A stretch of DNA of 44,717 nt from NCBI GenBank assembly GCA_025363275.1, contig JANYEE010000205.1:1-44717 (forward strand). The letters are read 5' to 3'. Positions 1 through 44,717 of this stretch are shown here, one piece after another; position 1 is the first letter of the stretch; the number at the start of each line of letters is the position of its first letter. A program made the position numbers and the translations under genes. This stretch comes from Burkholderiales bacterium. GTDB lineage: Bacteria > Pseudomonadota > Gammaproteobacteria > Burkholderiales > Burkholderiaceae_C. The notes under the pieces were generated by a model. It was not told the origin of the DNA. It saw nothing but the letters and a program-made list of their open reading frames with translations, and searched no databases.

Positions 1-659
1 GCCGCCACTTGGCTGGTCTTCAATGCCTGGATCTGGCTGGTCTTCAAAGCCGCTACGTCTTGCGTCTCCAAGGCCGCTACGTTGGTCGTGCTCAGAGACA
101 CCACTTGCGCTGTCGTCAGGCTTTGGACTTGCGCCGTGCTCAAGGCCACTACTTGCGCTGTCGTCAGTCCAAGGGCTACTTGGCCCGTGGTCAGCGCAGC
201 GACTTGCGCTGTCGTCAAGCCCGATTGGACTTGGTCGGTGGTGAGCACCGCAACCTGGCTGGTCTTCAGGGCCGCTACGTCACGGGTCTCCAACGCCGCC
301 ACTTGGGTGGTCGAGAGGGCCACAACCTGGCCTGTAGTGAGGCCTTGGATTTGGCCTGTGGTCAGTGCAACGACTTGGGCTGTGGTCAGCCCGGATTGCA
401 CCTGATCGCTCGTCAATGCCACCACTTGGGAAGTTTTCAGCGCAGCCAGTTGCGTCGTCGTCAAACCACCATTGATTTGATCGGTAGTCAACGCCTGGAT
501 ATTTGCCGTGGTCAGCGCTGCAACCTGAGAGGTTTTCAGCGTCGCAAATTGTGCGGTGGTAAAGGCCCTGACTTGGTCTGTTGTCAAAGCAACATAGTCA
601 GCGGTCGAGAATGCGCTTAGTTGCGTGGTAGTCAGCACCGCGATTTGCGCTGACGTCAT
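1..659 (-). repeat. In-frame 24-bp tandem repeat array with a 222-bp higher-order period
   Basis: The repeat gene is made of imperfect 24-bp units (27 bp for the Gly-containing units). A higher-order duplication is visible: GGCTGGTCTTC at 35-45 recurs at 257-267, an offset of 222 bp (74 codons), and the flanking sequence is similar. At protein level units 15-17 (LSTTQVAA, LETRDVAA, LKTSQVAV) match units 24-26 (LSTTNVAA, LETQDVAA, LKTSQIQA). All units stay in frame, so the array is coding. Confidence 0.85.
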
Positions 660-680
660 TCCATTAAAACCAATTGCCAT
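1..680 (-). CDS. Octapeptide-repeat (LTTxQVxA) protein, C-terminus cut by window edge
   Basis: Reading frame starts at ATG 680-678 and stays open to the left edge (226 complete codons, no stop), so the protein is longer than seen. An AGGGG ribosome site (687-691) lies 6 nt upstream. After a 7-residue leader the protein is 27 tandem units of 8 residues, consensus LTTxQVxA; four units (8, 11, 18, 20) are 9 residues with a Gly near the end. It has no Sec signal peptide, no Cys or Trp, few charges, and aromatics only in the first 50 residues. Each unit looks like a short helix with a Thr N-cap and a Gln/Asp capping partner (inference). A strong sigma-28 promoter precedes it and fliT-fliS-fliD lie upstream on the same strand, so it is probably a late flagellar gene. 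I recall similar repeats labelled as heme-utilisation or adhesion proteins in Comamonadaceae, but the function is unknown. Confidence 0.85.
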   Translation of the reverse strand, partial: MAIGFNGMTSAQIAVLTTTQLSAFSTADYVALTTDQVRAFTTAQFATLKTSQVAALTTANIQALTTDQINGGLTTTQLAALKTSQVVALTSDQVQSGLTTAQVVALTTGQIQGLTTGQVVALSTTQVAALETRDVAALKTSQVAVLTTDQVQSGLTTAQVAALTTGQVALGLTTAQVVALSTAQVQSLTTAQVVSLSTTNVAALETQDVAALKTSQIQALKTSQVA

Positions 681-764
681 GTTGAACCCCTAAACAAGCC
701 AAAAACACCCAAACCTGGCATTTGGTAACAAATTGATACCAAACGGATTACCAGTATCTTTGTT

Positions 765-791
765 TTATCGGCAAATTGGTCAACAGATTTA
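765..791 (-). promoter_or_regulatory. Sigma-28 (FliA) promoter of the octapeptide-repeat gene
   Basis: Read on the minus strand, TAAATCTG (784-791) is followed after 11 nt by GCCGATAA (765-772). The -10 matches the enterobacterial sigma-28 consensus in all 8 positions, and the -35 core TAAA is at the canonical 15-nt spacing. The predicted leader is about 75 nt and contains a 7-bp hairpin (721-727 with 737-743). No other gene lies between this promoter and the repeat gene. Confidence 0.8.
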
Positions 792-921
792 GCCGTGAAA
801 AGTGGAATTTTTGGCTTATTTAGTCTGAGCCGAAGCTGAATTTCAAGCGAACTCGTTAGATTCGCACCAAAATAGTGCGATGCCAGACCCCGAGGAGTCT
901 AAAGCCTTACGAATCAACGAC

Positions 922-1212
922 TTAATGTAAGAAGGCCGGAGTGCCAGAAGTGGCTTGGTCGAAATGCGCAAGCCAAGGTTCGGCCAAATAGCGGATTTGG
1001 GCATCGTTGTGCAAGATACGACGCATGATTTTTGATTTTTCAATCCGAGATGCCACATCGAGCTCCTCGGTCTTGGCATGGCGCCTAAGTTGCTCGATCA
1101 GCACTGCACAGGTGCCTTCGTAGCGAACAACGCCATCCCAGTCCTCAGCCTTGGCAGCCTCCAACATACGGGCACTGCTGTCTTCAATAGCTTTGTAATA
1201 GTCAATCAACAT
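922..1212 (-). CDS. fliT: Flagellar export chaperone FliT
   Basis: 96-residue, all-helical, acidic protein with the FliT pattern: an early MLxxAxxxDWD segment, a central ExxCxxLIxxL helix (about residues 33-42) and a C-terminal helical region. FliT binds the C-terminus of the cap protein FliD in the cytoplasm and, in enterobacteria, also antagonises FlhDC. It is the third gene of a minus-strand fliD-fliS-fliT order, 24 nt after the fliS stop. ATG at 1212 has an AGGAG site 8 nt upstream. FliT is poorly conserved in sequence, so the assignment rests on length, pattern and position. Confidence 0.8.
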   Translation of the reverse strand: MLIDYYKAIEDSSARMLEAAKAEDWDGVVRYEGTCAVLIEQLRRHAKTEELDVASRIEKSKIMRRILHNDAQIRYLAEPWLAHFDQATSGTPAFLH

Positions 1213-1236
1213 CAGGAAGCTCCTACTTTCAACGCG

Positions 1237-1656
1237 TCAAACCGGTTGCAAATAGGCTGGTCCTCGCCCGTTGATCTGCTTCCATCCGCCGGAAATCTGC
1301 GCGATCAGTGCATTGACTTCATCCAGAATAACTACGTCGTTCTTCAGATTGGCCAACACGAGACGTGCTGCGCAGTAGGTGTACAACGCATCCAAGTTGA
1401 CGGCTAAGTCACCACCATTTTCCATGTCCAGGGGAGCTTTCAGGCCCTCTTCCAGAATGCGAACGGCGTCGCTAATTTGCTTGCATTTTGCGGGTACGTC
1501 ACTGGCTTGGATCGCCAATTTAGCGCTTCCTATGGCACGCTGCAGTGCATCAAAAAGCAGATTTACCAGTTGGTGCGGGTCTGCCATATCCACGCTTGCC
1601 TCAATGCTGGCACGCTTGTAAGCAGAAGCTGAACGGGCGCTGACTGAGCTAAACAT
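1237..1656 (-). CDS. fliS: Flagellin-specific export chaperone FliS
   Basis: 139-residue helical protein starting MFSSVSARSASAYKR. It has the typical FliS features: N-terminal AYxxxxIEASVxxADPHQLV, then LLFDALQRAI, and a C-terminal helix ending in GGW. It caps the C-terminal D0 region of flagellin and prevents premature polymerisation in the cytoplasm. I chose ATG 1656 because AAAGGA lies about 7 nt upstream and family members start here; an upstream in-frame start at 1692 would add 12 unconserved residues. It lies between fliD and fliT, with a candidate weak sigma-28 promoter just upstream. Confidence 0.92.
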   Translation of the reverse strand: MFSSVSARSASAYKRASIEASVDMADPHQLVNLLFDALQRAIGSAKLAIQASDVPAKCKQISDAVRILEEGLKAPLDMENGGDLAVNLDALYTYCAARLVLANLKNDVVILDEVNALIAQISGGWKQINGRGPAYLQPV

Positions 1657-1682
1657 GGCAATTCCTTTTTCTCTTGCACTAT

Positions 1683-1709
1683 GTATCGACAATATTTTTG
1701 CCGACTAAA
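1683..1709 (-). promoter_or_regulatory. Candidate weak sigma-28 promoter of fliST
   Basis: On the minus strand TTTA (1706-1709) and GTCGATAC (1683-1690) are spaced by 15 nt. The -10 matches GCCGATAA in 6 of 8 positions; the -35 is poor (2 of 4 core bases). It would give a leader of about 20 nt before the fliS start, a plausible arrangement. The match is much weaker than those of fliC and flgM. Confidence 0.3.
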
Positions 1710-1748
1710 GCTTTTTACGTCAGTGGTGATTTATATCTGCCCATTTTT

Positions 1749-1805
1749 GCTATCGAAATAATAGCTTGCGAGGTATACTTCACAAGGGCCACAGCCATTT
1801 TTGAC
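1749..1805 (+). repeat. Dispersed approximately 55-bp repeat, copy A (fliD-fliS gap)
   Basis: Starts GCTATCGAAATAATAGCTTG and contains CACAAGGGCCACAGCC. It aligns with copies near 9279, 33710, 37614 and 37991 as GCTA-n(8-9)-ATAGCT-n(~18)-AnnAGGGCnAnnGGCC. It occupies most of the fliD-fliS intergenic region. From memory this resembles a short repeat widespread in Comamonadaceae genomes. Confidence 0.65.
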
Positions 1806-1812
1806 TAGAAAT

Positions 1813-4380
1813 CTAACCCCTAGAATTATTCCACGTCGCCACCTGCTGGGACACATAGGCATTCAAGGCGTTCAGGTTAGCCATTTTGGCATCTAGCGCA
1901 CTGTACTGTTTGCGCAACCGAGCCTCTGTCAAAGCCGCTTTCTCGTTCACCCGGGTTTGCTCAGCGCCGTTTTGAACCAATTCTTTGTCCAAAGCCGCCG
2001 CCTTACTCGCTACGACGCCTCCCGTCGATATCGCCCCCTTCGCAAAGTTGGCGAACTTCAGCGCAAACCCATTGGTGGCAGCGTTTTTGTTGTCGGTAGT
2101 GAAAAGCTTCTGCAGTTCAGCACCGTTATTGGCCGCCGCGCTGAGCTTCATGATGTTGACGGATAGGGAGCCGTCCAATTGACGCTCGATGCCCACTTCG
2201 TTCAAGCGTTTGTAGGTCGACCCATTGCTTACCGAACCCAGCATATTGCGCAGCAAATTTTGTAGACCCACTACGGATGAATCTGCCTGGAACAACGATG
2301 CTTTCTTTGTCGTGGCGTCGTACTTGGTCAGGTCAGACAAATTGGCAGCTAGCGCGTTATACGCAGTCACAAAGTCCTGGACATTGCGCACCGCACCCGT
2401 TACGTCCTCACGAACCGACATATTGACCGAAGATTTGACCTCTCCCGATGTGCCGTACCCTTGCGTCGTGGTTGCCAGCAAATTAATGGTCACACCAGGC
2501 AAATTTTCAGACAGCGTGTTGGTCTTGGAGGTCACCGCCAATCCATTGATACGGGCCTTGGCGTCTTGGCCGTATTGCGCTGGGATACCGGACCCTGCCA
2601 TTCCAAAGGAGCTCGTTTGTGGGTCATAAGCCAGCCTTGAGAGACCTGCATTGTCCGTATTGACGCCGTCACCCGTGTCGGTCACCTGAACCCGAAATCC
2701 CGCATCAGCACCCGTGTTCTTGGAGACCAATTGAAGGCGCTCTGTCGTCCCGTCTTTAAATACGGACGCCAAAACGCCGAAATTGGCAGCGTTAATTTTG
2801 GAAGCGATGGAACTGACAGTGTCTGTGGCCGTAACCGAGATGGCAACATCCGAGCTGCTTGCGGCCGCAGTGAATGTGGGCCGCGCGGCAGCAAGGCCAT
2901 TGGTGGCGTTAGTTACCGCCGTGGTTGCGTTGGCAACATTCTGGTTGGCCGTGGCCACATCGGCCGTGGTTACTTGCTGCGCGGATGCTTTTGAAGCTGT
3001 AACTCCGTTTGCCGCAGCGGCGTCTGAAGCCGCTTGCAACTGCGCAGCCAAGGCTGCAGCCTTGGTAGCCGCCGCCGCCGCGGCATTAGCGACCGCCACC
3101 ACTTGGGCTGCATCCGCGTTGTCGCGGTTAGTCGTGGCAGAAGAAAGTGCGGATGAGGCAGCATCCCGAGCATTTTGCGCGACCACTGCCGCTGCATTGG
3201 CAGCCGATGCGGCTGATGCAGCGGCCGTTGCAGCACTGGATGCCGCAACGGAACTAGCCTTCAAACCCGAGGTTGTACTGGCAGCTTGCGCAGGGTCTGA
3301 ACCGGCGCCTGAAATCAACGCGTCTACAGATGTTTTTACGGTCGGGTAGGACGCTCCCAATGCGCCGTAGGCTATCTTGACCGCGGCAAACGCAGAGTCT
3401 TCTGCCCCCTGCAGAGTAGGTGTCGCGTGGTCATTGGCAGCAATCGCCGAGACCCAAGCCGTGTAGGCATTTGAAAACGTTGCTACTTTGGACCCATCGA
3501 CGTCGGTATTTACAAAATTAGCGATGCGGGTCGCTGCATCAATATCGCTATCACGAGAGGTCTGAAATGCGCTCAAGGCGTTCGCAGCATCCGAGGCTCT
3601 GGTTGACGAGGTTGTGCTGGCCGCACTCGCCGCATTGTTGGCGGCAGTCAGTGCGCCGTCTTTGGTGCTGAAATCCAGTGTTGCACCGTTGAAGCTGTTT
3701 GTCGTTGTCAAGGCCGAAGCATTAGCGGCATTGAGTACCGATGTTGCAGACGAATCAGCACTGGTCGCAACACCCAGACTGTTGTTGGCGTTGAGTAACG
3801 CGGCGTTGGCGGCACCTGACACTAAAGTCGCTGCCGCTAAATCACTGTCAGCTGTCACCAACGAAGCTGATTTGGCCGCCAAATTGGCCTGTGCGGTTAC
3901 TAGCGCGGCTTGCGCGGCTGGCAGTGCCAAGTCCGCAGCGTTGACACCGGCATTATCGGTACCGGCGTTTGTGGATACTCCGTTCCATTTGCCAATACGG
4001 AACGTCAAGGTACCTGCACCTACCGCAGTGCCTGCCGTCAAAGCCGCAGAAGAGCTGGACTGCGTCGTCGCTAGAGCGTCAATGTCAAGCGTGAAGGAGG
4101 TTGCCACGGTCGTGCTGGTCGTGCTGATGGTCGCTGCAGCCGTGTTCGACGACGTAGCGGTGCGTGCCGTCCAGGCACTGGCTGATGCAATGCGGGTGGA
4201 ATTATCAGCGAGGGAGGAAAACTGGGACTGGATCTGTCCGAAGGCCGAAATCTTATTTTTCTCGAAGCTCGCTTTGGCTTCCAAAACTTTTAGGGGCTGC
4301 CTCTCCAAAGCGGTCAGCTTGGTCACGATACTCTCAGAATCGAGTCCACTGCCAATGCCGAGCGATGAAATGGTAGCCAT
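1813..4380 (-). CDS. fliD: Flagellar filament cap FliD with a large Ala-rich insertion
   Basis: FliD forms the cap at the filament tip and folds incoming flagellin. Residues 1-136 carry the conserved FliD N-terminus (SSLGIGSGLDSESIVTKLTALE, split here only for naming) and the start of domain D2. Residues about 501-855 contain the remainder: a flagellin-IN-like segment (about 505-575), the FliD_C region and a C-terminal helix ending YVSQQVATWNNSRG. Between them, about residues 137-500, is an Ala/Ser/Thr/Asn-rich predicted helical block absent from ordinary FliD of about 450-500 residues. The reading frame is intact across it. ATG 4380 has a perfect AGGAGG site 5 nt upstream. It is followed by fliS and fliT; no clear sigma-28 promoter was seen immediately upstream. 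Confidence 0.95.
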   Translation of the reverse strand: MATISSLGIGSGLDSESIVTKLTALERQPLKVLEAKASFEKNKISAFGQIQSQFSSLADNSTRIASASAWTARTATSSNTAAATISTTSTTVATSFTLDIDALATTQSSSSAALTAGTAVGAGTLTFRIGKWNGVSTNAGTDNAGVNAADLALPAAQAALVTAQANLAAKSASLVTADSDLAAATLVSGAANAALLNANNSLGVATSADSSATSVLNAANASALTTTNSFNGATLDFSTKDGALTAANNAASAASTTSSTRASDAANALSAFQTSRDSDIDAATRIANFVNTDVDGSKVATFSNAYTAWVSAIAANDHATPTLQGAEDSAFAAVKIAYGALGASYPTVKTSVDALISGAGSDPAQAASTTSGLKASSVAASSAATAAASAASAANAAAVVAQNARDAASSALSSATTNRDNADAAQVVAVANAAAAAATKAAALAAQLQAASDAAAANGVTASKASAQQVTTADVATANQNVANATTAVTNATNGLAAARPTFTAAASSSDVAISVTATDTVSSIASKINAANFGVLASVFKDGTTERLQLVSKNTGADAGFRVQVTDTGDGVNTDNAGLSRLAYDPQTSSFGMAGSGIPAQYGQDAKARINGLAVTSKTNTLSENLPGVTINLLATTTQGYGTSGEVKSSVNMSVREDVTGAVRNVQDFVTAYNALAANLSDLTKYDATTKKASLFQADSSVVGLQNLLRNMLGSVSNGSTYKRLNEVGIERQLDGSLSVNIMKLSAAANNGAELQKLFTTDNKNAATNGFALKFANFAKGAISTGGVVASKAAALDKELVQNGAEQTRVNEKAALTEARLRKQYSALDAKMANLNALNAYVSQQVATWNNSRG

Positions 4381-4469
4381 AGCAACCTCCTAAACTTTGC
4401 GATATTTGTGGAGTGTCCCACTTTCAAACCTTTTGTAAAGCCTGAAAAACACCCCATTTCCCATGACAT

Positions 4470-4503
4470 AAAAGCGGCAACAGGCCAAAACCTGCTGCCG
4501 CTT
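4470..4503 (-). terminator. Rho-independent terminator of fliC
   Basis: AAGCGGCAACAGG (4472-4484), a 6-nt loop and CCTGCTGCCGCTT (4491-4503) form a 13-bp stem with one mismatch, followed on the minus strand by TTTTAT. It lies 47 nt after the fliC stop and separates fliC from fliD. Confidence 0.85.
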
Positions 4504-4549
4504 AATCAGTGACAAACTAAGTCACTTGCCTCTCATTGTCCCTTTGCGT

Positions 4550-6028
4550 TTAACGCAGCAGAGCCAGTACGCCCTGTGGCAACTGGTTGGCCTGGGCCAC
4601 CATCGCCGTACCGGCCTGCTGCAGAATCTGCGCACGAGACAAGTTAGCGGTTTCAATGGCGAAGTCCGCATCTTGAATACGTGAACGCGATGCGCTCAAG
4701 TTGTCAGAACTGGTTTGCAGATTGGCAATGGTCGACTCAAAGCGCGATTGCAAAGCGCCGAAGGAAGCGCGCTGGCCATTCACTGCAGACAGAGCAGAAT
4801 CAACGGCTGACAAGGTGCGGTTAGCAGCATCCACGTTGGAAACGTCAAACGTATTGACAGCTTGCAACTGGGAAGCGGCGGTAGCAGAGGAAAAGAAGTC
4901 GGTCGTTGCAGCCACACCGCTCAAACCGAACGTCTTGTTGGAGTCCAGTGTTAGCGCGCCAGTGGTAACGGCAGTTGTTCCAGCGTCCACCGAAGCACCA
5001 CCCACCAACGCACCGGCTGTCGAACCAGTGTTGCCGACCACCGTGATGTTATTACCGGAGGCATTGGTCAGTGTGATACCGCTACCTGCATCGTTGAGCT
5101 TGGCAGTTACACCGGTTTGCGACGCCTTATCGTTGAAGGCGGTAATTGCACCCGCCAAACCGTCTGCCGTGTTACCTGTGGTGGCAAACGAAATAGTCAC
5201 AGCGTTGGTATTGTCAGAAGTGACATTCAAAGAGAAAGTACCGGTGCCGAACGCTGTAGCGTCGATTTCAGTGCGGGCAGTCGCGGTCACATTGGTCTTG
5301 GCCGTTTGCGCATTGACCAAAGCGGCTACGTCCTTCGCTGTGGCGGCGGCAGCAACGGTGATTGTCGATGTCCCAGATGAGCCATTGACAGTGAAATCGC
5401 CACCGACAACACGGCTGGCAGCAGCGGAGCTGGAAGCCACTGCGTTAGCCGTACTACCTTGTACCAAATCACCCCGGGTGCTGGTAGCAGATGCTACGAC
5501 AGACCCAATACGGTTGTTACCGTACTTGCTGGTAGTGAAGTTGGCAGTCGTCGCGGTAATCGTTTGATTGGCATTGGCACCCACCTGGAAAGTAGCAGAG
5601 CCCAAGCTACCGTCCAGAATGTTCTGGCCGTTGAATTGGGTCGTCTTGGCAATGCGATCCAGTTCTGAAGTCAACTGACCCACTTCAGCATTCAACGCTG
5701 CACGGTCCGAAGCTGAGTTAGTAGCGTTAACAGACTGAACCGCCAATTCACGGACACGCTGCAAAATGGTACCGGCCGCGCCCAGTGAACCTTCAGCCAC
5801 CTGCGCCAGAGAAATACCGTCATTGGCATTGCGAGCCGCTTGCTGCGAGCCACGAATTTGCGATGTAAACCGGTCGGCAATCGCCAAACCGGCAGCGTCG
5901 TCCTTGGCGCTGTTAATGCGCAAGCCGGATGACAAACGTTGAATCGAAGTGCTCAGCGACACCTGGCTGGTAGCTAGGTTGCGTTGAGCTGTCAACGAGT
6001 TGATATTGGTATTGATGGTAGCTGCCAT
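4550..6028 (-). CDS. fliC: Flagellin FliC (flagellin 1)
   Basis: 492-residue flagellin, exported through the flagellar type III apparatus to form the filament. The N-terminal D0/D1 region (about residues 1-170) has [14 protein letters not shown] and the [20 protein letters not shown] signature; the C-terminal D1/D0 region (about 400-492) ends [13 protein letters not shown]. The variable centre contains a flagellin-IN-type motif (about 215-320). ATG 6028 has TAGGAG 8 nt upstream. It has its own strong sigma-28 promoter and terminator, so it is likely a monocistronic, highly expressed gene. It is about as similar to the divergent flagellin at 6464 as recent paralogues usually are, including the central domain, indicating gene duplication. 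Confidence 0.97.
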
Positions 6029-6463
6029 TTGGATAACTCCTAAGTAAAACTCACCTAATCCGGCGAAATGCCGATCTCAACGCCAACATTGCTGCTGGCC
6101 GCCATGACCGGCGCGCCGCACTTGACGCCTTCCGGACGACGAACTCATAAGAGCCCGTTAGGATAGTTTTCGGGTGATCCCAGGAAAACTTTAGCAACTT
6201 CAGATCCTCCAACCAACTACCACGCGAAATTTCGACTGGAATTTCGATAAGCCCGGTCTTTCGCCGCTATCTACAAGAAACCAGGGTTTACCCCTATCAA
6301 GATTTGTCAGCACTGGCAAATTTGGCGGGTTTTCCCCGCGCTTATCACCCAAATACCAAAAGCTGGCATCTCCAGAATTCACCCATCGTTACTGATTGTC
6401 TGCAGGTAAGCAGGCTTTGCAATCGGCGGCGACGCTGATTTGTATCTTTTAAGGAGTTTCGCA
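6029..6463. other. Divergent flagellin intergenic region
   Basis: 435 bp between the two flagellin starts. It holds the fliC sigma-28 promoter and leader on the minus side. On the plus side I see no good sigma-28 match for flagellin 2; the best are TTCGATAA near 6243 without a -35, and TCAAGATT-N11-GCAAATTT near 6297. A small GCGGG/CCCGC hairpin lies near 6327-6341. No gene is supported here. Confidence 0.6.
6167..6193 (-). promoter_or_regulatory. Sigma-28 (FliA) promoter of fliC
   Basis: On the minus strand TAAAGTTT (6186-6193) is a perfect 8/8 match to the sigma-28 -35, and CCCGAAAA (6167-6174) matches the -10 in 6 of 8 positions at the canonical 11-nt spacing. The fliC leader would be about 130 nt, unusually long, and contains the palindrome CGGCGCGCCG (6109-6118). 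Confidence 0.85.
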
Positions 6464-8035
6464 ATGGCCTCAACTATCAACACCAATATTCAGTCGCTGA
6501 CTGCGCAGCGCAACCTGTCGGCTTCGCAGATGGCAATGAACACCTCGATGGCACGTTTGTCATCGGGGCTACGGATTAACAGCGCCAAGGACGACGCTGC
6601 AGGCCTGGCCATCAGCGAACGCATGACCTCGCAAGTGCGAGGCCTGAACCAAGCAGCCCGCAACGCTAACGACGGCATCTCATTGTCGCAAGTTGCAGAA
6701 GGCGCCCTGGGCAGTGCGTCCGCCACATTGCAGCGTATCCGTGAGTTGGCAGTGCAGTCTGCCAATGCCACCAACTCTGCATCGGACCGAGCCGCGCTGC
6801 AAGCTGAAGTGGGACAGTTGACCAATGAGCTGGAGCGAATCGCTCAGACCACGCAGTTCAACGGCCAGAATCTGCTCGACGGAAGCTTTACATCTGCCGA
6901 CTTTCAGGTGGGTGCAAATGCTAACCAGCGCATAACTGCCACCACTGCCAACTTCAGCACGACGAAATACGGAGGCAACCGAATCGGTTATCTGCCTGCC
7001 ATTCCGGGCAGCACCAAGGGCGACCTGATGCTGGGCACCGCTAGCGCAGCCGCTATTCCGCCATCAGCGAGCGCCGCCAGCAGGGTCGCAGCGGCTGGCG
7101 ACTTTGTAGTGAACGGAGCTTCAGGCAGTGCAACGATTGCATACCCGGCTGCCGCAAGCGCGAAAACGGTGGCGGCGCTAGTCAACGCTCAGGCCGGTGT
7201 GACCAATGTCACTGCTACCGCCTTAACAGAAATTGACCTAAACAACTTCGCCCCAGCAGCAACTCCGGCGGGTTCTGGTAATTTTTCGCTCAGCGTAGCA
7301 TCCAATAATGCATCAGCAGTCACCGTATCCTTCTCGACTGCGGGCAACTCGTCAGACGGCTTAGCCTCTGCCATCAGCGCTTTCAACGACAAGAGCTCCC
7401 AAACCGGTGTCGTGGCCAAACTTAACCAGGCTGGCACTGGGATCACGTTGACCAACCTCGCAGGTTCGGACATCCAACTTGTCAACAACTCAGTCACGGA
7501 CACATTCGATGCGGTGAATATTGCGGTGGACACGACGCCAATACCGCCCCTACCTCCCGTCATCACACCCACTGCGTTTGCGGTGGGTGCCGCAGGGGGA
7601 ACCGCCGTTATCACTGGGGCTGTGACTCTGGATTCGGACAAAACCTTTGGCACCAGTGCCGGATCTGCGAGCAACACCACCGACTTTTTCAACGTCACCA
7701 CAGCGTCTTCTCAGTTGCAGGCAGTGAATTCCTTCGACATCTCCAATGTAGATTCCGCTAACCGTACGCTCGCAGCCGTAGATTCTGCATTGTCAGCAGT
7801 GAACGGTCAGCGCGCCAAATTCGGCGCGTTGCAATCCCGCTTTGAAGCGACGATTTTGAGTTTGAACACGATGTCGGAGAACGTCTCAGCATCACGCTCG
7901 CGCATTCAGGATGCGGACTTCGCGATGGAAACTGCCAATTTGGCCCGTACACAGATCTTGCAACAAGCCGGCACGGCGATGGTGGCACAGGCCAATCAGT
8001 TACCCCAATCCGTTTTGCAATTGCTCAAGGGCTAA
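6464..8035 (+). CDS. fliC: Second flagellin (FliC2)
   Basis: 523-residue flagellin paralogue with conserved D0/D1 ends: [18 protein letters not shown] at the N-terminus with [20 protein letters not shown], and [14 protein letters not shown] at the C-terminus. The central variable region is about 30 residues longer than in fliC and includes a Pro-rich stretch ([13 protein letters not shown], near residue 358). ATG 6464 was chosen because AAGGAG lies 7 nt upstream; a TTG at 6440 would add 8 residues. It is divergent from fliC and precedes flhDC by 350 bp. No clear sigma-28 promoter and no strong terminator were found, so its expression may differ from that of fliC. Confidence 0.96.
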
Positions 8036-8385
8036 ACACCTACTGAGCCTATCGACTTGGCAACGTTCTTTGATCGACCAAAGCCGTAACGCTTGGGCGC
8101 ACAGAAACATTCGCAAAAAAAGTTCTCGGGTCGAGACCCCCACTTGTCGGTAGACAAATTGGCGCTGGTTCCGATCACCTAACTACGGGCGGACTACTTG
8201 GCTTCTCGGATCTGAGTGCCCGAGTAATCGCAAGCCAAAACGCGGTGCTTGTAGGAGTTTCGCTTACAGACTTTTGTCGTTTACCTGACGTGCGCATTAG
8301 CCGTTTTCTGATTTAAGTTTTGCGTCTGGCCGCCCAGAATTGACTCCATGGTGATTCACACGAATGACCCCACCAGGAGCGCAAA
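8036..8385. other. flhDC upstream region
   Basis: 350 bp between flagellin 2 and flhD. I see a small GGGTC/GACCC inverted repeat near 8130-8142 and a nested hairpin at 8198-8238: TTGGCTT with AAGCCAA outside, CTCGG with CCGAG inside. No convincing terminator for flagellin 2 and no assignable -35/-10 or CRP site for flhDC were found. No gene is supported here. Confidence 0.5.
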
Positions 8386-8712
8386 ATGAACAATGAGCAA
8401 ATGCAAGCGGAAATCCGGGAAGCCAATATGACTTACTTGATGTTGGCCCAAAATCTGATCCGCCAAGACAAGCCCGAAGCCCTGTTTCGCCTGGGCATGT
8501 CCGAAGAAGCTGCCGACATGATCGGCACCCTCTCCCCCGCACAAATCTTGAAAATCGCCTCAAGTAACATGCTGCTGTGTCGCTTCCGTGTGGACGATGA
8601 CATTGTTTGGAACCTGCTCACTAACCACACGGCAAGCAAGGTAGACAACGATGCAACGACTAAGCTGCACGCCAGCATTCTGATGGCCGGCCGCTACGCC
8701 GAGGCCATGTAA
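8386..8712 (+). CDS. flhD: Flagellar master regulator subunit FlhD
   Basis: 108-residue helical protein. FlhD with FlhC forms the FlhD4C2 activator that turns on class 2 flagellar genes. The FlhD core is visible: a start with EIREANMTYLMLAQNLIRQD (about residues 9-28), then FRLGMSEEAADMIGTLSPAQ and a C-terminal region resembling other beta-proteobacterial FlhD. ATG 8386 has AGGAG 6 nt upstream. flhC follows after 28 nt, so the two are co-transcribed. It has no DNA-binding HTH of its own; DNA contact is mainly through FlhC in the known complex. Confidence 0.96.
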   Translation: MNNEQMQAEIREANMTYLMLAQNLIRQDKPEALFRLGMSEEAADMIGTLSPAQILKIASSNMLLCRFRVDDDIVWNLLTNHTASKVDNDATTKLHASILMAGRYAEAM

Positions 8713-8740
8713 GTCCCCACCCTGAATCTGGAGCACCACC

Positions 8741-9277
8741 ATGGCCACCAAAAGCGTATTGAACGATTCCAAGCAAGTTGAGCGCGCCGTCGCGCTAATA
8801 CAGCTCGGCGCCCGGCTGCAGGTATTGGAGAGTGAGACCGACCTGTCTTACGAACGCCTGTTGCGTTTATACAAAGAAGTGGCAGGACGGTCCCCCAGCA
8901 AGGGCCAGCTGCCGTTTTCCACCGAGTGGTTTCTGACCTGGCAGCCTAATATCCACGCGTCGCTGTTTCAAAACACCTACGAATACCTGTCCAAAGTCAG
9001 CGCCATGGACGATATTGAGGCGATCATGAAGGCCTACAAGCTCTACACCGAGCAAATCTCGGCCTGCGGTGTAGAACCCTTGCTATCCATCACCCGGGCG
9101 TGGCGCTTGGTCAAGTTCATCGACAACAATATGCTGTCGATGACCAAGTGCTCCAAATGTGGCGGTCACTTTGTCAGCGAGGCCTACGAGAACTCCCGCC
9201 ACTACGAGTGCGGCCTGTGCGCGCCGCCCGCTCGCGCCGGTAAAGGCGCCGCCACAGGTGGCATTTTGCTGCACTAA
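8741..9277 (+). CDS. flhC: Flagellar master regulator subunit FlhC
   Basis: 178-residue partner of FlhD. The zinc site is intact: Cys137, Cys140, Cys157 and Cys160 (TKCSKCGG and YECGLC), the same spacing as in E. coli FlhC. The N-terminal half is helical and includes LLRLYKEVAGRSPSKGQLPF. GGAG lies 8 nt before ATG 8741. The FlhDC complex would activate the flgB, flhB, fliA-type promoters in this window. A short Ala/Gly-rich tail (residues 161-178) follows the zinc site. Confidence 0.97.
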   Translation: MATKSVLNDSKQVERAVALIQLGARLQVLESETDLSYERLLRLYKEVAGRSPSKGQLPFSTEWFLTWQPNIHASLFQNTYEYLSKVSAMDDIEAIMKAYKLYTEQISACGVEPLLSITRAWRLVKFIDNNMLSMTKCSKCGGHFVSEAYENSRHYECGLCAPPARAGKGAATGGILLH

Positions 9278-9278
9278 C

Positions 9279-9333
9279 GCTATTATTTTTGTAGCTACTC
9301 AGGCAATATTTACCTGGTCCACAGACCTTTTTC
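9279..9333 (+). repeat. Dispersed approximately 55-bp repeat, copy B (flhC-motA gap)
   Basis: Starts GCTATTATTTTTGTAGCTAC and continues through ATATTTACCTGGTCC. It begins 1 nt after the flhC stop codon. The end forms GGTC-CACA-GACC followed by TTTTT, so this copy may double as a weak terminator after flhDC. It aligns best with copy E at 37991. Confidence 0.6.
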
Positions 9334-9440
9334 TAATAAATTTGAGGCTTACACCACCGAGGCGATATGATTAGGAAAGGCTGTTAAAAGCTGTCCTCAT
9401 CAATCCTTGAAGTGTGTGGCATCGCTGTCACAATGCCCCT

Positions 9441-10298
9441 ATGTTTGTAATCATCGGTTGGCTGGTTTGCCTTGTTTGCGTATTCGGGGTGTTCATCATC
9501 CACGGTGGGAATATAAGCGTGATTCTTCATGCCCTGCCTTGGGAAATGCTGACCATCGGAGGCGCTACAGTGGGCGCCTTCCTGGCCAACAATCAGATGA
9601 AGGTCGTAAAAGCCACCATGAAGGGTTTAGGGGCTTGTTTCAAAGGGAGCAAGTACACCAAAGCCCGCTACATGGAACTGCTAGCGCTGTTGTTCGACAT
9701 CTTGCAGAAAGCTCGCAAAGAGGGGCTGATGGCAATCGAAAAAGACGTTGAAGAGCCCGAACAGTCAGAGCTTTTTAAGAAATATGCCACGGTCGGCAGT
9801 GACCACCATGTGGTGGAATTCATCACCGATTATTTGCGCATGATGGTCTCTGGCAACTTGAATGCCCATGAGATTGAGTCCATTATGGACAGCGAAATCG
9901 AAACCCACCACCACGAAGAACATGCTGCAGTTGCCGCTATTCAGCGCATAGCCGGGGGATTGCCCGCCTTTGGTATCGTGGCCGCTGTATTGGGAGTGGT
10001 GAACACCATGGGCTCGGTAGGTCAGCCTCCTGCAGTACTCGGGGGCATGATTGGCTCCGCTCTGGTGGGAACCTTCTTGGGGATTTTGTTGGCCTATGCC
10101 TTTGCCGAACCGCTGGCAGGCTTGCTAGAACAAAAAGTGGAAGAAAACGGCAAAGAGTTGCAATGCATCAAAACTACACTGCTGGCCAGTATGCAGGGCT
10201 ATAACCCGGCGACTGCCATCGAATTTGGCCGCAAGGTTTTGTACTCCACTGAGCGCCCTACCTTCCAAGAGCTGGAGGCCCATGTCAAGAAGAAATAA
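9441..10298 (+). CDS. motA: Flagellar stator protein MotA
   Basis: 285-residue inner-membrane proton channel subunit of the stator. It has the MotA pattern: two N-terminal membrane segments (MFVIIGWLVCLVCVFGVFII; about 30-50), a long cytoplasmic loop with charged residues that contact FliG (about 60-165), and two further membrane segments (about 170-195 and 205-225) with PPAVLGGMIGSALVGTFLGI. I chose ATG 9441 because MotA proteins commonly begin MFVIIG; an upstream in-frame start at 9414 would add 9 unconserved residues. There is no strong Shine-Dalgarno. motB follows after 30 nt. Confidence 0.96.
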   Translation: MFVIIGWLVCLVCVFGVFIIHGGNISVILHALPWEMLTIGGATVGAFLANNQMKVVKATMKGLGACFKGSKYTKARYMELLALLFDILQKARKEGLMAIEKDVEEPEQSELFKKYATVGSDHHVVEFITDYLRMMVSGNLNAHEIESIMDSEIETHHHEEHAAVAAIQRIAGGLPAFGIVAAVLGVVNTMGSVGQPPAVLGGMIGSALVGTFLGILLAYAFAEPLAGLLEQKVEENGKELQCIKTTLLASMQGYNPATAIEFGRKVLYSTERPTFQELEAHVKKK

Positions 10299-10328
10299 TC
10301 AGGCCAGCGCCGCGGGAGGCGTCTAAGT

Positions 10329-11276
10329 ATGGCCGGAGACGCCAAGAAGCTACAGCCCATCATCATCAAGCGGGTTAAAAAAGGGGGGCACGTTGCGCAC
10401 GGGGGTGCTTGGAAGATCGCCTACGCGGACTTTGTGACCGCCATGATGGCGTTTTTCTTGCTGATGTGGCTGCTGGGCAGTACCTCTGAAGGGGATAAAA
10501 AAGGTATCTCTGATTATTTTCAGTCGCCCTTAAAAGTTGCTATGCAGGGCGGTAGCGGTGCTGGCGCCAGCAATAGCGTCATCAATGGCGGCGGCAACGA
10601 CCTGACGCAAAGCGCCGGCCAGTCGCGCCGCGGTGATGGCGCCAACCGGGAGGCCAAGAAAATGTCGGGCGACACCGCCAAAGCTGCGGTGGCCCAAAAA
10701 GATGCGCAGGCCCTGGCTGCTCTTAGCGCCAAGATTGCCGGCGTCATTTCAGCCAATCCAAAACTAGCAGAGTTCAGCGCCCAAATCAAACTAGAAATCA
10801 CACCAGACGGATTGCTGATTCAAATCGTGGATGACCAACGCCGCCCCATGTTTGACAGCGGTAGCGCTACCGTCAAGCCCTATATGCGTGACATCCTGAG
10901 AGAAATTGGCATTGCGCTCATGGACGTTGAGAACAAAGTCAGCTTGGATGGCCACACCGACCGCTCAGCGTATGGGAATGCGGCGCGGGGCTACAGCAAT
11001 TGGGAGCTCTCCGCGGACCGCGCCAATGCGTCACGCCGTGAATTGGCCGCTGCGGGTATGCCCGAGGAAAAGCTGGCCCGCATCGTTGGTATGGCATCCA
11101 GCCTTTTGTTGGACCCCGCTGACCCATTGAGCCCTACCAATCGCAGAATCAGTATCTTGGTCATGACCAAAGAGGCCGAGGAACGCTTGCTGGGTCGCCA
11201 AACCGTTCCGTTGGAGATAGCTACAGCTCCTGCGGCTGAATCAAACGCCGCGAATGGTGCAAAATCACGGCAGTGA
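10329..11276 (+). CDS. motB: Flagellar stator protein MotB
   Basis: 315-residue peptidoglycan-anchored stator subunit. The proton-binding aspartate is Asp34 in the single membrane segment (AYADFVTAMMAFFLLMWLLG). Residues about 60-135 are a Gly/Ala/Ser-rich linker and plug region. The OmpA-like peptidoglycan-binding domain is at about 150-285, with LDGHTDRSAYG near 204 and NWELSADRA near 222. GGAGG lies 9 nt before ATG 10329. The KYAD-type signature and lack of polar sodium-type features suggest a proton-driven motor (inference). Confidence 0.97.
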   Translation: MAGDAKKLQPIIIKRVKKGGHVAHGGAWKIAYADFVTAMMAFFLLMWLLGSTSEGDKKGISDYFQSPLKVAMQGGSGAGASNSVINGGGNDLTQSAGQSRRGDGANREAKKMSGDTAKAAVAQKDAQALAALSAKIAGVISANPKLAEFSAQIKLEITPDGLLIQIVDDQRRPMFDSGSATVKPYMRDILREIGIALMDVENKVSLDGHTDRSAYGNAARGYSNWELSADRANASRRELAAAGMPEEKLARIVGMASSLLLDPADPLSPTNRRISILVMTKEAEERLLGRQTVPLEIATAPAAESNAANGAKSRQ

Positions 11277-11336
11277 ATCGGGAAAATTTCCGTCATACTT
11301 GCATCTATACGAAAATCCCCCGCGAAAGGGTTACCC

Positions 11337-11726
11337 ATGTCAAAAGAACTGCGCTTTTTAGTTGTCGACGATTTTTCCACCATGCGGCGAATCGTACGCA
11401 ATTTATTGAAAGAAAGCGGTTACGTTGAAGCGGACGAAGCGGAAGATGGTGTGGTGGCATTGCAAAAGCTTCGTAGCTCCACATTTGACTTCGTAGTGAG
11501 CGATATCAACATGCCCAACATGAATGGGTTCCAGTTGCTGGCCGAGATCAAAAAGGACGAGAAACTCAAGCACCTACCCGTGTTGATGGTAACGGCCGAG
11601 GCGCGCAAGGAGGACATCGTATTGGCCGCTCAGCAAGGCGCAGCCGGTTACATCGTCAAACCCTTCACCAAAGCTACTTTGGAAGACAAAGTCAATCACA
11701 TCCTGACCAAGATGGGCCTGAAGTAA
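11337..11726 (+). CDS. cheY: Chemotaxis response regulator CheY
   Basis: 129-residue single receiver domain, very close to enterobacterial CheY ([20 protein letters not shown]). Acidic pocket Asp11/Asp12, phosphorylated Asp56, Thr86 and Lys108 are all present. Phospho-CheY binds FliM and switches motor rotation. It follows motB after 60 nt and ends at a strong terminator. No cheZ, cheA or other chemotaxis gene adjoins it here. Confidence 0.97.
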
Positions 11727-11762
11727 TTTGCAGGCTGCAAGGCCTGCACACTGTTTCAATCT

Positions 11763-11785
11763 GACCGGGAATTCCCGGTCTTTTT
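11763..11785 (+). terminator. Rho-independent terminator after cheY
   Basis: GACCGGGAATTCCCGGTC (11763-11780) is a perfect 18-nt palindrome followed by five T. It lies 36 nt after the cheY stop and separates the flhDC-motAB-cheY block from flhB. Confidence 0.85.
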
Positions 11786-11843
11786 ACGCTTTAGATCAGA
11801 GGGTGACTGCTGACAATGACGGGAACTCTAGAGTCTCGTCACC

Positions 11844-12998
11844 ATGGATCAAGGCAGTCAAGATCGTAACTTACCCGCTTCCGAGCGCAAGCTCAAGAAA
11901 GCGCGCGATGACGGCCAAGTCAGCCGTTCCGAAGACCTCAAACACTTTGCCGTTTTAGGCGCTGGCGCAATGGGCGTGTTGGTTCTCGCCCCTGTACTCT
12001 TTGAACGCCTCAAAGAAACTATGGGCCAACAGTTGTCCTTTGATGCCAACACGGTCCGACAATCGGCCAGCATGGTGAAACGCCTGTCGGAGGCCAGCAC
12101 CACTGGGTTGATGGGTTGCGTCGTGTTCTCAGCCATCATCATCGCTGCCGTAGTGGTGGCCTGCGTGGCGTCGGGCGGCTGGGTCAGCAGCCTTAAACCC
12201 ATCATGCCGGACTTCAGTCGGCTCAACCCCCTTTCCGGATTTGGAAATCTATTTGCCAAAAAGAAGCTACTTGACGTCATCAAGATGACCGTCATGACAG
12301 CCATTCTCATGGCGATTGCGAGCAGCTACTTGACCAACGGCATGCAGGGTATGGCCATGCTGATTCTCCAACCATCCAGCTCGGCTATCCAGCAACTTAC
12401 CAATTGGCTCACCAGCGGCCTAGGTTTGCTACTGTTAGTGATTTTTATGGCTGCAATGGTGGACGTTCCACTACAAAAATTCTTACATGGCGACCAAATG
12501 AAGATGTCGCATCAAGAAGTAAAAGAAGAGGGCAAGGAGGCGGACGGCAACCCCCAAATGAAAGCCAAGATCCGGCAGCGGCAACGGGAAATGGCACAAA
12601 ACAGCAGCGTCAACTCGGTACCCAAAGCCGACTTTGTGGTCATGAACCCCACCCACTTTGCTGTGGCGATCTGCTACGACGAAAAGACCATGCGGGCGCC
12701 CCAAGTTATCTCCAAGGGCGCTGATTTGTTAGCGATGCGCATTCGCGATGTCGCCAAGAACAATGCGATTCCTGTGCTGCAGTCGCCCATGTTGGCCCGC
12801 GCACTGTATGCCAATGCCGAACTCAACCAGGACATTCCATTTGCGCTGTACGCCGCCGTGGCGCAGGTGTTGGCCTACGTGTACCGCCTTCGCGCAGCAC
12901 TCAAAGGCACAGGCCCCATGCCGCAGGAAGTGCCACAGCCGTTTGTGCCCCCTGAGCTCGATCCTCTCAGCACAACCTTAAAGGCGAAAACCGCATGA
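11844..12998 (+). CDS. flhB: Flagellar type III export protein FlhB
   Basis: 384-residue export-gate protein that switches substrate specificity from hook to filament proteins. The N-terminal half has four membrane segments (about residues 35-55, 88-110, 140-165, 185-210). The autocleavage motif Asn268-Pro-Thr-His271 is intact in the cytoplasmic half. It begins MDQGSQDRNLPASERKLKKA, typical of the family, and the C-terminal tail is Pro-rich. It overlaps flhA by ATGA (12995-12998), so translation is coupled. Confidence 0.97.
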   Translation: MDQGSQDRNLPASERKLKKARDDGQVSRSEDLKHFAVLGAGAMGVLVLAPVLFERLKETMGQQLSFDANTVRQSASMVKRLSEASTTGLMGCVVFSAIIIAAVVVACVASGGWVSSLKPIMPDFSRLNPLSGFGNLFAKKKLLDVIKMTVMTAILMAIASSYLTNGMQGMAMLILQPSSSAIQQLTNWLTSGLGLLLLVIFMAAMVDVPLQKFLHGDQMKMSHQEVKEEGKEADGNPQMKAKIRQRQREMAQNSSVNSVPKADFVVMNPTHFAVAICYDEKTMRAPQVISKGADLLAMRIRDVAKNNAIPVLQSPMLARALYANAELNQDIPFALYAAVAQVLAYVYRLRAALKGTGPMPQEVPQPFVPPELDPLSTTLKAKTA

Positions 12999-15076
12999 AC
13001 GCTGGAGTGAAGTCCTTGCAACACTGGCTCAACGGCAATGGGGCCGTGCTACGGGGTGCAGCAGCACCCATGTTGGTAGTGGCCATTTTGGCCATGATGG
13101 TTTTGCCCCTGCCGCCTCTGGCATTGGACATGCTCTTCACCATCAATATTGCCGTTGCACTCATGGTGATGATGGTGGCCGCTTACATGATCCGCCCCCT
13201 GGATTTCGCATCATTCCCATCGGTCCTGCTTTTGACCACCTTAATGCGCTTGTCGCTCAACGTGGCCTCCACCCGTGTCGTTCTGCTGGAGGGCCATACC
13301 GGCCCTGGCGCTGCCGGTGCGGTCATTGAGGCCTTTGGTCACTTCCTGATTGGTGGCAACTTTGCCGTTGGTTTGATTGTTTTTGCCATTTTGGTGGTGA
13401 TCAATTTTGTCGTTGTAACGAAAGGCTCCGAGCGTATCGCTGAAGTATCTGCTCGCTTCACGTTGGATGCCATGCCCGGCAAACAAATGGCAGTGGATGC
13501 CGACTTGAACGCAGGCTTGATTGATGAGGCCGAGGCCAAACGCCGCCGTGCTGAAGTGGGCGAAGAAGCCGAGTTTTTTGGTTCGATGGACGGCGCCTCC
13601 AAGTTTGTCCGCGGCGACGCTGTGGCCGGCATTTTGATTTTACTGATCAATATCTTTGGTGGCTTTGCTATCGGCATTCTCCAGCATGACCTGACTGCCT
13701 CCCAGGCAGCCAATTCTTATATTTTGCTAGCCGTGGGTGACGCGCTGGTTGCGCAGATTCCTGGCTTATTGATTTCTGTTGCCGCCGCGATGGTGGTGTC
13801 ACGCGTGGGCAAAGAGCACGATATCGGCAAACAGATCGCCGGGCAAATGTTTGTATCCCCCCGTGTTCTGGGTATTACCGCCGCCATCATGTTCATCCTG
13901 GGGATCATCCCCAATATGCCGCACTTCGTCTTTTTGACCATCGCCGCAGCCTTGGGCTACGGTGCCTGGATGCTGGCCTACAAACCCAAGATTGTTGAAG
14001 CCCCTGCTGCGCCTCCACCGGTGAGTGGGGATATCGAAGCGTCCTGGGATGACCTACAACCCGTGGACCAGTTGGGCCTGGAGCTGGGTTACCGCTTGAT
14101 TGCGCTGGTCGATAAGACCCGCCAAGGCGATCTGCTGACGCGTATTAAAGGCGTACGCCGCAAGTTTGCGCAGGAGGTGGGCTTCCTGCCGCCACCAGTA
14201 CACGTGCGCGATAACCTGGAACTCAAACCCAGCGGCTACCGAATTACCCTGCGCGGTGTCATTGTGGGTGAGGGCGATGCCTTTCCCGGTATGTTCCTGG
14301 CGATCAATCCAGGCGGCATAACTACGCCATTGATTGGGACCGCCACCACCGACCCCGCCTTTGGCCTGCCGGCCCACTGGATTGACGATCGGCAGAAAGA
14401 AGCCGCGCAAATGGCGGGATTTACGGTGGTTGATTCCGAGACTGTCATGGCGACCCATTTGTCACACTTGATGCAGGTTCAGGCCTCCAAATTACTGAGC
14501 CGAACAGAGACACAACAACTGGTGGAACACGTGGCGAAATTTGCCCCCAAATTGATCGAAGAAGTCGTCCCTAAGATGGTGTCGATTGCTGTCTTTCAAA
14601 AGGTTCTGCAACTACTGCTGGACGAGTCGGTTCACATCAGAGATATCCGCACCATCATTGAATCGATTGCGGAGCATGCCGGTAGTACACAAGACCCTGC
14701 CGAGCTGGCCCGCCGCGTGCGTGTAGCCCTGTCTCCGGCCATCGTGCAGCAGATCTATGGCCCCACCCGTGAACTCAATGTGATTGCAATAGACCCTGGA
14801 CTGGAGCGGCTGCTGGTCCAAGCCCTGGGCAATCCATCCGGTCCAGCCCTGGACCCCAGCGTGGCGGACATGTTGACTCGCAATGCCGCTGAAACGGCAC
14901 TTAAACAAGAAGAAATTGGCGTCCCTGCCTGCCTGCTGGTGCCGGATCAGATCCGCACTGCCATTGCCCGACTGGTCCGGCGCGTCGCACCCCGATTGCA
15001 AGTGCTCGCGCACAGCGAAATTCCTGAAACCCATACGATTCGAATTGGCCCCATTCTCCGAGGTGCAACACCATGA
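12995..15076 (+). CDS. flhA: Flagellar type III export gate protein FlhA
   Basis: 693 residues, the usual FlhA length. Residues about 25-325 contain the eight membrane segments and the conserved loop with SERIAEVSARFTLDAMPGKQ; residues about 360-693 are the cytoplasmic domain forming the nonameric docking ring for substrate-chaperone complexes such as FliS-FliC and FliT-FliD. It overlaps flhB upstream and flhF downstream (15073-15076) by ATGA, forming a coupled flhB-flhA-flhF unit. Confidence 0.97.
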   Translation: MNAGVKSLQHWLNGNGAVLRGAAAPMLVVAILAMMVLPLPPLALDMLFTINIAVALMVMMVAAYMIRPLDFASFPSVLLLTTLMRLSLNVASTRVVLLEGHTGPGAAGAVIEAFGHFLIGGNFAVGLIVFAILVVINFVVVTKGSERIAEVSARFTLDAMPGKQMAVDADLNAGLIDEAEAKRRRAEVGEEAEFFGSMDGASKFVRGDAVAGILILLINIFGGFAIGILQHDLTASQAANSYILLAVGDALVAQIPGLLISVAAAMVVSRVGKEHDIGKQIAGQMFVSPRVLGITAAIMFILGIIPNMPHFVFLTIAAALGYGAWMLAYKPKIVEAPAAPPPVSGDIEASWDDLQPVDQLGLELGYRLIALVDKTRQGDLLTRIKGVRRKFAQEVGFLPPPVHVRDNLELKPSGYRITLRGVIVGEGDAFPGMFLAINPGGITTPLIGTATTDPAFGLPAHWIDDRQKEAAQMAGFTVVDSETVMATHLSHLMQVQASKLLSRTETQQLVEHVAKFAPKLIEEVVPKMVSIAVFQKVLQLLLDESVHIRDIRTIIESIAEHAGSTQDPAELARRVRVALSPAIVQQIYGPTRELNVIAIDPGLERLLVQALGNPSGPALDPSVADMLTRNAAETALKQEEIGVPACLLVPDQIRTAIARLVRRVAPRLQVLAHSEIPETHTIRIGPILRGATP

Positions 15077-16503
15077 ATATCCAACGCTTTACAGCCGCCA
15101 CGTCCCGCGAAGCTCTTTCCAAAGCCCGCATGGCCTTTGGCGACAGCACCTTGATTTTGTCTAACCGCCCAACAGAAAACGGCGTGGAAGTGGTGGCCAC
15201 CGCCGAAGAAACGCTAGCTGCCCTGGACCAGGCAGACGGAAGAATTGCGCCTGCCAAAGTCGCAGGCAATGGGGTGCCCAGCTACCGTGAAACAGTTGCT
15301 GGCAAAGTGGAAGACGATGCGAATCAGTTAGCCATGAGTACCTTGTCGTTTCAGGACTATGTGCGAGAACGGATGATGCGCCGTCGCCATGAGGCAGCTG
15401 GCGACGGCGCAACCACCAAGTTGACGCAGGATGCGCCTGCCAGCACCGCACGCCCGTTTGGCCCCATTCGCATCAAGCCAGACGTGGTGCCAGCACGCGC
15501 CAAAGCGGCGGTCCCCGTCGTGCCTAAAACGCAAGCAGTTGCGCCACAGGTCATCCCCCAAGGCATCGTCAACGAGCTGCACGCGATGAAAGAGATGATG
15601 GAGGAGCGCTTCAATACGCTCGCCTGGCTGGGCCAAGCCCGCCAAAACCCGATCCAGTCCAACCTGATGTTGCGCATGATTCGGGCGGGCTTCTCCCCCA
15701 CGTTGTCCCGCGCGATTCTGGAGAAGATGCCTGCCGAACTGAACGCAACCGAATCCATGCGCTGGGTCATGGATGTCTTGGAACGCAATCTGAAGACCGA
15801 CGACCAAAGTCCGTCGTTGCCCCAGGAAGGTGGTGTCTTCGCGCTGATAGGCGCCACCGGAGTCGGTAAGACCACTACCGCTGCCAAATTGGCCGGCCTG
15901 TGCGCTGAGGAGTACGGCCCCGCCAGTGTGGGCTTGATCACTCTGGATACCTATCGCGTCGGCGCACACGAACAACTCCGCGCCTACGGAAAAATGCTGG
16001 GCGTCGTTGCGCATCTGGCGCATGACCGTTCAGCACTGCAGGATCTGCTGGGCTTATTGTCTAACAAAAAGATGGTTTTGATTGACACCACCGGTCTTGC
16101 ACCGCGCGACCCACGCAAGCGCGAGATGCTGGAGCTGGTGAATTTACCGGGTGTGCGGCGCGTGTTGGTTCTCAATACCGGCTCTCATGGCGAAACACTG
16201 GATGAGTCCGTAACCGCATTCAAGACCCCGACTGCGCAACAAGTGATCTTCTCCAAGATTGACGAAGCGGTGAAGCTAGGCCCCGCCATTGACGTGTCCA
16301 TCCGCCATCAGTTGATATTGCGCGGCGTCACCAATGGCCAGCGCGTACCCGAAGACTGGGAGGCCGCCAATGCAGCCAACCTGGTGCGGTTGTCCATGCG
16401 TGCTACGGGCAGCTCCGCCTACGACCCCAAAGCAGGCGACCTGAACTTCTACTTCAACGAACCCGTTTCCCACAGCAGCCCCAGGAGCCATCTGGATGCA
16501 TGA
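15073..16503 (+). CDS. flhF: SRP-type GTPase FlhF
   Basis: 476-residue GTPase that sets the polar site and number of flagella. The N-terminal B domain (about 1-130) starts MNIQRFTAATSREALSKARM; the NG domain has a P-loop GATGVGKTT at 260-268 (Lys266) and the SRP-family LDTYRVGAHEQLRAYG segment near 297. DTTGL near 338 is the G3-like motif. It overlaps flhA by 4 nt, and the next gene begins 8 nt before its stop. Its presence suggests a polar flagellum (inference). Confidence 0.96.
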   Translation: MNIQRFTAATSREALSKARMAFGDSTLILSNRPTENGVEVVATAEETLAALDQADGRIAPAKVAGNGVPSYRETVAGKVEDDANQLAMSTLSFQDYVRERMMRRRHEAAGDGATTKLTQDAPASTARPFGPIRIKPDVVPARAKAAVPVVPKTQAVAPQVIPQGIVNELHAMKEMMEERFNTLAWLGQARQNPIQSNLMLRMIRAGFSPTLSRAILEKMPAELNATESMRWVMDVLERNLKTDDQSPSLPQEGGVFALIGATGVGKTTTAAKLAGLCAEEYGPASVGLITLDTYRVGAHEQLRAYGKMLGVVAHLAHDRSALQDLLGLLSNKKMVLIDTTGLAPRDPRKREMLELVNLPGVRRVLVLNTGSHGETLDESVTAFKTPTAQQVIFSKIDEAVKLGPAIDVSIRHQLILRGVTNGQRVPEDWEAANAANLVRLSMRATGSSAYDPKAGDLNFYFNEPVSHSSPRSHLDA

Positions 16504-17287
16504 AACACCGCAGCACCAGGCCGTCGGCTTAGGTTCTCTCGCACGCGCGCACAGCGCCCGCTTGGTGGCGATGGTGAGCCACGGCGATGAAGAAACAGAG
16601 CTGTCGCTGTTGTGGCGCTTGTGTCTGACTTGGGTGCGATTGGGCTACCCAGTGACGGTGCTGGACGCTGGCAATTTGGAATCCGCAGATAACCCCGGAC
16701 TCGCGCAGTTGCTAGACTGCCCCTACGGATCAGGCTGCAACAACCAGGATGCAGCAGCCTGGAGCGTCCTTCCCGCTGCCGCTGGCCTACACAGTCTGCG
16801 CCCTGCAGCAGGTGCTGAGGACGGACTTACACGCCGTTTAGCCAACCTGTTTTCCGACGATGATGTCGTCGTCTTGTACGGCAACGCAGACACTTTGCTC
16901 CAGTTGCTGCCCGACGCCGTGCTGCAACCCGTGATAGTCGTGTCGTCAGCACCAAAATCATTACTCAACAGCTATCAGGCTCTAAAACGATTGCTCGGAA
17001 GCGGACATATGTCCCCTTTGGTGGTAGACCCTTCTGCAGCCGATATCGGCTCGCTCACCACAGCCAGTGCGGGTTTTGCCTTAGCCGATTGTGCCAAGAA
17101 CTTTCTGGCGTACGACTTGAAATGGATACGAATACAAACAACCCACGAGGACAGTGCACCAGCCTCTGATTTGCAGCGGATGGCCTTGCGTGTGCTCGAA
17201 AACGCTCTACCTTTGTCAGACCGTTGGAAGCACATGGCGGCCAGCGAGACTAAGATGGATGCTAGGCAATTTTCCAGGAGCCATTGA
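16496..17287 (+). CDS. flhG: FlhG/FleN-like MinD-family protein lacking the Walker A motif
   Basis: 263-residue protein in the usual flhG slot, between flhF and fliA, overlapping each by 8 and 1 nt. It keeps the MinD/ParA layout: RLVAMV (22-27) as the first strand, VTVLDAGN (53-60), DDDVVVLYGNAD (121-132) at the Walker B position, and PVIVVSSAPKSLLNSYQAL (145-163). The P-loop region, normally SGKGGVGKT, reads SHGDEETELS (28-37), with no Gly-rich loop and no Lys-Thr, so ATP binding in the classical way is unlikely. FlhG normally restrains flagellar number and activates FlhF GTPase. The role here may be structural or regulatory. Confidence 0.75.
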   Translation: MHETPQHQAVGLGSLARAHSARLVAMVSHGDEETELSLLWRLCLTWVRLGYPVTVLDAGNLESADNPGLAQLLDCPYGSGCNNQDAAAWSVLPAAAGLHSLRPAAGAEDGLTRRLANLFSDDDVVVLYGNADTLLQLLPDAVLQPVIVVSSAPKSLLNSYQALKRLLGSGHMSPLVVDPSAADIGSLTTASAGFALADCAKNFLAYDLKWIRIQTTHEDSAPASDLQRMALRVLENALPLSDRWKHMAASETKMDARQFSRSH

Positions 17288-18003
17288 TGTACACCGCCAA
17301 GGGGCAACTCGACCGCAATGCGCTGATCCGGCAGTACCAGCCGCTGGTTCGCAAGCTTGCACACCACATGATGGCAAAATTGCCACCCAGTGTGGAGGTC
17401 GATGACCTGATTCAAGTCGGTTTGATCGGCCTGTCGGAAGCTCTTTCACGCTATGAGGCCGCGCAAGGCGTTCAGTTTGAAACCTTTGCCACCCAACGCA
17501 TCCGTGGCGCTATGCTCGATGAGCTGCGGGAAAACGACTGGATGTCCCGCGGCTCCCGCAAGAGCCAGAAAGATATCGAAATAGCAATGCGCAAGCTGGA
17601 GCATAGTTTGGGTCGCAGCCCCCTGGAGTCGGAGATTGCTGTTGAAATGGGCCTGAATCTGGTGGATTACCAAAGCCTGCTCAGTAAAGTTCGCGGAACG
17701 CAATTGGTGTACTTGGAAGACATGTCACGCAGTGGCGAAGACGACGACACCTACCTGGACCGCCATGTGGCTGACGCGGGAGCAGATCCGCTCAATATGT
17801 TGCGCGATCAGCGTTTGCGGGCTGGGTTAGTGGCAGCCATCAAGGGGCTGCCGGAGCGCGAGCAGTACATCATGAGCATGTACTACGAGCAGGACATGAA
17901 TCTGAAGGAAATTGCCGCGGTGCTGGATGTCACCGAGTCACGCATCTGCCAATTGCACAGCCAATCCATTGCCCGGCTCCGGGCCAAAATGCGATCACAC
18001 TGA
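17287..18003 (+). CDS. fliA: RNA polymerase sigma-28 factor FliA
   Basis: 238-residue flagellar sigma factor. Region 2 is at about 20-90 (VDDLIQVGLIGLSEALSRY, FETFATQRIRGAMLDELR), region 3 at about 100-150, and region 4 HTH at about 190-235 (LKEIAAVLDVTESRICQLHS). ATG 17287 overlaps the preceding stop as TGATG, with AGGAG 8 nt upstream. It would recognise the TAAA-N15-nCCGATAA promoters seen upstream of fliC, flgM and the repeat-protein gene, and is inhibited by FlgM encoded about 400 bp away on the other strand. Confidence 0.98.
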   Translation: MYTAKGQLDRNALIRQYQPLVRKLAHHMMAKLPPSVEVDDLIQVGLIGLSEALSRYEAAQGVQFETFATQRIRGAMLDELRENDWMSRGSRKSQKDIEIAMRKLEHSLGRSPLESEIAVEMGLNLVDYQSLLSKVRGTQLVYLEDMSRSGEDDDTYLDRHVADAGADPLNMLRDQRLRAGLVAAIKGLPEREQYIMSMYYEQDMNLKEIAAVLDVTESRICQLHSQSIARLRAKMRSH

Positions 18004-18009
18004 GTGGTA

Positions 18010-18384
18010 TCAGGCCGACGTGATGTTCATTGCGCCTGCAGAACGCAATGTGGAGCCGTATGGGCCCTGGGTTTGGTAAGTTGCTTTCTCAACAGCAGGC
18101 ATTACGACCTTGAGCGCGCGCTCGACATACGCAGAGCGCCGGATCAAGTTTTCACGCAATGAAATTAGCCGTTGGGCCAACTCCCCTACTTTGGCGGCAT
18201 ATTCAGGCGCTTGTGCACTGGTTCGTGCGGTGTGCATCAGCTGCACCAGGCCAACGGCCGTCACTTGGAGCCCTTCGCTGGCTTGCATCAGCGCCTGCCC
18301 ATGCCCCTCATTCAAGCAATGCACCGCCGTGTTGAGTTGTTGTTCTGCCAGGGCGAGCTGGGTTTCGATAGAGATATTTTGCAT
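18010..18384 (-). CDS. flgN: Probable flagellar chaperone FlgN
   Basis: 124-residue helical, coiled-coil-like protein (LALAEQQLNTAVHCLNEG; VGELAQRLISLRENLIRRS). FlgN chaperones the hook-associated proteins FlgK and FlgL and is normally encoded just after flgM. Here it is 42 nt after flgM on the same strand and convergent with fliA (6-nt gap). FlgN is weakly conserved, so the identification rests mostly on size, helical content and position. ATG 18384 (MQNISIE) has GGAG 8 nt upstream; a longer in-frame start exists at 18411. Confidence 0.6.
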   Translation of the reverse strand: MQNISIETQLALAEQQLNTAVHCLNEGHGQALMQASEGLQVTAVGLVQLMHTARTSAQAPEYAAKVGELAQRLISLRENLIRRSAYVERALKVVMPAVEKATYQTQGPYGSTLRSAGAMNITSA

Positions 18385-18426
18385 TTCAGGGGCTCCGCAG
18401 GGTAAGTGCACAGCCCCAGTTGGGAC

Positions 18427-18753
18427 CTACCGGCTGGTGCGGCTCAACATGTCCTGTGCATTGGATAACAATTTGTCGGCAATGGCTTCGGGATTCACGG
18501 TGTAAGTACCATCCTGGATGGACGCTTTGATCGCAGCCACTTTCTGGGTGTCGATGTCCGCCACATCGCTGCGTTTGGCCTCTTCTAGGCCCCGAGCCTC
18601 GGTGGAAACCGTTACTGAGACACTTGCCGAGCGCGACGATTGCACCGCGTTGGTGGTGGCGGAAACAGCCGCACTCGCACCTTGACTGGCTTTCTGGGCA
18701 GCGTTGGCTTGGTTGACCAAATTGGCAGGATCGGATGCAGGACTGATTTTCAT
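18427..18753 (-). CDS. flgM: Anti-sigma-28 factor FlgM
   Basis: 108-residue protein with a disordered Ala/Ser/Thr-rich N-terminal half and the FlgM C-terminal sigma-binding region: RSDVADIDTQKVAAIKASI, DGTYTVNPEAIADKLL. It binds FliA until the hook is finished and is then exported. ATG 18753 has GGAG 6 nt upstream. It has its own strong sigma-28 promoter, giving the standard negative feedback. flgA lies upstream and the flgN-like gene downstream. Confidence 0.95.
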   Translation of the reverse strand: MKISPASDPANLVNQANAAQKASQGASAAVSATTNAVQSSRSASVSVTVSTEARGLEEAKRSDVADIDTQKVAAIKASIQDGTYTVNPEAIADKLLSNAQDMLSRTSR

Positions 18754-18795
18754 GGCGTTCTCCAAAACTACGATAGGCGTAGCCTCGTGCATTTG

Positions 18796-18822
18796 TTATC
18801 GACCGCATCATGGCTGACTTTA
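18796..18822 (-). promoter_or_regulatory. Sigma-28 (FliA) promoter of flgM
   Basis: On the minus strand TAAAGTCA (18815-18822, 6 of 8 with a perfect TAAAG) and GTCGATAA (18796-18803, 7 of 8) are separated by exactly 11 nt. The leader to flgM would be about 35-40 nt. It lies in the flgA-flgM gap, so flgM can be made from both the flgA transcript and this late promoter. Confidence 0.88.
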
Positions 18823-18847
18823 GGTAAATCTGCACCTGAATTCGGCT

Positions 18848-19573
18848 CTACAGCTCTATTTTTACTGTTTTTGTATCCAGCACAACACCGGATGCAACGC
18901 GTCCGCTGTCCATTCGAACGCGCGCGACTTGCCCTACAACACCGGCAGTCAGGGCCTGGCCGTCGGACGCAATCTGAAACCCTGGTCCCTGAGCCACCAC
19001 TTTTACCTGAGACCCAGCCTGAAAAACCTGGGCTGGGCGTACCGTATCCGCGCGCAAAGTCTGACCGGTGGTCAAAGACCGGGTGACCATATAGCCCCGC
19101 CACAGCGCCGGGTCGCGCAATACCGGGCTGGATTCTTCGGCCCAATTCACCTCAGTTTCCACCACGTCGTTTTGGGTTATCACCGCGCCCACGGGCAGTT
19201 GACCACGGACCACCCAGGCTTTGCCCCAGGCACTGATAGTGACTGGAAGCGATACATTCCAGCGGGACATGCCATCCACGCAGCGAATACCAACCCGTGT
19301 TTTTCCCCACAAGCGAGAGCCTGCAGGCAGATAAGTTTCCATATTGCCGCAGGGGGCTAGCTTAAGCCGCGCATCCAACGTGCCCACCGCAACATCCATG
19401 CGTAAGCTGCCCGAAGCACTACTTTGTGAGCTTTTGACAGCCTCCAAAACCCAGGTCCGCGCCATGTCTTGTAAATCTGTGGTTTGGGCGTGGACGCTAA
19501 CGGCCATGCCAAAGGCCGCGAGTTGCAAAACAAGCTTCAATCGCCCAAGCCATTCATTTAACAAATTTGCCAT
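18848..19573 (-). CDS. flgA: P-ring assembly chaperone FlgA
   Basis: 241-residue periplasmic protein needed to assemble FlgI into the P ring. A signal peptide is visible (LKLVLQLAAFGMAVSVHAQ, about residues 11-29). The SAF and FlgA C-terminal domain is at about 140-241, with VRGQLPVGAVITQNDV and GQVARVRMDSGRVASGVV. ATG 19573 has GGAG 8 nt upstream; longer in-frame starts up to 19687 lack support. Two conserved Cys (APCGN and IRCVDG) likely form a disulfide. It is divergent from flgB. Confidence 0.95.
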   Translation of the reverse strand: MANLLNEWLGRLKLVLQLAAFGMAVSVHAQTTDLQDMARTWVLEAVKSSQSSASGSLRMDVAVGTLDARLKLAPCGNMETYLPAGSRLWGKTRVGIRCVDGMSRWNVSLPVTISAWGKAWVVRGQLPVGAVITQNDVVETEVNWAEESSPVLRDPALWRGYMVTRSLTTGQTLRADTVRPAQVFQAGSQVKVVAQGPGFQIASDGQALTAGVVGQVARVRMDSGRVASGVVLDTKTVKIEL

Positions 19574-19787
19574 TGCGCATCTCCGCGCAGCGGTTTGCGT
19601 CCCGCCATGGGACGCGCATTGCCGCTGAATGCGACGACTATAGGTAAGCGCCCGTTTGACAAACCACGCAAATACGCCGCTTTCCACCCCGTATTCACAG
19701 GCTCAAAAATTAAAGCTTTTCCCATAATCACTCCACGCACAGCCCCAGGCCTCTCCTAGAGGCTCTTCCACTGAAATTGAGGATCCC

Positions 19788-20231
19788 ATGCTTGCCAATT
19801 TGACCGATGCGCTGGACTTTCACGCGAAAGCGCTTGTGCTGCGCTCTGAACGTCAAAAAGTGATCGCCAGCAATATTGCCAACGCAGACACACCCGGCTA
19901 CTCCGGGCGGGACATCAACTTCAAGGAAGCCATGACTGCGGCGGTGGGTGGTGCATCGCTGAGCCTTCGTCCCCAGCCTCCCAGTGGCGGCACGCCGATT
20001 GGCACAACCGACAGCCGCCATATTCCCTTGCAACCCAGTACAGCCAGCCTGGGCAATGGCCAATCGAGCCTGCAGTACACCGTGCAAACCCAACCCTCCA
20101 TGGACGGCAATAGCGTCGACATGGACCGCGAACGCGCCAGCTTTGCAGACAACGCAGTGCGCTACGAAGCCACCCTTCGCTTTATTAACGGCAGCTCAAG
20201 AACAATCTTGAGTGCCATCCAGGGTCAGTAA
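19788..20231 (+). CDS. flgB: Flagellar proximal rod protein FlgB
   Basis: 147 residues. The N-terminal flagellar rod motif is present (RQKVIASNIANADTPGYSGR, about 22-41) and the C-terminal helix has FADNAVRYEATLRF. It is part of the proximal rod in the periplasm and lacks a Sec signal, being exported by the flagellar machinery. It is the first gene of flgBCDEFGHIJKL; GAGG lies upstream of ATG 19788. The 214-bp gap to flgA contains a small hairpin (19749-19763) but no assignable FlhDC site. Confidence 0.96.
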   Translation: MLANLTDALDFHAKALVLRSERQKVIASNIANADTPGYSGRDINFKEAMTAAVGGASLSLRPQPPSGGTPIGTTDSRHIPLQPSTASLGNGQSSLQYTVQTQPSMDGNSVDMDRERASFADNAVRYEATLRFINGSSRTILSAIQGQ

Positions 20232-20256
20232 GTCCTAGGCCCCCAGGAGCACCCCT

Positions 20257-20661
20257 ATGTCGATGTTCTCTATCTTCAATGTGTCGGGCAGTGCAGTCAG
20301 CGCGCAGGCACAGCGCCTCAACGTAGTGGCTAGCAACCTCGCCAACGCCGATGCGGTGGCTGGCCCCGATGGCCAGGGCTACAAAAGCCGGCAGATCGTA
20401 TTTCAGACCGAGCCGATGGGCTCGGACGCGTCTGCCGGGGTACGGGTCAACACCATCAAAGAGAGCAACGAGCCGCTGCGCCGTGTCCACAACCCCAGCC
20501 ATCCTTCGGCGGATGCCGATGGCTACGTGACGCATTCGAACGTGAACCCCGTAGAAGAAATGGTGAACATGATTTCTGCGTCGCGCTCCTACCAGAACAA
20601 CGTTGAAGTCATGAACACCGCTAAGACCCTGCTGCTTAAAACCCTGCAGATGGGTCAATAA
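20257..20661 (+). CDS. flgC: Flagellar proximal rod protein FlgC
   Basis: 134-residue rod protein with the rod N-terminal motif (RLNVVASNLANADAVAGPDG) and the C-terminal motif (NPVEEMVNMISASRSYQNNV). It is exported by the flagellar type III system and packs with FlgB in the proximal rod. It is 25 nt after flgB, with AGGAG upstream of ATG 20257. Confidence 0.97.
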   Translation: MSMFSIFNVSGSAVSAQAQRLNVVASNLANADAVAGPDGQGYKSRQIVFQTEPMGSDASAGVRVNTIKESNEPLRRVHNPSHPSADADGYVTHSNVNPVEEMVNMISASRSYQNNVEVMNTAKTLLLKTLQMGQ

Positions 20662-20679
20662 ACCGAAAGACGCTGCACC

Positions 20680-21330
20680 ATGCTGACCAGCTTAACCAAT
20701 ACCGGGGCCGCCAACGGCACAACATCGAGCACCAAAACGTCGCAGACGGACGCTGCGGCATCACAGGACCGATTCCTGAAACTGTTGGTGGCGCAGCTCA
20801 ACAACCAGGACCCCATGAACCCCATGGATAACGCCCAGATGACGAGCCAGATGGCCCAAATCAATACGGTGTCTGGTATTCAGCAGCTCAACGAGACCAT
20901 CAAGTCCATGGCCACCCAGTTCACCTCCATGCAGGTGATGCAGGGCGCGTCCATGATTGGTCGCGAAGTGCTGACCGTTGGTAATACGCTGGCTGTCAGC
21001 GGTGGCGCTGCCAAAGGCGCCGTAGAACTGGCCGGGGCCGCAGACCGGGTCACTGTACAAATCATGAGTCCCGGCGGGCAACTGTTAGACACCCTCAGTC
21101 TTGGTAACTTGCCAGCCGGGCGCACCAACTTCAGCTGGGACGCCAGCAAATACACCGGCACCGGTACACCCACTTTCAAGATCACGGCAACGCAGGGCAC
21201 CACCGCGGTGTCAGCCACTGCACTAACCCGCAACGCCGTGGAATCGATCAGCTCAGATACTGCTGGTATGACTTTGACACTCAAGGGCGGTACCACCGTC
21301 AAGTACGACGCCATCAAGGCCATCCTCTAA
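20680..21330 (+). CDS. flgD: Flagellar hook scaffolding protein FlgD
   Basis: 216 residues. The FlgD N-terminal signature is at about 29-60 (DRFLKLLVAQLNNQDPMNPM). A C-terminal FlgD Ig/Tudor-like region is at about 85-210 (GRTNFSWDASKYTGTG). It caps the growing hook and is lost on completion. It starts 18 nt after flgC and precedes flgE. Confidence 0.96.
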   Translation: MLTSLTNTGAANGTTSSTKTSQTDAAASQDRFLKLLVAQLNNQDPMNPMDNAQMTSQMAQINTVSGIQQLNETIKSMATQFTSMQVMQGASMIGREVLTVGNTLAVSGGAAKGAVELAGAADRVTVQIMSPGGQLLDTLSLGNLPAGRTNFSWDASKYTGTGTPTFKITATQGTTAVSATALTRNAVESISSDTAGMTLTLKGGTTVKYDAIKAIL

Positions 21331-21350
21331 CCGCAACCTAGGACAACACC

Positions 21351-22646
21351 ATGAGCTTTCAAACCGGACTCTCTGGTCTCAACGCCTCCAGCAAAAGCTT
21401 GGATGTGATTGGTAACAATATCGCCAATGCCAACACCATCGGAATGAAGTCCTCGCGGGCCGAATTCGCAGATCTAGTCGCTTCCTCATTGGGCACCGGC
21501 GGGGGCGGCAAAACAGCGGGTATTGGCGTAGCAACCGCCACTATCGCCCAGCAGTTCACGCAGGGCAATATCAACATCACTGGCAACAGCCTGGATGTTG
21601 CGATCAATGGTGGTGGATTCTTCCAAGTTACCAAGACCGACGGTTCTGCAGCGTACACCCGGGACGGGCAATTCAAGTTGGACAAGGATGGCAACATCAT
21701 CACCAATACCGGTGCCAACTTGATGGGATTCCCGACCGATCTAAAAGGTGTACCGACCAGTATCACCCCACAAAAAATGACGGTGCCCACCAACGCGCCG
21801 ATTCCAGCCAGCGCCACGACACTGATGACGGCCGAGTTCAATCTCGATGCGCGCACACCGATTGCTTCCACCCAGGTGCCGCCCACTCCGATCAGTACTT
21901 ACGGCACGTCCCTGAACGCCTATGACTCGCAAGGTGTTGCACTGCCCGTGAGCTTGTATTTCAGCAAACTAGACCCTGCCACCTCTGGCCTCACCACCGC
22001 GGTGCCTACCGATCAGTGGGCGGTTTACGACAAGACTATCGACAACTCAACTGTGCCACCTTCAGCGCCTACGCCTATTGGCTATGTCACCTTTGACTCC
22101 ACAGGCAAACTCTCTGAGAGCTTTGATGCAGCGCTGGCACCCACTACCAATTTGGGCGAGCTGCCAATTACGCTGACACCCGCACCGCCCAGCATCGTTG
22201 CGCCATTCACTCCTACGCTGAACCTGAAGGACATCACCCAATTTGGTGTGGCTTTCAATGTCAGCAACTTGACGCAAGACGGCTACACCGCGGGCGAATT
22301 GACGGGCCTGAGCATCGAGCCTTCTGGCGTCATTACCACCCGTTATTCCAATGGGCAGACCCAGTCGCGCGGACAGATTGCACTGGCAGACTTTCGCAAC
22401 GTACAGGGTCTATCGCCGGTGGGGGCGGGTGAGTACCAGGAAACCTTCGCGTCGGGCCAGCCGGTGCAAGGCTCACCAGCAACCGGAAAATTTGGTGAGC
22501 TACGCGCTGGCGCTCTGGAAGAGTCCAACGTCGACCTCACTGCCGAGCTGGTCAATATGATGACCGCCCAGCGCGCCTACCAGGCGAATGCACAGACCAT
22601 CAAGACCCAGGATCAGGTGTTGTCCACGCTGGTCAATCTGCGTTAA
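21351..22646 (+). CDS. flgE: Flagellar hook protein FlgE
   Basis: 431-residue hook subunit, within the usual length. N-terminal rod/hook motif (LDVIGNNIANANTIGMKSSR) and C-terminal motif (SNVDLTAELVNMMTAQRAYQ) are present; the middle has GFFQVTKTDGSAAYTRDGQF and a Thr/Pro-rich domain (about 135-330). Together with the FlgD cap it forms the flexible universal joint. AGGA lies 8 nt before ATG 21351. Confidence 0.97.
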   Translation: MSFQTGLSGLNASSKSLDVIGNNIANANTIGMKSSRAEFADLVASSLGTGGGGKTAGIGVATATIAQQFTQGNINITGNSLDVAINGGGFFQVTKTDGSAAYTRDGQFKLDKDGNIITNTGANLMGFPTDLKGVPTSITPQKMTVPTNAPIPASATTLMTAEFNLDARTPIASTQVPPTPISTYGTSLNAYDSQGVALPVSLYFSKLDPATSGLTTAVPTDQWAVYDKTIDNSTVPPSAPTPIGYVTFDSTGKLSESFDAALAPTTNLGELPITLTPAPPSIVAPFTPTLNLKDITQFGVAFNVSNLTQDGYTAGELTGLSIEPSGVITTRYSNGQTQSRGQIALADFRNVQGLSPVGAGEYQETFASGQPVQGSPATGKFGELRAGALEESNVDLTAELVNMMTAQRAYQANAQTIKTQDQVLSTLVNLR

Positions 22647-22668
22647 AACTCATTTGATCTGAAACGCC

Positions 22669-23409
22669 ATGGACCACATCATCTACACCGCCATGACCGG
22701 GGCCAACGCGGCGGCCAACCGGCAGGCCGTTTTGTCCAACAACCTGGCCAATGTGTCGACCAATGGTTTCCGGGCCGAACTGGCCACCTACCGCGCGGTA
22801 CCTTTGCGCGGCGATGGTGCCACCACCCGCGTATTTGCGCTGGAGTCCACCGCAGGCCACTTAGACACTCCCGGCCCCGCACAACGCACCGACCGCGGCC
22901 TGGATGCCATGCCGAGCAAGAACGCCTGGTTCTCGGTGCAAAGCCTGGACGGCTCTGAAGGCTACACCCGCAACGGACACCTCGAAGTGTCCACCGACGG
23001 CACGCTGGTCACGGGCAACGGACTGCCTGTGCTGTCCAGTGGTGGCGCACCCATCACCGTACCAACAGGGGCTCTACTTACTATTGGCAATGACGGCAAC
23101 ATCAGCGCCAAAGTGGGTAACCAGCCCGGCAACACCATTGGCCGGCTCAAGATGGTGAGCCCCACGCCCGAAGATCCGCTGGTGCGCGGAGGCGATGGGC
23201 TGTTTCGCCCCTTGTCGGGTGAGCCTCTGAATGCTGACGATACCGTGCAATTGCAGGTCGGCGTGCTCGAGGGCTCCAACGTCAATGCCATCGAAACCAT
23301 GGTGGGCATGATCCAAACCGCGCGCCAGTTTGAGACCCAAATGCGCTTGCTCCAAAGCGCCGAATCGAATGATCGCTCAGCAGGACAACTGTTGAGCATG
23401 CAAGGCTAA
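22669..23409 (+). CDS. flgF: Flagellar proximal rod protein FlgF
   Basis: 246 residues. It begins MDHIIYTAMTGANAAANRQA, typical of FlgF, with [18 protein letters not shown], the central GYTRNGHLEVSTDGTL, and the C-terminal EGSNVNAIETMVGMIQTARQF. It is a rod component exported by the flagellar apparatus. It lies 22 nt after flgE and 32 nt before its paralogue flgG. Confidence 0.96.
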   Translation: MDHIIYTAMTGANAAANRQAVLSNNLANVSTNGFRAELATYRAVPLRGDGATTRVFALESTAGHLDTPGPAQRTDRGLDAMPSKNAWFSVQSLDGSEGYTRNGHLEVSTDGTLVTGNGLPVLSSGGAPITVPTGALLTIGNDGNISAKVGNQPGNTIGRLKMVSPTPEDPLVRGGDGLFRPLSGEPLNADDTVQLQVGVLEGSNVNAIETMVGMIQTARQFETQMRLLQSAESNDRSAGQLLSMQG

Positions 23410-23441
23410 GCCCCGTGCGCTGACCTACTTAGGAAAACACC

Positions 23442-24224
23442 ATGATCAACTCCCTTTGGATCGCCAAGACCGGCATGGAAGCCCAGCAAATGCAGCTGGA
23501 CGTTATTTCCAACAACTTGGCTAACGTGTCGACCAACGGCTTTAAAAAGTCGCATGCGGTATTTGAGGATTTGATCTACCAAAACCTGCGCCAAACCGGC
23601 GCCAACACCACCGAGCAATCAACATTACCCACAGGCTTGCAAGTAGGATTGGGTGTGCGCACGGTGGCTACCAGCCGCAACTTCTCACAAGGTAATTTGC
23701 AGCAGACCAGCAACAACCTGGACATGGCCATTCAGGGTAATGGATTCTTTCAGCTCACCCTGCCAGACGGCACCTTAGGCTACACCCGCGATGGCGCTTT
23801 TCAGATCGACAACCAGGGGCGCTTAGTAACCTCGGGTGGTCTGCCCGTTGCGGGGGGCATCACGGTGCCGGCCAATGCCACCAGCCTGACCGTGGGCCAG
23901 GACGGCGCCGTGTCGGTGTCTGTGCCTGGCAGTCCAACGCCTCAGGGTGTTGGCACCATTACTCTGGCTACCTTCATTAACCCGGCAGGCTTAGAGCCCA
24001 AGGGGCAAAACATTTACACCGAGAGTGCATCGTCAGGGCAGCCCAATGCCGGCACTGCGGGGCTGAACGGCCTGGGCACGCTAATGCAGGGTTTTGTAGA
24101 AACATCAAATGTCAATGTGGTGCAAGAACTGGTCACCATGATCCAGACCCAGCGCGCTTATGAAATGAATTCCAAAGCCATCCAGACCTCGGACCAGATG
24201 CTGCAAAAACTCGCCCAACTGTGA
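23442..24224 (+). CDS. flgG: Flagellar distal rod protein FlgG
   Basis: 260-residue distal rod subunit, highly conserved: [56 protein letters not shown], and C-terminal [20 protein letters not shown]. The length is the standard one for FlgG. AGGA precedes ATG 23442. flgH begins 29 nt after its stop. Confidence 0.98.
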
Positions 24225-24253
24225 TACGTACACGTAGCCAAGTGAGGTTCACT

Positions 24254-24970
24254 ATGCACACTGCCCTGCAACAACTCCAGACGACTTGGCGCACCACACG
24301 GCCCGCCTGGATCGTCGCTGCAGGAGTGCTGTGCAGCGCTTGCCAGTCACTGCCGCAAAAAGCTGTGGTGGACTTTGCCGAGCCTAAGGTGGGCCAAGCC
24401 GCCATTGCACCGCCACCGGCGCCACGCATCGCCACCGGCAGCCTATTCCAGGCTACCAGCTACCGCCCTTCGTTTGAAGACCGACGCGCCCGCATGGTCG
24501 GCGACACAGTCACCGTGCAGATCGTTGAAAACGTGACAGCCAGCCAAAAGTCGACCTCCACGGTAGACCGCAACTCATCCATCGACTCCAAGATCACTGC
24601 CCTGCCGTTGCAACCGGTGGCTGACTTGGCCAAGCTGGGCATAGGCGCATCAACCAGCAATAACTTCTCAGGCAAAGGCGGTACTGAAAGCGCCAACACC
24701 TTCTCGGGCTCCATTACCGCTACGGTCATCGAGGTGCTGGGGAATGGCCACTTGGTGGTGGCGGGTGAAAAGCAAATTGGTGTGAACCAAAACGTGGATG
24801 TACTGCGCTTCTCGGGCACGGTCGATCCGCGTCTGGTACAGCCTGGCAGCGTGGTCAGCTCCACCCAGGTGGCCAATGTGCGCATCGAATCTCGGGGCCG
24901 GGGCGCCCAGGGCGAGGCCCAAACAGTAGGCTGGCTTTCCCGGTTCTTTTTGAGCTTTCAGCCGTTCTAA
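24254..24970 (+). CDS. flgH: Flagellar L-ring lipoprotein FlgH
   Basis: 238-residue outer-membrane ring protein. ATG 24254 has GAGG 8 nt upstream; a GTG at 24221 overlapping the flgG stop is an alternative. The signal segment AWIVAAGVLCSAC contains a Cys-rather-than-Leu lipobox (-3 position) before a Cys at about residue 34, so acylation is probable but the box is atypical. Family motifs include FEDRRARMVGDTVTVQIVEN and GHLVVAGEKQIGVNQ. The L ring bushes the rod through the outer membrane. Confidence 0.95.
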   Translation: MHTALQQLQTTWRTTRPAWIVAAGVLCSACQSLPQKAVVDFAEPKVGQAAIAPPPAPRIATGSLFQATSYRPSFEDRRARMVGDTVTVQIVENVTASQKSTSTVDRNSSIDSKITALPLQPVADLAKLGIGASTSNNFSGKGGTESANTFSGSITATVIEVLGNGHLVVAGEKQIGVNQNVDVLRFSGTVDPRLVQPGSVVSSTQVANVRIESRGRGAQGEAQTVGWLSRFFLSFQPF

Positions 24971-25036
24971 AGAACTCCAGAATAGTGCCGAGGGGTAAAG
25001 GGTCCGCCCGGATCTGCCCCACCGACTTAACGGCCT

Positions 25037-26182
25037 ATGACACCCTGGACTTTTCCGTCGATACGCACTTCGCTACAGCACCTGGGAGCACTCGTGCTTG
25101 CGGTCTGCTCCGCGTTCGCCGGCCCCAGCCAAGCTGCCACGCGCATCAAGGAAGTAGCATCCATTGAAGGGGTGCGTAGCAACCAGTTAACTGGCTTTGG
25201 CCTGGTCGTGGGCCTGGACGGCACCGGCGACCAGACCACCCAAATGCCCTACACCACCCAGGGCTTGGCCAACTACCTGCAGCAGCTGGGTATCACACTC
25301 ACCGCCACCTCACTGGCCCAGTTGCAAATGAAGAATGTGGCTGCCGTCCTGGTCACTACCCAGCTACCAGCCTTCGCCCGTCCCGGTCAGTTACTCGACA
25401 TCAATGTCTCATCGCTCGGCAACGCCAAGTCCCTGAAGGGCGGTACGCTGATCGCCACACCGCTCAAGGGCGCCGATGGCGAGGTGTATGCATTGGCCCA
25501 AGGCAATTTGATTGTGGCGGGCGCAGGCGCATCTGCCGGCGGCAGTAAGGTAACGGTCAATCATTTATCCGTCGGGCGTATTCCCGATGGCGCCCAGGTG
25601 GAGCGTGCCGTACCCACACCTTTGCAAGAAGGCACCAGTATCAGCTTGAGCCTGAATGCATCCGACTTTCAAACCGCACGCCTGGTGGCCAAAGCTATCA
25701 ACACCAAGTTTGGCAACGATGTAGCGCGGGCATTGGACGGCCGCACGGTGCAAGTCCAAGCCCCCACGACCCCCGATGCGCGTGTGACCTTTATTGCTGA
25801 GCTAGAAGAGCTGACCATCGCCCCCACCATCGCCGCGGCCAAAGTCATCATCAATTCGCGTACCGGCTCCATTGTGTTGAACCAAGCCGTCACGCTGGGC
25901 GCTTGCGCGATTGCGCACGGCAATTTGTCAATCAGCATTTCTTCTACCCCGGTCATCAGTCAGCCCAATGCCCTGTCGGGCGGCCAAACCGTGGTCACTG
26001 AAAAGGCCACCATCGATATCAAGCAGGAGCCCGGCAAGCTGATTCAGTTGGCCGCCGCAGCCCAGTTGTCGGATGTGGTGAAAGCACTAAACGCACTGGG
26101 CGCTACGCCGCAAGATTTGCTAGCCATTTTGCAAGCCATCAAATCAGCCGGCGCTCTGAATGCCGAGCTAGAGGTGATCTGA
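25037..26182 (+). CDS. flgI: Flagellar P-ring protein FlgI
   Basis: 381 residues with a Sec signal peptide (LGALVLAVCSAFAGPSQA, cleavage near residue 33) followed by the conserved mature start TRIKEVASIEGVRSNQLTGF and GLVVGLDGTGD. Family length and motifs match throughout (IINSRTGSIVLN; GALNAELEVI at the C-terminus). It forms the peptidoglycan-layer ring with FlgA as chaperone. No strong ribosome site precedes ATG 25037, and the 66-bp gap to flgH holds nothing recognised. Confidence 0.97.
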   Translation: MTPWTFPSIRTSLQHLGALVLAVCSAFAGPSQAATRIKEVASIEGVRSNQLTGFGLVVGLDGTGDQTTQMPYTTQGLANYLQQLGITLTATSLAQLQMKNVAAVLVTTQLPAFARPGQLLDINVSSLGNAKSLKGGTLIATPLKGADGEVYALAQGNLIVAGAGASAGGSKVTVNHLSVGRIPDGAQVERAVPTPLQEGTSISLSLNASDFQTARLVAKAINTKFGNDVARALDGRTVQVQAPTTPDARVTFIAELEELTIAPTIAAAKVIINSRTGSIVLNQAVTLGACAIAHGNLSISISSTPVISQPNALSGGQTVVTEKATIDIKQEPGKLIQLAAAAQLSDVVKALNALGATPQDLLAILQAIKSAGALNAELEVI

Positions 26183-26183
26183 T

Positions 26184-27104
26184 ATGGGTGTCGATACGCT
26201 TTACGGCCCCTCCAGCATGTCCAGCGGATCCGCGTTGGCTGCGGACGCCAGTGCATTAGGCAAACTCAAAATGCAGGCCGGTAACCAGACGGCCGAATCG
26301 ATACAAGAAACTGCCAAGCAGTTTGAATCGTTGTTTATGCGCGAGCTACTCAAAAGCATGCGCGAAGCCAACAATTCAGTGAAATCGGGCATGCTGGACA
26401 ACGCGGGCAGCGACCTGGGCACCGACTTGCTAGACCAACAATTCGCAGTGGCTATGTCGGGCCAGCCAGGCGGGTTGTCAGACCTCATTGCCCAACAGCT
26501 CACGCGCCAAATGGGACAGATGGGCGACATGGGCAAAGCCCGCGCCACACCGGTCGACGCAGCAGACGCCACAGGTAACGCCACAAAGAAAATTAGCGCG
26601 ACTGGTACCAAAACATCCAAAGGCCCGACCGAGTCGCAAGTCAGCTTTGTACGCCAACATGGCAAAACTGCCAGCGATATTGAACGTGCCACTGGTATAC
26701 CCGCAGGCTACCTGCTGGGCCAAGCCGGGCACGAAACCGGCTGGGGAAAACGCGAAATCAAGAGTGCTGGCGGCGAGAATTCTTTCAACCTTTTCGGCAT
26801 CAAAGCTGGCGGTAGCTGGAAAGGCAAAGTGGCCGAGGTCACCACCACGGAATATGTGGACGGTATGGCCAAAAAGCAGGTGGCTAAATTCCGTGCGTAT
26901 GACTCCTACCAGGATGCGTTCAAGGATTACGCCCGCATGATGTCAGACAGCCCGCGTTACGCCAAAGTCATGCAGCAATCGAGCACGCCCCAGGCCTTTG
27001 CCAGTGGGTTGCAAAAGGCCGGCTACGCCACCGACCCCGAGTACGCCGCCAAACTGAGCCGCGCTATCAACACCACACTGCAGCTGCGGCGCGTGCAGGT
27101 CTAA
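26184..27104 (+). CDS. flgJ: FlgJ, rod-cap scaffold and peptidoglycan hydrolase
   Basis: 306 residues, a two-domain FlgJ. The N-terminal rod-binding domain is at about 35-110 (AKQFESLFMRELLKSMREA; DQQFAVAMSG). After a linker (about 115-148) comes a glucosaminidase-type domain (about 150-300) with the catalytic Glu184 in GHETGWGKREI and NLFGIKAGGSWKG. It makes the hole in peptidoglycan for the rod. It starts 1 nt after the flgI stop (TGATATG), so it is likely translationally coupled. Confidence 0.97.
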   Translation: MGVDTLYGPSSMSSGSALAADASALGKLKMQAGNQTAESIQETAKQFESLFMRELLKSMREANNSVKSGMLDNAGSDLGTDLLDQQFAVAMSGQPGGLSDLIAQQLTRQMGQMGDMGKARATPVDAADATGNATKKISATGTKTSKGPTESQVSFVRQHGKTASDIERATGIPAGYLLGQAGHETGWGKREIKSAGGENSFNLFGIKAGGSWKGKVAEVTTTEYVDGMAKKQVAKFRAYDSYQDAFKDYARMMSDSPRYAKVMQQSSTPQAFASGLQKAGYATDPEYAAKLSRAINTTLQLRRVQV

Positions 27105-27116
27105 GCGGAGCGCACT

Positions 27117-29162
27117 ATGGGTATATTGAATATTGGCACCCAGGCACTGCAAGCCAACCAGGCGGCACTGCAAACGGCTGGCAACAACATTGCCAACGCC
27201 AACACGGTGGGCTATTCACGCCAAAAAGTCGTGTTGGAAACGGTGCCTGGCCAGTTCACCGGCGGTGGCTATATCGGCAAGGGTGTCACCATCCAAACTA
27301 TCCAGCGCAATTTCAGCGAATTTTTAACGCGCCAGTCCACCCTGGCTACTGCTACCAAAACCGCCGACGTCGCCCGCTCCGACAAGCTCAAGCAACTGCA
27401 AGGTATTTTTTCTGGTGGCACCAGCGGGCTGGGCGCCTCTATCAGCGAGATGTTGAATGCCTTTGCCGATGTGGCCAGCAGCCCGACGGATATAACCGCG
27501 CGAACCGTAGTACTCACCCGGGTAGACGAAACTGCGGCGCGCATGCGCGCGGCCTCGCAGAGCCTGGACGATCTGCAGATTGGCGTGAAGCAGGAGCTGA
27601 CCCAAAAGGTCGACGCCATCAACAGCTTGGCCCAGGGCATAGCTGATGTGAACGAGAAGATATCTCGCACCGCAGGGTCGGGCCAACCTCCTAATGATTT
27701 GCTGGATCGGCGTGACCAATTGGTGCGCCAGCTCAACACGTACATTCAGACCACTTCCGTTGCTGCCGATGACGGTACCGTCGGGATTTTTATTGGTGGT
27801 AGCCAAGCACTGGTTTTGGGTGTGGACGTATCCAAGCTGTCCATTTCCAGCGATGACTTCGGCGACACCTTGAAAAGCAAGCTCATGATTACGCGCACAG
27901 GGGTGTCCGTGCAGATGGATGAAAACGCCCTGGGTGGTGGTGAGGTGGCGGGTCTGCTGCGCTTTCAAAACACCGATCTCAACGAGGGGCGTAACCTGCT
28001 GGGGCGCCTGACGATGGCGGTCACCACCTCCATGAACGACCAGCATAAGCTGGGTCTGGATTTGGACGGCGTTCCGGGGGGGAACATCTTCAGCCCCACC
28101 AGCTTCACAGCACAAAATGTGCTGGTGCCGGTGCCACCCGCTGCATTGAACAGCGCCCCCAACACGCTGTCCATCGCTATTGCAGACACCACCAAGTTCG
28201 TTGCCTCCGACTACGAAATCAATTTCACGGGCGCGTCAACGGCCACCATCACGCGGCGCTCCGATCGCGTGATTACTTCGGTGGATTTCGCTACCGGAGA
28301 TACCGTGCCGCCCGCGGCTCCAGCACCTGTGCCTGCACCCATTCCAGGGCAATTCACGCTGGACGGCATCACCATCAGCCAGGGCGCTGGACCAAACGCT
28401 TCTGGCGATCGTGTCCTGATCAAACCCTTCAGTACGTCGGCCAGTACCATCAGCAGCCAGTTTTCTACGCCTCGCTCATTGGCTGTAGCAAGCCCCGTAG
28501 TGGGGCTGATGAGCGCCACCAATACCGGTAGCTTGCAGCAAGTGTCCGTAGTGGCACGTGGGCCCAATCCGCCTAACCCACCTACAACGCCATTTACCCC
28601 GGTGGTGCTGAGCTTCTCGGTGGCTGGCGGTGCGATTACCTACACCCGCAGCGACGACGTGAGCGCCACTGCGTTTGCCTATACACCGGGCGAGGCCATC
28701 GAAGGCACATTACCCAACCTACCGCCCACTACGCCGCTGGTCTACAGCAGTCCGCTGGACCAGTGGTCTGTGAAGCTGCAGGGAACCCCAAAGACCGGCG
28801 ATACCTTCACAATCCAAGCCATCAAGCAAACCACGGCAGACCTCAAGCTGAATTCTGGCAACGCCAAAGCGATGGTGAACCTGCGTGACGTCGCCATGTT
28901 CGACGGTGCTGCGCTCACCGATGGCTATGCCGGGCTGATATCGCAGGTGGGTATTCGCACCCAAAGCGCCAACTATGCGGCCGAGGTGTCCTCGTCGATC
29001 GCCACCAACCTGGAGCGCGACCGTGCAGGTGTGTCCGGCGTGAATCTGGACGAAGAAGCCGCCAGCTTGTTGCAATACCAGCAGGCTTACCAAGCTTCGG
29101 CCAAAATGATCCAGGTGGCGCAAACGATTTTTGATACGCTGATCTCCACCTTGGCACGCTAG
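27117..29162 (+). CDS. flgK: Hook-associated protein FlgK (HAP1)
   Basis: 681 residues, somewhat long for FlgK. The N-terminus ILNIGTQALQANQAALQTAG with NNIANANTVGYSRQK and the C-terminus VNLDEEAASLLQYQQAYQAS are canonical. The central variable domain carries Pro-rich loops (PPAAPAPVPAPIPGQ near 400; NPPNPPTTPFTP near 485) that account for the extra length. It joins hook to filament with FlgL and would be chaperoned by the flgN-like product. Confidence 0.97.
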   Translation: MGILNIGTQALQANQAALQTAGNNIANANTVGYSRQKVVLETVPGQFTGGGYIGKGVTIQTIQRNFSEFLTRQSTLATATKTADVARSDKLKQLQGIFSGGTSGLGASISEMLNAFADVASSPTDITARTVVLTRVDETAARMRAASQSLDDLQIGVKQELTQKVDAINSLAQGIADVNEKISRTAGSGQPPNDLLDRRDQLVRQLNTYIQTTSVAADDGTVGIFIGGSQALVLGVDVSKLSISSDDFGDTLKSKLMITRTGVSVQMDENALGGGEVAGLLRFQNTDLNEGRNLLGRLTMAVTTSMNDQHKLGLDLDGVPGGNIFSPTSFTAQNVLVPVPPAALNSAPNTLSIAIADTTKFVASDYEINFTGASTATITRRSDRVITSVDFATGDTVPPAAPAPVPAPIPGQFTLDGITISQGAGPNASGDRVLIKPFSTSASTISSQFSTPRSLAVASPVVGLMSATNTGSLQQVSVVARGPNPPNPPTTPFTPVVLSFSVAGGAITYTRSDDVSATAFAYTPGEAIEGTLPNLPPTTPLVYSSPLDQWSVKLQGTPKTGDTFTIQAIKQTTADLKLNSGNAKAMVNLRDVAMFDGAALTDGYAGLISQVGIRTQSANYAAEVSSSIATNLERDRAGVSGVNLDEEAASLLQYQQAYQASAKMIQVAQTIFDTLISTLAR

Positions 29163-29181
29163 TAATCTCGCGGAGTACACC

Positions 29182-30465
29182 ATGGCAGCATCCTTCACCC
29201 GGCTTGGTACCGCCAACACCTACGACAACGCTTTACGCAATCTGCAGACGCGCCAGACTGCTTTGGCCAACCTGCAAGAGAACCTCACATCGGGTAAACG
29301 CGTGGTGGTAGCCAGCGATGACCCGACTGGTGCGGCCCAGGCCGAACGCTCATTGACCCGCATCGCCCGCATTGCCAGCGACCAGCGCGCGCTAGAAGCC
29401 CAACGCAACTCCATCACCGCAGCCGAAGGCGCCTTGGGCGATGTGACTGACGCACTACAGGGCTTTCGGGAACTGGTGGTCAGTGCAGGCAACGCCGCTT
29501 TTACGCCCGCGGAGCGGCGGTCTGTGGCCCTTCAGCTCACGGGCCTGCGGGACCAAATATTTGCGCTGTCCAACCGTAAAGACAGCAATGGCCTGCCCCT
29601 GTTTGGCGCACTGGGTAGCGCAGCCACACCGTTTGTGGGTCCTACCGCGCCACCGCAGGACTACACCTTCAATGGCCTGCCAGGTCAAGCAGCTAGCTCC
29701 GAGGTGGCCATTCCCTTCGCGCTGGACGGTGACAGCGCCTTCATGCACCAACCCGCGCGCGACGGTGTTTATAACGTCACGGTCAGCAGCGCCACAGGGA
29801 TTATTCCGCCATCCCGAAAGCTTCAGACAACTAACGTCACCGTCACCAACCCCGCGTTGGTCAATGGCGCGTCGTACAGCATTGCTTTCACAGCGGTGGA
29901 CACAACGACAGTACCCGGCACCACCACCGTGACGTACGATATAACCGAGACACCCAATGTGGGCGGCCCGTTCACAGGGTTGACCGCCAGCTACCCCACC
30001 ATCCTCACGGGCGATGCTGCAGGCACCGGCAGTATTCCCATCACCGCCATGCCGGGTCTGACGCTGACTATCAATGGCACACCCGCTGTGGGCGACACCG
30101 TGGCGGTGGACACCAGCCCCAGCATCTTCAGTGTGCTGGACGATGCCATCCGCGATATTGGCGGCGCTGGTAATAACAACGCCGCCAGCCAAGCGGTGAG
30201 TCAGGCCTTGTTCAACATCGACATTGGCATGGAGCGCGTGTCATCCGAGCGCGGGCGCGCGGGCGATTTACTCAACCGCGCCGACCGGATCACTACCAAC
30301 CAGGAAAAGCGCAACATTCAGCTCGAGGCCGACCGCTCGCGCGCTGAAGACCTGGACATGATCAAAGGCATCTCCGACTTTCAGAACCAGCAAACCGGCT
30401 ACCAGGCCGCGCTGCAGTCGTATGCGCAGGTGCAAAAGCTCTCGCTGTTCAACTACATCAGCTAA
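29182..30465 (+). CDS. flgL: Hook-associated protein FlgL (HAP3)
   Basis: 427-residue flagellin-like junction protein. N-terminal helix LRNLQTRQTALANLQENL with TSGKRVVVASDDPTGAAQAE and the C-terminal ISDFQNQQTGYQAALQSYAQ are conserved. The middle (about 150-320) is a Thr/Val-rich variable domain. It is the last gene of the flgB-flgL operon, 19 nt after flgK, and is followed by a strong hairpin. Confidence 0.97.
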   Translation: MAASFTRLGTANTYDNALRNLQTRQTALANLQENLTSGKRVVVASDDPTGAAQAERSLTRIARIASDQRALEAQRNSITAAEGALGDVTDALQGFRELVVSAGNAAFTPAERRSVALQLTGLRDQIFALSNRKDSNGLPLFGALGSAATPFVGPTAPPQDYTFNGLPGQAASSEVAIPFALDGDSAFMHQPARDGVYNVTVSSATGIIPPSRKLQTTNVTVTNPALVNGASYSIAFTAVDTTTVPGTTTVTYDITETPNVGGPFTGLTASYPTILTGDAAGTGSIPITAMPGLTLTINGTPAVGDTVAVDTSPSIFSVLDDAIRDIGGAGNNNAASQAVSQALFNIDIGMERVSSERGRAGDLLNRADRITTNQEKRNIQLEADRSRAEDLDMIKGISDFQNQQTGYQAALQSYAQVQKLSLFNYIS

Positions 30466-30471
30466 AAGCAA

Positions 30472-30512
30472 ATTGCCTGTTCTGCTCCTTATTTCGGAGC
30501 AGAACAGGCAAT
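30472..30512. terminator. Bidirectional hairpin between flgL and the M3 peptidase gene
   Basis: ATTGCCTGTTCTGCTCC (30472-30488) and its exact complement (30496-30512) form a 17-bp perfect stem with a 7-nt loop between two convergent genes. There is no long T-run on either side (plus: AAATAC; minus: TTGCTTTTAG), so termination may be rho-assisted or weak, but position and strength favour a shared terminator. Confidence 0.7.
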
Positions 30513-30561
30513 AAATACGCGGGCCCCAGGCCTATTTCGCTACCAATTTTCCGAAATCGGC

Positions 30562-32436
30562 CTATTTTTGTTTGGCTTGAATCGCCTCAATCTGGTCCAT
30601 GATGGCGTTCATGCGGGCCACGATGGCTTGGTAGGGTGCGGGCGACGCCAGGTCCACCCCGGCTTCCTTCACCAGCTCATACGGGTAGCGCGAACCGCCC
30701 GCTTTCAGGATGGCCAGGTACTTGTCGCGCGCTCCCGGTGTGCCCTTCAAAATCTCAGTGGCAAACATATTGCCCGCCGAGATCGACGTGGCGTACTGGA
30801 ACACATAGAACTTGTTGTAAAAGTGGGGGATGTAGGCCCACTCAATCGCATACACGTCGTCAATCTTGACCACGCCTTCCTTATCGCCGTGGTAGCGCTT
30901 GAGGATGTCGCCATAGATTTTGGTCAGCGCTTCGCCGGTCAAAGAGTCGCCCTTATCGACCTTGGCATGCACCGTGCGCTCAAACTCGGCAAACATCGCC
31001 TGGCGGAAGAAGGTGCCGCGCAGGTTTTCTAGCGCCGAGCCCAGATACAGCATGCGCTCGTCGTCGGTTTTAGACACCTTCAGCATGTGGTCCAGCAACA
31101 GCACTTCGTTGGTGGTGGAGGCAATCTCGGCGGTGAAGGTCGGATAGTCCGCAGTAATAAAGGGCTGGGCCTTGGCCGACAGCACCGAGTGCATGGCGTG
31201 GCCCCACTCGTGCGCCAATGTTGACAGCGATTCGTAGTCGTCGTTGTGGTTCAGCAGCAAGTAGGGGTGCACGTCGTACACCGAGCCATTCATGTAGGCA
31301 CCCGAGCGCTTTTTGTCGCGCGGGTACACGTCCATCCAGCGGGCCTTGGTGCCGGCTTCCATGGCTTTGACGTAGTCATCTCCCAGAGGTTTCACCGACT
31401 CCAGCATCAGCTTCACGCTGGGCTCAATCGGGTACTTCAAGTCGCTTGACACCAGTGGGGGGTAGATATCGAAGTACTGCATGTCTTTAACCCCCAGCAT
31501 CTTGGCGCGCAGCTTGAAGTAGCGGTGCAGTGTGGGCAGGTTGGCACTGGCCTGGTCCACCAGCGTGTCATACACGGCGCGCGGCAGGTTGTTGGCAAAC
31601 AGGGATTGGGTCAAGGAATCCGGGTAGCGGCGCACCTTGGCCAAGGCCGCGTCTTTTTTCAGCTGCTCGTAGAAGGTAACGCCGTAGGTGCGCTCAAACT
31701 CTTTCCATTTGCCCCAGAAGGCGTCAAACACGCGCTTGCGGTCATCGCGATTGGGCAGTGCGCGGTACTTGGTGTAGGCCGACTGGTCTACGGTCACTTC
31801 GCTGCCATCTGATAGCTTGACCTTGGGCCAGGGCATGTCGGCATTGGACAGCGTGGAGTACACCGCACTTGCCGCGCCGGTGGCCTGGCTGAAGTTGGCC
31901 ACCAGAGTCTCGCTCTCTTTGCTCAGGGTATGGTCCGCGCCGCGCAGTACGTCGTTCAACAACTGGTGGTAGATGGCCAGGGACTTGTCCTGCTTCAAAT
32001 ACACATCTACCTTGGCGCGCCCGAGCTTCAGGATCTCGGGGCTCAAGAACGAAGCCGCTTCCTCCAGGCGGTTGCCCAGCACATCAGCGCGCTGGCGCAG
32101 GTCCAGCCCCGCCGTAGCGCCGGTGTCTTCATCGTTCTTTTGCGCGGCATAGCCGCTGAGGCGGTAAAAGCGCTTGAGTACATCGGCGTTCAAATCCATG
32201 CACGCCTTGAAGCGCTGCGCCGATTGGCCCAACTGGCCGCTGCAGCCGCTCAGGGTTTTAAGCTGCTGCTCCAGACGTGCGGCGTCCTGATCCCAGGCGG
32301 CTTGTGTGGCGTACATATCGGTCAGGTTCCAGCGCTGGGCGGTGGTGTCGTTGGGGTGGGTGGCGGCGCCTACGCCGCTGGCCAGCGGAAACGCCAGGGC
32401 CAGGGCCAGCAGGCTTTTGGAAAACAGGTGTTGCAT
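30562..32436 (-). CDS. pepF: Secreted M3-family oligoendopeptidase F-like metallopeptidase
   Basis: 624-residue zinc peptidase. The M3 active site HEWGHAMHS has His409, Glu410 and His413 (numbered from ATG 32436). A Sec signal peptide is at the N-terminus (LFSKSLLALALAFPLASGVGA), so unlike cytosolic PepF it is probably periplasmic. The N-terminal half is the helical PepF domain (about 40-200). ATG 32436 was chosen because the signal peptide begins there; an in-frame start 75 nt upstream adds residues with no support. It is convergent with flgL. Confidence 0.93.
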   Translation of the reverse strand: MQHLFSKSLLALALAFPLASGVGAATHPNDTTAQRWNLTDMYATQAAWDQDAARLEQQLKTLSGCSGQLGQSAQRFKACMDLNADVLKRFYRLSGYAAQKNDEDTGATAGLDLRQRADVLGNRLEEAASFLSPEILKLGRAKVDVYLKQDKSLAIYHQLLNDVLRGADHTLSKESETLVANFSQATGAASAVYSTLSNADMPWPKVKLSDGSEVTVDQSAYTKYRALPNRDDRKRVFDAFWGKWKEFERTYGVTFYEQLKKDAALAKVRRYPDSLTQSLFANNLPRAVYDTLVDQASANLPTLHRYFKLRAKMLGVKDMQYFDIYPPLVSSDLKYPIEPSVKLMLESVKPLGDDYVKAMEAGTKARWMDVYPRDKKRSGAYMNGSVYDVHPYLLLNHNDDYESLSTLAHEWGHAMHSVLSAKAQPFITADYPTFTAEIASTTNEVLLLDHMLKVSKTDDERMLYLGSALENLRGTFFRQAMFAEFERTVHAKVDKGDSLTGEALTKIYGDILKRYHGDKEGVVKIDDVYAIEWAYIPHFYNKFYVFQYATSISAGNMFATEILKGTPGARDKYLAILKAGGSRYPYELVKEAGVDLASPAPYQAIVARMNAIMDQIEAIQAKQK

Positions 32437-32523
32437 GAATCGGACTCGTGGTGGTGCCGCAACGCGCGGCGGGTTAATCAAAGGCGCCATTGTCAGGCAG
32501 AACAACCCCAACCCGAACTGCGG

Positions 32524-33984
32524 CTAACGGCCACCCAATTGCTCATCGCGCAGTCGCACGAATGTCGTCCAGAACTGCGCCTCTTGCGTGGTCGCAAAGT
32601 TGATGCGCATCAGGCTGCTGGGCTGACGTTCGGCATGGAACAAAGCGCCCGGCGCCAGCAGGTAACCCTCGTCCAGCATGCGCTGGCTCAAACGTTCGGT
32701 GTCGACCCCGGTTTCCACCCAGCCAAACAGGCCCACCGGGTCGGATGCAAAACTGCAACCCGCACCCAGCGCCAACTTCACGCTGCGGGCACGGGCGGCG
32801 TTCAGTTGGGTGCGGATGCGCTCGGCATGGCGGCGCAGTTGGCCTTGTTCAATGCACCAGGCCAAGGCCTTCTCCAGCAGGGCCGGTGTGGTCAGCGTGG
32901 ACAGCAGTTTGGTGTCCAGCAAACGCTCGGCCAGCGCGGGCGACGCCGCCAGATAGCCCACGCGCCAATTCGGCGCCAGGATCTTGGCAAAGCCACCCAC
33001 ATAAATGGTACGCTGCAGGCCGTCCAGCGCGCACAGGCGGGTGGCGTGCTCGGGCGCAAAGTGGCTGTAGGTGTCGTCTTCAACAATATAAAAATTGTGC
33101 TGATTGGCCAGCTGCAGCACCCGGTAGGCGCTGCCGGGCTGCAGGCAAAAACCGGTAGGGTTGTGAAACACACTCACGCTGACAAACAGTTTGGGCTGGT
33201 GCACTTCGCAGTAGCGGGCCATCACCTCCAGGTCAGGGCCATCGGCCCGGCGTGGCACCGGCAGGATGCGCATACCCAAGGCGTCCAGGCGCGCAAACTC
33301 AATCGCCCAGCCGGGCTCTTCCACCATCACGTAGTCGCCCGCGCGCAGCAGCGTGCGGCTCACCACGTCCAACGCGTGGGTGGCACCCACTGTAGTGATG
33401 ATTTGCTCGGGCGCGGCATGCACCGAGTGGCTTGCCAGCTTGGCGCTGAGTGCGCGGCGCAAGCCGATGTCACCGGACGGTTCGCCGTATTGAAGGGAAA
33501 AAGAATTCAGCGCCTCGACACTGCAACTGCGCCGCACGGCGGTGGCCAAAAACGTAGTTTGCAGCCATGCAGGCGGCAGCACCCCCAAGCCAGGCTGGGG
33601 CTTGTCGCTGATGCCATCAAACATCCCACGAATCAGCGCCGTGGCATTCAGCGGCGCCCGGTGGCGCAGCGACGGCATCCCTGAGGTTACCGGTGTTGAC
33701 TTGTCTAGTGCTACGGAATTGATAGCTGCCCGGGCAGATTCCACTAAGGCTACAGGCATATCACGCACATAAAAGCCGCGATTTTTGCGCGCTTCGACCA
33801 AACCCTGGGCGACCAGCCTGTCATACGCGCCCACTACCGTGGAAGGGCTCACCCCCTGCTGCTGCGCGCACAGGCGCACCGATGGCAGCCGCGCGCCCGC
33901 CGCCAGCAGCCGGTCGCGAATGCGCTGGGCAAAGCGCGCGGCGAGTTGCTCCGACAACGGCTGGGCGGCGGTCTTCATCAGCAT
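32524..33984 (-). CDS. MocR-type transcriptional regulator (GntR wHTH + aminotransferase fold)
   Basis: 486 residues. An N-terminal GntR winged helix is at about 8-72 (LPSVRLCAQQQGVSPSTVVG), then a linker (about 75-100) and a PLP-binding fold I domain with HNPTG (274-278), EDD (302-304), the PLP lysine Lys334 in GGFAK, and Arg341. Such proteins sense a PLP-linked metabolite and regulate neighbouring genes. It is divergent from an EamA exporter and aminotransferase, its likely targets. GAGG lies 7 nt before ATG 33984. The linker is encoded by a copy of the dispersed repeat (33710-33763). Confidence 0.92.
   Translation of the reverse strand: MLMKTAAQPLSEQLAARFAQRIRDRLLAAGARLPSVRLCAQQQGVSPSTVVGAYDRLVAQGLVEARKNRGFYVRDMPVALVESARAAINSVALDKSTPVTSGMPSLRHRAPLNATALIRGMFDGISDKPQPGLGVLPPAWLQTTFLATAVRRSCSVEALNSFSLQYGEPSGDIGLRRALSAKLASHSVHAAPEQIITTVGATHALDVVSRTLLRAGDYVMVEEPGWAIEFARLDALGMRILPVPRRADGPDLEVMARYCEVHQPKLFVSVSVFHNPTGFCLQPGSAYRVLQLANQHNFYIVEDDTYSHFAPEHATRLCALDGLQRTIYVGGFAKILAPNWRVGYLAASPALAERLLDTKLLSTLTTPALLEKALAWCIEQGQLRRHAERIRTQLNAARARSVKLALGAGCSFASDPVGLFGWVETGVDTERLSQRMLDEGYLLAPGALFHAERQPSSLMRINFATTQEAQFWTTFVRLRDEQLGGR
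33710..33763 (+). repeat. Dispersed approximately 55-bp repeat, copy C (inside the MocR gene)
   Basis: Read on the plus strand it starts GCTACGGAATTGATAGCTGC and contains ATTCCACTAAGGCTACAGGC. It lies within the coding region on the opposite strand and corresponds to about residues 75-92, the linker between winged helix and aminotransferase domains. The frame is open through it. Confidence 0.6.
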
Positions 33985-34030
33985 GGTGTTTCCTCAAGTA
34001 AACAAAGCGCTGTGCCACCCTTGGTGGCAA

Positions 34031-34080
34031 TACAGTTTGCTTTCTGTTTTTAATAACTGTACTGTAAGTGTGTTGTTATT
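34031..34080. promoter_or_regulatory. Candidate divergent operator between MocR and EamA genes
   Basis: In the 113-bp divergent gap, TACAGT (34031-34036) and ACTGTA (34061-34066) form one inverted pair, and AATAAC (34052-34057) and GTTATT (34075-34080) form another. MocR regulators usually bind paired short sites in such gaps. The region is AT-rich compared with its surroundings. This is a candidate only. Confidence 0.35.
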
Positions 34081-34097
34081 CCAAGTACATTGGTGCC

Positions 34098-35051
34098 ATG
34101 ACACCAACCCGCATGCACCCCGAAACCCAAGGCCTGTGGTTGGGTGTGCTCGGCGTAGCGGTGTTTGCAGTGACCCTGCCGATGACCCGCCTGGCCACCG
34201 GCACCGCAGATGCGCCCCAGCTCACACCCTGGTTCATCACTTTTGCCCGCGCAGCGCTGGCGGGTGGCCTGTCCATCGTTTTCTTAGTAATGACCCGTTC
34301 ACCCCTGCCCACACCGGCCCAGCGCAAGCCGCTGGCCATGGCGCTACTGGGCAATGCGATGGGCTACCCCCTGTTCTTGGGCTTTGCGTTGCGCCAGGTG
34401 ACCTCGGGCCACGCGGCGGTGATCACCGCGCTGCTACCGCTGGCCACTGCCGCCGTGGCGGCTTGGGTGCTGCACCAACGGGCACGCTTGGGGTTTTGGC
34501 TGTGCGCGCTGCTGGGGGCCGCTTTGGTGGTGGCATATTCATGGTTCAGGGCGCACCAGCATGGCCAGGGCTTTGGTTTGGTGTGGGCTGATGTGTTGCT
34601 GCTTGGCGCTGTGGCCAGCGCCGCCACCGGCTATGTGTTTGGCGCCAAGGTGACGCCCGCACTGGGCGCCGAGCAGGTGATTTGCTGGGTGTGCGTGATG
34701 GCGCTACCGCTCACCGTGCCCGGCACGCTGCTGACCTGGCCCGAGCACAGCGTCAAGCTATCGGCCTGGTTGGCGCTGGGCTATGTGGGGGTGTTCAGCA
34801 TGTGGGCGGGCTTTTTTGCGTGGTACCGCGGGCTGGCGCTGGGCGGTGCGCTCAGGGTCAGCCAGACACAATTGTTGCAGCCTTTTTTCAGTATTCTGGC
34901 GGCTGTGCCGCTGCTGGGCGAGCCGCTAGAAACCGTGACCCTGGGCTTTGCGCTGGCGGTGGTGGCTACCGTGTTTGCGGGCAAGCGTTTTGTGGGCCCT
35001 GCGCGCACCCTTACCATTGCGCCGGTGCCTGCGTCGCCCACCCCCCGATGA
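34098..35051 (+). CDS. DMT-superfamily (EamA) exporter
   Basis: 317-residue membrane protein with ten predicted segments in two EamA repeats (about residues 10-145 and 160-295). Hydrophobic runs include LWLGVLGVAVFAVTLP and AVIACALLPLATA-like stretches; a TQLLQPFFSILAAVPLLGE motif near 260 is typical of the second repeat. It is likely an exporter of amino acids or related metabolites. It is divergent from the MocR gene and followed 40 nt later by an aminotransferase. The start is uncertain: ATG 34098 (MTPTRMHPE) or 34113; neither has a strong ribosome site. Confidence 0.9.
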   Translation: MTPTRMHPETQGLWLGVLGVAVFAVTLPMTRLATGTADAPQLTPWFITFARAALAGGLSIVFLVMTRSPLPTPAQRKPLAMALLGNAMGYPLFLGFALRQVTSGHAAVITALLPLATAAVAAWVLHQRARLGFWLCALLGAALVVAYSWFRAHQHGQGFGLVWADVLLLGAVASAATGYVFGAKVTPALGAEQVICWVCVMALPLTVPGTLLTWPEHSVKLSAWLALGYVGVFSMWAGFFAWYRGLALGGALRVSQTQLLQPFFSILAAVPLLGEPLETVTLGFALAVVATVFAGKRFVGPARTLTIAPVPASPTPR

Positions 35052-35091
35052 CCCACCCTAACCTCTCTTCCTTTTCCACAAGAAAACTACG

Positions 35092-36327
35092 ATGACCCCT
35101 ACCCCTTCGACTCCTTTGCAATGGACCCTGGCCCACCGCGCCGCCAAGATGAATCCCTCGGTCATCCGCGAAATCCTGAAAGTGACCGAGAAGCCCGGCA
35201 TCATCAGTTTTGCCGGCGGCCTGCCCTCGCCGCGCACCTTTCCTGTGGCGGAGTTTGAAGCGGCCTGCGCCAAGGTGCTGAGGGATGACCCACAAGGCGC
35301 GCTGCAGTACGCCGCCAGCGAAGGCTATGCCCCGCTGCGCGAAATGGTCGCTGCCCAACTGAGTGCCCAGAGCGCCGCAGCGGGCGTGCCCTGGCATGTA
35401 GACCCGGCCCAGGTGTTGATCACCACCGGCTCGCAGCAGGGTTTGGATCTGATTGCCAAAATCCTGATCGACGAGGGCAGCAAAGTGCTGGTCGAATCCC
35501 CCACCTACCTGGGTGCCATCATGGCCTTTACGCCCATGGAGCCGAATGTGGTGAGCGTGGAAAACAATGAAGGTGGTGTCGACCTGGCCGACCTGAAGGC
35601 CAAGGCGATGGGTGCCCGCTTTATGTATGTGCTGCCGAATTTTCAGAACCCCACCGGGCGCAGCATGGACGAAGCCCACCGTGCCGAGCTGAGCCGCACC
35701 GCCGCCGCGCTGGGTCTGCCGATTCTGGAAGACAACCCCTACGGAGACCTGTGGTTTGACCAAGCCCCGCCCGCGCCCCTGACCGCCCGCAACCCCGAGG
35801 GCGGCGTTTACCTGGGCTCGTTCTCCAAGGTGCTGGCACCCGGCCTGCGCATGGGCTTTTTGGTAGCCCCCAAGGCCCTGTACCCCAAGCTGCTGCAAGC
35901 CAAGCAGGCGGCCGATTTGCACAGCCCCACCTTCAACCAGCGCATGATTTATGAAGTCATGCAAAACGGCTTTCTGGACCGGCACGTGCCCACCATCCGC
36001 GCGCTGTACAAGGCCCAGCGCGACGCGATGCTCGAATCCCTGGCCCAGCACTTCCCGGCCAGCGGCAATGCCGACAACGACTTGACCTGGAACACACCCG
36101 CTGGCGGCATGTTCTTGTGGGCGCGCTTGCCCCAAGGCATGAGCGCGGTGGATCTGTTGCCCACCGCCGTGGACAAGGGCGTGGCCTTTGTACCCGGTGC
36201 GCCGTTTTATGCCGGTGCGGGCGATGCGCGCACCATGCGCCTATCGTTCGTAACGCCAAGCGTAGAGGAAATCCACCGCGGCGTGGCCGCACTGGCACAG
36301 GCTGTCCAACAGCATCGCGCGGGCTGA
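35092..36327 (+). CDS. PLP-dependent class I/II aminotransferase
   Basis: 411-residue fold I aminotransferase of the 2-aminoadipate/LysN-like, MocR-related group. Motifs: ISFAGGLPSP (38-47), NPTG (186-189), ED-NPYGDL (213-220), and the PLP lysine Lys246 in GSFSKVLAPG. It transfers amino groups between an amino acid and a 2-oxo acid; the substrate cannot be told from the sequence. It lies between an exporter and a glutathione transferase on the same strand and is probably controlled by the divergent MocR regulator. Confidence 0.93.
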   Translation: MTPTPSTPLQWTLAHRAAKMNPSVIREILKVTEKPGIISFAGGLPSPRTFPVAEFEAACAKVLRDDPQGALQYAASEGYAPLREMVAAQLSAQSAAAGVPWHVDPAQVLITTGSQQGLDLIAKILIDEGSKVLVESPTYLGAIMAFTPMEPNVVSVENNEGGVDLADLKAKAMGARFMYVLPNFQNPTGRSMDEAHRAELSRTAAALGLPILEDNPYGDLWFDQAPPAPLTARNPEGGVYLGSFSKVLAPGLRMGFLVAPKALYPKLLQAKQAADLHSPTFNQRMIYEVMQNGFLDRHVPTIRALYKAQRDAMLESLAQHFPASGNADNDLTWNTPAGGMFLWARLPQGMSAVDLLPTAVDKGVAFVPGAPFYAGAGDARTMRLSFVTPSVEEIHRGVAALAQAVQQHRAG

Positions 36328-36328
36328 T

Positions 36329-36961
36329 ATGACCACTCACCACCTGCAGATTTGGGGTCGCCTGAATTCACTCAATGTGCGCAAAGTGGTGTGGGCCGCC
36401 CAGGAAGCGGGTGTGCCATTTACGCGCACCGACGCGGGCATGGCCTTTGGCATCGTCAAGACGCCGCAATACCTGCAGATGAACCCCAACGCACTGGTGC
36501 CCACGGTGCAAGACGGCGACCTGGTGTTGTGGGAATCGAATGTCATCGTGCGCTACCTCTGTGCAAAGTATGGGGCTTCCACGTTGTACCCCGACGACTT
36601 GGCGCAACGCTTTGACGCTGAGCGCTGGATGGACTGGCAGCAGACCACGCTGAATCGCGCCGGCGGCGCCGCGTTTCTTCAGCTCATCCGCACACCCGAA
36701 GCCCAGCGTGACCACGCGGCCATTGCCCAAAGCGTGGCCGCAATGACCCCGCTGCTGGAGCAGCTGAACGCCCACTTGGCCGACCACGCCTATCTGGCGG
36801 GCGACCACTTCAGCATGGCCGACATTCCGGTGGGCTGCGACATCCACCGCTGGTTTGGCTTACCGCAGGCGCGCCCTGCGCTGCCGCACTTGGAGCGCTG
36901 GTACGCCAGCGTATCGAGCCGCCCCGCCACCCGTGGTGTTCTTGAATGGCCCTTGACCTGA
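36329..36961 (+). CDS. Glutathione S-transferase family protein
   Basis: 210 residues. The N-terminal thioredoxin-like domain (about 1-82) has SLNVRKVVWAAQEAGVPF, NPNALVPTVQDGD and LWESNVIVRYL (the glutathione gamma-glutamyl contact ES). The C-terminal helical domain (about 90-205) has HAYLAGDHFSMADIPVGCDI. It begins 1 nt after the aminotransferase stop. The role, detoxification or a biosynthetic conjugation, cannot be decided from the sequence. Confidence 0.93.
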   Translation: MTTHHLQIWGRLNSLNVRKVVWAAQEAGVPFTRTDAGMAFGIVKTPQYLQMNPNALVPTVQDGDLVLWESNVIVRYLCAKYGASTLYPDDLAQRFDAERWMDWQQTTLNRAGGAAFLQLIRTPEAQRDHAAIAQSVAAMTPLLEQLNAHLADHAYLAGDHFSMADIPVGCDIHRWFGLPQARPALPHLERWYASVSSRPATRGVLEWPLT

Positions 36962-36992
36962 TTCACCCCGTTTTTTTGAAGAGACCCCTGCC

Positions 36993-37958
36993 ATGCGCAC
37001 GACCCGCCCTTTCGCCCAAGTGGATGTATTCACCGCCCAACCCTACCTGGGCAACCCCTTGGCGGTGGTGCTGGACGGCGCGGGCCTGAGCGATACCGAC
37101 ATGCAGGCCTTTGCCCGCTGGACCAACCTATCGGAAACCACGTTTTTGCTGCCGCCCAGCTCCGAGGGCCAAGCCCTGGGTGCGGACTACCGTGTGCGGA
37201 TCTTTACCCCCGGTGGCGAGCTGCCCTTTGCCGGCCACCCCACGCTGGGTAGTTGCCATGCGTGGCTGGAAGCCGGTTGCGCGCCGCGCGCCGCAGACAC
37301 AGTCGTGCAGGAGTGCCAAGCGGGCCTGATTCGTATCCAGCGGCAATCTTTCGATGGCAGCGCACGCCTGGCCTTTGGCGCGCCGCCGCTCAAGCGTAGC
37401 AACCCCAGCCCCAAGCTGCTGGCCCAGGTGGCAGCGGCCTTGGGCCTGAAACCCGCCCACATCATTGCCGCCCAGCACCTGGACAACGGCCCGCAGTGGC
37501 TGGGCCTGCTGCTAGACAGCCCGCACACCGTGCTGCAATTGCAGCCCGACCACGCTGCACTGAAGGATTTGGGGCAAAAAGTGGGTGTGGCCGGCGTGGA
37601 ATCTGCCCCGTCAGCTCCTAATTTGATAGCACGCGGCAACCGTGAAGCCCGGGCTTTTGGTGCTCGAAGCGCCAATACGGAGCCTGCCAATTCCGCCGTG
37701 GACAGCGATCACACCACCCTGGAAGTGCGCGCCTTTGCCGCACCGCTGGGCATCAACGAAGACCCTGTCACCGGCAGCCTGAACGCCAGCCTGGCCCAGT
37801 GGCTGATTGCCGATGGCTATGCCCCCAGCAGTTACATCGCCGCCCAAGGCACTTGCATGGGCCGCGAAGGCCGTGTGTACATTCACCAGGATGCAGCAGG
37901 CCAGGTATGGGTGGGCGGCCATTCGGTGACCTGTATCCGCGGCAGCGTGACGCTCTGA
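36993..37958 (+). CDS. PhzF family isomerase with a repeat-derived insertion
   Basis: 321 residues with the two-lobed diaminopimelate-epimerase-like fold. PhzF signatures are present: QVDVFTAQPYLGNPLAVV (9-26), the catalytic acid in NLSETTF (Glu48), ELPFAGHPTLGS (76-87) and INEDPVTGSLNAS. Residues about 208-236 (APNLIARGNREARAFGARSA and following) are an insertion encoded by the dispersed repeat copy D, lengthening the protein beyond the usual size of about 290. The frame is intact. The substrate is unknown. It is 31 nt after the GST gene on the same strand. Confidence 0.92.
   Translation: MRTTRPFAQVDVFTAQPYLGNPLAVVLDGAGLSDTDMQAFARWTNLSETTFLLPPSSEGQALGADYRVRIFTPGGELPFAGHPTLGSCHAWLEAGCAPRAADTVVQECQAGLIRIQRQSFDGSARLAFGAPPLKRSNPSPKLLAQVAAALGLKPAHIIAAQHLDNGPQWLGLLLDSPHTVLQLQPDHAALKDLGQKVGVAGVESAPSAPNLIARGNREARAFGARSANTEPANSAVDSDHTTLEVRAFAAPLGINEDPVTGSLNASLAQWLIADGYAPSSYIAAQGTCMGREGRVYIHQDAAGQVWVGGHSVTCIRGSVTL
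37614..37668 (+). repeat. Dispersed approximately 55-bp repeat, copy D (inside the PhzF gene)
   Basis: Starts GCTCCTAATTTGATAGCACG and continues to CCCGGGCTTTTGGTGC. It aligns to the other copies mainly through the ATTTGATAGC core and is the most diverged. It is translated in frame as part of the PhzF-like protein, where it replaces a normally short loop. Confidence 0.55.
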
Positions 37959-37990
37959 GTGGTGAAAGCTGTCGCTCACGCGTCAGGTTC

Positions 37991-38045
37991 GCTATTATTT
38001 CCATAGCTGCTGTCGCACGTTTTACAAGGGCGCGGGGCCGCTTGG
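37991..38045 (+). repeat. Dispersed approximately 55-bp repeat, copy E (PhzF-phosphatase gap)
   Basis: Starts GCTATTATTTCCATAGCTGC and contains ACGTTTTACAAGGGCGCGGG, the copy closest to the form I remember from Comamonadaceae. It fills most of the 102-bp gap between the PhzF gene and the histidine phosphatase gene. Confidence 0.7.
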
Positions 38046-38060
38046 CCTTAGATTCTGCGC

Positions 38061-38738
38061 ATGGGACATCTATATCTTGTGCGCCACGGGCAGGCCTCTT
38101 TTGGGGCTGATGACTACGACCAACTCAGCGAGCTGGGCACACGCCAAAGCGTGCGGCTAGGGCAATACTTGGCAGAAAAGGGACTGCAGTTTGAAGCGGC
38201 TTACAGCGGCACCCTGAAGCGCCACACCCAAACCCTGGATGGCATCCGCACTGGCCTGAACCAGGCTACTAGCATCGGCCCCACCCATGCGTGGCCCGGG
38301 CTCAATGAATACGACGGTGAGGCGGTGATCCAAGCGATTGCGCCCCACCCCTTGCAGCGCCCCACGACGCCCGAGCTGTACCGCGAACACTTTCGCATGT
38401 TGCGCGACGGCCTGACCCAGTGGATGAATGGCGTCATCAGCCCCAAAGGCATGCCCACCTACGATGAATTTGTGCTGGGTGTGACCAGCGCGCTGGACCA
38501 TATTCGCAAGCAGCACACCGGCAATGTGCTGGTGGTGAGTAGCGGTGGGCCGATTTCTACGGCGGTGGGCCACTTGCTGGGCACATCGCCCGAAACCACC
38601 ATTGAACTGAACTACCGCATCCGCAATAGCTCGATCACTGAATTTGTATTTACGCCCAAGCGGCACACTTTGTTGACTTACAACGGATTGCCGCACTTAG
38701 ACCGCGCAGAATATGCGCTATGGATCACTTACGCTTGA
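38061..38738 (+). CDS. Histidine phosphatase family protein (phosphoglycerate mutase-like)
   Basis: 225 residues. The catalytic RHG is at 8-10 (LYLVRHGQASFG), with the second conserved arginine in SGTLKRHTQT (about 52-61) and the second histidine likely in VVSSGGPISTA (about 156-166), where a serine-serine replaces the usual SHG, an unusual deviation that could weaken activity. It belongs to the branch-1 histidine phosphatases acting on phosphorylated sugars, nucleotides or peptides. The next gene starts 19 nt before its stop. Confidence 0.88.
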   Translation: MGHLYLVRHGQASFGADDYDQLSELGTRQSVRLGQYLAEKGLQFEAAYSGTLKRHTQTLDGIRTGLNQATSIGPTHAWPGLNEYDGEAVIQAIAPHPLQRPTTPELYREHFRMLRDGLTQWMNGVISPKGMPTYDEFVLGVTSALDHIRKQHTGNVLVVSSGGPISTAVGHLLGTSPETTIELNYRIRNSSITEFVFTPKRHTLLTYNGLPHLDRAEYALWITYA

Positions 38739-39142
38739 AATTTCCGCGCCTTGCCAGGCACATCTTGGGCACGCTCGGGTTTGTTGTGGGCCTGAACGCC
38801 ACCGCCACACCGCTCCTGCGCTGTCAGGTGACGTATGCCGGCACCACGCTCACCGTGGACGCCCGCCCGGTGGCCGACCCCTACACCGTGCAGTCTGCTG
38901 AGATAGGCGGGCGCTTCCTGTTCAAACCCGTCATGGTGGGTAACGCACAGCGCATTGACTACATCAAGCTCTACGCTTATCTGGACGCCAGCCGCCAGCC
39001 GGTGCTGATTCAGCAAGCCACCTACCTGCCGCCGTTCAAGCGCTCTGCCACGCCTTATGGGCTCACTGGCGTACAGCACCTGTATGGCGGGCCGGTGGAG
39101 CGTGAGCTGATCTACAGCTGCACCCTGGAGGGTGTGGTATGA
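38720..39142 (+). CDS. Small secreted protein of unknown function
   Basis: 140 residues with an N-terminal signal-like segment (HILGTLGFVVGLNATATP, about 14-31). The mature part has two Cys (LRCQVTYAG near 34 and YSCTLEG near 133), perhaps a disulfide, and motifs VADPYTVQSAEIGGRFLFK and DYIKLYAYLDASRQPVLIQQ. I recall similar short secreted proteins in Comamonadaceae but no function. It overlaps the phosphatase gene by 19 nt and the next gene by ATGA, so it is tightly coupled to both. Confidence 0.8.
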   Translation: MDHLRLKFPRLARHILGTLGFVVGLNATATPLLRCQVTYAGTTLTVDARPVADPYTVQSAEIGGRFLFKPVMVGNAQRIDYIKLYAYLDASRQPVLIQQATYLPPFKRSATPYGLTGVQHLYGGPVERELIYSCTLEGVV

Positions 39143-40173
39143 AGTACTCCGTCGTATTGGCCGCAGCCTGTGCGGCCATGGTGTTGGGCAGCACGGTCGC
39201 CCAGACTGCAGAGCCCACTGCGCCACCCGCGATAACGCCATCCACCGTGAGCCTGGTGTTCGCCGGCGACATCGTGCTGGACGACGCTGCAGGCGCCTTA
39301 ATCGCGCGCGGCGGTGATCCGTTCGACGCTTTTGCATCCGTATTCAAAGCCGCCGATATTCGCCTGGGTAACTTGGAATGCGTGGTGGCCACGACGGGTT
39401 CTGCGGGGGATAAGAACTTTACCTTCCGCGCCCACCCGCGCAGCCTGCCGGTGCTCAAGCGGCATTTTGATGCCGTGGCTTTGGCCAACAACCATTCGGG
39501 CGACTATGGACGCGAAGCGTTTGCGGAAATGCTGGAGTTACTGAAAGCCCAAGGCCTGGGCCAGTTTGGCGGTGGGCACAACCTGAAAGAGGCCCACACT
39601 CCGCTGATCATCGAACGCAAAGGCCTGCGCGTTGCGCTGTTGGGTTACAACGAATTCATGCCGCGCAGCTTTGAGGCCGACGCCAACGCACCGGGCAGCG
39701 CCTGGAGCGAGGACGAGCAGGTGGTGGCCGACATCCGCGCTGCCCGCAGTGTGCACAAAGCCGACTTGGTGATACCGGTGATGCACTGGGGCTGGGAAAA
39801 CGAATTAACCGCCAACGCCCGCCAGCGCCAGTTGGCCCGCACCATGATTGACGCGGGGGCGGATGTCATCATCGGCGGCCACCCGCACGTGACGCAAGAC
39901 ATCGAGCACTACCGCGGCAAACCCATCATCTACAGCGTTGGCAACTTTGTGATGAAAGAAACCGACAACGCCAACCAGCGGCGCGGCTGGGTGCTGCGGC
40001 TGGAGCTGGACAAAGCTGGCGTCGCACGCTTGGACACTGCCGTAGCGCAAATCGACATGGACGGCATTCCCACGCCCGACCTGGATGCCACCAGCCCCTG
40101 CTGGAGCCGGGGGCAGACCGAGGTGGGACGTTGCGTTAGGCGTACTTCACCACACCGCTGGCTGGCACCGTAA
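39139..40173 (+). CDS. CapA-like metallophosphatase-fold protein
   Basis: 344 residues with a signal peptide (VVLAAACAAMVLGSTVAQ). It belongs to the PGA_cap (CapA) family: VSLVFAGDIVLDD (about 36-48), NLECVV (79-84), VALANNHSGDYG (about 112-123), and IIGGHPHVTQDIEHYRGKPI (about 250-269), then SVGNFVM. Characterised CapA proteins act in poly-gamma-glutamate capsule export, but no capB/capC is here, so another periplasmic hydrolase role is possible. It overlaps the upstream gene by 4 nt and the convergent phoD gene by 38 nt at its 3' end. Confidence 0.88.
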   Translation: MKYSVVLAAACAAMVLGSTVAQTAEPTAPPAITPSTVSLVFAGDIVLDDAAGALIARGGDPFDAFASVFKAADIRLGNLECVVATTGSAGDKNFTFRAHPRSLPVLKRHFDAVALANNHSGDYGREAFAEMLELLKAQGLGQFGGGHNLKEAHTPLIIERKGLRVALLGYNEFMPRSFEADANAPGSAWSEDEQVVADIRAARSVHKADLVIPVMHWGWENELTANARQRQLARTMIDAGADVIIGGHPHVTQDIEHYRGKPIIYSVGNFVMKETDNANQRRGWVLRLELDKAGVARLDTAVAQIDMDGIPTPDLDATSPCWSRGQTEVGRCVRRTSPHRWLAP

Positions 40174-41917
40174 TCGTTTTGCCCACGGCAGCCGTGTAGG
40201 TCTTGCTTTTGACGGTGCTGACGAACACGAACTCGCCCTTCACTTCTGCAGCGGTGATGGTCATTTGCAAATAACCGCGGCGGTTGGTGTCGCTGTAGTT
40301 CAAGTCATCAATCAGCCCCAGGCCCGCGCCGATAGCCGCATTGCCCAACTGGGCCGTCAACACACTGCCATCCAACGATCCGGCCAAGCCACCCAAACCG
40401 GCACTCTCAAAGCCTGGCGCCGTGACCGAGCTAGTGGCAAATTCCACACCCACTTTTTCGCCAGCCAGCGTGGTCAGATTCGTGAACCACGCATTGTGTG
40501 AATCACCCGACAGGGCCACCAGCTTTTTGCCTTGGGCCTTGGCGGTTTGCAGCACGGCTTCGCGGTTACTGGGGTAACCGTCCCATGCGTCCAGGTTGTA
40601 GGGCAGGCGTGGGTTCACGCTGGGGTTGAGCAAGCCGGCTTGCGTGGGCGTCAGCGCACCGGCGCCGGCTGCGGCGCGGGTCGCTTTGGCGGTCAGGTAA
40701 TCGGTGATGGCGGTTTGCACGGCCTGCACAGTGGCGGCCGTCGGGTTGGCACCTGCAGCGGCCTGGGCTTTCAAAACCGAGGCTGGAAACCACATGCGCG
40801 CCATGATGTCCTGGTTACCCAGCACCTGCCAAGTAGCGGTGGACGCGGCCATCCCCGCAGCCAGCCAGTTTTGCTGGGTAGTGCTAATCATCTTGCGGGA
40901 GGCGTCGGTACCGGTCGTCAAGCCCGTCACGTAGCGGGCAATACCGCCATCGGCGTCGCCAAAGTTGTCGTACTGTTGGTCGCGCCCTTCAATGCGCGTG
41001 TCCACCATGTGCAAGCTAAATAAATTTCCAAAGTCAAAGCGGCGGTAAATCTTCAGCAGGTTGCTGGCGTCGGGCGTGCGGATAGGCATCCACTCGTGGT
41101 AGGCGCGGGCGGCAATGTTCTTGCGCGTAGTCCAGTCGCCTTGTGTAGCGGTGATGTGGTTTTCCGCGCCGGTCACATAGGCATTGTTGGCAAACTCATG
41201 GTCGTCCCACACCGTGATCCAGGGCATCTTCGCGTGCAGGGCCTGCAGGTTCACATCGGAGCGGTACAGCGCGTAGCGGTTGCGGTAGTCGTCCAGGCTC
41301 ACCATGTCATTGGCCGGCACGATCACGCGACCCAAGGTCACGGCGTCTTTGTTACCAAACTTGACAGGATCAGAACCGTATTCGTACAGGTAGTCACCGA
41401 GATGTACCGCGTATTGGGCATCGGACTTGGCGGCGGCATCGTAGGCGTTGAAGTAGCCTTCGGAATACAGCGCACATGAGAACACCGCGAATTTGACCGA
41501 CGCCACGCCGGCCGCGGGCAATGTGCGCGTAATGCCCACAGGAGAGACAACGCCAGCCTCATCGATAAAGCGATAGAAATACATGTTGCCCGCGGTCAGC
41601 CCGGTGGCATCTACTTTGGTGGTGAATGATGAATCGGCCGTGGTGGTCAACTTGCCAGAATTTACTAACACCGCAAATTTGTCATCGGCACTGATCTGCC
41701 AAGTCAGGTTGACGGATGCAGTGGAATTGGGTACCTTGGCGTGCGCCCAGAGGACCACACGGTCGGTCAGTGGATCGCCGCTGGCGACGCCGTATTTGAA
41801 CTCAGAGGCTGCCACGCTAGAACTGCCTCCGCAGGCGACGAGTGAGCCAGTAGCCACGACTGCGGCAGCGGAGGCAGTGGTGACGAGAAAGTCACGGCGA
41901 TTGGTGGGTTGGGACAT
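40136..41917 (-). CDS. phoD: Alkaline phosphatase PhoD (Tat-exported)
   Basis: 593-residue PhoD phosphodiesterase/phosphatase. The N-terminus has a twin-arginine motif NRRDFLV and then ATGSLVACGG, so it may be exported by Tat and also lipid-anchored at Cys. Motifs: YGVASGDPLTDRVVLWA, GDYLYEYGS, WDDHEFANNAY and LSGDSHNAWF, which carry the metal ligands in this family. AGGAG lies 9 nt before ATG 41917. It is convergent with, and overlaps, the CapA-like gene. No convincing Pho box was found upstream. Confidence 0.94.
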   Translation of the reverse strand: MSQPTNRRDFLVTTASAAAVVATGSLVACGGSSSVAASEFKYGVASGDPLTDRVVLWAHAKVPNSTASVNLTWQISADDKFAVLVNSGKLTTTADSSFTTKVDATGLTAGNMYFYRFIDEAGVVSPVGITRTLPAAGVASVKFAVFSCALYSEGYFNAYDAAAKSDAQYAVHLGDYLYEYGSDPVKFGNKDAVTLGRVIVPANDMVSLDDYRNRYALYRSDVNLQALHAKMPWITVWDDHEFANNAYVTGAENHITATQGDWTTRKNIAARAYHEWMPIRTPDASNLLKIYRRFDFGNLFSLHMVDTRIEGRDQQYDNFGDADGGIARYVTGLTTGTDASRKMISTTQQNWLAAGMAASTATWQVLGNQDIMARMWFPASVLKAQAAAGANPTAATVQAVQTAITDYLTAKATRAAAGAGALTPTQAGLLNPSVNPRLPYNLDAWDGYPSNREAVLQTAKAQGKKLVALSGDSHNAWFTNLTTLAGEKVGVEFATSSVTAPGFESAGLGGLAGSLDGSVLTAQLGNAAIGAGLGLIDDLNYSDTNRRGYLQMTITAAEVKGEFVFVSTVKSKTYTAAVGKTITVPASGVVKYA

Positions 41918-41959
41918 GGAAAAATCTCCTGAAAAGGTGCGCCATTACAGGGGATGCAT

Positions 41960-42874
41960 ATGACATTTGCGTTAAGGTCGAGGGCTGAACTCTCCGTGCC
42001 ACCGCCAATGACATCCGCCACCTCCCTCCAGTCGCGCTTTTTCCCCTTCATGTTTGTGCTGTTGTGGTCAACGGGCTTTATCGGCGCGCGGCTTGGGCTA
42101 CCGCACATTGAGCCGCTGACCTTCTTGTTCATTCGCTACGTGGCAGTGATTGCCTGCATGGCAGCCCTGGCGCTGGCGACCCGTGCGCCCTGGCCCATAT
42201 CGGCCAAAAATTGGATGCACATCGGCGTGTCGGGCCTGCTGGTGCATGGCGTGTATTTGGGCGGCGTGTTCATTGCCATCCACCAGGGCCTGCCTGCGGG
42301 GGTGGCCAGCCTGGTGGTCAGCGTGCAGCCGCTGCTCACGGCTGTGGGTGCGGGGATGCTGCTTGGTGCGGTGGTGCTGAAACGCCAATGGGCCGGTCTG
42401 GCGCTGGGCTTGGTCGGCGTGGGTTTGGTGGTGGCAGGCAAGTTGGGTACCGAGTTTGCAGCGCAGGCCTTGGTGCCCGCCGTCGTCGCACTGCTGGGTA
42501 TTACGACCGGAACGCTGTACCAAAAACGCTACTGCCCCACGCTGGATTGGCGCACCGGTTCGGTTGCGCAATTTGTACCTACGGCACTACTCACTGGCGC
42601 ACTGGCGTGGCTGACAGAGTCCGGCCGTATCGACTGGACTGGTGAGTTGGTCTTTGCGCTGGGTTGGCTGGTTTTTGTGCTGTCCATTGGTGCGGTGAGT
42701 CTGCTGAACTGGCTGATCCGCCACAGCAATGCAGTCAACGTGGCCAGTTTGTTTTATCTGGTGCCGCCTTGCACTGCGTTATTCGCCTGGATGTTGTTTG
42801 GCGATACGTTCTCTGGCATGGCGCTGGTGGGCATGGGAGTGACCGTGGCGGGGGTTTATTTGGCGCGCAAATAG
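41960..42874 (+). CDS. DMT-superfamily (EamA) transporter
   Basis: 304-residue membrane protein with ten predicted segments in two EamA repeats. Characteristic stretches include LLWSTGFIGARLGLPHIEPL, IHQGLPAGVASLVVSVQPLL and LFYLVPPCTALFAWMLFGD. It is probably a metabolite exporter; the substrate is unknown. ATG 41960 has AGGGG 6 nt upstream; ATG 42008, immediately before the first membrane segment, is a plausible shorter start. It is divergent from phoD with a 42-bp gap, so their promoters must overlap. Confidence 0.88.
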   Translation: MTFALRSRAELSVPPPMTSATSLQSRFFPFMFVLLWSTGFIGARLGLPHIEPLTFLFIRYVAVIACMAALALATRAPWPISAKNWMHIGVSGLLVHGVYLGGVFIAIHQGLPAGVASLVVSVQPLLTAVGAGMLLGAVVLKRQWAGLALGLVGVGLVVAGKLGTEFAAQALVPAVVALLGITTGTLYQKRYCPTLDWRTGSVAQFVPTALLTGALAWLTESGRIDWTGELVFALGWLVFVLSIGAVSLLNWLIRHSNAVNVASLFYLVPPCTALFAWMLFGDTFSGMALVGMGVTVAGVYLARK

Positions 42875-43020
42875 TAGGTGATCGCGGCGCTTGTAAATCA
42901 ATGTAAAGCTGTCAACAGCCCAGAACAAGACCGCGTTGTAGATACAAGCTCATCACAAAACGGTGAGCCGCTCAAGACGGTCGGAGCTTATGCGACTGTT
43001 GTTTTATGAGTGAGTTAACC

Positions 43021-43311
43021 ATGTTGAATATCAAATCTCTGATCGCTGCAAGTTTGTTGTCTGGTGTGGCTTTGGCCTCTTTTGCGCAAGCAACACCTGC
43101 TACTAAAGCTGTACCTGCTACGCCAGCTGCCCCCGTCGTTGCCGCTCCCGCTGTGATGGCTCCTGCCACTACAACCGCCGCTGTAAAGGCCTCGCCAACC
43201 GCAGTAGCAGCTACTACCAAGACCGAAGCGGCACCTGCTACAACGCCGGCCACGACCAAGAAGGTCAAGCACCACAAGGCCAAGAAGCCTGCCGCGCCTA
43301 AAGCCATGTAA
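43021..43311 (+). CDS. Small exported Ala/Pro/Thr/Lys-rich protein
   Basis: 96 residues. A clear signal peptide (MLNIKSLIAASLLSGVALAS, cleavage after FAQA near residue 24) is followed by low-complexity sequence rich in Ala, Pro, Thr and Val, ending in a basic tail (KKVKHHKAKKPAAPKAM). ATG 43021 was preferred to 43006 because the signal peptide begins there. A strong terminator follows. The composition is unlike its neighbours; no family recognised. A basic periplasmic protein that binds DNA, peptidoglycan or polyanions is conceivable (inference). Confidence 0.8.
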   Translation: MLNIKSLIAASLLSGVALASFAQATPATKAVPATPAAPVVAAPAVMAPATTTAAVKASPTAVAATTKTEAAPATTPATTKKVKHHKAKKPAAPKAM

Positions 43312-43330
43312 TCGCTTGTAGCGATAAGAA

Positions 43331-43365
43331 AAGGGAGCCGGTGCAAACCGGGCTCCCTTTTTTTT
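43331..43365 (+). terminator. Rho-independent terminator of the small exported protein gene
   Basis: AAGGGAGCCGGT, loop GCAA, and ACCGGGCTCCCTT form a 12-bp stem with one bulged G, followed by a run of eight T. It is 19 nt after the stop and also lies between convergent genes. Confidence 0.93.
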
Positions 43366-43378
43366 CTTGGGTGCGCTT

Positions 43379-44233
43379 TTAAGCGCGCAAAGTCGTCATG
43401 GGCAGTCGATGTACTTCTGCCAAGAGCGCAGCCAAAGCGCGCCCCGCCGCATCCAGCACTGCAGCGCCCTTTTCAGCGGTGGCTGCCTGCGCATTTCCCA
43501 CCGCTCCCGCCGGGTTGTAGTCCTGCATCTGCCAGCCCAGTTTGGCACTTTTGCCATTGCCCAAAATCGCGAACTGCCGGGCGCGGTCTTCGGAGGCGGA
43601 TGCAAAGTTTTCCGCCAACCCCATGCGCACATGCGATGGGTCCAGCGCCAACATCATCGAGGTTTCAATTTCCCCCGCGTGAATTCCAAAGCGGTGCTCG
43701 TGGGCGGTGAACAGCGCGTTCACATCCTCGCCCTGGGGGCCGATCAAAGGCAGGCCAAACCAGTTGACGCTATAAACCAGTATGCCAAGGCGCGAACGCA
43801 GGTCGCGAGCCACGATGTCCATCACCCCGACTTGGCCGCCGTGACTGTTGAGCAGCACCAGCTTCTTCACGCCGCTAGCGGCCACGCTCTCGGCGATGTC
43901 GGTCCACAGGCGGATAGTGGTCTCGGCCTTTAGAGTCAGCGTGCCGGGAAAGGCAGTGTGCTCGGGGCTCAGACCTACAGTTTGTGTTGGTAAGAAAAGT
44001 GCCGGAACATCGGCAGGCACATGCGGCAAGGCTGCGGCAATCACGCCATCCACCAGGGCACTGTCAACCTTGAGCGGCAGATGCGGCCCATGCTGCTCCG
44101 TGGCGGACACGGGCAGCACGGCGATGGTCTGTGCGAGCGCGCCGGATTTTTGGGCCTGCGCGAAGTCGCGGGTGCTCCAGTCGGCCCAAAAGCGGGAGGG
44201 TGAATGGGGCGGCAGGGACGCGTGGGGGTTCAT
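43379..44233 (-). CDS. Creatininase-family amidohydrolase
   Basis: 284 residues. Creatininase-fold metal-binding motifs are present: SATEQHGPHLPLKVD (about 43-57), LLNSHGGQVG (about 127-136) and IHAGEIETSMM (about 186-196). The family includes creatininase and related hydrolases in nucleotide and cofactor metabolism; the actual substrate cannot be told. The gene overlaps the upstream gene by ATGA (44230-44233), so the two are probably coupled, which may point to a role with the radical SAM protein. Confidence 0.9.
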   Translation of the reverse strand: MNPHASLPPHSPSRFWADWSTRDFAQAQKSGALAQTIAVLPVSATEQHGPHLPLKVDSALVDGVIAAALPHVPADVPALFLPTQTVGLSPEHTAFPGTLTLKAETTIRLWTDIAESVAASGVKKLVLLNSHGGQVGVMDIVARDLRSRLGILVYSVNWFGLPLIGPQGEDVNALFTAHEHRFGIHAGEIETSMMLALDPSHVRMGLAENFASASEDRARQFAILGNGKSAKLGWQMQDYNPAGAVGNAQAATAEKGAAVLDAAGRALAALLAEVHRLPMTTLRA

Positions 44234-44717
44234 GCTTCTATCTTAGTGGGCTTGGCCGGGTGCGGGTCCCGGCGCATGTCCTGACGCTTCACCAGCGCGC
44301 GGCGACCGCCGGGCAGGGGTGCCTCCCGCACGGGCAAAAAGCCTTGCAGCGACTGTGGGTTGGCGCGTGCACCGCTGGCCACGTAGTCGGCCACCAGGGC
44401 CATGCGCACCTCGGCAGGTGCCAAACCGCGCTGCGTGGTCAGGTAGTCGAACAAGGCGTCCACCAGGTCTTCGGGTGACAAGCCGCTGGTCTTGCCCCGG
44501 GTGATGGCGCTGGAATACCACAGCCACTGGGCGAAGTGCGCAAACGCGGCAAACGGCGATGCGGGCGCGGTGCCGCCCCGCATCAGCAAAGGCATGATGC
44601 TGCCAAAGCGCCCGGAGTTGGCGACCAAATCCCAATACCGTGCCAGGCGGATAAAGGCCTGCACCTCGTCCGCACCCACGGCGTCTGTGTGCTGCACGGT
44701 GTAGGGCGGCGCGGCGG
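44230..44717 (-). CDS. Probable B12-binding radical SAM protein, C-terminal part (cut by window edge)
   Basis: Open to the right edge (162 codons seen). The visible part reads APPYTVQHTDAV, then FIRLARYWDLVANSGRF, LMRGG and a helical region LSPEDLVDALFDYLTTQRGL, which resembles the C-terminal DUF4080-like tail of cobalamin-binding radical SAM proteins. The catalytic CxxxCxxC cluster would be in the missing N-terminal part. The tail after about residue 130 is basic. It overlaps the creatininase-family gene by 4 nt. Confidence 0.7.
   Translation of the reverse strand, partial: AAPPYTVQHTDAVGADEVQAFIRLARYWDLVANSGRFGSIMPLLMRGGTAPASPFAAFAHFAQWLWYSSAITRGKTSGLSPEDLVDALFDYLTTQRGLAPAEVRMALVADYVASGARANPQSLQGFLPVREAPLPGGRRALVKRQDMRRDPHPAKPTKIEA

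Follow-up and report, generated by a model that had tools for sequence, protein, structure and literature searches.

The RTX adhesin FrhA of Vibrio cholerae is flagellar-regulated and exported by a type I system and is reported to be encoded by a class 4 flagellar gene with lowered expression in strain O395 upon loss of FlrA, FlrBC or FliA (PMC6890996, PMC10865825), and frhA expression rises without FlrA in late stationary phase in an El Tor strain of the same paper (PMC6890996/PMC10865825). A large adhesin with a partner glycosyltransferase of the HMW1C/GT41 kind is known as HMW1/HMW1C (PMC3012730, PMC3983070), and cytoplasmic O-glycosylation of flagellins is known for FlmG (PMC7591256). The octapeptide repeat considered here is identical in kind to the Pfam family PF20080 (ALTTAQ_rpt), whose entry gives the repeat a name but assigns it no function, no regulon and no route of export. 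Neither a paper naming 'ALTTAQ' nor a described role of the family was found in the literature searched; an earlier note on this DNA had called the repeat protein uncharacterised, which holds for its role and not for the family as such.

Among these systems, FrhA appears to be the nearest published counterpart found, with similar regulation and export if our inferences hold. Both are large type-I-exported surface proteins under the flagellar hierarchy, in the present case as predicted from the genes; the ALTTAQ protein, on the other hand, has screw repeats, a module like that of FrpC and an adjacent GT41 gene, whereas Ig-like extenders are described for FrhA. With HMW1/HMW1C the locus shares the combination of a large protein with a GT41-kind enzyme, but HMW1/HMW1C involves two-partner secretion and N-linked sugars and the ALTTAQ locus a type I exporter. 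On balance, the comparisons favour, with some reserve, a sigma-28-controlled, type-I-exported, probably O-glycosylated helical-screw surface protein of the swimming stage. New are the sigma-28 sites across the genus, the apparent continuation of the gene on a second contig together with an exporter, and the linkage to flagellin and GT41, the repeat family itself being already present in Pfam.

An octapeptide-repeat gene at a contig edge

The window, that is the whole stretch of 44,717 nucleotides that was analysed, equals an entire contig (C135) of a 3.7-Mb assembly of a Burkholderiales bacterium consisting of 269 contigs. The features needed in the following are:

3..680, minus strand, ALTTAQ octapeptide-repeat gene, 5' part only (encodes 226 aa; truncated by the contig end; recognised by Pfam)
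743..758, minus strand, conserved element GATACTGGTAATCCGT, adjoining the -10 on its downstream side (four related upstream regions; candidate start-site or regulator element)
765..791, minus strand, sigma-28-type promoter TAAATCTG-N11-GCCGATAA (consensus match; similar sites in relatives)
922..1212, minus strand, fliT (PF05400, E 8.5e-18; flanking marker)
1237..1692, minus strand, fliS, start codon uncertain (PF02561, E 1.6e-31; flanking marker)
1813..4380, minus strand, fliD with a long central insert (PF07195/PF02465; flanking marker)
4550..6028, minus strand, flagellin gene (PF00669/PF00700), downstream of the promoter at 6167..6193
6167..6193, minus strand, flagellin promoter TAAAGTTT-N11-CCCGAAAA, member of the matrix training set
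17284..18003, plus strand, fliA for the sigma-28 of this genome (assigned from similarity to FliA of E. coli)

The repeat gene occupies the minus-strand frame 680..3, which opens with ATG at 680 and runs without a stop up to the window edge, the end of C135. Segmentation into LTTxQVxA units gave 26 complete repeats plus an incomplete 27th, in agreement with the 27 units from start codon to edge counted earlier, and these repeats match PF20080 with E 2.4e-56 (187.6 bits against a curated cut-off of 26.4 bits). No Sec signal was visible upon inspection by eye of the N-terminus MAIGFNGMTSAQ, consistent with the signal peptide having been reported as missing, and the gene lies, as described before, just past fliD-fliS-fliT, on the same strand and 241 bases beyond fliT. 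The same cluster contains a further flagellin gene (6440-8035) and flhDC, motAB, cheY, flhBA, fliA and many flg genes, and the host genome encodes both FliA and flagellins. The FliD protein (1813-4380) comprises 855 aa, with a long Ala/Ser-rich insert separating the N- and C-terminal domains.

Beyond position 1 the gene apparently goes on in contig C162, where its C-terminus carries an FrpC-like module and exporter genes follow. Window positions 1-141 equal the first bases of C162 in an exact 141-base overlap, and on C162 the frame runs through repeats (PF20080, E 1.5e-58 for this part) and a C-terminal part to a stop at base 1603. Should the two contigs abut, the protein would measure at least 713 aa. 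The join of C135 and C162 is based on this overlap and on synteny in relatives, and the ALTTAQ gene apparently continues from one contig into the other, as judged from sequence. In the genus, several further ALTTAQ genes likewise break off inside the repeats at contig ends; open frames of the family reach about 6,000 codons. A second ALTTAQ gene of the same genome (C172; L087:5443-8562) has a hydrophobic segment at its start, no type I genes recognised alongside and a sigma-28 score of 7.8, which is not good.

The sigma-28-type site and its conservation

An exact TAAA-N15-GCCGATAA is located at 791..765 on the minus strand, with its 5' end 111 bases upstream of the ATG, and constitutes a single copy in the 3.7-Mb genome. 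With at most one mismatch, 12 such places occur in the genome versus 15 for a reversed-pattern control. The looser pattern THAA-N15-VCCGAWAR occurs at 8 genome places, two of which are the ALTTAQ and flagellin promoters; at the other six no flagellar gene was recognised by eye, and since reversing the pattern increased the number of matches (15), such patterns lack specificity by themselves. A weight matrix was built from 12 sites, each of which precedes a flagellin gene of the genus, the genome's own flagellin among them; being trained on flagellin promoters only, it owes nothing to ALTTAQ genes. Of its 25 best background regions, 18 were fliS or fliD upstream regions, in a background of 333 regions with flagellin and ALTTAQ excluded.

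By this matrix the ALTTAQ site scores 13.4 and comes fifth among the window's distinct places, after the flagellin promoter at 6193..6167 on the minus strand (25.8; one of the training sites), an intragenic position at 20185 (15.5), one upstream of flhD at 8313 (14.3) and one inside ORF 18386-18835 (13.5). This ORF, at first presumed to be flgM, had no Pfam match, and its site was for this reason not used as a control. The earlier note had named its -10 the best sigma-28 -10 in the window; the site is the sole exact consensus there, but not the top place under the flagellin-trained matrix.

Among the 22 ALTTAQ starts of the genus for which upstream sequence exists, 11 are preceded by scores of at least 12, versus 6 of 227 other upstream regions, whose genes resemble neither Fli nor any other protein of the window (Fisher p 1.5e-9; Mann-Whitney 5e-10); these p-values are too small because the loci are related, and the threshold of 12 and the start codons were picked by the analyst after part of the data had been seen. 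Genes of the window's type, namely seven beyond fliS/fliT and one in genome G014 on a contig that shows no flagellar gene, reach the threshold in 7/8 cases, the eighth (G013) having TTAATAGT...GCCGATAG at the corresponding place with a score of only 7.4. High scores are equally seen for T1SS-linked ALTTAQ genes not observed by flagellar genes (L126, 19.3; L130, 15.9); the 11 of 22 starts below 12 include the T1SS-linked L131, L198 and L206 as well as the own second gene on C172. The sites of the relatives are located at -110 to -116 or -182 to -196. Four upstream regions, aligned over 241 bases, share 43 invariant columns, of which 21 lie in the 49 bases 791-743, a segment that extends from the -35 through GATACTGGTAATCCGT, promoter included. 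A chance origin of the site was set aside on the grounds of the aligned upstream regions and the matrix counts.

The site might still be fortuitous or minor, with expression achieved by read-through from fliDST or by another promoter, a reading that we consider improbable. It draws on the position of fliT, on the same strand and only 241 bases away, with no terminator-like site found on that strand in the gap, which leaves room for read-through, on the number of sites with up to one mismatch, which is no higher than in the control, and on the weak G013 site. However, sites are kept where OEP and Sel1 genes intervene (L118, L119, L120, L125) and where a divergent gene intervenes (L123), and they also precede T1SS-associated ALTTAQ genes unlinked to flagellar genes. 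Cotranscription as the sole explanation was considered and set aside. Membership of the gene in the sigma-28 regulon, as proposed in the earlier note, is supported by the conservation of the site in relatives and by the association of the family with flagellin and flagellar genes in different genera.

Outside the genus, scores of at least 10 precede 8/34 starts versus 10/252 background regions (p 3e-4), and scores of at least 13 precede 3/34 versus 4/252 (p 0.04). The 26 of 34 starts of this wide set below 10 include every gene scored there from Duganella, Rugamonas, Nitrospirillum and Shinella; in a separate scan, two Duganella rivi genes on L218 scored 16.8 and 13.3. In an earlier plain-consensus scan, the wide upstream regions were mostly at shuffle level, the window apart. 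Four of five Pseudomonas ALTTAQ genes possess TAAAGG or TCAAGG followed by GCCGYCA, located between -97 and -114 relative to the listed start codons, sites that score only 8.0-12.3; the flagellin sites of the same genomes differ, with TAAAGTTG...GCCGATAA or GCCGATAC in four and none good in the fifth.

The C-terminal module and the adjoining exporter genes

On C162 the ALTTAQ C-terminus is followed, in the same direction, by genes for a glycosyltransferase (TPR-GT41), a Sel1 protein, an ABC transporter (C39-like domain), HlyD and a TolC-type OEP. The identical order is found at L042, L122 retains it as far as HlyD, and at L135 just ABC and HlyD follow. The C-terminal module of the own C162 protein is similar by sequence to the self-processing module of FrpC from Neisseria meningitidis (E 9.8e-34), and the fold is equally matched, with a TM of 0.77-0.79 (by target) between the model of the L042 C-terminal domain and the FrpC module (PDB 6sjw, 6sjx). 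The scissile bond of FrpC is Asp-Pro. This scissile Asp is absent in ALTTAQ, the residue before the conserved Pro being Thr in 28 and Ser in 13 of 41 rows, which are pattern finds among the ALTTAQ proteins examined with at least one protein counted twice, and Thr in the own protein; with Thr or Ser in place of Asp before Pro, FrpC-type self-cleavage is not expected. At the C-terminus, where an uncleaved type I export signal would be expected, an ending such as ILAS, ILAA or LLAS recurs in part of the relatives. The C-terminal model, with a mean pLDDT of 59.9, is weak except in the repeats and the FrpC-like module. No RTX nonapeptides of the GGxGxD type occur in the C162 part, so that, in contrast to FrhA, the definition of an RTX protein does not apply and an identity as RTX adhesin was set aside.

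Export of the protein by a type I system fits, given the ABC/HlyD/TolC set after the gene and the FrpC-type C-terminal module. The absence of a Sec signal had been taken to agree with either type III or type I export, and of these the type I route fits and the flagellar type III route is not supported for this gene, though it may apply to relatives that lack the module. Export by the flagellar type III apparatus, or some other path by which the protein ends up coating the filament or as a rod associated with its cap, has observations in its favour. In Duganella and Rugamonas the ALTTAQ gene has fliR on one side and flgL/flgK on the other, in Nitrosomonas it follows fliF-K, and in a gammaproteobacterial MAG it lies by fliD/fliS; many relatives lack the FrpC-like module, for example in Shinella, Nitrosomonas, Propionivibrio and Riflebacteria, and relatives without it occur beside flagellar genes. 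N-termini can be aligned across phyla, with M1 and Q36 invariant and D28 nearly so among 16 sequences, although this may be mere repeat likeness, and all 41 genomes with relatives possess flagellin. Set against a full type I exporter in the same gene run and a C-terminal module known from FrpC, this route seems quite improbable for the gene of the window. A wider proposition, in which ALTTAQ proteins form a general class of flagellar-stage exoproteins, glycosylated screw rods made with the filament, bound to filament or pole and exported by dedicated type I systems in part of the lineages, with the flagellar exporter as a possible route where the FrpC-like module is absent, is to be regarded as rather unlikely.

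The neighbouring GT41 glycosyltransferase

The GT41 enzyme probably O-glycosylates Thr/Ser-rich material before export, most likely the repeats, as suggested by gene order. GT41 could instead target the flagellins and not the repeat protein, its adjacency to ALTTAQ being due to shared flagellar islands; the O-glycosylation of flagellins in the cytoplasm by FlmG provides a precedent (PMC7591256), and at L119 GT41 also adjoins fliS. In the Pseudomonas loci L003, L004, L008 and L009, on the contrary, GT41 directly follows ALTTAQ with gaps of 85-88 bases, and no core flagellar gene was found within the stretch examined. Flagellins as the targets are a possible, though less likely, reading than modification of the repeats.

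Predicted fold of the repeats

Structure prediction of repeat units, suggested in the earlier note, was performed with AlphaFold2 on 16 aligned N-termini and resulted in a model in which each octad forms a single short helix, giving 27 helices in succession (mean pLDDT 95.3, pTM 0.86), according to which the repeats are a screw-like helical solenoid. A solved chain of 120 residues with octads of the same kind exists, HeliScrew4 (PDB 9zem; E 1.7e-12); no paper on it was found in the literature search. Foldseek with the repeat model returned mesothelin first (E 6.4e-4), with a TM of at most 0.47 among the top matches, too weak for a shared fold.

A cytosolic role of the protein, as a TALE-like repeat protein that binds DNA or acts as a scaffold, is hardly credible. 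There is a Pfam match to the TAL effector repeat at 22.5 bits, under the cut-off of 28, and a phmmer match to a TAL effector chain at E 1.3e-5. TALE units, however, comprise 33-35 residues and two helices, while the present unit has 8 residues with one short helix, and exporter genes adjoin. A relation to TAL effectors was rejected on account of the sub-threshold Pfam match and the wrong unit length.

A proposed course of events

The repeat family, the promoter sequence and its conservation, the gene order, the domain matches and the predicted fold together suggest a course of events in which FliA would transcribe the ALTTAQ gene late in flagellar assembly, alongside flagellin, as indicated by the promoter. 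The neighbouring GT41 might then O-glycosylate Thr/Ser-rich material prior to export, the repeats being the likeliest substrate, and the product would leave through the adjoining ABC-HlyD-TolC system with its C-terminal part leading, as gene order and domain suggest. The long surface rod may finally serve contact or adhesion in the swimming stage, the weakest of these steps. A repeat family with a Pfam name would in this way gain a likely regulon, an export route, a modifying enzyme and a fold. If right, swimming cells of several genera make very long extracellular rods during filament building, which would connect motility with surface contact as FrhA does, though through a separately built protein.

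Distribution of the family and flagellar linkage

A scan of named genomes gave 42 loci with relatives in Burkholderiales, Pseudomonas, Nitrospirillum, Shinella, Nitrosomonas and MAGs, with labels including Acidobacteria, Spartobacteria and Riflebacteria; because the search relied on short peptide patterns taken from this protein, the set favours near relatives. Sphaerotilus mobilis DSM 10617, Noviherbaspirillum galbum and Pseudomonas guryensis are examples of environmental strains that carry the gene. The genomes behind these loci encode flagellin in 41/41 cases (15/15 and 26/26), and a location of the family mostly in non-motile species is thus not what was encountered. Compared with the base rate of 210/370 among genomes of the window's class, this corresponds to p 4e-10, a value that ignores relatedness, and the 42 loci extend beyond that class. 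Of the 370 class genomes sampled, eight have the family, seven of these eight with flagellin.

Core flagellar genes were found at 13/42 loci (seven of the 13 from Duganella or Rugamonas) versus 1/40 arbitrary 20-kb stretches, and at 29/42 loci none was present within the stretch examined. GT41 occurs at 17/42 loci versus 0/40 stretches, and HlyD, at 4/42 versus 0/40, is not significantly enriched (p 0.06). The 40 control stretches were picked blind at round coordinates in 17 of the 41 genomes, from contigs known for carrying ALTTAQ or flagellin matches.

Within the genus, ALTTAQ is present in 21/37 genomes, of which 15 have FliD, four more flagellin only and two neither (85% and 71% complete); 13 of the 16 genomes without ALTTAQ have FliD or flagellin. 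The survey of co-occurrence with fliD that had been proposed accordingly did not tie ALTTAQ to FliD within the genus (15/25 FliD-positive versus 6/12 FliD-negative genomes, p 0.73). ALTTAQ lies beyond the fliD-fliS(-fliT) block in 7/24 FliD-positive genomes, counting those with fliD surroundings read and G029 left out, and some contigs end shortly past fliD. In four genomes of the genus (G001, G007, G020, G030), another ABC/HlyD-like pair and a TPR protein directly follow fliS/fliT, a second export cassette (L175:6918-13347; L178, L183, L188) that occupies the junction where the window has ALTTAQ. Adjoining fliS, ORFs of ~1230 aa that are 69% alike occur at L119:7021-10719 and L120:5683-9375. 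Among 14 control genomes, PF20080 was present only in Caulobacter vibrioides, a tractable model.
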